Shown: in pieces, positions 1 through 48,542 of the stretch
Position numbering within the stretch: the first letter of the stretch is position 1
How the letters are laid out: the number at the start of each line of letters is the position of its first letter
Assembly (NCBI GenBank): GCA_025361335.1
Contig: JANYAK010000049.1
Coordinates: 1-48,542 of the forward strand
Reading direction: 5' to 3'
DNA length: 48,542 nucleotides
DNA from: Coriobacteriia bacterium
GTDB lineage: Bacteria > Actinomycetota > Coriobacteriia > Anaerosomatales > PALSA-660
Translations under genes and position numbers: made by a program
Notes under the pieces: generated by a model
Told to the model about the DNA's origin: nothing
What the model saw: only the letters and a program-made list of their open reading frames with translations
Database searches by the model: none

Positions 1-60
1 GGGCGCCTCTGCAGGAAAGGGCGGCACCCATGGGTGCCGCCCTTTCCTGCAGAGGCGCCC
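1..60. repeat. Perfect 60-bp palindrome at the window edge
   Basis: Bases 1-30 are the exact reverse complement of bases 31-60, with no spacer. The core (about 17-44) has the shape of a bidirectional intrinsic terminator: an A-run, GGGCGGCACCC, its complement, then a T-run. The perfect pairing continues outward to exactly base 60 and exactly base 1. It may be a real bidirectional terminator, or a fold-back artefact at a contig end. Confidence 0.9.
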
Positions 61-205
61 TTCGGCGTCCCCCGGCTCGCGTCTGCACCGGTCAACGCTT
101 GAGTGCCGCGCACTCGCGCCTATGCGGTGTCCCCCAGGTCCTGCGAGACTTCAAAGTGGCTGCCAGGCAGGCGAAGGGTCGTGCCGTGGGGCGCCGCTTC
201 TGCGC

Positions 206-211
206 TAGACT
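206..211 (+). promoter_or_regulatory. Candidate -10 element directly before the GHKL ATPase gene
   Basis: TAGACT lies 7 nt before the ATG at 219, and there is no Shine-Dalgarno sequence in between. Transcription would begin at or next to the A of the ATG, as for leaderless mRNAs common in Actinomycetota. No convincing -35 is visible. Confidence 0.45.
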
Positions 212-218
212 GGCTCCC

Positions 219-1295
219 ATGACCGACAACGACTCACTCCTGCGCTTCGTCTCGTCCGTCGCCAATGACGCTCACGTCAAGGTGGAGGAGACCTTGGGCG
301 ACGGCTTCGTTCGGCTCAACATCTCCGAGGCCGAGCGCCGACAGGCCAAGCACGATATCCGCGGCGTCGAGGATGTGGTCGTCGAACTGCTGCGCAACTC
401 CCGCGACGCTCACGCCCGTCGCATCTTCATCGCGAACGCCCGCGAGGGCGACCTGCGCACCATGACGTTCGTGGACGACGGGGTGGGGGTTCCCGCCCAT
501 CTGCACGATCGCATCTTCGAGCCGCGCGTGACCTCGAAGTTGGAGACCATGGTCACAGACAAGTGGGGAGTCCACGGCCGCGGCATGGCGCTCTTCTCTG
601 TGCGAAGCAACGTGGCCGAGGCGCGCGTTGCCGCCTCCGACGCGCACAAGGGCATGGCGCTGGTCGTGGTCTCAGACACAACGACACTGCCAGAGCGGGC
701 TGACCAGTCGACATGGCCGACGGTGTCGGCGGGGGAGGACGGCCGCGTCGTCGTCGGCACGGGACCGCACAACGTCGTGCGCAAGGTCGTCGAGTTCGCA
801 CTGGAGCACCCGGAGGTCGAGGTGTTCCTCGGCAGCCCGACCGAGATCGTCTCCACGCTCAGCTCCCTCGCCCGCGCAGAGCTTGACTCCGCGCGGCTTC
901 TGTTCTGTGACGACCCGGAGCGCCTTGCCGTCTGGCAGCGTCCGGCCGTGTGCGCCGACGCCGCCGATCTGGTGGCCATCGCCGAGTCTCTCGGGCTCGC
1001 CATCTCGGAGCGCACGGCCCACCGCGTGCTGGCGGCGGAGGCCCCCACCCTCGAACCCGTCCTGAGCGTCGTCATGCCGGCCGCCGAGCCGGCCGACGAG
1101 CGCAGGCCCGACATCTACCGCGACCGGCGCGGTCTCCGGGTGCACCACTCCGACCTCGACGCCTTCCGACGAAGCCTCGAGGACGCCTTCGACGTTCTCG
1201 GCGAACGCTACTACGTACACCTCAAGGGGGAGCCGCGCGTCACCGTCGGACGCGACACCATCACGGTGCGCTTCGACGTCGAGAAGGAGGACTGA
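219..1295 (+). CDS. GHKL-type ATP-binding protein (HATPase domain, no kinase dimerisation domain)
   Basis: This is a 358-residue cytoplasmic protein with a Bergerat ATP-binding fold. The N-box is ELLRNSRDAHA (Asn60), the G1 box is DDGVGV (86-91), and the G2 lid is near GVHGRGMALFS (117-127), with a FEPRVTSK stretch between them. The set resembles histidine kinases, MutL and Hsp90. No histidine-bearing dimerisation helix, transmembrane segment or sensor domain precedes it; only about 50 residues lie before the N-box. The C-terminal ~150 residues match nothing I recognise. An in-frame ATG at 30 lies inside the palindrome and has low-complexity downstream sequence, so I chose 219. spoVS follows after about 170 bp. 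The ATPase fold is secure; the role is unknown. Confidence 0.85.
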   Translation: MTDNDSLLRFVSSVANDAHVKVEETLGDGFVRLNISEAERRQAKHDIRGVEDVVVELLRNSRDAHARRIFIANAREGDLRTMTFVDDGVGVPAHLHDRIFEPRVTSKLETMVTDKWGVHGRGMALFSVRSNVAEARVAASDAHKGMALVVVSDTTTLPERADQSTWPTVSAGEDGRVVVGTGPHNVVRKVVEFALEHPEVEVFLGSPTEIVSTLSSLARAELDSARLLFCDDPERLAVWQRPAVCADAADLVAIAESLGLAISERTAHRVLAAEAPTLEPVLSVVMPAAEPADERRPDIYRDRRGLRVHHSDLDAFRRSLEDAFDVLGERYYVHLKGEPRVTVGRDTITVRFDVEKED

Positions 1296-1338
1296 CCGGC
1301 CCCGGCAATTCTCGGCTCGCGCTCGCGATGTGGGGCTG

Positions 1339-1368
1339 TTCACCGGACACCGCACTTATGCGTATACT
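1339..1368 (+). promoter_or_regulatory. Candidate promoter of spoVS
   Basis: A -35-like TTCACC (1339-1344) and a good -10 TATACT (1363-1368) are 18 bp apart. They lie about 100 bp before the spoVS start, in otherwise GC-rich intergenic DNA. Confidence 0.5.
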
Positions 1369-1469
1369 GTTCCGGCGCATCACCTCTCGCATGGATGATC
1401 TCAGCAAAGGTTCCAGACCCCACAATCGCAGCCCTACGTCACACCAGCCCCGCCCCAGTGGAGGACGCA

Positions 1470-1745
1470 GTGGAAGTACTCAAGGTGTCGTCGCACTCGA
1501 ACCCGAACTCTGTCGCCGGCGCCCTTGCCGGAGTCATCCGGGAGCAGGGCGCGGCCGAGATGCAGACCGTCGGCGCGGGCGCGCTCAACCAGGCCGTGAA
1601 GGCGATCGCTATCGCCCGCGGTTTCGTGGCCCCATCCGGCGTGGACCTGATATGCGTCCCGGCATTCGCCGACATCGAGATCAATGGCGAGGAGCGCACG
1701 GCCATCAGGATCCTCGTGGAGCCGCGCGACATGCACGACCGGTAA
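1470..1745 (+). CDS. spoVS: Stage V sporulation protein S
   Basis: This 91-residue protein matches the very conserved SpoVS family from its first residues (MEVLKVSS) through GAGALNQAVKAIAIARGF and ICVPAF to ERTAIRILVEPR. SpoVS is a small Alba-like nucleic-acid-binding protein, needed for spore coat assembly and septation in Bacillus and also found in non-sporulating bacteria. I chose the GTG at 1470 because GGAGG sits 5 nt upstream and family members start here; an ATG at 1395 would add 25 residues with no family match. Bacillus SpoVS is about 86 residues. Identification is secure; the role here is unknown, since nothing else in the window is sporulation machinery. Confidence 0.95.
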   Translation: MEVLKVSSHSNPNSVAGALAGVIREQGAAEMQTVGAGALNQAVKAIAIARGFVAPSGVDLICVPAFADIEINGEERTAIRILVEPRDMHDR

Positions 1746-1776
1746 CCGCCGAGATCGAGGCACCCGGGAGGCGCCC

Positions 1777-2607
1777 ATGAGGGCTGACCTGCATGTCCAC
1801 TCCACCGCGTCGGACGGGACCCTTCAGCCCGCCGAACTGGTATCTCTCGCGCTCGCCGGCTCCCTCGACGTCCTCGCCATCGCCGATCACGATTCGGTCG
1901 ACGGCATCGCCGCGGCGATCGAGGCGGCCTCCGGCACGCGTCTGCGCATCGCTCCCGCGGTCGAGCTGTCGGCAGCGCGCGACGGAGGCGACGTCCACAT
2001 CCTGGCGTACTTCGTCGACGTCGCCGATCCGATCCTCCTGGGGCTGCTGGCCAGCATGCGGACCACCCGACACGAGCGGGCCGCCTCCATGGTCGAGGCG
2101 CTGAACGCCGCCGGGTTCAGCGTGACCCTCGACGATGTCCTCGCGCTCTCGAACGGCGGATCGGTCGGCCGAAGCCACATCGCCCGAGCGCTCGTGCAGT
2201 CTGGAGCGGCCTCGACCGTGCAGGATGCCTTCGAACGGCTCCTGGGTCGCGACAAGCCGTTCTACACGCCGAAGGACAGCCCGTCTCCCGCCGAGGTCGT
2301 GGGGGCGATGCTCGCTCGCGGGGCAGTGCCCGTGCTGGCGCATCCGGGAGTCAGCCACGCCGACGACCTGATCCCCGAGCTGCTCGACGCGGGCCTCATG
2401 GGGATCGAGGCGTACCACGCGGAGCACACGACTCGCCAGCGCGATCACTATGCGGGTATCGCGCGCCGCGCGGGGGTCCTCGCCACCGGCGGCACCGACT
2501 ACCACGGCCCGGGTTCCCCGGGGCCCGCGCTCGGCTCGGTGCGCCTGCCGCGGGGGACCGTCGAGGCGTTCCTGGCGGCCGGGGCCGCGCGAGGACGGGC
2601 GGTCTGA
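1777..2607 (+). CDS. PHP-domain metal-dependent phosphoesterase
   Basis: This 276-residue protein is a PHP (polymerase and histidinol phosphatase) hydrolase. Metal ligands are visible as HVHS (His6, His8), IADHDS (Asp37, His38), Glu63 in PAVELSA, the AHPG histidine and the C-terminal GGTDYHG. This arrangement fits the YciV/RnaAM-type 3',5'-nucleoside bisphosphate phosphatases, which act on pAp and short 5'-phosphorylated RNA. The start at 1777 has GGGAGG 5 nt upstream and gives the canonical MRADLHVHST N-terminus. It follows spoVS by about 30 bp. The fold is certain; the substrate is inferred from family resemblance. Confidence 0.9.
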   Translation: MRADLHVHSTASDGTLQPAELVSLALAGSLDVLAIADHDSVDGIAAAIEAASGTRLRIAPAVELSAARDGGDVHILAYFVDVADPILLGLLASMRTTRHERAASMVEALNAAGFSVTLDDVLALSNGGSVGRSHIARALVQSGAASTVQDAFERLLGRDKPFYTPKDSPSPAEVVGAMLARGAVPVLAHPGVSHADDLIPELLDAGLMGIEAYHAEHTTRQRDHYAGIARRAGVLATGGTDYHGPGSPGPALGSVRLPRGTVEAFLAAGAARGRAV

Positions 2608-2622
2608 CCAGCGCGGAGCGCG

Positions 2623-2631
2623 TGCTACGAT
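2623..2631 (+). promoter_or_regulatory. Extended -10 promoter of miaB, probably leaderless
   Basis: TGCTACGAT is an extended -10 (TGn plus TACGAT) ending 8 nt before the miaB ATG. No Shine-Dalgarno sequence lies in those 8 nt, so the transcript probably begins at or within a base or two of the start codon. Confidence 0.5.
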
Positions 2632-2639
2632 AGCCCACC

Positions 2640-3968
2640 ATGAGAACCTACTCCGTGCGCACCTTCGGGTGCCAGATGAACAAGCACGACTCCGAGCGGA
2701 TCGCTGGGATGCTCTCCGGCATGGGGCTGGAGCCCGTGCCCGACGACGCGGACGCCGACGTCATCGTCTTCAACACGTGCTGCGTTCGGGAGAACGCCGA
2801 CGAACGTCTCTATGGCCAGGTCGCGAGCCTCAAGGCCCTCAAGCTGCAGCGGCCCGGCACACTCGTGGCGGTGGGAGGCTGCATCGGGCAGAGGGACGGC
2901 GCCGCGCTGGTGGCGCGCATACCGCACGTGGACGTCGTGTTCGGAACCCACAACATCGCCCGACTGCCCGCCTTGCTTGCCGCCGCTGAGCAGCATCGCG
3001 CGCCCGCCGTCGAGGTGTTCCCGTCCAGTGACGGCGACTTCGCCTCCGACCTTCCGACGCTGCGCGAGCACCCGTGGCGCGCGTGGGTCCCGATCACGCT
3101 GGGTTGCGACAACTTCTGCACGTACTGCATCGTGCCCCACGTGCGCGGTCGCGAGCGCTCCCGGCCGTTCGAGTCCGTCGTGGACGAGGTCGAACGCCTA
3201 CGCGCTGATGGCGTCTCGGAGGTCACCCTCCTCGGCCAGAACGTCAACTCATACGGCCGCGATCTGTACGGGGAACCCCAGTTCGCGCGCCTTCTCGGGG
3301 CGGTCGCCGGGACCGGGATGCCCCGCATCCGCTTCACCACGTCGCACCCCAAGGATCTCTCAGACGCCACGATCGAGGCCATGGCGAGCCACCCAGGCGT
3401 GGCCCGCTACCTGCACCTGCCGGTGCAGTCCGGCTCCGACGCGGTCCTCGCGCGGATGAACCGGCACTACACGCAGGAGTCGTATCTGGCACTCGTGCGA
3501 AGGCTGTATGCGGCCATGCCCGACCTGGCGCTGTCGACGGACATCATAGTCGGCTTCCCTGGCGAGACCGACGCGGACTTCGAGGAGACCATGAGGGTCG
3601 TCGAGGCCTGCCGTTACGACCAGGCCTTCACCTTCATCTACAGCCCGAGGGTGGGGACTCCGGCCGCGTCGATGGACGGGGCGGTTCCGCGCGAGATCGT
3701 GCAGGAACGCTTCGACCGGCTCGTCGCGGCCGTCCAAGCATCCGCCTTCGAGAAAAACCTGCCACTCGTGGGCACGGTGCAAACGGTACTGGTCGAAGGG
3801 CCCTCGAAGCGCGACGACCGAGTGCTGGCGGGGCGTACGATGGGCAACAAGATGGTCCATGCCGCGTGTCCTGACTCGACCACGCCGCAGGCGCTCGCGG
3901 GCACCATGGTCGACATCCTCATCGAAGACGCGCAGACGTGGTTTCTGTTCGGGTCGGTGCGGGGATAG
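2640..3968 (+). CDS. miaB: tRNA-2-methylthio-N6-(dimethylallyl)adenosine synthase MiaB
   Basis: This radical SAM methylthiotransferase converts i6A37 to ms2i6A37 in tRNAs that read UNN codons. The 442-residue protein has the full family layout. The N-terminal UPF0004 domain supplies cysteines C11, C47 and C81 for the auxiliary Fe-S cluster. The radical SAM motif is C156, C160 and C163 in GCDNFCTYC. A TRAM-type RNA-binding domain fills the C-terminal ~65 residues. HYTQESYL and STDIIVGFPGET match MiaB. The length is typical. miaA, which makes its substrate, lies two genes downstream. Confidence 0.96.
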   Translation: MRTYSVRTFGCQMNKHDSERIAGMLSGMGLEPVPDDADADVIVFNTCCVRENADERLYGQVASLKALKLQRPGTLVAVGGCIGQRDGAALVARIPHVDVVFGTHNIARLPALLAAAEQHRAPAVEVFPSSDGDFASDLPTLREHPWRAWVPITLGCDNFCTYCIVPHVRGRERSRPFESVVDEVERLRADGVSEVTLLGQNVNSYGRDLYGEPQFARLLGAVAGTGMPRIRFTTSHPKDLSDATIEAMASHPGVARYLHLPVQSGSDAVLARMNRHYTQESYLALVRRLYAAMPDLALSTDIIVGFPGETDADFEETMRVVEACRYDQAFTFIYSPRVGTPAASMDGAVPREIVQERFDRLVAAVQASAFEKNLPLVGTVQTVLVEGPSKRDDRVLAGRTMGNKMVHAACPDSTTPQALAGTMVDILIEDAQTWFLFGSVRG

Positions 3969-4025
3969 AACCGGCGCGAGGCGCGCGGTCCCGCCCGGGG
4001 ATCGCGACGATGAGGGGAGCTCTCG

Positions 4026-5438
4026 GTGGAGATGGATGTCCTCGGGATCGTGGCGCCGCACCCGCCGATCATGGTCCCGGAAGTCGGTGCAGCAGATGCT
4101 GACGCCACACGCGCGTCGGCCGAGGCCCTGGATCTCGCTCGCGACCTCCTCGATCGATTCGCTCCCGAGACCGTCGTGGTCATGTCCCCGCACGGGCCCG
4201 CGTTCCGCGACGCCTTCGCGATCACGGACGCCGAGCGGCTGCACGGCGACCTCGGGGCCTTCGGCGCCCCGCAGGTCTCGCACACGGTGCCGGGCGACCC
4301 GGCGCTGGCCCGCGCGATCTTCGCGGCGGCTGCCAAGGCGGGCATCCCGACCGTTCCTCGCCCCGACGACGTCCGCAGCGCCGCGGGCGAGCTCGATCAC
4401 GGCGTCCTCGTCCCGCTCTCCTTCCTGGACCGCGACGGTCGATGGCCCATGATCGAGATCTCGCTGTCGTACCTGCCGTACGATTCGCACAGGCGGCTGG
4501 GCCGCGCCGTGCGGGAAGCGGCCGCCGCGCTCGGACGTCGCGTCGCGTTCGTGGCGAGCGGCGACTGCAGCCACCGTCTCAAGCAGGGGGCACCGGCCGG
4601 CTACTCGCCCCGAGCGGCGCTCTTCGACGAGCGCCTCGTCCACCTGCTCGGTTCTGGTGACTTCGACGGGCTGTCGCATATCGAGCCGCGGCTCGTCGAG
4701 GAGGCCGGCGAATGCGGCCTGCGCTCGTTCATCACCCTCGGCGGCTTCTTGGAAGGAACCGACGCCGTGCCGCGGTTGCTGGCGTACGAGGGGCCGTGGG
4801 GCGTCGGCTATCTCACGGCGGTGTTCGCTCCTTCCAAGGAGCTCGAGGCGGTCCTAGGGCCCGCAGGTGGCCTTCCCGAGCACTCGTCGACGCCGGACCG
4901 CGGCGCCAAGGGCGGTTCGAAGGGCGCCGACGTCAGCGAACCGGTCCGGCTCGCCCGCGAGACCATCGAACGATACGTCCGCACGGGCGCGGTCCCTGAC
5001 AGCCCGATGCTCACGGACGCGACGCTGCCCCAGCGCGCCGGCGCGTTCGTCTCCATCCACCAGCATGGCGACTTGCGCGGCTGCATCGGCACCACGGGGC
5101 CGACACGAGACACGCTTGCGGAGGAGATCGCGTACAACGCCATCCAAGCGGCGACCGGGGACCCTCGATTCCCACCGATCACGGCGGGCGAGCTCGACGC
5201 GCTGGAGATCGGCGTCGACGTCTTGCATGACCCCGAGCCCATCGAGGGCCTCGACGAGCTCGATCCCCGCAGGTACGGCGTGATCGTCAGCTGCGACTGG
5301 CGCCGGGGGCTGCTGCTGCCCGACCTCGAGGGCGTCGACACGGCGCAGGACCAGGTGGCGATCGCGTCGCGCAAGGCCGGCATCGCGCCCGGAGAGCCCG
5401 TGCGGCTGGAGCGCTTCCGGGTGGACAGGCATGCCTGA
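4026..5438 (+). CDS. AmmeMemoRadiSam system protein A: MEMO/LigB-like domain fused to AMMECR1
   Basis: This is a 470-residue two-domain protein. Residues 1-280 resemble class III extradiol dioxygenases and MEMO, with candidate metal ligands His12 (APHPPI), His56 (SPHGPAF), His125 ([11 protein letters not shown]) and His183 (SGDCSH). Residues 295-470 are an AMMECR1 domain with the hallmark LRGCIGT. Such fusions belong to the AmmeMemoRadiSam set, which also includes a radical SAM enzyme and has no settled function. The GTG start has AGGGGAG 6 nt upstream; the ATG at 4032 has a poorly spaced site. It lies between miaB and miaA and overlaps miaA by 8 bp, so it is probably co-transcribed with tRNA A37 modification genes. 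Confidence 0.88.
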
Positions 5439-6378
5439 CCGGCTCCCCGGACCGGTCATCGCGATCGTCGGACCCACGGGCGTGGGCAAGTCGCGGCTTG
5501 CCGACGATCTGGCCGTGCGCCTCGGCGGCGAGATCGTATCGGCCGACTCGATGCAGGTCTATCGGGGGATAGACATCGGCACCGCCAAGGTGCCCCCGAG
5601 CCGGCGGCGTGTGGCTTACCACTGCATCGACCTCGTCGACCCCGGCTTCCCGTATTCGGCGGCGGTCTATCAGCGCGACGCGCGCGATGCGATCGACGGC
5701 CTGCTCGAGGGCGGCGGGATGCCCATCGTCGCGGGCGGTAGCGGGCTCTACGTACGCGCCGCTCTCGACGAGATGGTCTTCCCGGCGGGGCAGGTCTCGA
5801 CCGCCACCCGCGAGCGCATCGAGGCCCTGGCCGCCGAGATCGGCCCGGTCGAGCTGCACGCCCGGCTTGCGGCCGTCGATCCCGCCGCGGCGCGGCTCAT
5901 CCATCCCAACAACACGAGACGGGTCGTGCGCGCGCTCGAGATGCTCGAGGTGGACGGCATGTCGTACGCCGCTCAGCACGCGGACTTCGGGGACCGGCGC
6001 CCGGTCTACGACACGACGTTCATCGGCCTCACCATGGAACGTGCGGCGCTCTATGCGCTCCTCGACGATCGCGTCGACCGCATGATGAGCGAGGGTCTGC
6101 TCGGCGAGGTCGAGACACTGCTCGCCGCGGGGTACCGGACCGCGCTGACGGCCACCCAAGCGATCGGCTATAAGGAGCTCGTGCCCGTGCTGGAGGGGGA
6201 GACCGACCCTGACAGCGCCGTCGCCGCCATCAAGCAGGCCACGCGCCGGTACGCCAAACGACAGCTGACCTGGTTCCGCGCCGATCGGCGGGTGAAGTGG
6301 CTCGACGTCACCCAAACGTCACCAAGCGAGGCCGCGGCGTCCGCGTTGGCGCTGGTATCATCGAGAGAGTCCCGCTGA
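5431..6378 (+). CDS. miaA: tRNA dimethylallyltransferase MiaA
   Basis: MiaA transfers the dimethylallyl group from DMAPP to N6 of adenine-37 in tRNA. The 315-residue protein has the P-loop GPTGVGKS near residue 14, the DSMQVYRG substrate motif, GGSGLYVRA, and the C-terminal [10 protein letters not shown] and [11 protein letters not shown] motifs that bind tRNA and DMAPP. Length and architecture are standard. Its ATG overlaps the upstream MEMO/AMMECR1 gene by 8 bp, indicating translational coupling. The product of this enzyme is the substrate of MiaB, encoded two genes upstream. Confidence 0.97.
6353..6361 (+). promoter_or_regulatory. Extended -10 promoter inside the miaA 3' end, for dapF
   Basis: TGGTATCAT is identical to the extended -10 sequences before the LysM gene (10653-10661) and, on the other strand, iorA (27174-27182). 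Initiation near 6368 would give dapF a leader of about 60 nt. No clear -35 is visible. Confidence 0.45.
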
Positions 6379-6429
6379 GGCTGTCGGTCCCGCCGCCACC
6401 TCAGCGCGCCCGCTTCGGCGAGAAGAGCG

Positions 6430-7293
6430 ATGACCATGGAACTCCGCTTCACCAAGATGCACGGTCTCGGCAACGACTTCGTGCTCGTCGACGATCGCGA
6501 CAGCTCGTGGGACTTCGACCCCGACGCGGTGCGTTGGCTGTGTGATCGCCACTTCGGAGTGGGCGCGGACGGACTCATCCTCGTGCGCCCCGCGGACGAC
6601 GGTGTCTCGGACTTCTTCATGCTGTATTTCAACAGCGACGGCACCACCGCCGAGATGTGCGGCAACGGCGTCCGCTGCTTCGCCAAGTGGCTCGTCGACC
6701 GCGGCCTGGTGACCGGGGAGGACTTCGTGGTCCAGACCTTGGGCGGGCCGCACCCGATCGGAGTCACTCGACACGAGGACGGCACCATGGCGACCGCTCG
6801 CGTCGACATGGGCGAGCCAGTCTTCGACCCGAAGCGCATCCCCGTCGACCTGCCGGGGCATCAGGTGTTCGACTGCGAGATCCAGACTGAGGCGGGCCTC
6901 GTGAAGGTGAGCGCCGTCTCCATGGGCAATCCGCACGCCGTCGTGTGGGTCGACGACGTGGACACCGCGCCCGTCGAGACCCTCGGCCCCCTCGTGGAGA
7001 CGCATCCGGCGTTCCCCGCCAGGACCAACGTCGAGTTCGCGGCCCTGGGCGACGCCACGGACGTGCTCGAGCTGAGGGTGTGGGAGCGTGGGGTGGGGGA
7101 GACTCTCGCCTGCGGGACCGGCGCGTGCGCGGCGGTCGCCATCGCCGTCATGTCCTGCCGCACGGGCCGCACGGTGACCGTCGAGCTCCCTGGCGGCGAT
7201 CTCACGGTCGAGTGGGCGCCCGATGGCCGGATGTACATGACAGGTTCGGCCGACGAGGTGTTCGAAGGCGTGATCGAGCTCCCGGACGAGTGA
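6430..7293 (+). CDS. dapF: Diaminopimelate epimerase DapF
   Basis: DapF interconverts LL- and meso-diaminopimelate for lysine and peptidoglycan synthesis. The 287-residue protein carries both catalytic cysteines of this PLP-independent racemase: Cys77 in AEMCGNGVRC and Cys228 in ACGTGACAA. The N-terminal FTKMHGLGNDFV and central SMGNPHAV are canonical. A second ATG two codons downstream (6436) could be the true start. dapL, which makes the LL-DAP substrate, follows 85 bp downstream. The pair indicates the aminotransferase variant of DAP synthesis. Confidence 0.97.
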   Translation: MTMELRFTKMHGLGNDFVLVDDRDSSWDFDPDAVRWLCDRHFGVGADGLILVRPADDGVSDFFMLYFNSDGTTAEMCGNGVRCFAKWLVDRGLVTGEDFVVQTLGGPHPIGVTRHEDGTMATARVDMGEPVFDPKRIPVDLPGHQVFDCEIQTEAGLVKVSAVSMGNPHAVVWVDDVDTAPVETLGPLVETHPAFPARTNVEFAALGDATDVLELRVWERGVGETLACGTGACAAVAIAVMSCRTGRTVTVELPGGDLTVEWAPDGRMYMTGSADEVFEGVIELPDE

Positions 7294-7301
7294 GGTCCGT
7301 C

Positions 7302-7310
7302 TGCTACCAT
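7302..7310 (+). promoter_or_regulatory. Extended -10 promoter of dapL
   Basis: TGCTACCAT is an extended -10 located 68 bp before the dapL GTG. The predicted leader of about 60 nt contains the 12-bp palindrome CCGGAGCTCCGG (7330-7341). I recognise no lysine riboswitch features here. Confidence 0.4.
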
Positions 7311-7378
7311 ATGCCGCAATCGCGACCCGCCGGAGCTCCGGCCGGGGCCGCCTTCGCCCCCACAGGAAGAGAGACACA

Positions 7379-8536
7379 GTGAGGACCGCCGATCGCATCG
7401 CCAGCTTGCCGCCGTACCTGTTCGCCGAGATCGACCGGAAGGCGGGCCTCAAGCGCGCGCAGGGCATCGACGTCATCTCTCTGGGCATCGGCGACCCCGA
7501 CCGTCCCACGCCCGAACGCATCGTCGAGGCGATGGGAAGGGCCATCCACGTTCCGCGGAACCACCAGTACCCCAGCTACGCGGGCGCCCCGTCCTACCGC
7601 AAGGCGTGCTCCGAGTGGATGCAGCGGCGGTTCGGCGTGGATGTCGACCCCGACACCGAGACGCTCGCGCTGATCGGCTCCAAGGAAGGCATCGCGCACC
7701 TCTTCGTCGCCTTCGTCGATCCCGGCGACGTCACGCTCGTTCCCGGCGCGGGCTATCCCGTGTACTACACGGGAGGCGTCATGGTCGGCGGAGAGACGTA
7801 CTGGATGCCGATGACGGAGGAGAACGGGTTCCTCGCGGATTTCGAGTCCACTCCTGCCGACGTCCTGGGGCGCGCCAAGATGATGTTCCTCAGCTACCCG
7901 AACAACCCGACGTCGGCTATCGCGAACGAGGCGTACTTCGACCGGGCGATCGCCTTCGCCCGCGAGCACGACCTGCTGCTCGTGCACGACAACGCGTACT
8001 CCGAGATCGGCTACGACGGGTACCGGCCGCCGAGCCTGCTGGAGCGTCCGGGCGCGAGAGATGTCGCCATCGAGCTGTTCTCCTGCTCGAAGGCGTACAA
8101 CATGACCGGCTGGCGTGTCGCGTTCGCGTGCGGCAACGCCAAGGCGATCAAGGCGCTGAGCACGGTCAAGTCCAACATCGACTCTGGGGTGTTCACCGCC
8201 GTCCAGGACGCTGCCATCGAGGCGTTCGCCGGCCCGCCCTCCGAGATCGACGAGCTGTGCGCCATGTACCAGCGTCGCCGCGACCTCGTCATGGAGGCGC
8301 TCGGAAAGATCGGCATCCAAGCGGCCATGCCGAAAGCGACGATCTACATCTGGGCCAAGGTCCCTGAGGGCTACACGTCCGCCTCCTTCGCCGAGAAGAT
8401 ACTCGAGGAGGCCGACGTCATCGTGCCCGCGGGATCGGCCTACGGCCCGTCGGGCGAGGGCTTCATCCGCATATCCCTGACGACACCCGATGAGCGGCTC
8501 GAAGAGGCCGTCGCCCGCATCGAAGCATCGCTTTAG
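7379..8536 (+). CDS. dapL: LL-diaminopimelate aminotransferase (DapL family)
   Basis: This PLP fold-type I aminotransferase is predicted to convert tetrahydrodipicolinate plus glutamate directly to LL-diaminopimelate, bypassing the acyl intermediates of the DapD/C/E route. The 385 residues include SLGIGDPDRPTP near the N-terminus, SYPNNPTSA (172-180), DNAYSEIGYDG, the PLP lysine Lys238 in SCSKAYNMTGWR, and GEGFIRISLT at the C-terminus. The start is GTG with AGGAAGAG about 7 nt upstream. Related class I/II aminotransferases look similar, but the dapF neighbour supports DapL. Confidence 0.88.
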   Translation: MRTADRIASLPPYLFAEIDRKAGLKRAQGIDVISLGIGDPDRPTPERIVEAMGRAIHVPRNHQYPSYAGAPSYRKACSEWMQRRFGVDVDPDTETLALIGSKEGIAHLFVAFVDPGDVTLVPGAGYPVYYTGGVMVGGETYWMPMTEENGFLADFESTPADVLGRAKMMFLSYPNNPTSAIANEAYFDRAIAFAREHDLLLVHDNAYSEIGYDGYRPPSLLERPGARDVAIELFSCSKAYNMTGWRVAFACGNAKAIKALSTVKSNIDSGVFTAVQDAAIEAFAGPPSEIDELCAMYQRRRDLVMEALGKIGIQAAMPKATIYIWAKVPEGYTSASFAEKILEEADVIVPAGSAYGPSGEGFIRISLTTPDERLEEAVARIEASL

Positions 8537-8545
8537 GGCGGGCGG

Positions 8546-9865
8546 ATGAGCAGCCACAACCGGTTCGAGCCCGAGGAGATCCGCGCGGTCCAGGACCGCG
8601 CCATCCTCGTTGGAGTGGACCGGGGAGGCCGCGGCTGGCCGATCGAGGAGAGCCTCGCCGAGCTTGAGCTCCTCGCGTCGACCGCCGGAGCGACCATCGC
8701 CGGGACCGTGATACAGCGGATGCACACGCCGGATTCACGGACGTTTTTGGGGAAGGGCAAGGCCGAGGAGCTCGCCGAGTTGGCCCGCTCGACCGAGGCC
8801 ACCATCGTCGTGTTCGACGACGACCTGTCGCCTTCGCAGCAGGCGAACCTCGAGGACATCATCGGCCGTGACGTGCGCGTGCTCGACCGCACCGCGCTCA
8901 TCCTCGACATCTTCGCCCTTCACGCGGTGAGCCGTGAAGGCAAACTCCAAGTGGACCTCGCACAGCTCGAGTACGTCCTGCCCAGGCTGCGCGGCATGTG
9001 GGGGCACCTCGTGGCCGAGCGCCTCGGCGGCGGCAGGGGAGCGCGCTTCGGCGCCGGCGAGTCCCAGCTCGAGTCCGACCGTCGACTGACCCGTCGGCGC
9101 ATCAGCGAACTACGACGCGAGCTGAAGCACGTCGCTTCGGAGCGAGCCGTCCAGCGCAAGTCGCGCGCTCGCAGCGGCATCTTCCGCGTCTCGCTGGTGG
9201 GCTACACGAACGCGGGGAAGTCGACCCTGCTCAACGCGCTGACCGGCGCCAACGTGCTCGTCGCCGACCAGCTGTTCGCCACCCTCGACGCGACGACCCG
9301 CACGCTCGACCTCCCGGAGGGGCGCAAGGTCACACTCACGGACACCGTCGGGTTCATCAACAAGCTGCCCCACGGCTTAGTGGAGGCGTTCAAGTCCACA
9401 TTGGACGAGACGCGGGAGGCGGACCTGCTCCTCCACGTCGTGGATGCCTCGGGCCAGCAGACTCGGGAACAGATGGCGGCGGTCGCCGAGGTGCTCGGCG
9501 AGATCGGCGTTGCGGGCAAACCCCAGGTGGTCGTCTACAACAAGACCGACCTGCTATCGGCGGAGGAGCGAGCGATCCTCGGCTCGCGCAGCCCACACGC
9601 GGTGCTCCTGTCCGCCTCCGCGGGTGAAGGGTTGGACCGTCTTCGGGCCCGGATCGCGGCCGAGGCGGCTCGCGGGAGCGTGTCCATGACCATCCTGGTC
9701 CCCTACGACCACGGCGAGATCGTCGGGCTCGCGCACGAACAGGCCCGGATCGTGTCCGAGGAACATACTCCGGGAGGGACACGGCTCGCCGTGAGCGCGA
9801 CTCCCGAGCTCGCGGCGCGCTTCGAGCCGTACCGCGAGGACGCGGACGTGCGCGACAACGGCTGA
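8546..9865 (+). CDS. hflX: GTPase HflX
   Basis: HflX is a ribosome-associated GTPase that rescues or splits stalled 70S ribosomes under stress. The 439-residue protein has the HflX N-terminal domain (LGKGKAEEL near 68-76; VDLAQLEYVLPRLRG), a coiled-coil linker with ESDRRLTRRRISEL, then the G domain: P-loop GYTNAGKS (219-226), switch II DTVGFI starting at 266, and NKTD. It follows dapL after 9 bp, so it is probably co-transcribed. It converges on lexA across a 48-bp gap. Confidence 0.97.
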   Translation: MSSHNRFEPEEIRAVQDRAILVGVDRGGRGWPIEESLAELELLASTAGATIAGTVIQRMHTPDSRTFLGKGKAEELAELARSTEATIVVFDDDLSPSQQANLEDIIGRDVRVLDRTALILDIFALHAVSREGKLQVDLAQLEYVLPRLRGMWGHLVAERLGGGRGARFGAGESQLESDRRLTRRRISELRRELKHVASERAVQRKSRARSGIFRVSLVGYTNAGKSTLLNALTGANVLVADQLFATLDATTRTLDLPEGRKVTLTDTVGFINKLPHGLVEAFKSTLDETREADLLLHVVDASGQQTREQMAAVAEVLGEIGVAGKPQVVVYNKTDLLSAEERAILGSRSPHAVLLSASAGEGLDRLRARIAAEAARGSVSMTILVPYDHGEIVGLAHEQARIVSEEHTPGGTRLAVSATPELAARFEPYREDADVRDNG

Positions 9866-9870
9866 ACCTC

Positions 9871-9883
9871 CGACCGGCGGTCG
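9871..9883. terminator. Weak hairpin between convergent hflX and lexA
   Basis: CGACC-GGC-GGTCG forms a short 5-bp stem in the 48-bp gap between the two convergent stop codons. No U-tract follows, so terminator function is only suggested by position. Confidence 0.25.
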
Positions 9884-9913
9884 AGCGGCGTCACGCAGCC
9901 CGAAGGCCGCCGA

Positions 9914-10546
9914 TCACATGCGCCGAAAGACCGCCACGACCTTGCCCAGCACTGACACGTCTCGCGCGTAGATGGGTTCCATCGACGCGTTCTCCGGCTG
10001 GAGCCGTATCCTGTCGGGCTCGCGGAAGAACCGCTTCACTGTGGCCTCGTCCTCGAGAAGCGCGACGATGATGTCGCCGTTGTCGGCGGTCTGCTGCTGG
10101 CGCACCACGACGAAGTCACCGTCGAGGATCCCGGCGTCGATCATCGACTCGCCCTTGACCCGCAGAACGAACGTGGAGTCCTCGCGGGCTATCTCCGTCG
10201 GCAGCGTGATCGTCTGCTCGATATTCTCCTCCGCGAGGATGGGGCAGCCGGCCGCCACAGCGCCCACTATGGGAAGCTCCCGCATGCCGCGCATCTCGAC
10301 GACGTGCTCGCTGCGGTCGCGGTCGAGCACCTCCAGCGCGCGCGGCTTGCTGGGATCGCGCTTGATGAGGCCCTTGGCCTCCAGCGCCGCCAGGTGCGAG
10401 TGGACAGTCGAGGACGACGAGAGGCCGACGGCCTCGCCGATGTCGCGGACCGTGGGCGGGTAGCCCTTGCGCCGCATCTCGGCCTTGATGAAGTCCAGGA
10501 TCTGACGCTGCCGGTCGGTGAGATCCCGCCTGCGCGCGTAGGTCAC
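9914..10546 (-). CDS. lexA: LexA repressor
   Basis: LexA represses SOS genes and self-cleaves when bound to RecA filaments. From the GTG at 10546 it has 210 residues: an N-terminal winged helix ([34 protein letters not shown]), the Ala99-Gly100 cleavage bond in VAAGCP, catalytic Ser134 in KGESM and Lys171 in EATVKRF. I chose the GTG because AAGGGG lies about 5 nt upstream; an in-frame ATG five codons earlier (10561) is possible. It is divergent from the LysM gene, and its promoter carries two LexA boxes, so it is autoregulated. Confidence 0.95.
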
Positions 10547-10561
10547 GGCGTCCCCTTCCAT

Positions 10562-10575
10562 CGAAAGTACGTTCG
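10562..10575. promoter_or_regulatory. LexA (SOS) box 1, lexA start-site side
   Basis: CGAAAGTACGTTCG matches the Gram-positive SOS consensus CGAACnnnnGTTYG with one mismatch. It lies just downstream of the predicted lexA transcription start. Confidence 0.75.
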
Positions 10576-10583
10576 CTGCCAGC

Positions 10584-10612
10584 AGTCTATCGCTGGGGCG
10601 CCGCGGATGCAA
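10584..10612 (-). promoter_or_regulatory. Sigma-70-type promoter of lexA
   Basis: On the minus strand, -35 TTGCAT (10607-10612) and -10 TAGACT (10584-10589) are separated by 17 bp. LexA boxes overlap the -35 (10610-10623) and the region just past the start site (10562-10575). Confidence 0.7.
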
Positions 10613-10623
10613 ACACCCGTTCG
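10610..10623. promoter_or_regulatory. LexA (SOS) box 2, over the lexA -35
   Basis: Read on the minus strand, CGAACGGGTGTTTG matches CGAACnnnnGTTYG exactly. It overlaps the end of the lexA -35 hexamer, so a bound repressor would block RNA polymerase. Confidence 0.8.
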
Positions 10624-10633
10624 ATTCCCGCGC

Positions 10634-10661
10634 TTGCAATCGAACAGGTGTTTGGTATCAT
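10634..10661 (+). promoter_or_regulatory. SOS promoter of the LysM gene
   Basis: -35 TTGCAA (10634-10639) and extended -10 TGGTATCAT (10653-10661) leave a 16-bp spacer. A perfect LexA box fills the spacer and a second lies over the start site. The predicted 5' leader to the ATG at 10783 is about 115 nt. Confidence 0.75.
10641..10654. promoter_or_regulatory. LexA (SOS) box 3, in the LysM promoter spacer
   Basis: CGAACAGGTGTTTG matches CGAACnnnnGTTYG exactly and sits between the -35 and -10 hexamers of the LysM gene promoter. Confidence 0.85.
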
Positions 10662-10666
10662 CATAT

Positions 10667-10680
10667 CGAACATACGTTCG
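10667..10680. promoter_or_regulatory. LexA (SOS) box 4, over the LysM gene start site
   Basis: CGAACATACGTTCG is a near-perfect palindrome and an exact match to the SOS consensus. It begins 6 bp after the LysM gene -10 hexamer. Confidence 0.9.
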
Positions 10681-10782
10681 TTCAGTGGGAACAGGACCGC
10701 GCGGACTACCGTGTCAGACCGGGGCGATATGATCCGGGCGTCAGGGCCGACCAGGCCATCCGGACCACAGCGGAGGCGGACC

Positions 10783-11193
10783 ATGCAGGCGACGGCTACA
10801 GCGAACATCGGGCGCGGACGGTCCGACGGACCTCGGAGGGGGAGCAGGTGCGCTGCGTCCGCCCGCCGCGCACCTACGCAGCGTGACCGGAGCCTCGTGT
10901 GCTCCGCGGCCCTGTTCGTGGTCGTGACGTGCCTCCTGGTGGGCGCAGGCGCCCTGCCCACGCTCGCGGATCGCGGAGCCGCGACGGCTTTCATAGTCGG
11001 CGTCCACGTGGGGCCCGCGGACAGCCTGTGGTCGATCGCGCGTGCCAACCCGGTACCTGGGGTCGGCACCCCTGAGATGGTCGCGCGCATCCGATCCCTG
11101 AACCACCTCGCGACCGACGCGACGTTGCAGCCCGGCGACACGCTGTCGATCCCGTCGGCAGGGACGGACGAGGGCACTTTCGCGATGCGCTGA
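10783..11193 (+). CDS. SOS-induced membrane LysM protein (YneA / Rv2719c-like cell-division suppressor)
   Basis: This 136-residue protein has a basic N-terminus, one membrane anchor (about 35-60, LFVVVTCLLVGAGAL) and an extracytoplasmic LysM domain, starting near HVGPADSLWSIARANP and ending with LQPGDTLSIPS. A small LysM membrane protein divergent from lexA and followed by nrdR is the arrangement of mycobacterial Rv2719c (ChiZ), and of yneA in Bacillus. These halt cell division during DNA damage. The ATG has GGAGG 6 nt upstream. Two LexA boxes in its promoter predict strong SOS induction. The function is inferred from architecture, control and synteny. Confidence 0.85.
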   Translation: MQATATANIGRGRSDGPRRGSRCAASARRAPTQRDRSLVCSAALFVVVTCLLVGAGALPTLADRGAATAFIVGVHVGPADSLWSIARANPVPGVGTPEMVARIRSLNHLATDATLQPGDTLSIPSAGTDEGTFAMR

Positions 11194-11299
11194 TCGCTCG
11201 CGGCGCTCCGTCGCTTGGGCACCGTTCGTCCCCTGTTGCAAGCCGTTCGGCGGTCTCGGTTCAGCCGTGCACTGGCACATCATGACATTCCGTGTTGTA

Positions 11300-11315
11300 G
11301 CCCTATATCTTGTGT
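11300..11315. promoter_or_regulatory. NrdR box-like site 1
   Basis: GCCCTATATCTTGTGT matches the NrdR box ACACWATATATAGTGT at about 12 of 16 positions. A second site lies 31 bp downstream, the usual spacing of paired NrdR boxes. A possible extended -10 (TGCTAGTTT, 11315-11323) begins at its right edge. Confidence 0.65.
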
Positions 11316-11330
11316 GCTAGTTTCGGTTGT

Positions 11331-11346
11331 GGCCTAGATATAGGGG
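11331..11346. promoter_or_regulatory. NrdR box-like site 2
   Basis: GGCCTAGATATAGGGG matches the NrdR consensus at about 10 of 16 positions, keeping the TAnATATAG core. It starts exactly 31 bp (three helical turns) after site 1 and ends 10 bp before the nrdR ATG. Confidence 0.6.
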
Positions 11347-11356
11347 TGGGATAGCG

Positions 11357-11803
11357 ATGAAGTGTCCGTTCTGTGGGCATGCCGAGACGAAGGTCGTGGA
11401 CTCGCGCGTCTCCGAGTCGCAGATCGCGATTCGCCGCCGCCGGGAATGCCTGAAGTGCGCCCAGCGCTTCACCACGTACGAGCGTCGCGAGGAAGTCCCT
11501 CTGATGGTCGTCAAGAAGGACTCGCGTCGCGAGCCGTTCGATCGGGGCAAGCTGCTGCGGGGGCTGGTCATGGCGTCCGTGAAGCGCGAGGTGACCACGC
11601 AGCAACTCGAGGATCTCATCGACGATATCGAGTCGGAACTGCACAACTCCTTCCGATACGAGATCCCGGCACGGCAGCTCGGCGACATGGTGCTCACGCG
11701 GCTGAGGGCGCTCGACAAGGTCGCATATGTTCGGTTCGCCTCGGTATACAAGTCCTTTCAGGACCTCGATGAGTTCACGTCCGAGCTGAAGAACCTCAAG
11801 TAG
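11357..11803 (+). CDS. nrdR: Transcriptional repressor NrdR
   Basis: NrdR senses ATP and dATP and represses ribonucleotide reductase genes. The 148-residue protein starts with MKCPFCG. Its zinc ribbon uses two CxxC pairs (CPFC and CLKC), and the ATP-cone begins at VPLMVVKKDSRREPFDRGKL. Length and sequence are typical. An upstream in-frame GTG (11327) would cover the second NrdR box and is unlikely. Paired NrdR-box-like sites just upstream suggest autoregulation. A radical SAM activase and dut follow, giving a deoxynucleotide-metabolism cluster. Confidence 0.97.
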   Translation: MKCPFCGHAETKVVDSRVSESQIAIRRRRECLKCAQRFTTYERREEVPLMVVKKDSRREPFDRGKLLRGLVMASVKREVTTQQLEDLIDDIESELHNSFRYEIPARQLGDMVLTRLRALDKVAYVRFASVYKSFQDLDEFTSELKNLK

Positions 11804-11875
11804 GGCCCGGCGCGCTGGTCTGGAGCGCGATGGCTCGCTCAGGGTAGGGCATGCGGGGCACGGTCACTGTGCGGG

Positions 11876-12667
11876 ATGGGGAACCATGGGTGCGGGATCG
11901 CAGATGATGGAGGCCGGGAGCTGAGCGACAGATCCTCAGCGCCGGCGCATCACGCGCCCACGAGGCGCCTCGCGGCATGGACGCCGGCCGGCATGCGCGA
12001 CTGGCCGGGCATGGTATCGGCGACGCTTCTGCTGTCCGGGTGCTCGCTGCACTGCCCCTACTGCCAGGACGCACGACTGCTCCGATCCGCGGCAGAACCC
12101 CCCGAGTGGGACAGCATCCTCGAGCACCTCGACGCGAACCGCGGCTGGCTCGACGGGGTCGTAGTCACCGGCGGCGAGCCGACCGAGGATCCCGACCTGC
12201 CATCGTTGCTGGCGGCGCTGGCCGAAGTCGACGTCCCGGTCAGGCTGGACACCAACGGCATGCGCCCCGACGTCCTGAGCCTCGTCGTGGCCGAGGAGCT
12301 CGTCTCCTTCGTCGCCATGGACATCAAGTCCGTCCCCTCCGGGTACCGCGCGCTGTCCGCGCGAGGCGACGCGGCGCCACTGGTCGCGCGGTCCACCGAG
12401 ATCCTCATCCGATCCGGCATCGAGCATGAGTTCCGGACCACCGTCTACCCGGGATGTGTGACCCTCGCCGACCTGCCCCGCATAGCGCGAGCTCTCAAGG
12501 GCGGCCGTCTCTACGCCCTGCAGCAGTTCCGTCCGAGCAGAACACTCGACCCGGCCGCCGAAGCCGTCACCCCGTTCGCCGCCAGCGATCTTCGCTCCGC
12601 GGCAACGGCGTGCTCGACGTACCTTTCGACGATCGTCCGCGGCCTGCGATCCGGGGAGGCCGCCTGA
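11876..12667 (+). CDS. Radical SAM protein, probable anaerobic ribonucleotide reductase activase
   Basis: This 263-residue radical SAM enzyme has the CxxxCxxC cluster motif CSLHCPYC (C56, C60, C63). [17 protein letters not shown] before it corresponds to the conserved N-terminus of NrdG2-type glycyl-radical activases. [13 protein letters not shown] is the GGE SAM-binding motif, and DTNG and MDIK follow. Such enzymes activate class III ribonucleotide reductase or another glycyl-radical enzyme. The start is uncertain: no good ribosome site precedes the ATG at 11876, and the first ~30 residues look non-conserved. It lies between nrdR and dut and overlaps dut by one base (TGATG), which supports a nucleotide role. 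Confidence 0.75.
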
Positions 12668-13098
12668 TGCGCCTGCCCGTCACCCGTCTCGCCGCCGACC
12701 TGCCCTTGCCTTCGTACGCCCACGAAGGCGACGCCGGCATCGACTTGTTCGCCGCCGCGGACGTCACGCTGGCGCCCTTTGAGCGGACGCTGATACCGAC
12801 AGGCATCGCCGTGGCCATTCCCGCGGGCTACGCCGGCTTCGTCCAGCCCCGAAGCGGTCTCGCATCCCGGAGCGGGCTCAGCCTCGTGAACACCCCAGGC
12901 CTCATCGACAGCCACTACCGCGGCGAGATCAAACTCATCGCGATCAACCTCGATCCCGCGACCCCGATCGAGATCCACCGGGGCGATCGTGTCGCCCAGC
13001 TCGTCATCCAGGCGGTCGTTCACGCGGATCTCGTCGAGGTCGACGCACTGGACACCACGCTGCGGGGGGAGGGGGGCTTTGGCAGCACCGGCGCCTGA
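12667..13098 (+). CDS. dut: Deoxyuridine 5'-triphosphate nucleotidohydrolase
   Basis: dUTPase hydrolyses dUTP to dUMP and pyrophosphate, keeping uracil out of DNA and supplying dTMP synthesis. The 143-residue trimeric-type enzyme shows all five motifs: AGIDLF (23-28), the [10 protein letters not shown] region, [10 protein letters not shown] (61-70), [10 protein letters not shown] with catalytic Asp81, RGDRVAQLV, and the C-terminal P-loop-like [10 protein letters not shown] (133-142). Its ATG shares a base with the stop of the radical SAM gene. Confidence 0.97.
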
Positions 13099-13552
13099 TT
13101 CCCCCCGCGTGCGCGTCGCCGCCATCATCATGATGGACGGCCGGCTCGTGGTCGTCCGCCACCGTGGCCCGGGGCGCGCCTATCACCTCCTTCCTGGAGG
13201 CGGGGTGGAGGTGGGGGAGACCCTCGAGGCCGCGCTGGTCCGGGAGGTCGCTGAGGAGACGGGCCTCGTCGTGGCGGTCGGACGGCCGATCTTCATAAGC
13301 GACGCGATCGACCCCCGGGGTGCGCGTCATGTCGTCAACCTGACCTTCCTATGCGACGTCAGGGGTGGGGATCTCACCCAGACCCCGGACGACCCGGGGG
13401 TGGAGGGGGTCGAGCTCATCGCTCCTGACGATCTTGCCGCTCTCGACCTGCGGCCTCCCATGGCACAGGCCCTGAGAGACGCCATCCTCTGCGGCTTCGG
13501 CTGCGTCACGCGCTATCTGGGAGCGCTCTGGACCGAGGACCCCCCGGTGTGA
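13079..13552 (+). CDS. NUDIX hydrolase
   Basis: This 157-residue protein contains a complete Nudix box, from [14 protein letters not shown] through REVAEETGL, which hydrolyses nucleoside diphosphates linked to another moiety. The TTG at 13079 is preferred: a strong GGGGAGGGGGG site precedes it and it overlaps dut by 20 bp. A GTG at 13109 has only C-rich DNA upstream. The substrate cannot be read from the sequence; a nucleotide-pool or house-cleaning role fits the dut neighbour. Confidence 0.85.
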
Positions 13553-13757
13553 TCACCGGACGATCCGTGCTCGACGGCGGCATGCACCGACAGCTGCTGC
13601 ACTGATTGACATAAGACAGGCAAGGGGCACGCTGCATGGGGCAGCGGGAGGGAGGCGCCTTCGGGCGAGCGGCAAGGGGACGATGGGCCCAGGCTCGGCG
13701 ACATGACGGCCACCTGGGACGAGCATTTGCAAAGCGACTACTCGGAAGGCTGGTGAA
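13553..13757 (+). other. 205-bp leader of the purine permease gene
   Basis: This stretch holds a TTGACA hexamer (13606-13611) without a good -10 at normal spacing. It also has a possible hairpin around GGCGCCTTCGGGCG and a CCCAGG...CCTGGG pairing. I looked for purine, PRPP, guanidine and preQ1 riboswitch cores and recognised none. Confidence 0.4.
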
Positions 13758-15179
13758 ATGGACAAGTTCTTCAAGTTCGACGAGCGCGGGACTGATCTCA
13801 AGACAGAGATCATCGCAGGTATCACCACGTTCATGACCATGGCGTACATCATCTTCGTGAACCCCGGCATCCTGTCCGCGGCCGGCGTGCCTTTCGCCGG
13901 CGCGGCCACGGCGACCGCCCTCGGCGCCGCCTTGATGTGCCTGTGCATGGGGCTCATCACGAACCGTCCGTTCGCCCTGGCGTCCGGCATGGGACTCAAC
14001 GCCGTCGTGACCTTCTCGGTCATCGGCTTCGCGCAGTCCAACGTGCCGTGGCAGGTCGGCATGTCGGTCATCTTCGTCGAGGGGCTGATCATCCTCGTCC
14101 TTGTCCTCACGGGACTGCGAGAAGCGATCATGAACGCCATCCCGATCGACCTGAAGCGCGCGATCGGCGTCGGCATCGGGCTGTTCATCACGCTCATCGG
14201 ACTGAACGAGGGCGGCATCATCGCGCCGAACTCGGCCACGCTGATATCGCTCGGCGACTTCACCCAGAAGTACGTGTGGGTCGCCCTCATCGGGCTCATC
14301 GCGATCCTCGTGTTCATGGCGCTCAAGGTCAAAGGCGACATCCTGTGGGGCATCCTGGTCGCCACAGCCGCGGCCCTGCTGCTCGGAGTCACCAAGCTGC
14401 CGACGGCCGTCGTCGGGGCCCCCGACTTCTCGACCTTCTTCGCGCCGTTCCAGAGCGGGGTCAAGGGCGGTCTGCCGATCATGCAGATCTTCACCCCGAT
14501 CCTTCTGCTCTCCATCTTCGCCATCATGCTCACGGACTTCTTCGACACGATGGGCACCGTCGTCGCGGTCGGCGAGCAGGCAGGCTTCGTGGACAAGGAC
14601 GGCCGCGTCCCCGGCATCAAGAGCATCCTGACGGTCGACTCCATCGCCGCCAGCGTGGGCGGCCTGTTCGGCGCCAGCTCGATCACGACCTACATCGAGT
14701 CGGCCGCGGGCGTCGCCGAGGGTGGCCGCACGGGGCTCACCGCTGTCGTCACCGGCGTCCTCTTCGCGCTGTCGGCCTTCCTGGCCCCCGTCGTGGCCAT
14801 GATCGGCGGCGGCTTCGACATCACGAACGCTGCCCATTTCGGGCAGCTCGCCGGCGCCGGCTTCACGGTCCCGGATGGCGCGTTCTATATGTATCCGATC
14901 ACGGCCGGCGCGCTCATCGTCGTCGGCTTCCTGATGATGCGCACGGTGCGTGAGATCCCGTGGACGGACCTCGAGGAGGCCTTCCCGGCCTTCCTGACGA
15001 TCGTCGGCATCCCGCTCACCTACAACATAAGCTACGGCATCGGTCTCGGGTTCATCAGCTATGTGCTCATCAAGGTGTTCCACGGCAAGGTCAAGGATGT
15101 CCATCCGCTCATGTGGGTGGTGAGCGTGGCGTTCGCTGTCACCTTCGTCCTGCCCGCTGTGCAGGGGCTCTTCAAGTAG
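13758..15179 (+). CDS. NCS2 family purine permease (AzgA/PbuG type)
   Basis: This 473-residue polytopic membrane protein is a proton-driven nucleobase importer, probably for hypoxanthine, guanine or adenine. AzgA-subfamily features include FDERGTDLKTEIIAGITTF near the N-terminus, FVNPGILSAAG, GMGLNAVVTF, LTDFFDTMGT and SSITTYIESAAGV. These place it with PbuG/PbuO/AzgA rather than UraA. GGAAGG lies about 8 nt before the ATG. hpt and apt elsewhere in the window would trap imported purines. A strong hairpin 15 bp after the stop suggests a separate transcription unit. Confidence 0.92.
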   Translation: MDKFFKFDERGTDLKTEIIAGITTFMTMAYIIFVNPGILSAAGVPFAGAATATALGAALMCLCMGLITNRPFALASGMGLNAVVTFSVIGFAQSNVPWQVGMSVIFVEGLIILVLVLTGLREAIMNAIPIDLKRAIGVGIGLFITLIGLNEGGIIAPNSATLISLGDFTQKYVWVALIGLIAILVFMALKVKGDILWGILVATAAALLLGVTKLPTAVVGAPDFSTFFAPFQSGVKGGLPIMQIFTPILLLSIFAIMLTDFFDTMGTVVAVGEQAGFVDKDGRVPGIKSILTVDSIAASVGGLFGASSITTYIESAAGVAEGGRTGLTAVVTGVLFALSAFLAPVVAMIGGGFDITNAAHFGQLAGAGFTVPDGAFYMYPITAGALIVVGFLMMRTVREIPWTDLEEAFPAFLTIVGIPLTYNISYGIGLGFISYVLIKVFHGKVKDVHPLMWVVSVAFAVTFVLPAVQGLFK

Positions 15180-15194
15180 GTATGGAGACACGAA

Positions 15195-15224
15195 GGAAGG
15201 GCCCCGGGAGACCGGGGCCCTTCC
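15195..15224 (+). terminator. Strong GC-rich hairpin after the purine permease gene
   Basis: A perfect 13-bp stem (15195-15207 with 15212-15224) is closed by a GAGA (GNRA) tetraloop, 15 bp past the stop codon. No U-tract follows, so it may act as a Rho-assisted terminator or attenuator before the uracil permease gene. Confidence 0.75.
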
Positions 15225-15254
15225 GCGAACCCGCAAGGGAGGTGGGAGAGCAAG

Positions 15255-16595
15255 GTGGCATTCGATCGAGTGATCCAGACTGACGAGACGCTTCCGATCC
15301 TGCAGGCGATACCGCTCTCGCTGCAACATCTGATGGCCATGTTCGGCGCGACGGTCCTCGTGCCGATCCTGACCGGTCTCGACCCCGGCGTCGGCCTCAT
15401 GACGTCAGGCATCGGCACGATCCTGTATCTCATCTGCGTGCGCAACAAGATCCCGAGCTACCTCGGGTCGAGCTTCGCGTTCATCGGCCCGCTGATCGCG
15501 GTCGGCGGGGGAGCCGCCGCCATCGCGGGCGGCAAGGGGCATCTGCCTGAGGCGCTCGGCGGCCTCGTCGCGGCCGGCGTCGTCTACATGATCGTCGCCG
15601 GATTCGTGAAGGCGTTCGGCACCGGCTGGATCAGCAAGCTGCTGCCGCCGGCGCTCGTGGGCGCTGTGGTCATCGTCATCGGCCTCGGCCTCTCCGCCAC
15701 CGCCGTCAAGATGGCGATGTTCCCCTTCGCCGACCCGACCAAGGGGATCAACCTGATCGGCCTGCTGGTCGCGTTCATCACTCTGGCCTCGGCCGTGGCG
15801 TTCAGCTCGTACTTCAAGGGCTTCCTGAAGACCATCCCAGTACTGATGGGCATCATCGTCGGCTACGTGGTGTCCATCTTCTTCGGCCTCGTGAACTTCG
15901 ATGGCATCGCGAAAGCGGCCTGGATCGGCCTGCCGAACGTGACGTTCCCGAGGTTCGACATCACCGCCATCGCGATCATCGCGCCGGTGGCCATCGTGGT
16001 CATCGTCGAGCACATCGGCCACCTGCTGGTCATCAACGAGATCACGGGCAAGGACTTCACTCCGATGCTGCCGGAATCGCTGTTCGGTGACGGCATCGCC
16101 ACCGCCATCTCCGGCGCGCTCGGCGGAACACCTTCCACCACGTACGCGGAGAACATCGGCGTCATGGCCGTCACGAAGGTCTACGCGACGCAGCTGTTCT
16201 GGTACGCCGGCGCGTTCGCGTTCATCATCGGCGGCTTCATCCCGAAGTTCGGCGCGGCCATCTCGTCCATCCCGACGCCGGTCATGGGCGGCATATCGCT
16301 GCTGCTGTTCGGCCTGATCGCCTCAAGCGGTCTGCGCCTGCTGGTCAAGAGCGGCATCGACTACAGCCACAGCCGCAACCTGATCATGTCGTCCATCGTG
16401 CTCGTCATCGGCATCGGCATGGAGACCGGCGGGTTCTCGATCCCGCTCGGCAAGTACTCGGTCCCGGGCATGGCGCTCGCCACGTTCGTCGGCATCATCC
16501 TGAACCTGATACTTCCGAAGGAGTCCGAGGGCCTTGCGGTCGATTCTCCGGACTTCATCGCGGACCTCCAGGTCGAGGCCTCTGACGAGGCCTAG
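15255..16595 (+). CDS. NCS2 family uracil/xanthine permease (UraA-like)
   Basis: This 446-residue polytopic protein belongs to the UraA/RutG branch of the nucleobase:cation symporters. Diagnostic stretches are LSLQHLMAMFGATVLVPIL near the N-terminus, YLGSSFAFIGP, the VIVEHIGHL glutamate region and GTPSTTYAENIGVMAVT. Uracil is the most likely substrate. The start is GTG after GGGAGGTGGGAG. It follows the purine permease but is separated from it by a strong hairpin. A second hairpin follows about 100 bp after its stop. Confidence 0.93.
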   Translation: MAFDRVIQTDETLPILQAIPLSLQHLMAMFGATVLVPILTGLDPGVGLMTSGIGTILYLICVRNKIPSYLGSSFAFIGPLIAVGGGAAAIAGGKGHLPEALGGLVAAGVVYMIVAGFVKAFGTGWISKLLPPALVGAVVIVIGLGLSATAVKMAMFPFADPTKGINLIGLLVAFITLASAVAFSSYFKGFLKTIPVLMGIIVGYVVSIFFGLVNFDGIAKAAWIGLPNVTFPRFDITAIAIIAPVAIVVIVEHIGHLLVINEITGKDFTPMLPESLFGDGIATAISGALGGTPSTTYAENIGVMAVTKVYATQLFWYAGAFAFIIGGFIPKFGAAISSIPTPVMGGISLLLFGLIASSGLRLLVKSGIDYSHSRNLIMSSIVLVIGIGMETGGFSIPLGKYSVPGMALATFVGIILNLILPKESEGLAVDSPDFIADLQVEASDEA

Positions 16596-16699
16596 AGTCG
16601 GTCGGACCGGCCGGGGATCCCGGACCGCCGGGGCACGTTGAAAGGGCGGCTCGAAGCGACGCAGGACTGACGCGGGCGAAGCTTCTGCCACACAAAGCC

Positions 16700-16734
16700 G
16701 GCCCCGGACTGCGGTTCAACCGCGGTCCGGGGCC
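16700..16734 (+). terminator. Terminator hairpin downstream of the uracil permease
   Basis: A 15-bp stem (16700-16714 with 16720-16734, one G-U pair) closes a TTCAA loop. It is GC-rich and followed by GCTGCTTCTGT, which is only weakly U-rich. Confidence 0.75.
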
Positions 16735-16786
16735 GCTGCTTCTGTGAAGGGGTGAAGGGTTGTGACGTGCGGATCCACATGCACAA

Positions 16787-16813
16787 AGACCCTCTCATCG
16801 TGCGAGAGGGTCT
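16787..16813. terminator. Bidirectional hairpin, best as minus-strand terminator
   Basis: A perfect 10-bp stem, AGACCCTCTC with GAGAGGGTCT, surrounds a 7-nt loop. On the minus strand the stem is followed by TTGTGC, extending the T's of the stem, so it probably ends the transcript of the small genes at 16951-18245. Confidence 0.65.
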
Positions 16814-16950
16814 CTTCGGTACTCATACTGGAACGCCTGATAATGTATCTTATGTCTTCTCGGCCCTGAGCACCCCCGACGCCCCGCGCGGAGGATGCGG
16901 CGGGTGGCCGCGGCGGGCGTTTGTTCGCGTCCTGAAGCCGAGCGGGTCCG

Positions 16951-17256
16951 CTAAGCGTCCGCCGGGAAGTAGAGTTCCTCGAACTCGGGGCGCGTCATCT
17001 CAGCCAGGTCGGCCTCGGCGGCCTCCAGCGCCTCGTGGGCGTCGGTAGCGCCGTTGAACGATCCTATGACCGTCACGAGATCGTCCTGATCCAGGGCCTC
17101 GACACGCCACACCTCGAACTCGTCCACATCCTGCGCGGGAGGACGACGCCACAGGATGTCGTCGCGCCACTCGAGGTCGGGAGAATCGCTCTCGTCGACG
17201 CGCATCAGTCTGAGGCGGTAGTAGTCGGAAGCCGCGCCGTACGCTTTGAGTGACAC
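16951..17256 (-). CDS. Conserved-looking hypothetical acidic protein
   Basis: This 101-residue protein is strongly acidic and cytoplasmic, with no signal or membrane segment. I do not recognise the family. The first half has alternating charged and aromatic residues (DYYRLRLMRV, FEVWRVEAL). The second half is probably helical (HEALEAAEADLAEM). It starts at GTG, 12 bp after the SH3 protein gene, with AGGAG about 11 nt and AAAGAGG 1 nt upstream. It is probably last in a three-gene unit that ends at the hairpin at 16787-16813. Confidence 0.6.
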   Translation of the reverse strand: MSLKAYGAASDYYRLRLMRVDESDSPDLEWRDDILWRRPPAQDVDEFEVWRVEALDQDDLVTVIGSFNGATDAHEALEAAEADLAEMTRPEFEELYFPADA

Positions 17257-17268
17257 CTCTTTAGACTC

Positions 17269-17667
17269 CTACTTCTTCTTGACCTCTATGAACGACGCGT
17301 CGGCGGTCATCCAGCCGACCGTGCCGCCCGGCTCGCGTACCTTGAGCCATCCCGCGCGCGACTCGATGACCTGGACGAAGACCCCCTTGGACAGGTCTTT
17401 GAGCACCGTCCCCCCCGATGTGGGCGTGTCGCGCAGATGGACGCCGTCCACGAGGGTGGTACCGACGGACCCGGCCGCGGCGGCGACCGACGTGGCCTCC
17501 ACAGTGCCGGTGGCGGATTGCGCCGCCGCTCGAGACTTCTCTGCCTGGAAGTCCGACGCGACGCCCCAGACGGCGTAGGCGATCACGCCCAGCAGCAGCC
17601 AAGGGACGGTCCAGCGGATCAGCCGGAACGGCGGACTCGTCAGCATCCTCTGTCGACTCTCGTCCAT
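17269..17667 (-). CDS. Membrane-anchored bacterial SH3-domain protein
   Basis: This 132-residue protein has a short cytoplasmic N-terminus, one transmembrane helix (about 19-37, WTVPWLLLGVIAYAVWGV), an Ala/Thr/Ser-rich linker and a C-terminal SH3b-like domain (VDGVHLRDTPTSGGTVLKDL; GWLKVREPGGTVGWM). The LRDTP and GWLKV pattern is typical of bacterial SH3 type 3 domains that bind peptidoglycan or wall polymers. GGGGAG lies upstream of the ATG. A surface or envelope role is inferred; no catalytic domain is present. Confidence 0.75.
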   Translation of the reverse strand: MDESRQRMLTSPPFRLIRWTVPWLLLGVIAYAVWGVASDFQAEKSRAAAQSATGTVEATSVAAAAGSVGTTLVDGVHLRDTPTSGGTVLKDLSKGVFVQVIESRAGWLKVREPGGTVGWMTADASFIEVKKK

Positions 17668-17702
17668 CCACTCTCCCCACGTCGTCGCGCTTGGCGCGAA
17701 CG

Positions 17703-18245
17703 TCAGATATACATTCCCCCGCCGTATACCGACGGATCCTCTATGCCGTGCTCGGCCAGCAGGCCGTCTATCGCCTCGTTCGCCGCGTCCAGCGCCACCG
17801 TCACAGCGGGCACGTCGATCGCGCCGAGGGCGGCCAGAACGGCTTCCGGAGAGTCCGCCTCCCCCACCCTGCCGGTCTCCACTGCCAACAGCGCCGCCGC
17901 GGTGCCGAGACAATCGGCCACAACCCACAACTGCTTCGGCAGGGTCATCTCGGCCAGCTCTTCGGCCTGCATGCGCATGCGTGAGTGGAGGTCTTCCAAA
18001 GACCTCCTGTGCCCGCTGTCCGGGTCGAGCGCGAACGCCGTCAATTCATCGGCATCCGCCTCTGCCAGCGACGCGAACACGGATTGAAGCCCCCTGTAGG
18101 CCGCCGCCATTGCTTCGCGGCGGCCGGTCAGCCCGATCAGGGACCGGCGAACCTGCCGTCTCCACAGCATGATCGCGCCTACCACGACGACTGCGATCAG
18201 CCCCGCGGACGCGACACCGATGATGACGTACTCCAGAGCGCTCAC
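17703..18245 (-). CDS. Hypothetical protein with N-terminal membrane anchor
   Basis: From the GTG at 18245 this is a 180-residue protein. One hydrophobic helix (about 5-28, YVIIGVASAGLIAVVVVGAI) is followed by a basic WRRQVRR stop-transfer segment and a mostly helical, Ala/Glu/Leu-rich cytoplasmic region (GRREAMAAAYRGLQSVF; SRMRMQAEELAEM). I recognise no domain. AGGG about 6 nt before the GTG supports this start over the upstream in-frame ATG. It precedes the SH3 protein gene by 35 bp on the same strand. Confidence 0.6.
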   Translation of the reverse strand: MSALEYVIIGVASAGLIAVVVVGAIMLWRRQVRRSLIGLTGRREAMAAAYRGLQSVFASLAEADADELTAFALDPDSGHRRSLEDLHSRMRMQAEELAEMTLPKQLWVVADCLGTAAALLAVETGRVGEADSPEAVLAALGAIDVPAVTVALDAANEAIDGLLAEHGIEDPSVYGGGMYI

Positions 18246-18290
18246 GATCACCCTCACTCGAGGCACACACGAAAACGGCATACTCCTGAC

Positions 18291-18318
18291 CGGTTGGTAA
18301 CCGGTCGGTCACCAACCG
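18291..18318. repeat. Inverted repeat downstream of paaK
   Basis: CGGTTGGT (18291-18298) pairs with ACCAACCG (18311-18318) around a 12-nt loop, just after the paaK stop. It could help end the nine-gene operon, but no U-tract follows. Confidence 0.35.
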
Positions 18319-18322
18319 CCCC

Positions 18323-19624
18323 CTACTCCATCGATCGGTGGTCCAAGACCCTTCGGGCCTTGCCCACGCTCCGCTCGATCGTCCCCGACTCGACCAGCGT
18401 GACCTTCGCCCCGAGCCCCAACACTGTGCTTAGTCTATCGGAAACGGAGCGTGTGAACGCCACCATGTCGGCCATGACATCCGAGAACACCTCGTCGGCG
18501 ACTTCGATGCGTATCTCAAGACGGTCCATGCCCATTTCGCGGTCGATGACCATCAGGTAGTGCGGCTCGACACCCTCGATGGCGAGAAGCACGTCCTCGA
18601 CCTGGCTGGGGAAGACGTTCACCCCCCGGATGATGAGCATGTCGTCCGTGCGGTGCCGCACCTTGCGCATGCGCGCGAGCGTGCGGCCACACGCGCATAC
18701 CGCCGTATCGAGCGCGGTAAGGTCGTGCGTGCGGTACCGGAGAACCGGGAAGGCCTCCTTGGTGATGGTCGTGATGACGAGCTCGCCCTCCTCCCCCGGG
18801 GGAAGCGGCTCCCCGGTGGCGGGATCGACGATCTCGCAGATGAAGTGGTCCTCCGCGAGGTGCAGACCGCATTGGCACTCGCACTCCCCGCTCACCCCGG
18901 GGCCCATGACCTCCGACAGCCCGTAGTTGTCGGTCGCGCGGATCCCCAGCCGTCGCTCGATCTCCGCGCGCATCCCCTCCCCCGACGGCTCGCCGCCGAA
19001 GAGCCCCACCCGCAACGACAACGAGGACATGTCGATGCCCGCCTTCTCCCCCACTTCGGCCAGATACAGGGCGTAGCTGGGGGTCGAGACGAGCGCGGTG
19101 GTGCCGAAGTCCTGCATCATCATGATGTGACGCTCGGTGTTGCCGGAGCCGGCGGGTATGACGGTCGCGCCGATGCGCTCGACGCCGTAGTGCATGCCCC
19201 ACCCTCCGGTGAACATGCCGTACAGGAACGCCATCTGGACGCGGTCCTTCTCCGTGATGCCGGCTGAGGCCGCCACGCGCGCCGTGCACGCGGTCCACGT
19301 GCTCAGATCGCCCTTCGTGTACCCCACGACGATCGGCTTGCCCGTGGTGCCCGACGACGAGTGGATCCGCACGACGTGGTCCAGATCCACGGCGAACATG
19401 CCGAACGGATAGGTGTCGCGCAGGGCGGTCTTGTCCGTGAACGGGAGGTGGCGGACGTCGTCGAGCGACCGGATGTCGCGCGGCCGGACGCCGAGCGCGT
19501 CGAGCTGGTCGCGATAGTAGGGCACCCGCTCGTAGACCCAGGCCACTGTCGTCTGAAGGCGCCGGAGTTGCAGGGCCAGGAGCGCTTCCCTGTCCATGCA
19601 TTCGTACTCGGGGTTCCAGATCAT
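18323..19624 (-). CDS. paaK: Phenylacetate--CoA ligase family protein (copy 1)
   Basis: This 433-residue adenylate-forming enzyme activates an aryl or other small carboxylate to its CoA thioester with ATP, or may run in reverse. Motifs are HSSSGTTGKP (88-97), NYGLSEVMGPG, YRTHD and RTDDMLIIRGVNVFPSQ, all hallmarks of the PaaK branch. CECQCG and CACG cysteine groups occur in the second half, as in other PaaK proteins. It is last in the iorAB-ACT-livKHMGF cluster and overlaps livF by 4 bp, which suggests an aryl-acetate or similar substrate. A related copy lies at 42703-44010. Confidence 0.92.
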   Translation of the reverse strand: MIWNPEYECMDREALLALQLRRLQTTVAWVYERVPYYRDQLDALGVRPRDIRSLDDVRHLPFTDKTALRDTYPFGMFAVDLDHVVRIHSSSGTTGKPIVVGYTKGDLSTWTACTARVAASAGITEKDRVQMAFLYGMFTGGWGMHYGVERIGATVIPAGSGNTERHIMMMQDFGTTALVSTPSYALYLAEVGEKAGIDMSSLSLRVGLFGGEPSGEGMRAEIERRLGIRATDNYGLSEVMGPGVSGECECQCGLHLAEDHFICEIVDPATGEPLPPGEEGELVITTITKEAFPVLRYRTHDLTALDTAVCACGRTLARMRKVRHRTDDMLIIRGVNVFPSQVEDVLLAIEGVEPHYLMVIDREMGMDRLEIRIEVADEVFSDVMADMVAFTRSVSDRLSTVLGLGAKVTLVESGTIERSVGKARRVLDHRSME

Positions 19625-20397
19625 CGCGCGTCTCCCGTCATGGGTGTCCCGTCGCCGCCGAGCGCCGCTTCGTGCCAAGCGCCCAGGTAGATGAGCCTCA
19701 CGTCGTCATCGGCCATGAGATCGGCCGAGGTTCCCGTCATGGCGATGGTGCCTGTGCGCATCACGTAGCCGCGATCGGAGTGACGCAGGGCCACCTTCAC
19801 GTCCTGCTCCACGAGAAGCACGGTCAGCCCCTGTTCGCGCAGCACGCCGAGGGTGCCGAATATCTCGGCGATCACTTTGGGCGCCAGCCCGAGCGACGGC
19901 TCGTCCAGCAGCAGCAGTGATGGGCGCGACATGAGTGCCCGCCCGATCGCGAGCATCTGCTGCTCGCCGCCCGACAGGGTGGACGCGGTCTGGCCCGTCC
20001 GGTCGCGAAGCACCGGGAACAGGGCGAAGACCCCTTCGAGGTCGCTCCCGTGCCCCGCGCTCTCACGGCCTCGCGCGAAGGCGCCCAAGCGCAAGTTCTC
20101 CTCCACCGTGAGCGGTCCGAACAGCATCCGGCCCTCTGGGACCAGAGCGATCCCGCGTCGGACGGCCCGCTCGGGGACGATACGCGAGATGTCGTCACCG
20201 TCGAAGACGATCCGACCTTGCGATGCGCGCACGAAGCCCACGATGGTGCGAAGCAGGGTGGACTTGCCGGCTCCGTTCGCCCCGACCAGTGTGACGATCT
20301 CCCCGCGGTCGACATGCAAGTCCACGCCGTGCAGGACCGGCACACGGCCATAGCCGGCGTGGAGCCCCTCGACACGCAGTAGGGCGGGGTCAGGCAT
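19621..20397 (-). CDS. livF: Branched-chain/aromatic amino acid ABC transporter ATPase LivF
   Basis: This 258-residue ABC ATPase energises amino-acid import with LivG. Walker A is GANGAGKST (39-47), the signature is LSGGEQQMLAIGRAL, and Walker B is LLLLDEPSLGLAPK, which with LVEQDVKVALRHSDRGYV identifies LivF. The ATG is the first sensible start. It overlaps livG by 8 bp and paaK by 4 bp, so the whole set is translationally coupled. Confidence 0.93.
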   Translation of the reverse strand: MPDPALLRVEGLHAGYGRVPVLHGVDLHVDRGEIVTLVGANGAGKSTLLRTIVGFVRASQGRIVFDGDDISRIVPERAVRRGIALVPEGRMLFGPLTVEENLRLGAFARGRESAGHGSDLEGVFALFPVLRDRTGQTASTLSGGEQQMLAIGRALMSRPSLLLLDEPSLGLAPKVIAEIFGTLGVLREQGLTVLLVEQDVKVALRHSDRGYVMRTGTIAMTGTSADLMADDDVRLIYLGAWHEAALGGDGTPMTGDAR

Positions 20398-21163
20398 CGT
20401 CGCCCGCCTCCTCGCCCAGATACGCCTCGATGACCGCGGGGTCCTTCTGGATGAGCATGGGTGGGCCCTCCGCGATCTTGCACCCGCGGTCCAGCACCAC
20501 GATCGAGTCCGAAATCTCCATGACCAGGCCCATGTCGTGCTCGACGACCACCATGGTGGCGCCGGCGTCACGCACCCGGTACAGCACGGACGCCAGCTCG
20601 CGGGTCTCAGCCGAATCAAGTCCCGCCGCCGGCTCGTCGAGCAGCATAAGGCGCGGCGAGGTGGCCAGAGCCCGGGCGACCTCGAGCAGGCGGCGCAGCC
20701 CATGCGGCAGATCCTCCGCGAGGGTGTCCGCTTCGCCGTCGAGGCCGACCATGCGCAGTAGCCGATGCGCCTCTTCCCGCGCCAGCCTGTCCTCTCGACG
20801 TGCTCGCGGCAACCGCAGTGCCGCCGCCACCACGCCGGCTCTCGTCACCGGGAAGGTCCCCGCCAGCACGTTGTCGAACACGGTGAGCTCCTCGAACAGC
20901 TGGGTGTTCTGGAACGTTCGCGCGATCCCCGAACGCACCAGACGGTGTGGCCTCTCCCCGGCCACCTCGCGCCCGGCGAACGAGACGCTCCCCGACGTCG
21001 GCTGATCAAAACCGCTGACGATGTTGAACAGCGTCGACTTGCCGGCGCCGTTGGGACCGATGACCGAGAAGATCTCGCCCTCGTGCACGTCGAACGACAC
21101 GCCGTCCAATGCGACCAAGCCGCCGAACACCCGGGTGACGTCGCGGATAGCCAGCAGGCTCAC
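20390..21163 (-). CDS. livG: Branched-chain/aromatic amino acid ABC transporter ATPase LivG
   Basis: This 257-residue ABC ATPase has Walker A GPNGAGKST (36-44), Walker B LMLLDEPAAGL and VVEHDMGLVMEISD, typical of LivG. The signature segment reads LPHGLRRLLEVARAL instead of the usual LSGGQ-like form; LivG proteins are often divergent here. The GTG start has GGGAGG about 5 nt upstream and overlaps the livM stop by 4 bp. Confidence 0.93.
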   Translation of the reverse strand: MSLLAIRDVTRVFGGLVALDGVSFDVHEGEIFSVIGPNGAGKSTLFNIVSGFDQPTSGSVSFAGREVAGERPHRLVRSGIARTFQNTQLFEELTVFDNVLAGTFPVTRAGVVAAALRLPRARREDRLAREEAHRLLRMVGLDGEADTLAEDLPHGLRRLLEVARALATSPRLMLLDEPAAGLDSAETRELASVLYRVRDAGATMVVVEHDMGLVMEISDSIVVLDRGCKIAEGPPMLIQKDPAVIEAYLGEEAGDDA

Positions 21164-22179
21164 GCCGCCTCCCCCGCCCCGGTGACCGAACGCGACTTTC
21201 GACGCCACGCGCGCGCCAGACCGGCCATGCCTGCGGGCACGAAGAGCATCACACCCACGATGACCACGCCGTAGATGTCGCCCTTCCAGTCCTGCAGGGC
21301 CGCCACGGTCGTCTTCGACAGTCCCGGGATCAGCCCGTCGATGTAGGTAAGAAGCGTGAGCGCCACAGCTGCCAACACGGGTCCGGCGACGGAACGCGTG
21401 CCACCGAGTACAACCATCGCAAGCAGGATGATCGACGTCTCGAGCGCGAACGACGTCGGGGACACGAAGCCGACCGCGCTGGCGAACAGGGCACCCGACA
21501 GCCCCGCCAGGCCCGCCGACAGGGTGAAAGCCGTGACCTTGACCCGGACCGGATCGACGCCGCACGCCATAGCGCCCATCTCGGAACCTTGGAGGGCGGC
21601 CATCGCGCGCCCGGGTCTGCCTCGCACGATCCCGGACACGAGCGCCACGACCACCACGGCTGCGCCCCACACCAGCAGGTAGTTCGACCAGGGGGTGTCG
21701 AGGCGCACCGGGCCCACGCTGGCGAACGGGATACCTGACAGCCCGTCGTTGCCTCCCGTGAGTGACTTGGCCTCCACGAACACGATGTTCGCGATGACAC
21801 TGAATCCGAGCGTCGCCATGGCAAGGTAGTGCCCCCGAAGGCGAAGGCTGGGCAACGCAAGCGCGAGCCCCCCGAGCGCCGACAGTGCGACGGCCGCCGC
21901 GACCGCCGTCATCCACGGCCAACCTGCCCTCGCGGTGAGGAACCCGCAGGTGTACGCGCCGATCCCGGTGAACGCGGCATGACCGAGCGACACCTGACCC
22001 GCATACCCGAACAGCACCGCCATCCCCGCCACGATGATGACGTTGAGCCCCACGAAGGTCAGGACCTTGAGGAGGTACCGGTCGGTCACGACCAACGGGA
22101 GGGCAAGCACCGCCGCAGCGGCCAACACCGCGCCGCCGCTCTGCGCGAAACGCCGCGTCCGGTCGGACACCGCTGTCAC
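21160..22179 (-). CDS. livM: Branched-chain/aromatic amino acid ABC transporter permease LivM
   Basis: This polytopic permease of about 339 residues contains the LivM stretches GYAGQVSLGHAAFTGIGAY, LRGHYLAMATLGF, LTGGNDGLSGI and LGGTRSVAGP. The start is ambiguous: GTG at 22179 overlaps the livH stop by 4 bp like the other junctions in this operon, while GTG at 22170 is three codons later. It forms the translocation channel with LivH. Confidence 0.92.
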   Translation of the reverse strand: MTAVSDRTRRFAQSGGAVLAAAAVLALPLVVTDRYLLKVLTFVGLNVIIVAGMAVLFGYAGQVSLGHAAFTGIGAYTCGFLTARAGWPWMTAVAAAVALSALGGLALALPSLRLRGHYLAMATLGFSVIANIVFVEAKSLTGGNDGLSGIPFASVGPVRLDTPWSNYLLVWGAAVVVVALVSGIVRGRPGRAMAALQGSEMGAMACGVDPVRVKVTAFTLSAGLAGLSGALFASAVGFVSPTSFALETSIILLAMVVLGGTRSVAGPVLAAVALTLLTYIDGLIPGLSKTTVAALQDWKGDIYGVVIVGVMLFVPAGMAGLARAWRRKSRSVTGAGEAA

Positions 22180-23057
22180 ACCTTCTCTCGACCCGCGCGG
22201 CCGAACAGGCCGCTGGGCTTCAGGAAGATGACGGCCAGAAGCACGACGAGCGCGATGGCGTCCTTGTACGTCGATGAGATGAACGCGGCCGACAGGCTCT
22301 CGGTGAGACCCAGGACGAGCCCTCCCGCGACTGCGGCCACGGGTCCGCCCAGCCCGCCCAGGATCGCCGCGGCGAAGCCCTTCAGGCCAATGCGGGCGCC
22401 CACGTCGTACGCCGTCTGCGTGAGCGGGGCCACCGCGACGCCGGCAAGCGCGCCGAGCGCGGCGGCGAGCGCGAAGGTCACCATCACCACGCGAGCCGTG
22501 TCGATCCCCACGAGCCGCGAGGAATCGTGGCTCACGGCGGTGGCGCGCATCGCGAGCCCCAACTTCGTGCGCGTGTACAGCACCCACAGCACGAGGAGGG
22601 CGACAGCCGTCAGCCCCCAGACCCACAGCGTCTGTCGCTCGATCGCGGCACCGAAGAAGGTGATGGACGGACCCGCGGTGAACGGCGGCAGAGCCACCTC
22701 GTTGGGCCCGAACAGGTGTCTCGCAAGCGACTGCAGGAGCATCGACACCCCTATGGTGATGATGATGAGCACCAGCGGCGCCTCAGCGCGTCGCGGACGG
22801 AGCGCCAAGCGCTCCACCAGCGCCCCGACGCCCACCGTCACCAGCACCGCGGCGGGAACCGCGGCCAGGAGGGGCAGCCCGAGCGTACGCAACGCCCACA
22901 CCGCCACCATCCCGCCGAGCATGTAGAACTCGCCTTGGGCGAAGTTCAGGATGCCCGTGGAGGCGTAGACGATCGTGAAACCCAGGGCGATGAGCGCATA
23001 GATCGCGCCGTTCTTGAGACCCGCGATCGTGAACTGCAGCAGCTGTGCGGCTCCCAC
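22176..23057 (-). CDS. livH: Branched-chain/aromatic amino acid ABC transporter permease LivH
   Basis: This 293-residue membrane protein has GAIYALIALGFTIVYASTGI, LNFAQGEFYMLGG, RATAVSHDSSRLVGID and LGGLGGPVAAVAGG, the conserved LivH core. It pairs with LivM. The GTG start lies 3 bp after the livK stop. Confidence 0.93.
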   Translation of the reverse strand: MGAAQLLQFTIAGLKNGAIYALIALGFTIVYASTGILNFAQGEFYMLGGMVAVWALRTLGLPLLAAVPAAVLVTVGVGALVERLALRPRRAEAPLVLIIITIGVSMLLQSLARHLFGPNEVALPPFTAGPSITFFGAAIERQTLWVWGLTAVALLVLWVLYTRTKLGLAMRATAVSHDSSRLVGIDTARVVMVTFALAAALGALAGVAVAPLTQTAYDVGARIGLKGFAAAILGGLGGPVAAVAGGLVLGLTESLSAAFISSTYKDAIALVVLLAVIFLKPSGLFGRAGREKV

Positions 23058-23060
23058 TCG

Positions 23061-24281
23061 CTACTCGACTACCTTCCACACGCCGCCCTCGATGCGGTAC
23101 ATCACCAGGTCTTTGGCGGTCAAGCCGTTGTGGTCGGTGGCGGAGAGATCGAAGGTGCCTCCTACGCCGACGAGACCCTTCGTCGCCTCGATCGCATCGC
23201 GCAACTTCGCCGAGTCCGCGTCAGAGCCCGCGCGCTTCAGTGCATCGGCCAAGATCGATATCGCGTCGTACGCATGACCGGCGAAGATGTCGGGAGCCTT
23301 GCCGTACTTCTGCGTGTAGCGTCCGATGAAGTCCGTGGCGACCTTGAAGGCCTTCGTGCCCCTGCCGTACGAATCGGGGGCGAGGATGCGTCCGGCCGCG
23401 AACGTGAAGCCCTCGGCCGCCGCTCCCGCTCCGTCGATGAATTCGGTGCGCCCGTTGCCCGGCGCTCCGAAGATCCTCATCGACCCCGACGGGTCGAGGT
23501 CCTTGGCGTTCTTGACGATGATCGCGCCCTCCTTGCCCGCCGCCCACATCCACACGGCCTGAGGCGCCTTCGCCTTGATCTTCGTCAGCTGGGTCGTCAT
23601 ATCGGTGTCGCCCGCGTTGAAGGTCTCGTCGGCCACGACGGTCACTCCGTACTTGGCGACGTCGTCAAGTACGACCTGCCGTCCGTCCTTGCCGTAGCCC
23701 CCCGAGTCCGTGAGCAGGGCGATGGTGGTGATCCCCGCCTTCTTCATGAAGTCGAGCGTGAATGGGACGACGATGCGGTTGGGCCAAGGCGTCTGGAACA
23801 CGAGCTTGTCGAACTGCGCAGTGACCGCGTTGCCTCCGGCCATCGAGACCTGGGGGATCCCCGCCCGGTCGATGTCGGCGCGCATGCCCATCGTCTGGCC
23901 CGTCCCCGTGGCCCCGATGATGCCTAGAACGCCCTCACGCTCGATGAGCCGCGTGGTCGCAGCTTGCGCCTTCGCGGGGTCCGTCGCGTCGTCCTCGTAC
24001 ACGACCTCGATGCTGCGGCCACCGATGCCCCCCGCGGCATTGATGCGGGCGACCTCCATCTCGATCGCGTTGCGCTCGGGCACACCCAAGCCGGCGTACG
24101 TGCCCGTGAGCGAAAGCACCGCTCCCAGCTTGATCGGAGCCTTCTCCGCCGCCGGGGCGCTCGCCTTGCTCGTGGGCGCCGAACAGCCCGCCGCCGACAG
24201 CGCGACAAGTGCCACGATGAGTGCGGCCGTCATCACTCGCCTGAACGTGTGGCCCGCGCCTGTCTTCCGCCTCGTCCCCAT
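23061..24281 (-). CDS. livK: Amino acid ABC transporter substrate-binding lipoprotein (LivK type)
   Basis: This 406-residue secreted lipoprotein captures amino acids outside the cell for LivHMGF. A basic start and hydrophobic stretch end in a lipobox at Cys33 (LSAAGC), followed by an Ala/Ser/Lys-rich tether. The mature part is a type I periplasmic-binding fold with KLGAVLSLTGTYAGLG, VYEDDATDPAKA, IIGATGTGQTM and HAYDAISILADAL. AGGGGG lies about 7 nt before the ATG. The ligand cannot be read directly; the iorAB neighbours favour aromatic or branched-chain amino acids. Confidence 0.93.
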   Translation of the reverse strand: MGTRRKTGAGHTFRRVMTAALIVALVALSAAGCSAPTSKASAPAAEKAPIKLGAVLSLTGTYAGLGVPERNAIEMEVARINAAGGIGGRSIEVVYEDDATDPAKAQAATTRLIEREGVLGIIGATGTGQTMGMRADIDRAGIPQVSMAGGNAVTAQFDKLVFQTPWPNRIVVPFTLDFMKKAGITTIALLTDSGGYGKDGRQVVLDDVAKYGVTVVADETFNAGDTDMTTQLTKIKAKAPQAVWMWAAGKEGAIIVKNAKDLDPSGSMRIFGAPGNGRTEFIDGAGAAAEGFTFAAGRILAPDSYGRGTKAFKVATDFIGRYTQKYGKAPDIFAGHAYDAISILADALKRAGSDADSAKLRDAIEATKGLVGVGGTFDLSATDHNGLTAKDLVMYRIEGGVWKVVE

Positions 24282-24300
24282 GTCGAGCCCCCTTGCCCCT

Positions 24301-24316
24301 GCCGCGCGTGCGCGGC
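24301..24316. repeat. Inverted repeat in the ACT-livK gap
   Basis: GCCGCGC-GT-GCGCGGC is a perfect 7-bp inverted repeat in the only sizeable gap (42 bp) of the nine-gene operon. In mRNA it would form a stable hairpin just upstream of the abundant binding-protein message. Confidence 0.6.
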
Positions 24317-24323
24317 GTTCGAC

Positions 24324-24743
24324 TTAGACCGCCGATATCTCCTCTTGCGAGACGAGGCGGACCGGCTGGTCATTCAGCAGCGTGATCGCCCGTTCGACAT
24401 CCGCCACGTTGAGCACCACGTAGGTGGCGATGAGTGAGTACACGTACTCGATGTTGACGCCCGCGTCCGACACGATCTTGAGGACGCCCGCGAGCCCCCC
24501 GGGGACATCCGGCAGATCGATGCAGATGACGTCCGTGTCCTTGACGGTGAATCCGGTGGCCTTGAGCAGGGTGCGCGCACGGTCGGGATCGTCGACGACC
24601 AGGCGCAGGATGCCGTAGTCGGCCGTGTCGGACACGGAGAAGCCTCGTATGTTGATGCCGGCCTCGCCGAGCGCCGCGGTGACCTCGCTGACTCGACCCG
24701 CCTTGTTCTCGATGAACACGGACAGCTGTCGGACCTTGCTCAC
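24324..24743 (-). CDS. Tandem ACT-domain protein (copy 1)
   Basis: This 139-residue protein consists of two ACT domains: about 5-70 (QLSVFIENKAGRVSEVTAAL) and 72-135 (ICIDLPDVPGGLAGVLKIV). ACT domains bind small ligands, usually amino acids, and act as regulatory modules. Stand-alone tandem ACT proteins are often encoded beside iorAB and paaK. Its GTG overlaps the iorB stop by 4 bp. A likely role is amino-acid sensing for the pathway; that is inference. A homologous copy lies at 42266-42703, also next to a paaK. Confidence 0.9.
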   Translation of the reverse strand: MSKVRQLSVFIENKAGRVSEVTAALGEAGINIRGFSVSDTADYGILRLVVDDPDRARTLLKATGFTVKDTDVICIDLPDVPGGLAGVLKIVSDAGVNIEYVYSLIATYVVLNVADVERAITLLNDQPVRLVSQEEISAV

Positions 24744-25345
24744 AGCTCACACGCTCCCTTCGCGCACGCCTGCCGGCCGAGCTCGAAAGCCGCCAGGTTC
24801 CCCTCCACCGTCTTGGCCGGCACCCGTCGGCTCAGGACGTCTCTCCACACGGTCTCCGAAAACGGCAGGCCGACCGACATCGCACCAAGGAGGACGACGT
24901 TGGCGGATCTGGGCGAGCTCGCCTCGCACGCAAGCTCTTCGGCGTCGATGAAAACGGCACCTTCGAAGGCGAGCGCAGCCTCGATCCCCGTCGGCGTCTG
25001 ATACTCGCCGGTCAGGACCGGAAGAGGCGCGATGAGGCGACTGTTGACGACCAGGCGACCGTCGGGCTTGAGGAAGTGGAGCCAGCGGGCCGCCTCGATG
25101 AGCTCGAACGCCACCAAGTGATCCGCACCCCCCGGGTCGACGACAGGCGAGAAGACCTTGTCGCCGAAACGCACGACTGTGTCGACCGCGCCGCCGCGCT
25201 GAGACATCCCGTGGACCTCGGCCAGCTTCACGTCGAGGCCCGTGGCGGCCGCCACCTTGGCCAGCACATCCGACGCGAGGATCGTCCCCTGGCCGCCGAC
25301 GCCGACGAGCATGACCGTGACCACCCCTGACATCCCGCCTGGCAT
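24740..25345 (-). CDS. iorB: Indolepyruvate:ferredoxin oxidoreductase beta subunit
   Basis: This 201-residue subunit contains LVGVGGQGTILASDVLA and EVHGMSQRGGAVDTVVRFG, the gamma-type 2-oxoacid oxidoreductase domain. With IorA it oxidatively decarboxylates aryl-pyruvates (indolepyruvate, phenylpyruvate, hydroxyphenylpyruvate) to aryl-acetyl-CoA, reducing ferredoxin. The ATG at 25345 has GGAGG 7 nt upstream and directly follows the iorA stop. Confidence 0.95.
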   Translation of the reverse strand: MPGGMSGVVTVMLVGVGGQGTILASDVLAKVAAATGLDVKLAEVHGMSQRGGAVDTVVRFGDKVFSPVVDPGGADHLVAFELIEAARWLHFLKPDGRLVVNSRLIAPLPVLTGEYQTPTGIEAALAFEGAVFIDAEELACEASSPRSANVVLLGAMSVGLPFSETVWRDVLSRRVPAKTVEGNLAAFELGRQACAKGACEL

Positions 25346-25346
25346 A

Positions 25347-27101
25347 TCAGGACCTCCCCTTGAAATCACAGGAAGGGCCCGTTCGCACGATCGCGCCGTA
25401 CTTGCACACCTGCACGCACTGACGGCAGCCCACGCACTGCGTCGTGTCTATGACGGCCTTCGAGTCGCGCCCGCGGCTGATCGCCGGGCACCCCATCCTC
25501 ACGCACTCGCCGCAGGCGGTGCATGCCTCTTCATCGACCGCGAACGGGTCCGGGTGCTCCTTCGTCAGCAGGACGCATGGCGCTCTCGTGACGACCACGG
25601 ACACGTGCGGGGCGGCGACCGCCGCCCGCAGGGCCTTCTCGGTCGGACGCAGCAGGTTCGGGTCGACGACGCTCACGTCCGCGACCCCCAAAGCCGTGCA
25701 GACCGCCACGATATCGACATCCGGCGCCGTCTCCCCCATCAGAGTGCGCCCGGTGAAAGGGTTGTCCTGATGCCCGGTCATGGCCGTGATGCGGTTGTCG
25801 AGCACCACCACGGTCGAGGCGCCGCCGTTGTACACGGCGTCGAGCAGGCCCGTCAGCCCCGAGTGCGCGAAGGTGGAGTCCCCGAGCACCGCGACGACCG
25901 GTCGCTCCCCGGCCCCGCCCGAGCGTTCCAGCCCATGCGCCATGCCGATGCTCGCTCCCATGCAGACGCACGTGTCCATCGCGGACAGCGGCGGCAGGGA
26001 TGCCAAGGTGTAGCAGCCGATGTCTCCGATGATGACGGCGTCCATCTTGTGCAAGGCGTGGAAGACCCCACGGTGAGGGCAGCCGGCGCACAGCATCGGC
26101 GGCCTTGGGGGCAGGTCCGTGAAGATCTCCCGAGTCTCGGGAGGCTCGACGCCGAATGCCGCCGCTATGGCTCCCGGGCTCAGTTCGCCGATATGGGACA
26201 GCCCGACATCCTCGACCGGCAGCCCCAGAGCGAGCAGCCTGGACGTCAAGTAGGGGTCGAGCTCCTCGACTACCACGAGTCGCTCGACTGCGGCGGCGAA
26301 CGCACGGATCTTCTGCTCTGGAAGCGGGAAGGTCATCCCCAACTTGAGAGTCGATGCCTCCGGCAGGGCCTCGCGCACGAACTGATAGGCGACGCCGGAG
26401 GTGATGACTCCGACGGCGGTGTCCCTCATTTCGGCGACCGTGAACGGCGATCGCTCCGACTCGTCAGCGGCCTTCCTCAGCCTCTCCTCGAGGTCGATCC
26501 GGCGCCTGCGAGCGTTGCCTGGCATCATCACGTACTTCGGGGCCCGCTTCACATACGCGGGGCCGCGGCACTCCTGACGTTCTCCGGTTTCGACCAGACT
26601 CTTCCCATGGGACAGGCGGGTCGTCGAACGTAGGAGCACCGGCATGTCGAGACGCTCCGACAACTCGAACGCCGCGAGCGCCATCGCCCGCGCCTCCGAA
26701 CTGTCGGACGGCTCGAGCATCGGGATCCGGGCGAAAGCGGCATAGTTGCGCGTGTCCTGCTCGTTCTGCGAAGAGTGCATGCCGGGGTCGTCGGCGACCA
26801 CCACGACCAACCCCGCGCCCACTCCGGTATAGGCGATGGTGAACAGAGGGTCCGCGGCGACATTGAGGCCCACATGCTTCATGGCGACGAGCGAGCGAGC
26901 GCCGCCGAGGCTGGCTCCGGCAGCCACCTCGAACGCCACCTTCTCGTTCGTGGCCCACTCGGCGTGGACGCCTTCCATCCGCGCGAGATTCTCGAGTATC
27001 TCGGTCGACGGCGTCCCAGGATAGGCCGCCGCCACGAGGACCCCCGCCTCCCACGCACCATGCGCGATCGCCTCATTGCCGGACAGGAGTGTGTGCGACA
27101 A
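25347..27101 (-). CDS. iorA: Indolepyruvate:ferredoxin oxidoreductase alpha subunit
   Basis: This is the catalytic subunit of IOR, 584 residues from the TTG at 27101. The N-terminal pyrimidine-binding domain includes LLSGNEAIAHGAWEAG and YPGTPSTEILE. The thiamine diphosphate region includes GDSTFAHSGLTGL and VVLDN. The last ~55 residues carry two 4Fe-4S motifs, CTACGECVRMGCP and CVGCRQCVQVCKYGA. The TTG has AGGAG 4-5 nt upstream; an upstream in-frame ATG adds about 49 non-conserved residues that overlap the promoter. The enzyme is oxygen-sensitive and marks an anaerobic amino-acid fermenter or assimilator. Confidence 0.95.
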   Translation of the reverse strand: MSHTLLSGNEAIAHGAWEAGVLVAAAYPGTPSTEILENLARMEGVHAEWATNEKVAFEVAAGASLGGARSLVAMKHVGLNVAADPLFTIAYTGVGAGLVVVVADDPGMHSSQNEQDTRNYAAFARIPMLEPSDSSEARAMALAAFELSERLDMPVLLRSTTRLSHGKSLVETGERQECRGPAYVKRAPKYVMMPGNARRRRIDLEERLRKAADESERSPFTVAEMRDTAVGVITSGVAYQFVREALPEASTLKLGMTFPLPEQKIRAFAAAVERLVVVEELDPYLTSRLLALGLPVEDVGLSHIGELSPGAIAAAFGVEPPETREIFTDLPPRPPMLCAGCPHRGVFHALHKMDAVIIGDIGCYTLASLPPLSAMDTCVCMGASIGMAHGLERSGGAGERPVVAVLGDSTFAHSGLTGLLDAVYNGGASTVVVLDNRITAMTGHQDNPFTGRTLMGETAPDVDIVAVCTALGVADVSVVDPNLLRPTEKALRAAVAAPHVSVVVTRAPCVLLTKEHPDPFAVDEEACTACGECVRMGCPAISRGRDSKAVIDTTQCVGCRQCVQVCKYGAIVRTGPSCDFKGRS

Positions 27102-27128
27102 GGGGCTCCTCTCGCGTTCGGTACATAC

Positions 27129-27142
27129 GGCCTGTTCAGGCC
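27129..27142. repeat. 14-bp palindrome in the iorA leader
   Basis: GGCCTGTTCAGGCC is a perfect palindrome about 28-40 bp upstream of the iorA TTG and downstream of its predicted start site. It could be an operator or a small leader hairpin. Confidence 0.55.
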
Positions 27143-27173
27143 ATGCGTAGGGCGGTGCCTGCGGGTGCGTCGG

Positions 27174-27182
27174 ATGATACCA
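27174..27182 (-). promoter_or_regulatory. Extended -10 promoter of the ior-liv-paaK operon
   Basis: On the minus strand TGGTATCAT lies about 73 bp before the iorA TTG. It predicts a leader of about 65 nt containing the palindrome at 27129-27142. No clear -35 is visible. Confidence 0.5.
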
Positions 27183-27279
27183 CAGCACACCCGGTCCGCC
27201 GGACGCGCGACGCCGCGAGTGCACGCGTTCGTCGGCGGCCGGGGTCATGGTGGCTCACGCGACGACGTTCCATCGCGTG

Positions 27280-28476
27280 TCAGGGCCGAGCGGCGCCCAC
27301 GTAGTCGCCTCGCGACGCGATCCGCTCCGTCAGAGACGACACCTTCACGCGGTCACCGGTACCCGGGGCGTGGAGGTAGTTGCCGCTGCCGACGTAGATG
27401 CCGACGTGGTGCACCCGGTCCGGATCTCCGTCGTAGCCGAAGAACACGAGGTCGCCTGGAGCGAGGAGGTCCACACGGTCAGCCGAGATGGACCCGCCGA
27501 AGTCGAACTGTGATCGGCTGGTCCGTGGGATCTGGATGCCCATCTGACCGTATACGTACGAGGTCAGCCCGGAACAGTCGAACCCCGTAGACGGGCTGGC
27601 CCCGCCCCACACATAGGGCACTCCCAAGTACCGCAATCCCACGGTGACCGCATCGCCGTGAGCGGCGCCGGCAGCGCCGCTGCCACCCCGCGGCTTTGAC
27701 GATGCCCGGCGAGCCGCTTCCTCGGCGGCTCGTCTCGCCATCTCGGCGGCGACGGCCTTCTGCCGCTCCTCCTCCGCCCGAACGAGAGACGCGACCTCCG
27801 CCTTGAGACCGGCGACGAAGCCCTGCTGGGCCCGCAGAGCGGATTCCACCTCGACCTTACGGGCTTCGGCCTGCTGCCGCAGAGCCACCTGCTCGACCTC
27901 GCGGTTCTCGAGGGCGGCCTCCGCCGATGCGATCCGAACCCGGTAGCCGGTCACCTCACGCACCAGGTCGGCGTCGGACAGGCTGATCCTGTTGAGAAGG
28001 TCCAACCGCGTCATGAAGTCGTCGAACGATGACGTTCCCATCAGGACCGCGACCGCGTCGATCTCGCCGCCGGTGTAGATGGCCAGCGCACGGACGGCGA
28101 GCCTGTCCTGCGCGCGCTCGAGTCGGCGGGTCGCATCCTCCAGCTGCGCTCGAGTGACCTCGATCTGCTGCCGCGTGGAATCCAGCGCCTCGGTCACGGA
28201 ATCGTACTCCTCGACCTTCATCTCGAACGTGGCGTTGAGATCGTCCAGCGCCTTCGAGGCGGCGGCCGCTTCAGCCTTCTTGGATTCGATAGCGGTAGTG
28301 GACGGCGTCGCCCATGCCGGAAGGGATACCGACCAGAACGCCAGAGTGGCCGCGAGAATGAGGGCACCGGGGCCCGCGAAACGTCGCACCTTCGCCTCCA
28401 ACTGCTTCGTCGAATGCTGCGTCAAGAGGTGGCGGCGGCCGCTGGGGCCGATCGTCCGCCGCGCGAGTCCGTTCAC
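27280..28476 (-). CDS. Secreted coiled-coil NlpC/P60 peptidoglycan hydrolase
   Basis: This exported endopeptidase of about 398 residues probably cleaves peptidoglycan stem peptides. After a basic N-terminus and a signal segment (ALILAATLAFWSVSLPAWA) comes a long coiled-coil region as in PcsB- and RipA-type proteins. A Gly/Ala linker follows, then an NlpC/P60 domain with catalytic Cys in FDCSGLTSYVYG, His in HHVGIYVG and a third polar residue at NYLHAPG. GTG 28476 is chosen because a TGGTAGAAT -10 ends 5 nt upstream, implying a leaderless mRNA; a GTG five codons earlier would overlap that element. It is divergent from an RlpA-like protein with a similar N-terminal half. Confidence 0.9.
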   Translation of the reverse strand: MNGLARRTIGPSGRRHLLTQHSTKQLEAKVRRFAGPGALILAATLAFWSVSLPAWATPSTTAIESKKAEAAAASKALDDLNATFEMKVEEYDSVTEALDSTRQQIEVTRAQLEDATRRLERAQDRLAVRALAIYTGGEIDAVAVLMGTSSFDDFMTRLDLLNRISLSDADLVREVTGYRVRIASAEAALENREVEQVALRQQAEARKVEVESALRAQQGFVAGLKAEVASLVRAEEERQKAVAAEMARRAAEEAARRASSKPRGGSGAAGAAHGDAVTVGLRYLGVPYVWGGASPSTGFDCSGLTSYVYGQMGIQIPRTSRSQFDFGGSISADRVDLLAPGDLVFFGYDGDPDRVHHVGIYVGSGNYLHAPGTGDRVKVSSLTERIASRGDYVGAARP

Positions 28477-28481
28477 GTGCG

Positions 28482-28490
28482 ATTCTACCA
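28482..28490 (-). promoter_or_regulatory. Extended -10 of the NlpC/P60 gene (leaderless)
   Basis: On the minus strand TGGTAGAAT ends 5 nt before the GTG at 28476, with no ribosome-binding site. This spacing would put the transcription start on or next to the start codon. Confidence 0.5.
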
Positions 28491-28524
28491 CACGGCAGCG
28501 TCGCCGAACTCCCTTCCCCGTCCG

Positions 28525-28586
28525 CGCTGTGGGCTGTGGGCTGTGGACTGTGGGGCGATGTGGGGTGTGGGGTGGGGGGTGGGGGG
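28525..28586 (+). repeat. G-rich repeat tract with G-quadruplex potential
   Basis: An imperfect heptamer repeat (GCTGTGG-type, about 28525-28554) runs into four G-runs of 4, 4, 6 and 6 at 28562-28586, separated by 1-3 nt. The runs satisfy the four-G-run pattern for an intramolecular G-quadruplex. The tract lies between two divergent cell-wall genes. Confidence 0.75.
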
Positions 28587-28646
28587 TTCGTCGCCACGCG
28601 CATCCGGTGTTCGAGACGTTCGGCGCGGTGCGGAGGGTTCGCCGCC

Positions 28647-28655
28647 TGCTATGCT
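28647..28655 (+). promoter_or_regulatory. Extended -10 promoter of the RlpA-like gene
   Basis: TGCTATGCT lies 31 bp before the ATG at 28687 and just after the G-rich tract. The predicted leader of about 25 nt includes a GGAG ribosome site. Confidence 0.45.
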
Positions 28656-28686
28656 TTCCATCGAGACCCGGGATGGAGCCGAACCC

Positions 28687-29781
28687 ATGATCCGCCGTAC
28701 GGTGTGCTGGCCGCTCGAAGTGGCACTCTCGATCGCACTCGCGGCGTTCTCGGTCGCCCCGTTGGCAGCGACCCCCGACACCGCTTCGGCGGCCTCCTTC
28801 GCCGTTCCGGCCCCGCTGGCGCCGCCGACGTGGGACCCGAGGCTCGATGCGAACGCCGAACGGGCCCTCGAGCTGCAGCGCACCATCGAGGACCTTGAGG
28901 CCGAACAGGTCGCGCTCGACACGCGCCTCAGCATCACGAGCACCCGACTAGAGGCGCAGAACGTCCTGCTGAAGCGCGCGCAGGCTGAACTCCACGCGGC
29001 GCAGGAGAGCTTCAACCAGCGCGCGGTCGCCATGTACGAATCGTCAGGCTACACGGAGCTCGCGATCCTTCTCGATGCGACCTCATGGGCGGACCTCGTC
29101 ACGAGAGCCACCGTCTTGTCCCGCATGCTGGAGGTCGACCGCCTCGCCCTTGAAGATGCGGCGGTCGTCGCCTCCCAGGCGGAGTACCAGTCCAGCGTTC
29201 TCGACGACCTGCGCGCGCAGAACGCCGAGTTGCGAAACATCGATGCCCAGCGGACGGGCTTGCTCGAGGCGACACGGGGAGAGTTGCAGGTGCTCATGAC
29301 CTCCCTGAGCCCCCAGGCGTCGACGGCCGTCGAGGCGAGACACACCGAAGCCGCCGCGTTCCGCGAGAAGTGGCGTGCGAGCTCGATCCCCCTCGGGACC
29401 CGCATCCGCAAGGTCGCCGCTGTCGTGCGACCCTACACCGACCGCACCTATCTGGCCTCAGAGTTCCACCCGCACCTGTTCCGTACGACGGGCATCATGT
29501 ACAGCGCCATCTGCACGCCATACGGACCCGAGTATGTCGGCCGCACTGCGGCATCAGGGGCGGCGTACAACCCTGAGGACTTCACGTGCGCGTCACGGTC
29601 GCTCGCGTTCGGAACATGGATCGCGCTAAGCCGGGGCAAGAAGCGCATCGTCGTGGTCGTGACCGACCGGGGGCCCTTCGTGGCCGGCCGCGACCTGGAC
29701 ATCACGCCGACCGCCGCGGACGCTCTGGGGCTCACCGGAGTCGATCAAGTCCAGCTGGAGGTACTCACGGCCGGGCCGTGA
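28687..29781 (+). CDS. Secreted coiled-coil protein with RlpA-like double-psi beta-barrel
   Basis: This 364-residue exported protein has a signal segment (about 8-30), a coiled-coil region (about 50-225) and a C-terminal double-psi beta-barrel like RlpA (SGAAYNPEDFTCASRSLAFG; VVVTDRGPFVAGRDLDITP). RlpA proteins bind or cleave denuded glycan strands at septa. The conserved RGPF and DLD elements are present. GGAG lies 8 nt before the ATG at 28687. The coiled-coil half resembles that of the divergent NlpC/P60 protein (compare AVAMYESSGYTELAILL and ALAIYTGGEIDAVAVLM), suggesting shared ancestry with swapped catalytic ends. Confidence 0.85.
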   Translation: MIRRTVCWPLEVALSIALAAFSVAPLAATPDTASAASFAVPAPLAPPTWDPRLDANAERALELQRTIEDLEAEQVALDTRLSITSTRLEAQNVLLKRAQAELHAAQESFNQRAVAMYESSGYTELAILLDATSWADLVTRATVLSRMLEVDRLALEDAAVVASQAEYQSSVLDDLRAQNAELRNIDAQRTGLLEATRGELQVLMTSLSPQASTAVEARHTEAAAFREKWRASSIPLGTRIRKVAAVVRPYTDRTYLASEFHPHLFRTTGIMYSAICTPYGPEYVGRTAASGAAYNPEDFTCASRSLAFGTWIALSRGKKRIVVVVTDRGPFVAGRDLDITPTAADALGLTGVDQVQLEVLTAGP

Positions 29782-29797
29782 CCGGGCGGGAGCAGCT

Positions 29798-30313
29798 TCA
29801 GGCGACGTGGATGAGCGAGACGATCTGGTGATCGCCGAGCTTCTCCCGACCGTTCAGGAAGTCCAGCTCGAGCAGGAAGGCGAATCCGGCGACGGTCGCG
29901 CCGGAGCCGGTGACCAGCTCCGCCTTGGCTGCGGCGGTGCCACCCGTCGCGAGCACGTCGTCGATGACGAGCACGATGTCGCCGGGGACGACCGCGTCCG
30001 TGTGCATCTCGAGCGTGTCGACGCCGTACTCGAGGGAGTAGGCAGCCTTGGTTGTGTCGAAGGGAAGCTTGCCCGGCTTGCGCGCCGGAACGAAGCCCGA
30101 ACCGAGTGTGTAGGCCAAGGCGCCCCCGAGGATGAATCCTCGAGCCTCCGCACCCAGTACCTTGGTGATCCCCACGTTACGGAACGGTTCGGCCAGCATG
30201 TCGATAGCGGCCTTGAATCCGTCCTTGTCAGCCAGCAGAGGCGTGATGTCCTTGAACGCGATACCCGGCTTCGGGAAATCCGGTATGTCGCGGATGTAGC
30301 TCTCGAGGTTCAC
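29798..30313 (-). CDS. apt: Adenine phosphoribosyltransferase
   Basis: Apt salvages adenine to AMP using PRPP. The 171-residue protein has IPDFPKPGIAFKDITPLL near the start, GAEARGFILGGALAY, and the PRPP loop VLVIDDVLATGGTAAA. Length and sequence are standard. GGAGG lies about 9 nt before the GTG. It ends a minus-strand cluster that also holds hpt, 48 bp after the potassium channel gene, and converges on the RlpA-like gene with a 16-bp gap. Confidence 0.97.
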   Translation of the reverse strand: MNLESYIRDIPDFPKPGIAFKDITPLLADKDGFKAAIDMLAEPFRNVGITKVLGAEARGFILGGALAYTLGSGFVPARKPGKLPFDTTKAAYSLEYGVDTLEMHTDAVVPGDIVLVIDDVLATGGTAAAKAELVTGSGATVAGFAFLLELDFLNGREKLGDHQIVSLIHVA

Positions 30314-30361
30314 GTGGAGACGCCTCCCAAGACAGCGGTGTGTGGGCCGCGGACCAGCGTA

Positions 30362-31384
30362 TCACACGCTGGGCGAGCGGCAGTCGTCCGGAGATGTGCA
30401 CGCGAGCCCCGCGAGCGCCGCCAGCTGTTCCTCGGTGCCGATGGCCACGAGCTTGTCGCCGACATGCAGGACCGTACTCGGGGTCGGCTTGGTGTTGATA
30501 ACGCCGTCAGCAGCGTGCACCGCCAGGATGTAGGCGCCCGTGGCCTCGCGGATGCGCGACTCCCCTATCGACCGGCCCACGTACGGGTCATCCTCGCCAA
30601 GAAGGATCTCCTCGAGCTTGAAGCGGACGGAATCCCCTCGCGTGACGACGTCCAGATAGTCGGAGACCACGGGCTGCAGCACCATGGACGCCATGCGGCG
30701 GCCTCCGATCTCGGTCGGGGTGATCACTCGATCCGCGCCGGCGCGCACGAGCTTGCCTTCCGCGGACGAGGTCGTCGCGCGCGCGACGATGAACAGCCCC
30801 GGCTTCATGCCTCGAGCAGTCAAAGTGACGAAGAGGTTGTCGGCATCGGTGTCCAAGGCGGTGACCAAGCTGCGAGCGCGCTCGATACCGGCGGCCATGA
30901 GCGTCGTCTCCTCTGAGGCGTCACCCTGCACCCACAGCCAGCCGCGCTCACGCGCGCGGGCGATCGCCGCCTCGTCGCAATCGATCACGACGAAAGGCAC
31001 GCCTCTCGCGGCGTACTCATCCGCTACGGTCGAACCCACCCGACCGAGCCCGGCGACCACATGGTGACCGACCGCCTCGGCGATCCGCTTCTGCATGCGC
31101 CTGCCCTCCAAGAGACCGGTGAAGTGTCCTTCGACCATGAAGTCGATGATGGTGCCGAGAGAGAAGAGGATCGCGCCGAACCCGACGATGATGAGAGCCA
31201 TGGTGAACAGGCGTCCCGCGACCGAGAGGGGCGCGACCTCCCGGAACCCCACCGTGCCCACAGTGATCACGGTCATGTAGAGGGCGTCCAAGAAGACCCA
31301 ACCCTCGATGACCATGTAGCCGGTGGTGCCGACCACGAGGACCAGCCCCAGTACGGCCAGCGCATATGCGAACCGTCGCAGCAT
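30362..31384 (-). CDS. Potassium channel with TrkA-N (RCK) domains, MthK-like
   Basis: This 340-residue protein has two transmembrane helices around a pore loop with selectivity filter TVGF (44-47, in VITVGTVGFREV). A Rossmann-type RCK/TrkA-N domain (VVAGLGRVGSTVADEYA, about 108-230) and a TrkA-C domain (about 250-325) follow. The layout is that of ligand-gated potassium channels such as MthK, in which nucleotides or divalent ions bound to the RCK ring open the pore. The ATG lies 1 bp after the hpt stop, so it is co-translated with purine salvage genes. Confidence 0.92.
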   Translation of the reverse strand: MLRRFAYALAVLGLVLVVGTTGYMVIEGWVFLDALYMTVITVGTVGFREVAPLSVAGRLFTMALIIVGFGAILFSLGTIIDFMVEGHFTGLLEGRRMQKRIAEAVGHHVVAGLGRVGSTVADEYAARGVPFVVIDCDEAAIARARERGWLWVQGDASEETTLMAAGIERARSLVTALDTDADNLFVTLTARGMKPGLFIVARATTSSAEGKLVRAGADRVITPTEIGGRRMASMVLQPVVSDYLDVVTRGDSVRFKLEEILLGEDDPYVGRSIGESRIREATGAYILAVHAADGVINTKPTPSTVLHVGDKLVAIGTEEQLAALAGLACTSPDDCRSPSV

Positions 31385-31385
31385 C

Positions 31386-31943
31386 CTAGCCGACGACCTC
31401 GTCCCGGACCGTCGCGACGTAGCGCAAGTTGCGGTAGCGTCCCCGGATGTCCAGCCCGTAACCGACGACGTAGCGGTCCTTGATCGAGAAGCCGCGATAC
31501 GCGATCGGCAGGTCGACGATGCGACGGACGTCGCGATCCAGCAGGATCGCGACTTCGAGGCTCGCCGGTCCGCGCTGCCTCAGGACACCCAGCAGGTAGT
31601 TCAGCGTCAGCCCCGTGTCGATGATGTCCTCGACGATGAGTACGGACGCGCCTTCGATGTCCTCGTCCAGGTCCTTGGTGATCCGGACGGCTCCCGTTGG
31701 GGCCTCGTGCTCATAGGCGGAGACGGCCATGAAGTCGAGGCGTAGCGGCAGGTCGATGCTCCTGCATAGGTCGGCCAGGAAGAACACGCCACCCCGCAGC
31801 ACCGTGACCAGTACCAGGTCCCGTCCCGCGTAGTCGGTCGTGATCCGCCGGCCGATCTCGGCCACCCGGGCTCGCAGCTGTTCCTCGGTCAGCAGAACGG
31901 CATCGGCCACGGCCGGGGCGTCGGCGGGGAGCCCACCGCTCAC
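31386..31943 (-). CDS. hpt: Hypoxanthine phosphoribosyltransferase
   Basis: Hpt converts hypoxanthine and guanine to IMP and GMP with PRPP. The 185-residue protein includes VTVLRGGVFFLADL, the PRPP-binding loop VLIVEDIIDTGLTL, and FSIKDRYVVGYGLD near the C-terminus. The GTG start overlaps the upstream gene by 4 bp; a GGAGGGG site lies about 10 nt upstream. A purine importer at 13758-15179 could supply its substrate. Confidence 0.95.
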   Translation of the reverse strand: MSGGLPADAPAVADAVLLTEEQLRARVAEIGRRITTDYAGRDLVLVTVLRGGVFFLADLCRSIDLPLRLDFMAVSAYEHEAPTGAVRITKDLDEDIEGASVLIVEDIIDTGLTLNYLLGVLRQRGPASLEVAILLDRDVRRIVDLPIAYRGFSIKDRYVVGYGLDIRGRYRNLRYVATVRDEVVG

Positions 31944-32392
31944 GAGACGGGATCCCCTCCGGGCGGCACGTGGGCGTCGGCGGCCGCAGGCGCCGAGCGC
32001 TGCGGCATCGCCGCGTGGGCCGCAGGGATGTCGAACTTGAACAGCAAGGCGCGGAAGTCTTTTTGGTAGAAGATCTTCACGTTCACGTCGGGATAGAGCT
32101 CCTTGAGGCGTCGCACCTTGCGATTCTTCTTCGTGACGAGCTTCTGGTTCATGGTCGTCAACTCGATATAGAGATCGAGGTCGGGCAGGTAGAAGTCCGG
32201 GCTGAACGACGCGATCGCGTTTCCGTGCCGGTCCCACTCGATCGGGAACGTCGTGGGTTCGTACTCCCATCGGATGCGATAGAAGTCCAGGATCCGCGCC
32301 GCGACGCGTTCGGACGGGTGGGCGAAGGATGTACCCGCGACCCGTTCGGAAACGAGCATCTCAGCCGTCTGCGTGGGGTCGGTGGCGACCAT
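31940..32392 (-). CDS. PD-(D/E)XK nuclease-like hypothetical protein
   Basis: This 150-residue protein carries a PD-(D/E)XK-like core: a helical Glu29 region (SERVAARILDFYRIRWEYEP), then SFSPDFYLPDLDLYIELTT with Asp66 and Glu77-Leu-Thr79, and a lysine-rich helix (QKLVTKKNRKVRRLKELYP). The pattern resembles TnsA/Vsr-type nuclease folds. No transposon or restriction partner is nearby. It sits in an operon between ftsR and hpt, so a housekeeping nucleic-acid role is possible. Function unknown; the fold call is by motif only. The C-terminal ~25 residues are Ala/Pro-rich and probably disordered. Confidence 0.65.
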   Translation of the reverse strand: MVATDPTQTAEMLVSERVAGTSFAHPSERVAARILDFYRIRWEYEPTTFPIEWDRHGNAIASFSPDFYLPDLDLYIELTTMNQKLVTKKNRKVRRLKELYPDVNVKIFYQKDFRALLFKFDIPAAHAAMPQRSAPAAADAHVPPGGDPVS

Positions 32393-32398
32393 GTACTC

Positions 32399-33118
32399 CT
32401 ACATCACATCCTCGAACGTGTCGGCGAGCGCCCGCTTCAGCAGATTGCGCTTGAGCTCGTCCGTGAGCTTGGACAGTTCCCCTACCGACTCGACGAGCTT
32501 CTGCCGGGTCTCGGGCGTGCGATGGCGCATGGTGGGCATCAGTATCTGGGAGAAGAGCGCCGCCTCGCGTTCCGCGGAGTTGGAGTAAGTCCGCAGATGC
32601 CTCGCCTCCACTCCGAACTTGCGCAAGTCCCAACACGCGTGCGCGACCTGGATGTCGGCGCGACGCAACTCCTCGCCATGCTCGCCGTCGTCGATGCGGA
32701 CGAGCCCGAACTCCGCGAGTTCCCGAACGAAGGAGGCCGGTAGACCGAGCGTGCTCTGCACCTGGTCGAGCGGAACGGTGGCCACGTCCTCGAACGGGAG
32801 GGCGACCGCCTCGGGCCGTGTGACCATGGGCCGAAGCTCCTCGGGGACCCTCCCCTTGTCGAGGTCCTTCAGCTTCTCGCGGATGACAGCCAGAGGCAGG
32901 AAATGCTCCTTCTGCAGCCGCAGGACCAGGTCGACGCGCGCAGCATCCGATGCGGAGAACTTGCGGTAGCCGCCAGCCGTCCTCTCGGGCGTGACGAGAC
33001 CCTCGTCCTCGAGGAACCGCACCTTGCTGATGGAAAGGTCGGGGTGGGCCGGCTGCAATCCCTCGACCAGCTCCCCGATAGTCATGTAGCCGCGACTGCG
33101 TCCCACGTTGCTCGTCAC
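32399..33118 (-). CDS. MerR-family regulator, FtsR-like
   Basis: This 239-residue regulator has an N-terminal MerR winged helix (YMTIGELVEGL; ISKVRFLEDEGLVTPERTAGGYRKF) and a long C-terminal helical region. A MerR protein directly after a small FHA protein matches corynebacterial odhI-ftsR and mycobacterial garA-Rv1828, in which FtsR activates ftsZ. The GTG overlaps the FHA gene stop by 4 bp; an ATG 11 codons later (33085) is also possible. The FtsR call rests on synteny and architecture. Confidence 0.8.
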   Translation of the reverse strand: MTSNVGRSRGYMTIGELVEGLQPAHPDLSISKVRFLEDEGLVTPERTAGGYRKFSASDAARVDLVLRLQKEHFLPLAVIREKLKDLDKGRVPEELRPMVTRPEAVALPFEDVATVPLDQVQSTLGLPASFVRELAEFGLVRIDDGEHGEELRRADIQVAHACWDLRKFGVEARHLRTYSNSAEREAALFSQILMPTMRHRTPETRQKLVESVGELSKLTDELKRNLLKRALADTFEDVM

Positions 33119-33558
33119 GCTCCCCCACCAGCCAGGAACACCATCTGGAATCGCCCTATCTGCACGGCGTCCCCGTTGCGCAGGACCGCGCGGTCCACGC
33201 TGATCCCGTTCACGTACGTGCCGTTGAGGGAGCCGGCGTCCGACACGGACACCTCGGCTCCCGCGACATCGAGGCGTGCGTGCTCGCGAGATACCGTTAT
33301 GTCGTTCAGGAATATCCCGCTGGCCGGGTCCCGCCCTATGGTCAGGGGGGTGCGGTCGATGTAGAAGCGCTCCCCGACCTCGGGACCCTTGCGCACGACG
33401 AGCAGGGGGCCTTCGGACACGTCCACGGATCCAGGGGCCTGCGGACCATTCCCGACGGCTGGGAACGACGCCGTCACTTCAGCCAGCATGACCCCGCACG
33501 ACGGGCATACGGACAGCCCGCTGTCGACCTCGGTTCCGCACTTCGGGCACTTGTCCAT
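33115..33558 (-). CDS. Zinc-ribbon FHA-domain protein (GarA/OdhI-like position)
   Basis: This 147-residue protein has an N-terminal zinc ribbon (CPKC and CPSC, residues 4-21), a linker, then an FHA phosphothreonine-binding domain with TIGRDPASGIFL, VSREHARL and GSLNGTYVNG. In GarA/OdhI the segment before the FHA domain carries Thr-rich phosphorylation motifs; here a zinc ribbon stands in its place. It overlaps the MerR gene by 4 bp. It may relay Ser/Thr kinase signals to metabolism or division; that is inferred from relatives. Confidence 0.85.
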   Translation of the reverse strand: MDKCPKCGTEVDSGLSVCPSCGVMLAEVTASFPAVGNGPQAPGSVDVSEGPLLVVRKGPEVGERFYIDRTPLTIGRDPASGIFLNDITVSREHARLDVAGAEVSVSDAGSLNGTYVNGISVDRAVLRNGDAVQIGRFQMVFLAGGGA

Positions 33559-33606
33559 CCGGGCGCACGCCTCCTTTCGCGACGCCGAAAGGCGCCGCGC
33601 GGCGAT

Positions 33607-33876
33607 TCACTGATCGGAGAAGCCGAACTCCTTCGTGTTGAATGCACTGGCGATCTCGGCCTCGATGGCACCGATGACTTCGGGATTCTCGAGCACGTGG
33701 GCGAGCTTCTCGTCGCTGAGGCGGTTGCGCACATACGGATCGTGCAGGGCATCGGTCAACTTCCGGCCGTTGCGAACCTCACGAACGACGTACTCGACCA
33801 CGCGCTCCTCCACGGCGTCGGTCGCGATCTCCTCGAGGAACTTCTTGATCGATGCGCTCAAGCTGGATTGCGGCAC
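33607..33876 (-). CDS. Small hypothetical helical protein
   Basis: This 89-residue soluble protein is predicted to be mostly helical (SIKKFLEEIATDAVEERVVEYVVREV; DEKLAHVLENPEVIGAIEAEI) and acidic overall. I do not recognise the family. The GTG has GGAGG 4 nt upstream. It lies between the rsiG-like and FHA genes with gaps under 50 bp, so it is probably in the same transcript. Confidence 0.7.
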   Translation of the reverse strand: MPQSSLSASIKKFLEEIATDAVEERVVEYVVREVRNGRKLTDALHDPYVRNRLSDEKLAHVLENPEVIGAIEAEIASAFNTKEFGFSDQ

Positions 33877-33922
33877 TGGTCCTCCTCGCGTGGGATCGGC
33901 CCGAAGGCCGGCGAGCGCCCGG

Positions 33923-34222
33923 TCAGGCGCCCTCTTCGTCCTTCATCTTCTGATGCCCGGGACGCAGGTCGCTGGCGAGTATCGTGATCAGCTTGTCGAT
34001 GTCGGCCCCCGAGATGACGTCGCCGCCGGACTCGCGCTCGTCCTTCAGCCGACGGACAAGCTCCGCACGGAGGATGTCGATCCTCCCATGGAGGACCCGA
34101 CGCCGGTAGCTGATCGCCTCCTCTTCGCGCTTCAACTCGCTCAGCAGCGCGCGAAGGTCCTCGTTGCTCTTGCTCTCGAGGTCCAGAAGCTCCCCGCCCA
34201 GCAGCCCGTCCTGTTCGTCCAT
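33923..34222 (-). CDS. RsiG-like anti-sigma factor (c-di-GMP-binding family)
   Basis: This 99-residue helical protein carries the RsiG signature. In Streptomyces RsiG the c-di-GMP motif is E-X3-S-X2-R-X3-Q-X3-D. Here Glu34, Ser38, Arg41 and Asp49 are in register and only Gln is replaced, by His45; LHGRIDILRAELVRRL follows as in the family. RsiG holds the sigma factor WhiG inactive when armed by c-di-GMP. Single-motif versions act as homodimers. No sigma factor is encoded nearby. The ATG at 34222 has GGAGG 5 nt upstream. Confidence 0.78.
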   Translation of the reverse strand: MDEQDGLLGGELLDLESKSNEDLRALLSELKREEEAISYRRRVLHGRIDILRAELVRRLKDERESGGDVISGADIDKLITILASDLRPGHQKMKDEEGA

Positions 34223-34265
34223 GGGCCCTCCCCCGCCTCGGCCTGCGCCCTCACGTCCTTCCGGC

Positions 34266-34274
34266 ATTGTAGCA
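34266..34274 (-). promoter_or_regulatory. Extended -10 promoter of the rsiG-like gene cluster
   Basis: On the minus strand TGCTACAAT lies 43 bp before the ATG at 34222. It is identical to the element before the VanW gene and probably drives the cluster down to apt. Confidence 0.5.
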
Positions 34275-34324
34275 CCCGCGACTGACACGACGGCCCGACT
34301 CACGCCTCGACGTCGAGTCGAGGG

Positions 34325-35140
34325 TCACCCCGGCGCGGTGAGCCCAGGTGCGCCGCATCGAGGAACGCTCTGGATGCGGTACGCGCCGGATGCGATCGAC
34401 GCCGCCTCACGCTCGGTGCCGGAAAGCTCGCCCGCCTCCAGCGTCACGCCCAGGACCCGGGCGAACGCCCCCGTCACGGCCGCCACCATCTCGCCCACAG
34501 ACGGGCGTCGACCGAGAACGGCCTCGAGGGTCGCGGTGGTCCGGTCGAGATCGACGGCCTGTGCCCCCGCGAGCCGGAAGACCTCGGCTTCCGCTTCCGA
34601 GTCGCGACTCACGATGAAGGAACCGTGCTGCAGCACGGCGTCACCTTTCCAGACCTGTGCGCTGCCGGAGAGCTTCGCCGCCCCCAGCGACAGGTCGGCA
34701 TGCGTGGCGTGCAGGTAGCAAGCCGCCGAGCCCTTCGCACCCCGTTGGCGAGCCGTGATCTCGGCCGGCACTCCCAGGACACGGTATGCCTCCGCCAGCG
34801 CCTCGCTCAGGTATCGGTACGACGCGGTGATGCCCTTGGGCACCCCGTCATCGACGCCGGCGACCACGGAGTAGGTCAGCTCGTCGTCGTGCAGGACCCC
34901 GCGCCCCCCCGTCGGGCGCCGGACGATGTCGAACCCCCTGCCGGCGCAGGCGCCGCGGTCGACCTGCTCGACCGGCTGAAAGCGCCCGAGCGTCACCGTC
35001 GGGACCTCCCAGCCGTACAGCCGCAGAGTCGGCAACGATCGACGCGCCCCGACAGCGCCAAGGACGGCCGAATCGACGGCCATGTTCTCGGCGCCCTCGA
35101 CGCGTCCATCGAGCAGGAGCCGCCAGATGGGGTCCGACAC
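34325..35140 (-). CDS. Lipoate/octanoate protein transferase (LipM-like)
   Basis: This 271-residue protein belongs to the biotin/lipoate ligase fold, with RRPTGGRGVLHDDELTYSVV (74-93) and the lysine region AAKLSGSAQVWK (Lys156). Cys141 (AACYLHATHADL) sits where LipM and LipL keep their acyl-carrying cysteine, so it is more likely an octanoyltransferase than an ATP-dependent LplA ligase. It follows gcvPB by 8 bp and would modify GcvH, whose lipoyl lysine the glycine cleavage system needs. LipA would have to be encoded elsewhere. Confidence 0.85.
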   Translation of the reverse strand: MSDPIWRLLLDGRVEGAENMAVDSAVLGAVGARRSLPTLRLYGWEVPTVTLGRFQPVEQVDRGACAGRGFDIVRRPTGGRGVLHDDELTYSVVAGVDDGVPKGITASYRYLSEALAEAYRVLGVPAEITARQRGAKGSAACYLHATHADLSLGAAKLSGSAQVWKGDAVLQHGSFIVSRDSEAEAEVFRLAGAQAVDLDRTTATLEAVLGRRPSVGEMVAAVTGAFARVLGVTLEAGELSGTEREAASIASGAYRIQSVPRCGAPGLTAPG

Positions 35141-35148
35141 GGTCGCGC

Positions 35149-36642
35149 CTACGTGCGCGGGCGCCAGCGCAAGTCGGGCTGCTTGACCGCCCGGACCTCG
35201 TCGAGCCGACGGACCGGGGTCGTGTAGGGGGCGCCGTGAAGGAGATCGGGGGTCGCGGCCGCTTCAGCGGCCACTGAGAGCATCGCCTCGGCGAACCGAT
35301 CCAAGTCGGCCAGGCTCTCCGTCTCGGTGGGCTCGATCATGATGGCCTCGTCAACGATCAGCGGGAAGTAGATCGTTGGGGGATGCACTCCGTGGTCGAG
35401 CAGCCGTTTGGCGATATCCAGCGTGCGCACGCCGAAGTCCCTGCGCTGCCGGGCGCCTGAGAGGACGAACTCGTGCATGCACGGCCGGTCGTACGGAACG
35501 TCGTACGCATCCCTCAACCTCGACTTGAGGTAGTTCGCCGACAGCACGGCCTGCTCGCTGGCCTCCCTCAACCCCGCCCCGCCGAGGGCCAGGATGTACG
35601 CGTACGCGCGGACCATCACGCCGAAGTTGCCGTGCGAGCCACGCACACGCCCGATCGAGTGCTCGGGCCACTCGAGTGCGAAGACGTCGCCGTCGCGAAC
35701 GGGCACGGGTCCTGGGAGATAGGCCGCGAGAGCCTCCGTCACGCACACCGGACCAGCGCCCGGCCCCCCACCCCCGTGCGGTGTGCTGAAGGTCTTGTGG
35801 AGATTGATGTGCATCGCATCGAAGCCCATGTCGCCGGGTCGCGCCTTGCCCATGATCGCGTTCAGGTTCGCGCCGTCGCAGTACGCGAGTGCGCCGACCG
35901 CATGGACCGCGGACGTGATCTCCGTGATGTTGGGATCGAAGAGCCCAAGGGTGTTCGGGTTGGTGAGCATGAGCGCCGCGACATCCGTGTCGAGCGCGGC
36001 GCGGAGCGCGTCCATGTCGACACCCCCCGAGGCGTCGCTCGCGATCGTCGTGACCTCGTAGCCGCACATCGACACCGTCGCGGGATTCGTCCCGTGGGCC
36101 GCGTCCGGGATGATCACGCGGGTCCGGGGATCGCCGTTCGCCGTATGGAATGCGCGGAACACCATGATGGCCGTGAGCTCCCCGTGCGCCCCGGCGGCGG
36201 GCTGGAGCGTCACGGCCGGTAGCCCGGACACCTCCGCCAGTGCGTCGGCCAGGCCCGCCATCAGCGCCAGCGCGCCCTGGGAGGTCGAGACCGGCTGGCT
36301 CGGGTGCATCCCCGCGAACCCATCCAGTCGGACCGCGTCTTCGTTCAGCCTCGGGTTGTACTTCATGGTGCAGGAACCGAGGGGGTACATCCCCGTGTCC
36401 ACCCCGAAGTTCATGGAGGCCAGGTGCGCGTAGTGTCGCGCGATCTCGACCTCGGTCACATGAGGTAGAGCGAGGGCCGTCTGTCGCACCCGACCGCCCA
36501 ACATCTCCTCCATCGAGGCGGACGGCACGTCGAGTGCGGGCACCTCGACACAGCGCGATTCGAGCGAGCCCGTCTCGAAGATGAGCTGGCGGGGGCCTCG
36601 CGCAGGCGCGATCGAGGGAGTGTGCGCGAGCTGCTCGGTCAC
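35149..36642 (-). CDS. gcvPB: Glycine dehydrogenase (decarboxylating) subunit 2
   Basis: This is the PLP-binding half of the split P-protein, 497 residues. It decarboxylates glycine and passes the aminomethyl group to lipoyl-GcvH. PLP lysine Lys283 lies in INLHKTFSTPHGGGGPG; YPLGSCTMKYNP and AAHGTNPATV are also conserved. The GTG start overlaps gcvPA by 4 bp. Confidence 0.97.
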   Translation of the reverse strand: MTEQLAHTPSIAPARGPRQLIFETGSLESRCVEVPALDVPSASMEEMLGGRVRQTALALPHVTEVEIARHYAHLASMNFGVDTGMYPLGSCTMKYNPRLNEDAVRLDGFAGMHPSQPVSTSQGALALMAGLADALAEVSGLPAVTLQPAAGAHGELTAIMVFRAFHTANGDPRTRVIIPDAAHGTNPATVSMCGYEVTTIASDASGGVDMDALRAALDTDVAALMLTNPNTLGLFDPNITEITSAVHAVGALAYCDGANLNAIMGKARPGDMGFDAMHINLHKTFSTPHGGGGPGAGPVCVTEALAAYLPGPVPVRDGDVFALEWPEHSIGRVRGSHGNFGVMVRAYAYILALGGAGLREASEQAVLSANYLKSRLRDAYDVPYDRPCMHEFVLSGARQRRDFGVRTLDIAKRLLDHGVHPPTIYFPLIVDEAIMIEPTETESLADLDRFAEAMLSVAAEAAATPDLLHGAPYTTPVRRLDEVRAVKQPDLRWRPRT

Positions 36643-38006
36643 AGGGACGCCACCTCCTGGACGAACGCGTCCATCTCGGCGCGGGTGCGCTTCTCAGTCA
36701 CGGCGAAGACCAGCAGATCGTCGGTCCTGTCGATGTCGGGAAGGTCGGACGGCTCGAATCCGGAGATGTCGGCGGCCCGGACCCCCGCGAGGTAGCCCGC
36801 CCCGAGGAGCGACCCTTGGAGCTTCGTCGCGTGGATCTTGCTCACCAATGCGAACTCGTGGGCGAAGGGCGTGTCCCACGGGGCCTCGAACCGACCCGTC
36901 GCGAGGAGACGCTCGCGCAGGTAGTGGGCCTTGGCTACGCAGGCGCGGCCGACTCCCTCGAGTCCCGCGACCCCGGTCGCCGACAGGTACACCGACGCGG
37001 CGAGCGCATTGAGCGCATGGTTCGAGCAGATGTTCGACGTCGCCTTCTCGCGTCGGATGTGCTGCTCGCGAGTCTGCATCGTCAGCACGAACGCGGGAGT
37101 GCCGTCCGCGTCCACCGTACGGCCCACGATGCGGCCGGGCATCTGTCGCAGGTGCATGTCGCGAGCGGCGAACAGCCCGATCCCGGGCCCCCCGAACGAC
37201 ATCGGGTTGCCCAGCGGCTGGCCTTCCGCGACGACGATGTCGGCGCCGTGCACCGACGGTGGCTCCAGCACCGCCGACAGCGCTGGAGCGATCGCCACGA
37301 TCGCCAGCGCGCCGACGGCACGCGCGGCCGCGCACATCGACGCCAGATCCTCGAGCGTGCCGTAGAACGTGGGCGATGCGAGCATCAGCGCCGCCACGGA
37401 GTCGTCCAGAACGGCCGTCAAGGCGGAGGCATCGGTCACACCCGCGGCGGTCGGGACGGTCACGACCTCGAGCACTCCCGCCGCGGCGTACGTCGCGAGG
37501 ACCTGCCTCCACTCGGGATGCACGGCGGCCGAGACCACGACCCGATGCCTCCGGGTGACACGAGCGGCCATGAGCCCCGCCTCGACGAACGCTGTGGCTC
37601 CGTCGTACATCGAGGCGTTGGCCACGTCCATCCCCGTGAGCTCGCAGACCATGGTCTGGAACTCATAGATGCTCTGCAGAGTCCCTTGGCTCACTTCCGG
37701 CTGGTATGGGGTGTATGCCGTGAAGAACTCGGGCTTGCGCAGGATGTGGTCGACCACGGCCGGGATGTAGTGGTCGTAGCATCCCGCGCCGGCGAACGAG
37801 ACGAGCGATGTCGCGGCGACGTTGGCCCCCGCGAGCCCCCGCATGCGGGCGTCGACCTCCATCTCGGACAGCCCGTCCGGCAGATCGAGCCCCCCATGCA
37901 GTCGCACGCTATCCGGTATGGAGTCGAAGAGACTCTCGACGTTGGGGCAGCCGACAGCACGAAGCATCGACTCGCGATCCTCGCAAGAGACAGGGATGAA
38001 CCGCAT
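36639..38006 (-). CDS. gcvPA: Glycine dehydrogenase (decarboxylating) subunit 1
   Basis: This is the N-terminal-type half of the split P-protein, 455 residues, which forms an alpha2-beta2 complex with GcvPB. Conserved segments include FAGAGCYDHYIPAVVDHI, AYTPYQPEVSQGTLQ, YDGATAFVEAGLMA and EGQPLGNPMSFGGPGIG. It lacks a PLP lysine, as expected for this subunit. It starts 8 bp after the gcvH stop. Split P-proteins are typical of anaerobes and Firmicutes-like lineages. Confidence 0.97.
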   Translation of the reverse strand: MRFIPVSCEDRESMLRAVGCPNVESLFDSIPDSVRLHGGLDLPDGLSEMEVDARMRGLAGANVAATSLVSFAGAGCYDHYIPAVVDHILRKPEFFTAYTPYQPEVSQGTLQSIYEFQTMVCELTGMDVANASMYDGATAFVEAGLMAARVTRRHRVVVSAAVHPEWRQVLATYAAAGVLEVVTVPTAAGVTDASALTAVLDDSVAALMLASPTFYGTLEDLASMCAAARAVGALAIVAIAPALSAVLEPPSVHGADIVVAEGQPLGNPMSFGGPGIGLFAARDMHLRQMPGRIVGRTVDADGTPAFVLTMQTREQHIRREKATSNICSNHALNALAASVYLSATGVAGLEGVGRACVAKAHYLRERLLATGRFEAPWDTPFAHEFALVSKIHATKLQGSLLGAGYLAGVRAADISGFEPSDLPDIDRTDDLLVFAVTEKRTRAEMDAFVQEVASL

Positions 38007-38014
38007 GGATTCTG

Positions 38015-38398
38015 TCAGGCCTCGCTCGCGATGAAGGCCTCGTACTCCTCCGCGGACATGAGACCGTCGAGCTCGAGCGGGTCGGACAGCTGGACCTCGA
38101 TCATCCAGCCGGCGCCGTATGCGTCGTCGTTGATCGTCTCGGGCGCGCCGTCGAGGGCGTCGTTGACCTTGACGACCTCGCCGGAGACCGGCGAGTACAG
38201 ATCGGACACCGACTTCACCGACTCGACCTCGCCGAACGTGTCGCCCGCGGTGACGGTGTCGCCGACGGCCGGCAGATCGACGAAGACGACCTCACCCAGA
38301 TGGTCCTGCGCGTAGTCCGAGATCCCGACGGTGACGACGTCGCCGTCGATCCGGACCCACTCGTGCTCGGTGTCGTACTTGAGGTCTGCCGGGTACAT
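38015..38398 (-). CDS. gcvH: Glycine cleavage system H protein
   Basis: This 127-residue carrier holds the lipoyl group on Lys62 (VESVKSVSDLYSP) and shuttles the aminomethyl and dihydrolipoyl intermediates between GcvP, GcvT and the L protein. YDTEHEWVRIDGD and GISDYAQDHLGEVVFVDLP are standard. GGAAGGA lies 6 nt before the ATG. No L-protein gene is present in the window. Confidence 0.97.
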   Translation of the reverse strand: MYPADLKYDTEHEWVRIDGDVVTVGISDYAQDHLGEVVFVDLPAVGDTVTAGDTFGEVESVKSVSDLYSPVSGEVVKVNDALDGAPETINDDAYGAGWMIEVQLSDPLELDGLMSAEEYEAFIASEA

Positions 38399-38461
38399 CG
38401 CGATTCCTTCCAGTCGGGTTCACGCGCCGTGCGGGCCATCTCGAAACGCGTGCAGCATGTC

Positions 38462-39589
38462 CTACTTCGGTGACAGTGACGTGCCGGTCACGAACGGCAT
38501 CTTGACGACTTCCGCGTCGACGGTCCTTCGCCGGATGGCGACTTGCAGACTCGTTCCCGTCGCCGCGAGCTCGACCGGGACGTACGCCGTCGCGATCCCA
38601 TGCTCGAGCGTCGGGGAGAACGTGCCGCTTGCCACCGTACCCACCTGTGCCCCGTCGTGCAAGACGGGGAAGCCATGACGCGGGACGCCGTCGGCCACGG
38701 CGAGCCCCACGAGCTTGCGCGTGGGCCCGTCCGCTTTCACGCGGGCTATCCGGTCGCGGCCGACGAAGTCGCCCTTGGCCAGCGACAGCGTCCAGCCGAG
38801 CCCGGCGGAGATCGGATCGGTCGTCCTGTCGATGTCGTTGCCATACAGCGCGTAGCCCATCTCGAGCCGCAGCGTGTCGCGAGCGCCGAGTCCGCACGGC
38901 GTGACCTCGCCGAACGACAGCAACAGGCGCCAGACGGCGACGGCATGTGAGACGTGGCACAGGATCTCGACCCCATCCTCACCCGTGTAGCCCGTGCGGG
39001 CGAGAAGGACCGGCACCTGCTCGTCGAGTCGCGCTTCCCCGATATGGAACCGCGCGGGAGGCTCTCCGCCCGCGAGTTCCGTGATGATTCTGATCGCCTC
39101 GGGCCCCTGGAGAGCGATGAGCGCCGTCTTGTCGGACTCGTCGACGAACTCCACCGTCTCGGGCAGGTGCGTGCGGATCCACGCGGCATCCTCGTCCCGG
39201 TTGGACGCGTTCGCGATGACCAGGTATTCGATGTCGCCGGTGTGGTAGACGATGAGGTCGTCGATGACGCCGCCGTCGGGAGCGCACATGAGCGTGTAGA
39301 CCGCCGTGCCCAGCTCGTCGATCTTGTGCAGGTCGTTGGTGACTATGCGCTGGAGGGCATCGAAGGCGTCGAACCCGAACACCCGGAACTCGGCCATGTG
39401 GCAGATGTCGAAGATCCCCGCGCGTGTCCTGACGGCGCGATGCTCGTCGATGATCCCGGCGTACTGCACCGGCATCTCGAACCCGGCGAACGGGACCATG
39501 CGCGCCCCGAGAGCGACGTGCTCTTCATACAGCGGCGTCCTCAGAAGCGGTGCGCCCGGCTCGGCGGCGGTGCCATGATCGTCGGTCAT
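38462..39589 (-). CDS. gcvT: Aminomethyltransferase (glycine cleavage T protein)
   Basis: GcvT transfers the methylene group to tetrahydrofolate and releases ammonia. The 375-residue protein has LRTPLYEEHVALGARMVPFAG, QYAGIIDEHRAVR, RTGYTGEDGVEI and GARDTLRLEMGY, all typical. The ATG at 39589 has GAGGGA about 6 nt upstream. It is the first gcv gene and follows the dacA-like gene by only 28 bp, so the operon may be read from the dacA promoter. No glycine riboswitch fits in that gap. Confidence 0.96.
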   Translation of the reverse strand: MTDDHGTAAEPGAPLLRTPLYEEHVALGARMVPFAGFEMPVQYAGIIDEHRAVRTRAGIFDICHMAEFRVFGFDAFDALQRIVTNDLHKIDELGTAVYTLMCAPDGGVIDDLIVYHTGDIEYLVIANASNRDEDAAWIRTHLPETVEFVDESDKTALIALQGPEAIRIITELAGGEPPARFHIGEARLDEQVPVLLARTGYTGEDGVEILCHVSHAVAVWRLLLSFGEVTPCGLGARDTLRLEMGYALYGNDIDRTTDPISAGLGWTLSLAKGDFVGRDRIARVKADGPTRKLVGLAVADGVPRHGFPVLHDGAQVGTVASGTFSPTLEHGIATAYVPVELAATGTSLQVAIRRRTVDAEVVKMPFVTGTSLSPK

Positions 39590-39617
39590 GCGTTTCCCTC
39601 TCCGTTCCACGGTCGAT

Positions 39618-40880
39618 TCACGAACCGACGATACCCCTCCAGAGCCGTATGAAGAAGAAGCCTATCCGCTGCCCCACCGTGGGAGCCGGCACTTCCCTGG
39701 TTGCGACAAGTGGCACCTGCGCGAGCAGCCGGTCCCCTTGGTAGACGGTCATCGTCCCGAGGCGCTGCCCGCGCGTGACGGGTGCGACGACCTCAGGCTG
39801 CAGCACGATGCGCCGCTTCACGGGGCCCGCGAGGTCGAACACGGCGACCCGGGTCGACTCGGCCGCCTGCGTCGGGACGGTCCGCTCGACGTAGTCCGAA
39901 ACCCGCACGTTCCCCGAAGGTTCGCCGGCAACGGACACGCGGGTCGGCTTGTAGTGGCTGAAGCCCCAATCCAGCAGACGAGTCGCCTGCCCGACCCGCC
40001 CCTCTTCGCTTGAAGCGCCCATGACGGTCGCCACGAGCTCGACGCCCTCGCGTCGGGCGGCGGTCACGATGCAGTACCCCGCCTCCTTCGTGTAGCCCGT
40101 CTTGATGCCCTCGTCCCCGTTGTAGTGCCGAAGCATGAGGTTGGTGTTGGTCAGCTGGTGGGTGTACTTGCGTGTCACGATGCGCATGCTCTGGACCCCG
40201 ACGATGGAGCGGAACTCCGGGATCCGCATGGCGTAGCGCGCCAGGGCGGTGAGGTCGGCGGCCGACGTGTAGTGACCGGGCACGTCCAGTCCGTGAGGGT
40301 TGAGGTAGTGCGTGTCGACCATGTCCAAGGTCGCGGCCTTGGCGTTCATCATCCGCACGAAGCCTTCGACCGAACCGCCGACGTGCGCAGCCAAGGTCAT
40401 CGCGGCGTCGTTCCCCGACTGGATGAGGAGTCCCTCGAGCAGCTCACGCACCGTCAATTCTTCCCCGGTGTGCAGACCCATCTCCGACTCGCCGACCTTC
40501 ACGTCCGCCGCCGTGGCCACGACGACGTCGTCGAGCCCAGCGTTCTCCAGCACCACCACCGCGGTCATGATCTTGGTCGTGGAAGCCATCGCGCGATGCG
40601 CGCCCGGGTCCCGGGCCCACAGCTCGCGTCCGTCCATCGTCGTCAGCTCGCCCGAGGGGATGTACAGGTCGGGGGCGAGCGCACGCGCGGAGACGCGCGA
40701 ACCCACCCGCGCCCCGCCCACCAAGTCACCGTCCAGGACGGCCGCCCGCGTCGCGGACGCGCCGGCGAGCGAGAGCGCCCAGGCGACGAGGGCGACGATC
40801 GATGCTCTGGCGAGGAGTCGCGCGGCGGGCCTCAAGGGGAATGGGCTCCAGACGTGCTCGAGGGGCGTGTCGGCGAACAC
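39618..40880 (-). CDS. D-alanyl-D-alanine carboxypeptidase (DacA/PBP5 type)
   Basis: This secreted, membrane-attached penicillin-binding protein trims the terminal D-Ala from peptidoglycan. The SxxK motif is MASTTKIM, the SxN motif is QSGNDAA and the KTG motif is GIKTGYT. A PBP5-like C-terminal domain and a C-terminal amphipathic stretch (IGFFFIRLWRGIVGS) follow. The start is uncertain: GTG 40880 lies about 20 nt after a TAGAAT -10; TTG 40835 would give a compact signal peptide (RPAARLLARASIVALVAWAL); ATG 40916 lies upstream of that -10 and is unlikely. Confidence 0.88.
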   Translation of the reverse strand: MFADTPLEHVWSPFPLRPAARLLARASIVALVAWALSLAGASATRAAVLDGDLVGGARVGSRVSARALAPDLYIPSGELTTMDGRELWARDPGAHRAMASTTKIMTAVVVLENAGLDDVVVATAADVKVGESEMGLHTGEELTVRELLEGLLIQSGNDAAMTLAAHVGGSVEGFVRMMNAKAATLDMVDTHYLNPHGLDVPGHYTSAADLTALARYAMRIPEFRSIVGVQSMRIVTRKYTHQLTNTNLMLRHYNGDEGIKTGYTKEAGYCIVTAARREGVELVATVMGASSEEGRVGQATRLLDWGFSHYKPTRVSVAGEPSGNVRVSDYVERTVPTQAAESTRVAVFDLAGPVKRRIVLQPEVVAPVTRGQRLGTMTVYQGDRLLAQVPLVATREVPAPTVGQRIGFFFIRLWRGIVGS

Positions 40881-40899
40881 ACGGGGAGGGACTGCCTGT

Positions 40900-40905
40900 A
40901 TTCTA
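40900..40905 (-). promoter_or_regulatory. Candidate -10 of the dacA-gcv transcript
   Basis: On the minus strand TAGAAT lies about 20 nt before GTG 40880. It is back-to-back with the plus-strand pilin promoter at 40910-40939. No clear -35 is visible. Confidence 0.4.
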
Positions 40906-40909
40906 CGGC

Positions 40910-40939
40910 ATGACATCCCAGGGCGGCGCTGCCTATACT
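40910..40939 (+). promoter_or_regulatory. Promoter of the pilin-like gene
   Basis: ATGACA (40910-40915, one mismatch to TTGACA) and TATACT (40934-40939) are 18 bp apart. The start codon lies 33 bp past the -10 behind a GGAGGAGG site. Confidence 0.6.
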
Positions 40940-40971
40940 TTGACGAACGGCACGCATACGGAGGAGGCCAC

Positions 40972-41316
40972 GTGGCATTCCCTCGGCACGGACGGGATCG
41001 CGGATTCTCTCTCGTCGAACTCGTGACGATCATCGCCATACTCGGCATCCTCGTCATGACCGCGATGGCCAGCTACGTCCTTACCGGCGAACGCTCGCGC
41101 GCGCTGGCGTGCCGGGGGAACCAACGCGTCGTCGAAGACGGAGTCGCACAGTACCAGGCCGCCCATGACGGAGCGCTCCCGGGCAGTCTCGCCCCGATAG
41201 CGCTGTACGTGAAGTGGTCCGGTGAGGCGTTCGCGACCTGCCTCAGCGCGCCCTATCCAGCATTCGAGTACGACAGAACGACCGGCGACGTGAGCTGTCC
41301 GATCCACCCGAGGTAG
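40972..41316 (+). CDS. Type IV pilin-like / pseudopilin protein
   Basis: This 114-residue protein has a class III (prepilin) signal: a short basic leader, then G-FSLVELVTIIAILGILVM with Glu at +5 of the predicted mature N-terminus after the prepilin peptidase site RG/FSLVE. The hydrophobic helix would anchor or polymerise it. The remaining ~75 residues form a small globular domain with three cysteines (ALACRG, ATCLSA, VSCPIHP). The GTG has GGAGGAGG 4 nt upstream. No other pilus genes are in the window. A membrane GGDEF-like protein follows 50 bp downstream. Confidence 0.85.
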   Translation: MAFPRHGRDRGFSLVELVTIIAILGILVMTAMASYVLTGERSRALACRGNQRVVEDGVAQYQAAHDGALPGSLAPIALYVKWSGEAFATCLSAPYPAFEYDRTTGDVSCPIHPR

Positions 41317-41366
41317 CCGGCCGCGGACAAGAGCGATCGGCGGGAACGCAATCGAGGAGGGAACGC

Positions 41367-42200
41367 GTGAGGTACACACGGTTCGAGGCGCTGACGATCG
41401 GGGTGGGCGGCGTGGCCATCCTGGCCACGGTGGGTTTCTACCTCCAGCCGCAACTCGATTGGGTCGAGCTGGTGGGCCAGTTCGCTCTGTTGGGGGTCCT
41501 GGTCAGCGCCGTGCATTGGGGACGCAAGGGCGGACTGGTCGGGGCGCTCGTCGCGACAGTCCTGTACGTTGCCCTTCGATTGCCCGACATCACCGCGACG
41601 GGGCTCGGTACCGACATACTCGAGCTCATCGTGATCCGCGCCAGCGCCTACGGCCTCATCGGCGTCATCGGCGGGGAGATATGCGGCCGCATCAAGTACT
41701 TCTTCGCGCGCGTCGAAGACAGCCTCAGCATCGACGAGAGCGCCAGGGTCTACAACCAGCGATTCGTGGCCCAGCTCCTGTCGAACAGCCTGGCCACGGC
41801 CAACCGCTACGGGACCCTATTCTCGATAGTGGTCGTCGAGCTCTCACCCGCCCTGACATCGGGACTGCGCGCGTCCAAGACGGTCTCTCTCGTGCGCGCG
41901 GTGGCCGACTACATCCGCAACGACGTCCGGCTCATCGACGACGTCGGCCGTCTCGATGACGGCCGATTCGTGATCGTGCTCCCCCATACGCCCAAAGCGG
42001 GCGCCAATGTCGCGGGCGATCGTGTCTGCGCGGGGCTTCGGGACACCTTGGGCGCCAAGGACGAGTCGGTATCGGTCCGCGCGCTGTGCTCCAGCGAGGA
42101 CGCCGAAGCGATCCAGGCCCTGACGGACTCCCTGCTCCCCAAGGCCCCCGCCGCGGACTCGCCTCTTGCCGACCCCTTGACCGCGCCGATCTCCCTGTAG
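41367..42200 (+). CDS. Membrane protein with degenerate GGDEF-like domain
   Basis: This 277-residue protein has about four N-terminal transmembrane segments (8-27, 34-50, 56-72, 85-105) and a C-terminal GGDEF-type domain. ARVYNQRFVAQLL and ANRYGTLFSIVVVELS match diguanylate cyclase subdomains, but the active-site GGDEF is replaced by DDGRF (197-201) in GRLDDGRFVIVLPHT. Catalysis is therefore unlikely; it may bind nucleotide or act as a scaffold. GAGGAGGG precedes the GTG. It lies directly after the pilin gene, and a strong hairpin follows. Confidence 0.75.
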   Translation: MRYTRFEALTIGVGGVAILATVGFYLQPQLDWVELVGQFALLGVLVSAVHWGRKGGLVGALVATVLYVALRLPDITATGLGTDILELIVIRASAYGLIGVIGGEICGRIKYFFARVEDSLSIDESARVYNQRFVAQLLSNSLATANRYGTLFSIVVVELSPALTSGLRASKTVSLVRAVADYIRNDVRLIDDVGRLDDGRFVIVLPHTPKAGANVAGDRVCAGLRDTLGAKDESVSVRALCSSEDAEAIQALTDSLLPKAPAADSPLADPLTAPISL

Positions 42201-42213
42201 CCCTTCGCGTGAA

Positions 42214-42237
42214 GAGGCCCGCCCATGGGCGGGCCTC
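42214..42237. terminator. Bidirectional terminator hairpin
   Basis: GAGGCCCGCCC (42214-42224) pairs with GGGCGGGCCTC (42227-42237) around a tight AT centre. It lies between the convergent GGDEF-like and ACT genes and can serve both strands. Confidence 0.7.
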
Positions 42238-42265
42238 CGCCGTCGCACGCAAGCCGCGATCCAAG

Positions 42266-42703
42266 TCACGCCGCGTCGGGCTCGTAGATCTCCGCCGCGC
42301 GGACGAGGGTGAACCCGCCGAGCTGAAGGGCGTCGGTGGCGGAGTCCGGGTCTTCGACCCTGAATATGTCCACCGCGATCGCTCCCTCGGGGCGCACGTA
42401 GCAGTAGAGGTACTCGACGTTGACGCCCGCCGAGTCCAAACGCTCCAGGATGTCGGCGAGCCCCCCGGGGGTGTCGGGCACGCCCACGGCGATGACCCGC
42501 GTGACCGACACCGCGAACCCCGAACTCTCGAGCACCCGCCGGGCCGCGTGCGGGCGGTCGCAGATGATGCGTGCGACGCCGTACTCGCTGGTATCGGCGA
42601 CGACGAGGGCGTGCATGTTGAAATGGGCGTCGCCCAGCACCCTGCACATCGTGGCCAGACGGCCCGATTCGTTCTCGAGGAACACCGAAAGCTGTTCGAC
42701 CAT
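42266..42703 (-). CDS. Tandem ACT-domain protein (copy 2)
   Basis: This 145-residue protein comprises two ACT domains: MVEQLSVFLENESGRLATMC (1-20) onward, and VGVPDTPGGLADILERL in the second half. It resembles the copy at 24324-24743 in length, order and motif positions (QLSVF-EN-GR; VPGGLA/TPGGLA). Its ATG shares one base with the paaK stop. It probably senses an amino acid or aryl acid linked to the neighbouring ligase; that is inference. Confidence 0.9.
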   Translation of the reverse strand: MVEQLSVFLENESGRLATMCRVLGDAHFNMHALVVADTSEYGVARIICDRPHAARRVLESSGFAVSVTRVIAVGVPDTPGGLADILERLDSAGVNVEYLYCYVRPEGAIAVDIFRVEDPDSATDALQLGGFTLVRAAEIYEPDAA

Positions 42704-44010
42704 CACTGGTTCGCCCCCTCGCTGCGCAGGTCGACGACCCGCTTGGCCTTGCCCTCGCTGCGCTGGATCGACTTGGGCTCGACCAGCTTGACCTTCACGC
42801 TCACCGCCAGCGCCGACGCGATGGCGGCGGAGACGGTCTTCTGAAGGCCCTCGAGGGCGCGGATCTCGTCGAAGCGGATGTCGGGACCGACCTCGACGTG
42901 CACCTCGACCTGGTCCATCGACCGCCGCTTGGTCAGGACCACCTGGTAGTGCGGGGCGACGCCCGGCACCCCCATCAGGACCTGCTCGATCTGGCTCGGG
43001 TAGACGTTGACCCCCCGGATGATCAGCATGTCGTCGGTCCGGCCGGTGACGCGCTCCATGCGCCGCATGGTGCGCCCGCACGCGCACTGTCCGGGGATGA
43101 TGCGGGAGATGTCCCTCGTCCGGTACCGGATCACCGGGATGCCTTCCTTGGTGAGCGTCGTAAACACCACTTCACCCCGTTCGCCCTCGGCCACGGGCTC
43201 GAGCGTGTCGGGATCGATGATCTCAACCAGGAAGTGGTCCTCGAAGATATGAAGACCTGTCTTGTGCAGGCACTCGGCCGCGACGCCTGGGCCCATGACC
43301 TCGGATAGCCCGTAGATGTCGATGGCCGTGATGCCAAGGGCTCCCTCCACCTGCGTCCGCATGGCCTCGCTCCAGGGCTCCGCCCCGAAGACCCCGACGC
43401 GCAGGGGGAGCGAACGCATATCCACGCCGAGTTCCCGGGCGGTCTCGGCGATGAGCAGGGCGTAGCTCGGCGTGCACGCCAAGACGGTCACTCCGAAGTC
43501 CCGCAGGACCTGGACTTGGCGTGCCGTGTTGCCGCCCGAGATCGGCACCGTCATCGCTCCAAGTCGCTCGGACCCGTAGTGGGCACCCAACCCGCCGGTG
43601 AACAGACCGTAGCCGTAGGTCACTTGCACGATGTCGTCGGCTGTGGCCCCCGCGCAGACGAACGTGCGAGCCATCAGGTCCGACCAGCGCTCGATGTCAC
43701 CCCGCGTGTACCCGACGACCGTGATCTGGCCCGTCGTGCCCGACGACGAGTGCACCCGCACGATGTCGTGCAGGGGCGCCGCGAACATCCCGAAGGGATA
43801 GCCGCGCCGCAGGTCGTCCTTCACGGTGAATGGAACGCGGCGAAGGTCGTCGAGCGTCGTCAGCTGGTCAGGCCGGAAGCCAGCCTCGTGAAACGATCGC
43901 CGATAGTGCCCCACGTTCGCATAGACACGCTCCAGGACGGTCCTGAGCCTGGACAACTGCAGTTCCCCCAGCTCGCCCGCCGGCATAGCCTCGTACTGCG
44001 GCTGGAACAC
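42703..44010 (-). CDS. Phenylacetate--CoA ligase family protein (copy 2)
   Basis: This 435-residue adenylate-forming ligase is related to the copy at 18323-19624. Motifs are HSSSGTTGQI (87-96), YGLSEVMGPGV, YRTRD and GRTDDMLIIRGVNVYPSQ. The nucleotide loop reads GTTGQI where copy 1 has GTTGKP. The two copies may activate different acids. The GTG at 44010 has GGAGGGAG upstream; longer reading in this frame gives only Arg/Gly-rich non-conserved sequence. Confidence 0.9.
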   Translation of the reverse strand: MFQPQYEAMPAGELGELQLSRLRTVLERVYANVGHYRRSFHEAGFRPDQLTTLDDLRRVPFTVKDDLRRGYPFGMFAAPLHDIVRVHSSSGTTGQITVVGYTRGDIERWSDLMARTFVCAGATADDIVQVTYGYGLFTGGLGAHYGSERLGAMTVPISGGNTARQVQVLRDFGVTVLACTPSYALLIAETARELGVDMRSLPLRVGVFGAEPWSEAMRTQVEGALGITAIDIYGLSEVMGPGVAAECLHKTGLHIFEDHFLVEIIDPDTLEPVAEGERGEVVFTTLTKEGIPVIRYRTRDISRIIPGQCACGRTMRRMERVTGRTDDMLIIRGVNVYPSQIEQVLMGVPGVAPHYQVVLTKRRSMDQVEVHVEVGPDIRFDEIRALEGLQKTVSAAIASALAVSVKVKLVEPKSIQRSEGKAKRVVDLRSEGANQ

Positions 44011-44072
44011 GGCGCTCCCTCCCCGCTCGGGCCGACCAGCCCCGCGGCGGGCCCGGCCCGCCATCTTCGCGG

Positions 44073-46025
44073 CTACGGCGTGCGGCTGGTGGTGACGCTC
44101 CCCGCGCGCGTGCCGACCCGGACGGTCTCCTCTTTGGGCTTGTATAGTGACAGAAACGTGTCCGTCCGCACCACTTGCCCGTTCTTGGTGACGGTCCGCA
44201 CGACTGTCACCTTCGCGCCGTCCACCCCGCCGTCCTCGACCACGCGGGCGCCGATGGGCAGGGTTGGATCCTTGACCTCGACGATGGGGTGAGGTCGGAT
44301 GTTCTCGAAGGCGCTCGTCGTGTATGCGACGCTGTAGCCCGGGTTCGTTCCGTAGAGGCTGATGGTCACCGTGGAGTTGGTGTACGAGGTCTTTATCAGG
44401 ATCCACGTCGCCGTGTCGTTTCGCCAGCGCAGGTTCGGGCCGCCCCACGTGACCGTGCAGTCACGCCCGGTCGGGTAGTGGCTGATGTAGAACGAGTGGT
44501 TCTTGCGCTCGACGACCGGCAGCCCTGAGAAGAACACCGCATTGAAGAACGTCGTGCCGATCTGGCAGATGCCTCCGCCAAGCTGGGGCACAAGCTTCCC
44601 ATTGACGATCGCGGGGGCTTCCCGGTAACCCTTGGCGGCCGTCCGCTCCCCCACCGTGGCATTGAAGTCGAACGTCCCCCCGGGCGGCACGAGTTTGTCG
44701 TTGAGGGCGTCCGCCAGCGTGTGGACGTTGTTGACCCGGTCCTTGGCGCCGGCTGAATAGGTCGTGGTAAAGGTCGAGATCCGCTCGAGGATCCCCATAT
44801 CGCGAGCCTTCTGCGCGGTCAGGAACGGCTCCACGGTCGTGAGCTTCAACGTCGCTGAGCGTTCTGCGGCGCCGCGCAGCGCCTTCCCGAGATCCGCCGC
44901 CACGCTCACGAAGTCGGGCCCGAGGCCGACCTGTCCACCCGACACCGTCACACGGCCACCCTCGACCACGAACTTCGCCTCGACCGCCGGCCTGCCGATG
45001 GCTCCCAGCAGGGGCAGCAGCGTGGCCGACATCTCGGCCGAGTCAAGACCCGCCTGCAGGACCAGGCGATCGGCCCTTCCACTGCTTGCGGCCTTCGAAC
45101 CGGAGGGAGCACTCGACGTCGTGGCTACCGAGGGGTCGCCGACGGAGGTCGCGCTCACGGAGCGGAACTCCATCCACGCAGCGATGACCGCCGGCGCGAA
45201 CATCCACGACTTGGACTCCCATTTCACGACGGCCGGGCCCGACAGCATGGTGCGCGCGTCCGCGAGCGCCTGCTGCGCGTCGGCGTCGCTGAGCCGAGCC
45301 GGGAGGATCTCGATGGCCGGGCGCACTTCCCCCTTGCCGGCGGCGAATGCCTCGAGCAGATCCCGCGCGACCACCGCGCGTCGGAGCCTCCGCCCGGCCC
45401 GCGACGGGACCAGGCTCGGCTCCAGGCCCTTGATCGTCACGTCCGCATCGACCGGGTCTGTCGCGATCTTGTCATCCATCTCGTCGAACAGGGCGGACAG
45501 CTTCGTCGCGTCGCCCGTCATCACGGCGGGCAGACCCACCCCGGCCACCAGCGCTTGGAGGCGCTGGCCCGCGGACGCCATGAACCCACCTTCACGCCCC
45601 ACCGCGAACGCCCGGTCGGCGCTGCGAGCGGCGTCGACCTTGGCGCCGACCTCGGCGGCTGTGACCTTCCATCTGTCGGCCTCGAACCGCGCCTCCACGG
45701 GCCGCACGAGCCGTGCCGCGACCTCGGTCCGGAGGCGGGACTCCGCCTCGGCGTGGGTGAGCCCGCCGACGGCCACTCCCGAGATGCTGACCCGTGGGTG
45801 CACCCTTCCCGCGGACAGCGCGAGGTCTCCCCCCGCGACCAGGATCACGGCGACAAGGATGGCGACCGGAACGCCTACTGACCACCGGACGCCGAAGGGC
45901 GTCGGGCGGAAAGCGCCGGCCCGCGCGCCGCGACGTCCCCGGGAGCCGCTGCCGCGCCGGTTCGCCGGGGCGTCGGTCCCGCCCGTCCCGGTCTCGCGTG
46001 CCACAGTATCGGTCTCGTCGGTCAT
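44073..46025 (-). CDS. VanW-family cell-wall protein with peptidoglycan-binding and G5 domains
   Basis: This 650-residue membrane-anchored exported protein begins with about 45 Ser/Arg/Gly-rich cytoplasmic residues and one transmembrane helix (VAILVAVILVAGGDLALS). Two PG_binding_4-type repeats, a VanW domain (FDFNATVGERTAAKGYREAPAI starts it; GGGICQIGTTFFNAVF and HYPTGRDCTVTWG are hallmarks) and a C-terminal G5-like segment (VEDGGVDGAKVTVVRTV) follow. Such proteins occur widely in Gram-positives and bind wall polymers; biochemistry is unsettled. The ATG at 46025 is preferred, but an in-frame ATG at 46088 is possible. The promoter at 46206 gives a long leader. Confidence 0.88.
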   Translation of the reverse strand: MTDETDTVARETGTGGTDAPANRRGSGSRGRRGARAGAFRPTPFGVRWSVGVPVAILVAVILVAGGDLALSAGRVHPRVSISGVAVGGLTHAEAESRLRTEVAARLVRPVEARFEADRWKVTAAEVGAKVDAARSADRAFAVGREGGFMASAGQRLQALVAGVGLPAVMTGDATKLSALFDEMDDKIATDPVDADVTIKGLEPSLVPSRAGRRLRRAVVARDLLEAFAAGKGEVRPAIEILPARLSDADAQQALADARTMLSGPAVVKWESKSWMFAPAVIAAWMEFRSVSATSVGDPSVATTSSAPSGSKAASSGRADRLVLQAGLDSAEMSATLLPLLGAIGRPAVEAKFVVEGGRVTVSGGQVGLGPDFVSVAADLGKALRGAAERSATLKLTTVEPFLTAQKARDMGILERISTFTTTYSAGAKDRVNNVHTLADALNDKLVPPGGTFDFNATVGERTAAKGYREAPAIVNGKLVPQLGGGICQIGTTFFNAVFFSGLPVVERKNHSFYISHYPTGRDCTVTWGGPNLRWRNDTATWILIKTSYTNSTVTISLYGTNPGYSVAYTTSAFENIRPHPIVEVKDPTLPIGARVVEDGGVDGAKVTVVRTVTKNGQVVRTDTFLSLYKPKEETVRVGTRAGSVTTSRTP

Positions 46026-46205
46026 CGTTCCACTTTCATCGCATGCGCTCGGCGCCGCCCCGCTCCGTGGGCGGGACCGTCTGTTCATCCAAGAGCACGA
46101 ACCCTGCCATCACCCGCCGCCCGCATCCGCATCTGGACGCTCGGACATCTTCACAGCAGGGACGCTCGGCCGTCGCCGACGCGAGCACGCCGACGCGTTC
46201 GGTGC

Positions 46206-46214
46206 ATTGTAGCA
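46206..46214 (-). promoter_or_regulatory. Extended -10 promoter of the VanW gene
   Basis: On the minus strand TGCTACAAT predicts a start near 46199, giving a leader of about 175 nt to the ATG at 46025. I recognise no riboswitch in that leader. Confidence 0.5.
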
Positions 46215-46283
46215 GGTCAGCGGGGGTGCGCAGCACAACGGCCGGCAACAACGGACTCCGTCGGGTCCGGTCGGAGCAGGCTC

Positions 46284-48542
46284 TCAGGCCCCGCCCGCCC
46301 GGATCGCTCGCTCGACGACCTCCGTGTACTCGTCGAGCAGGGCACGCGCCGACGCCGCGTCCGCGCCCTCGGCGAACACGTGCACGATCGGATCGGCGGG
46401 GTCCGGGAGCATGAGCGCCCAGCCCTGTCCGCGCTCCACCCGGATCCCCTCCGTCATCTCGACCTCGAGTCCGCTGACCGACTCCGCCATCTCGCGCATG
46501 ACCACGCCCTTGCGCTCCGGCGGACAGGAGATCGCCGCCTCCAGAAGGTGGAACTCGGGGAGCCTGGCGACCACCTCATCGAGCCGCCTCCCCGTCTCGC
46601 TCAGCAAGCGGGCGATGGCTCCTGTGGTCATGACGGCGTCGAACGCGGCCAGGAACCCCGGGAAGACGTATCCGCCGGCGCGGTCGCCCGCAAACCCGAC
46701 GTTGTCGCGCAAGGAAGCGAGGGACAGCGCGCGCTTGGAGACACCGCATCGCGTCACCGCCCTGCCGTGCGAGCTCGCGATGGCTTCGACCACCCGCGAG
46801 GCGGCCATCGGCACAGCGACGTCGCCGGGTGAGGCGGGGTTCGAGCACCACAACTCCACGAGCGCGTGGAGCGCCGTGTCCCCGTCAAGGACGATACCGT
46901 TGGGTGAGATGACCGTGACGCGCTCCGCCGCGGGGTCGATGCGCAGACCGAAGTCCGCCCGAAAGACCTCCACCGCGGTGATCGCCTGATCGTTCCCATC
47001 GGCATCCTCGAGGGCTCCTGAGACCGTGCGCTCGGCGTCCAGGAACGGCCGCAGGGAGATCAGGTCGATCCCCCATCCGGCCGCCACCTGCGGAAGCACG
47101 ACGGACGCGACGCCGAAGCCCATCTCCGCGACTACCTTCAGCCGAGGCTCGGCCGGCTGCGGCAGTCGCACGCGGGCGCGTGAATCGGTGACCCCCAGAG
47201 CATCGAGCATGCCGGCGGTGTAGTACTCCAGCGCGCGTGGCGGGTAGATGATCTCGCCCATCTGGTCGAAGAACGAGCGCCGGAACTCCTGGCGAAAGTG
47301 CAGCCTCTCGACGCGCTTCTCGTCGCCAGGGGCCAAGTCGAGCCCCGCCTTGTCGTAGAAATGGATCTCCAAAGTCTGAGGATCGTTCGACGACACGTTC
47401 ACGTGGATCCCGCCAACGCAGCGCGAGTCGCGTGTCGTGAACCTGTTGATCGCGGATGACGCGGCGCGGAGGTCTCGCACGTTGACACCGGCCGAGTTCA
47501 GGCCCGCGACCATGGCCCGCTTCACCATACGCGCCGCCCGGCTCTGGTCCCGGCTGGCCACGACGTGGCTACCCGCCGGCACCGTGGTGGCATACGCCTG
47601 CGACAGTCGCAGGGACAGCTCGGGAGTTATGTCCACGCCCGTCAGCCCGGAGACGCCGTCGGCGCCGAACAAGGCGCGGCCCGCCCGACTTTCCCAGATG
47701 ACGGACGAGGTGACGACGGCGCCCGGCTCGATCCGCTTATACGGGAACACCGCGACGTCGGAGGCGACCGCCGCCCCCTGGCCGACCATGGACTCATCCC
47801 CGATCACGGCGCCGGGCTCGATGGTGGCGCGTGCGCGGATGTCCGCTCGCCGGCAGATGACGCTGCCTCGCACGACTGCTCCGCCGCCTATGAAGGAGTC
47901 GGACCACACGATGGAGTGCTGGATCCTCGCGTTGACGCCGACCAGGCAGGAGTCACCGATGACCGAGTAGTCCTCGATCTCGGCACCGGCGCGCACCTTG
48001 ACGTTGGCGCCGATCACGACGTGATCGCCGATCCGGGCATCGGGGTGCACATCGGCGCCCTCCCCGACCCACACCGACCTCGCAGCCTTGACCCCCGGGA
48101 TGTAGGCTCCGACTCGCCCGTCCAGGATGTCCATGTGCGCTTGCATATAGGTCGCCAGCGATCCGACGTCGGTCCAGTACCGATCCGTCACATAGCCGTA
48201 CAGTGCGTGCCCGCCCTTCATCAGCAACGGGAACAGGTCGGCGGAGAAGTCGAACGCTCCCGACTCTGGGATCAGGTCCATGACCGAGGGCTCGAGAACG
48301 TAGATCCCGGTATTGATCGTGTCCGAGAACACCTCGCCCCACGACGGCTTCTCCAGGAATTTGGTGATCCGTCCGTCCGGCTGCGTGATGACGACGCCAT
48401 ACTCGAGCGGGTTCGGGACACGGACGAGCGTGAGCGTGACAGCGGCCCCGCGCTCCTTGTGGAACGCGATGACCTTCGTGAGATCGATGTCGGTCAACGC
48501 ATCGCCCGAGATCACGAGGAAGGTGCCCGCGAGGGCGTCGCC
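46284..48542 (-). CDS. Sugar nucleotidyltransferase / phosphomannomutase fusion (5' end cut by window)
   Basis: The 753 codons present continue to the last base, so the N-terminus (roughly the first 70-85 residues, with the nucleotide-binding loop) lies outside. Domains in order: a ManC/GlmU-like nucleotidyltransferase (ISGDALTDIDL, EKPSWGEVFSDTINTGIYVL), a left-handed beta-helix of hexapeptide repeats (about 150-270), and an alpha-phosphohexomutase region. In the latter the Ser loop is VSSNDP instead of TASHNP, and the metal loop DGDGDR reads DPAAER. The family is annotated as mannose-1-phosphate guanylyltransferase/phosphomannomutase. The first domain is probably active; the mutase domain probably is not. 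Confidence 0.85.
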   Translation of the reverse strand, partial: GDALAGTFLVISGDALTDIDLTKVIAFHKERGAAVTLTLVRVPNPLEYGVVITQPDGRITKFLEKPSWGEVFSDTINTGIYVLEPSVMDLIPESGAFDFSADLFPLLMKGGHALYGYVTDRYWTDVGSLATYMQAHMDILDGRVGAYIPGVKAARSVWVGEGADVHPDARIGDHVVIGANVKVRAGAEIEDYSVIGDSCLVGVNARIQHSIVWSDSFIGGGAVVRGSVICRRADIRARATIEPGAVIGDESMVGQGAAVASDVAVFPYKRIEPGAVVTSSVIWESRAGRALFGADGVSGLTGVDITPELSLRLSQAYATTVPAGSHVVASRDQSRAARMVKRAMVAGLNSAGVNVRDLRAASSAINRFTTRDSRCVGGIHVNVSSNDPQTLEIHFYDKAGLDLAPGDEKRVERLHFRQEFRRSFFDQMGEIIYPPRALEYYTAGMLDALGVTDSRARVRLPQPAEPRLKVVAEMGFGVASVVLPQVAAGWGIDLISLRPFLDAERTVSGALEDADGNDQAITAVEVFRADFGLRIDPAAERVTVISPNGIVLDGDTALHALVELWCSNPASPGDVAVPMAASRVVEAIASSHGRAVTRCGVSKRALSLASLRDNVGFAGDRAGGYVFPGFLAAFDAVMTTGAIARLLSETGRRLDEVVARLPEFHLLEAAISCPPERKGVVMREMAESVSGLEVEMTEGIRVERGQGWALMLPDPADPIVHVFAEGADAASARALLDEYTEVVERAIRAGGA

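What the first reader, a model, noticed from the sequence alone, without database searches (positions are those of the whole stretch)
33923..34222. RsiG-like c-di-GMP anti-sigma factor outside the filamentous actinomycetes
The c-di-GMP motif is kept in exact register except for Gln to His45. The protein heads a cluster with FHA, FtsR-like and purine genes and not with whiG. An ancestral homodimeric RsiG with a changed ligand pocket could control an unknown sigma factor. A degenerate GGDEF protein and a pilin in the same window hint at a c-di-GMP-linked surface or motility programme.
Basis: partly seen in the sequence, partly recalled or inferred. Interest (0 to 1): 0.65.

Follow-up and report, generated by a model that had tools for sequence, protein, structure and literature searches.

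The report
Single-motif RsiG switch for pili
The small gene encodes a known kind of protein (RsiG) that uses the signal molecule c-di-GMP to hold back one RNA-polymerase sigma factor; it is newly placed here in an uncultured, flagella-less relative of gut Coriobacteria, where the evidence says the switch governs type IV pili.

Summary
The gene lies on the minus strand (34222..33923), encodes 99 aa and matches Pfam RsiG (E 1e-19); its best solved relatives are Rubrobacter RsiG. The E-S-R-H-D motif is exact. The His is no novelty: it is invariant in the order and in 79 of 80 named loci (the other was unreadable); Conexibacter RsiG carries it and binds c-di-GMP (PMC8325347).

The sigma partner is not unknown. 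The same genome encodes a clear WhiG on another contig. Across 397 genomes of the phylum RsiG and WhiG go together (239 both, 139 neither, 19 discordant).

The host belongs to an Anaerosomatales-like Coriobacteriia order, nearly all of which carry RsiG and WhiG and none flagellin. WhiG-type promoters are sevenfold enriched there, almost all intergenic, many just upstream of type IV pilins; this genome's own major pilin has one. The rsiG-FHA-ftsR cluster accompanies single-motif RsiGs only.

Two extras appear new: a FlgM-like gene with a WhiG promoter in 30 of 30 orthologs inspected, usually next to a pilB-like gene; and 13 WhiG promoters each followed by a c-di-GMP-I riboswitch.

Verdict: new member of a known kind in an unusually informative setting.

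The parts
33923..34222 (-). rsiG: single-motif c-di-GMP-responsive anti-sigma factor, 99 aa
   Evidence: ORF; PF22802 E 1.1e-19; PDB 7LQ2-4 relatives; AlphaFold model with one 45-residue helix 20-64 at high confidence and a second helix 72-86
34076..34123 (-). codons of the c-di-GMP motif E34-x3-S38-x2-R41-x3-H45-x3-D49
   Evidence: translation; all five residues invariant in 13 aligned orthologs
33607..33876 (-). 89-aa protein of unknown function, conserved after rsiG in most loci of the order
   Evidence: no Pfam match; synteny
33115..33558 (-). zinc-ribbon + FHA protein (OdhI/GarA-related)
   Evidence: PF00498 E 1.9e-16; best NCBIfam match OdhI, 117 bits, below the equivalog cut-off of 200
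32399..33118 (-). FtsR-like MerR-family regulator
   Evidence: PF13411 E 4.7e-14; position directly after the FHA gene, as described for ftsR/odhI
34325..35140 (-). lipoate-protein ligase-like gene, last of the glycine-cleavage run upstream of rsiG
   Evidence: gene calls and conserved order

Best explanation
The gene encodes a single-motif RsiG. Two copies pair as an antiparallel coiled coil and hold a c-di-GMP dimer through their E-S-R-H-D motifs. In that armed state they bind and silence the sigma factor WhiG, which is encoded elsewhere in the genome. When c-di-GMP falls, WhiG is released and transcribes genes with T(A/C)AAG-N14/15-GCCGATA promoters. In this order these are above all type IV pilins, and also DGC/PDE enzymes, a FlgM-like gene in a pilB-like operon, and secreted proteins. 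Shown here by sequence: family membership, the exact motif, the partner gene with its c-di-GMP-contact residues, co-occurrence, and promoters before pilins in many relatives and in this genome. Inferred from the Rubrobacter and Conexibacter work: dimerisation, c-di-GMP binding, sigma sequestration and the sense of the switch.
For: RsiG family and motif. WhiG in the own genome at C11:9579-10256: 287 bits to TIGR02479, 380.8 bits to the WhiG equivalog NF004935, 339 bits to S. venezuelae WhiG against 175 to E. coli FliA. The sigma2 residues that touch c-di-GMP (K, G, R in LVKYVAGR) are kept in all readable WhiGs of the order; G and/or K or R differ in the E. coli and Pseudomonas FliA aligned. RsiG in 58 of 61 and WhiG over cut-off in 59 of 61 genomes of the order; flagellin in none. 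Phylum co-occurrence 239/4/15/139, phi 0.90. Nine GGDEF matches in the genome, at least four with an intact motif. TAAA-N14-16-GCCGATA: 96 sites in 61 genomes against 14 for the reversed pattern; of 90 examined 88 are intergenic, 75 read TAAAG although the G was not asked for, and 23 precede pilins, the major pilin at 55-78 bp. The own genome has TCAAG-N14-GCCGATAC 71 bp before its major pilin, at the position of the relatives' promoters. c-di-GMP binding by a His-form single-motif RsiG is published. Cultured Anaerosomatales are non-motile and carry pili-like appendages.
Against: No binding, dimer or expression data for this protein or order. In the own genome the relaxed promoter pattern is not enriched over its reversed control (23 vs 22 at one mismatch); the own-genome assignment rests on position and on the relatives. 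rsiG and whiG are not neighbours. Four genomes of the phylum sample have RsiG without a WhiG over cut-off and 15 the reverse, though most are drafts.
Confidence: 0.88

Rival explanations
1. The protein is an RsiG paralogue that kept the fold but lost or changed its ligand, and acts on another sigma factor.
For: Gln to His in the motif; no whiG next to it.
Against: His is the rule in single-motif RsiGs (79 of 79 readable named loci) and C. woesei RsiG with His binds c-di-GMP specifically and not c-di-AMP. Only one RsiG is found in the genome and exactly one WhiG; the other TIGR02479 matches are SigB- and RpoD-like scores of about 115-123 bits.
Confidence: 0.05
2. RsiG has been recruited by its conserved neighbours and mainly regulates the FHA/FtsR (metabolism and cell-division) module, not WhiG.
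For: rsiG-FHA-ftsR order is kept over very long distances in single-motif lineages.
Against: Tight co-occurrence with WhiG and conserved sigma contact residues. In twin-motif lineages RsiG works without these neighbours. The odhI/garA-ftsR pair itself is a general actinobacterial arrangement, so linkage may be plain inheritance.
Confidence: 0.05
3. The switch exists but its main output in this species is not pili (for example exopolysaccharide or secreted proteins).
For: Other own-genome sites lie before a sugar transferase (C25), a Crp-like regulator (C1) and a secreted protein (C61).
Against: The pilin site is the only one whose orthologous position carries the promoter across many families; a second pilin (C34:93 kb) has a two-mismatch site at 55 bp.
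Confidence: 0.2

Closest known systems
Single-motif RsiG of Rubrobacter radiotolerans (PDB 7LQ2-7LQ4; PMC8325347)
   Same: Length, one motif, sequence (49-residue alignment, E about 1e-10), a WhiG partner, and promoters before type IV pilus and DGC/PDE genes.
   Different: Gln instead of His in the motif; different class (Rubrobacteria).
Single-motif RsiG of Conexibacter woesei and other Thermoleophilia (PMC8325347)
   Same: Same His in the motif, shown to bind c-di-GMP; the rsiG-FHA-ftsR gene order is present in Solirubrobacterales loci.
   Different: Its regulon is not described; different class.
Twin-motif RsiG of Streptomyces (PDB 6PFJ)
   Same: Same motif and same WhiG partner family.
   Different: One chain carries both motifs; no FHA/ftsR genes within 1.5 kb in 19 loci examined; it controls sporulation.
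FlgM-FliA anti-sigma-28 system of flagellated bacteria
   Same: The 89-aa protein of this genome matches FlgM weakly and is expressed from a sigma-28-type promoter.
   Different: No flagellin in the order, so the classical export route is absent; linked to a pilB-like gene instead.

Membership tests
RsiG (single-motif) | Match to PF22802 over the curated cut-off | tested here: met
   70.3 bits, cut-off 27, E 1.1e-19
RsiG (single-motif) | E(X)3S(X)2R(X)3[Q/H](X)3D motif | tested here: met
   E34 S38 R41 H45 D49; invariant in 13 orthologs
RsiG (single-motif) | Only one motif in a short chain | tested here: met
   99 aa, one match stretch; one motif helix in the model
RsiG (single-motif) | Cognate WhiG in the same genome with conserved c-di-GMP-contact residues | tested here: met
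RsiG (single-motif) | Specific c-di-GMP binding | not testable with these tools
   published for the Gln and His forms of relatives
RsiG (single-motif) | Antiparallel homodimer that sequesters WhiG | not testable with these tools
   published for R. radiotolerans; only a monomer could be predicted here, and its fold search was uninformative
WhiG regulon | TAAA-N15-GCCGATAA-type promoters upstream of regulated genes | tested here: met
   order-wide 96 vs 14 control, 88 of 90 intergenic; own-genome pilin site with TCAAG
FlgM | Match to PF04316 over cut-off | tested here: inconclusive
   14 of 17 family members match weakly, one passes (25.8 vs 25 bits); the own-genome protein does not match
FlgM | Export through a flagellum | tested here: not met
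   no flagellin in 61 genomes; therefore called FlgM-like only

The most novel reading that the evidence does not exclude
In Anaerosomatales one flagella-derived sigma factor, WhiG, is held by two different anti-sigma factors in cells without flagella: RsiG, armed by c-di-GMP, and a FlgM-like protein that WhiG itself transcribes from a pilB-like operon, as a negative feedback or an assembly checkpoint for type IV pili. On part of the regulon c-di-GMP acts a second time, through a c-di-GMP-I riboswitch placed directly behind the WhiG promoter.
Probability: 0.45. Interest if true: 0.72.

Novelty: new member of a known kind. Interest (0 to 1): 0.5.

Why it matters
RsiG-WhiG is, by its authors' account, the only known sigma/anti-sigma pair targeted by c-di-GMP. 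Finding it nearly throughout a third early-branching actinobacterial class, with the same pilus output as in Rubrobacter and with a fixed rsiG-FHA-ftsR gene order, supports the view that the ancestral job of the switch was surface pili and that single-motif RsiG is ancestral. The order has cultured members (Anaerosoma, Parvivirga) that grow pili; in Parvivirga they appear only on insoluble iron, so the idea can be tested. The FlgM-like gene and the promoter-riboswitch tandem would, if confirmed, add a second anti-sigma and a second c-di-GMP gate to the same circuit.

Tried and rejected
A changed ligand pocket: rejected on the conservation of His and on published binding data. An unknown sigma partner: rejected. 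The window's prepilin and degenerate GGDEF as regulon members: no WhiG-type promoter within one mismatch anywhere in the window. The only one-mismatch consensus promoter in the own genome (C5:3510) lies inside a short ORF (67 aa, cold-shock-like sequence) and is chance. Rfam scan of the window: nothing. Rfam scans of the fetched own-genome pieces: no c-di-GMP riboswitch, but the whole genome could not be scanned. Foldseek with the RsiG model: no significant match, as expected for a lone long helix. Riboswitch polarity: a strong hairpin follows the aptamer, but the terminator scan found none on the transcript strand, so ON or OFF is undecided.

Full report
What is there. The interval holds a 99-codon gene on the minus strand, 34222 to 33923, with good coding potential. 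The protein matches Pfam RsiG at E 1.1e-19, and its nearest solved relatives are the Rubrobacter radiotolerans RsiG chains 7LQ2-7LQ4. The c-di-GMP motif is E34, S38, R41, H45, D49. An AlphaFold model shows one long helix (20-64) carrying the motif and a shorter one (72-86), with loose ends, as expected for a single-motif RsiG. A fold search with it says nothing more.

The histidine. In 13 aligned orthologs of the order all five motif residues including His are invariant, and His was found in all 79 readable loci of 80 named genome records. The 2021 study (PMC8325347) states that His often replaces Gln and can make the same stacking contact, and that Conexibacter woesei RsiG, which carries His, binds c-di-GMP with a Kd of 25 uM, and 1.7 uM with WhiG, but not c-di-AMP. 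A changed pocket is therefore not indicated.

Who carries it. The genome (1.81 Mb, 61 contigs) belongs to an order whose named matching records are Coriobacteriia MAGs, two of them titled Anaerosomatales; I infer the order Anaerosomatales (OPB41). RsiG is present once in 58 of 61 genomes of the order. It was not found in the sampled genomes of the same class outside the order, which also lack a WhiG over cut-off. In the phylum sample 243 of 397 genomes have RsiG over cut-off. The 2021 paper reported single-motif RsiG only from Rubrobacteria and Thermoleophilia and does not mention Coriobacteriia in its main text, so the class is new for this protein; a search of the paper library for both words found nothing.

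The partner. The own genome has one WhiG, C11:9579-10256, with 380.8 bits to the WhiG equivalog model (cut-off 343) and twice the score to S. venezuelae WhiG as to E. coli FliA. The lysine, glycine and arginine of sigma region 2 that touch c-di-GMP in both solved complexes are kept here and in all readable WhiGs of the order. Over the phylum sample 239 genomes have both, 139 neither, 4 RsiG only and 15 WhiG only (these counts were transcribed and do not correct for kinship). The genome has nine GGDEF matches, at least four with an intact motif, so c-di-GMP is probably made.

What it controls. No genome of the order has flagellin, so WhiG is not flagellar here. The promoter TAAA-N14-16-GCCGATA occurs 96 times in 61 genomes against 14 for the reversed pattern. 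Of 90 sites examined 88 are intergenic and 75 read TAAAG although the G was not part of the query. 22 sites precede a pilin and one more a probable one, most of them the major pilin at 55-78 bp. Others precede GGDEF or GGDEF/EAL proteins and CheB. The own genome uses TCAAG: its major pilin (C34) has TCAAG-N14-GCCGATAC 71 bp upstream, at the place where relatives have the exact consensus, and a second pilin has a weaker site. Across the own genome the relaxed pattern is not enriched over its control, so the assignment rests on position and relatives. Pili and DGC/PDE genes are also the targets mapped in R. radiotolerans. Cultured Anaerosomatales are non-motile rods with pili-like appendages, which in Parvivirga appear only with ferrihydrite (PMC9686372).

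The neighbourhood. In the named single-motif loci of Coriobacteriia, Aquicultor-like and Thermoleophilia records, an FHA gene and an ftsR-like gene follow rsiG in every case where the contig is long enough. The odhI/garA-ftsR pair is known to be conserved in Actinobacteria (PMC6683498); rsiG at its head is not mentioned in either paper's searched text.

Two further layers. First, a relaxed scan found TCAAG-N15-GCCGATA just before an 89-aa gene on C60. Orthologs exist in most genomes of the order, and all 30 inspected have T(C/T/A)AAG-N15-GCCGATA 10-14 bp before the start codon, with a random spacer between the invariant boxes. The family matches FlgM weakly but repeatedly (14 of 17 members; best 25.8 bits against a cut-off of 25; the own-genome protein itself does not match), and a profile search against solved structures puts a FlgM chain first, at a non-significant E of 0.018. 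The gene lies after nuoN and is followed by a small membrane protein, and in 25 of 30 loci also by a pilB-like ATPase. I infer a second, WhiG-dependent anti-sigma factor. Second, 13 sites with a long leader before a small secreted protein with an HExxH-type motif all carry a c-di-GMP-I riboswitch at Rfam's gathering threshold between promoter and gene. It was not seen in the own-genome pieces fetched.

Verdict. An ordinary and convincing member of the single-motif RsiG family, in a class where it had not been described, with a predicted pilus regulon.

Noticed in passing
G000 contig C60:43365-43631 (-), locus L252 / L215:9363-9632: FlgM-like 89-aa gene with a WhiG-type promoter 10-14 bp upstream in 30 of 30 orthologs inspected; next to a small membrane protein and usually a pilB-like ATPase, in a flagella-less order.
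   Followed up: yes
L105, L110, L117, L282, L283, L286, L288, L292, L293, L296, L298, L301, L339: WhiG-type promoter followed by a c-di-GMP-I riboswitch and a small secreted protein with an HE(V/I)xHIxDWR motif: two c-di-GMP controls on one transcript. No Pfam family for the one member scanned.
   Followed up: partly
window 40973-41316 (+) and 41367-42200 (+): Minor prepilin directly upstream of a membrane protein with a degenerate GGDEF domain (RLDDGRF). No WhiG-type promoter; its role is open.
   Followed up: partly
window 33607-33876 (-): 89-aa protein without a Pfam match, kept between rsiG and the FHA gene in most loci of the order.
   Followed up: partly
L108, L291 and L121, L122: WhiG-type promoters before a histidine kinase with a 5TMR-LYT sensor domain (scanned in L108) and before CheB-type methylesterases.
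   Followed up: no
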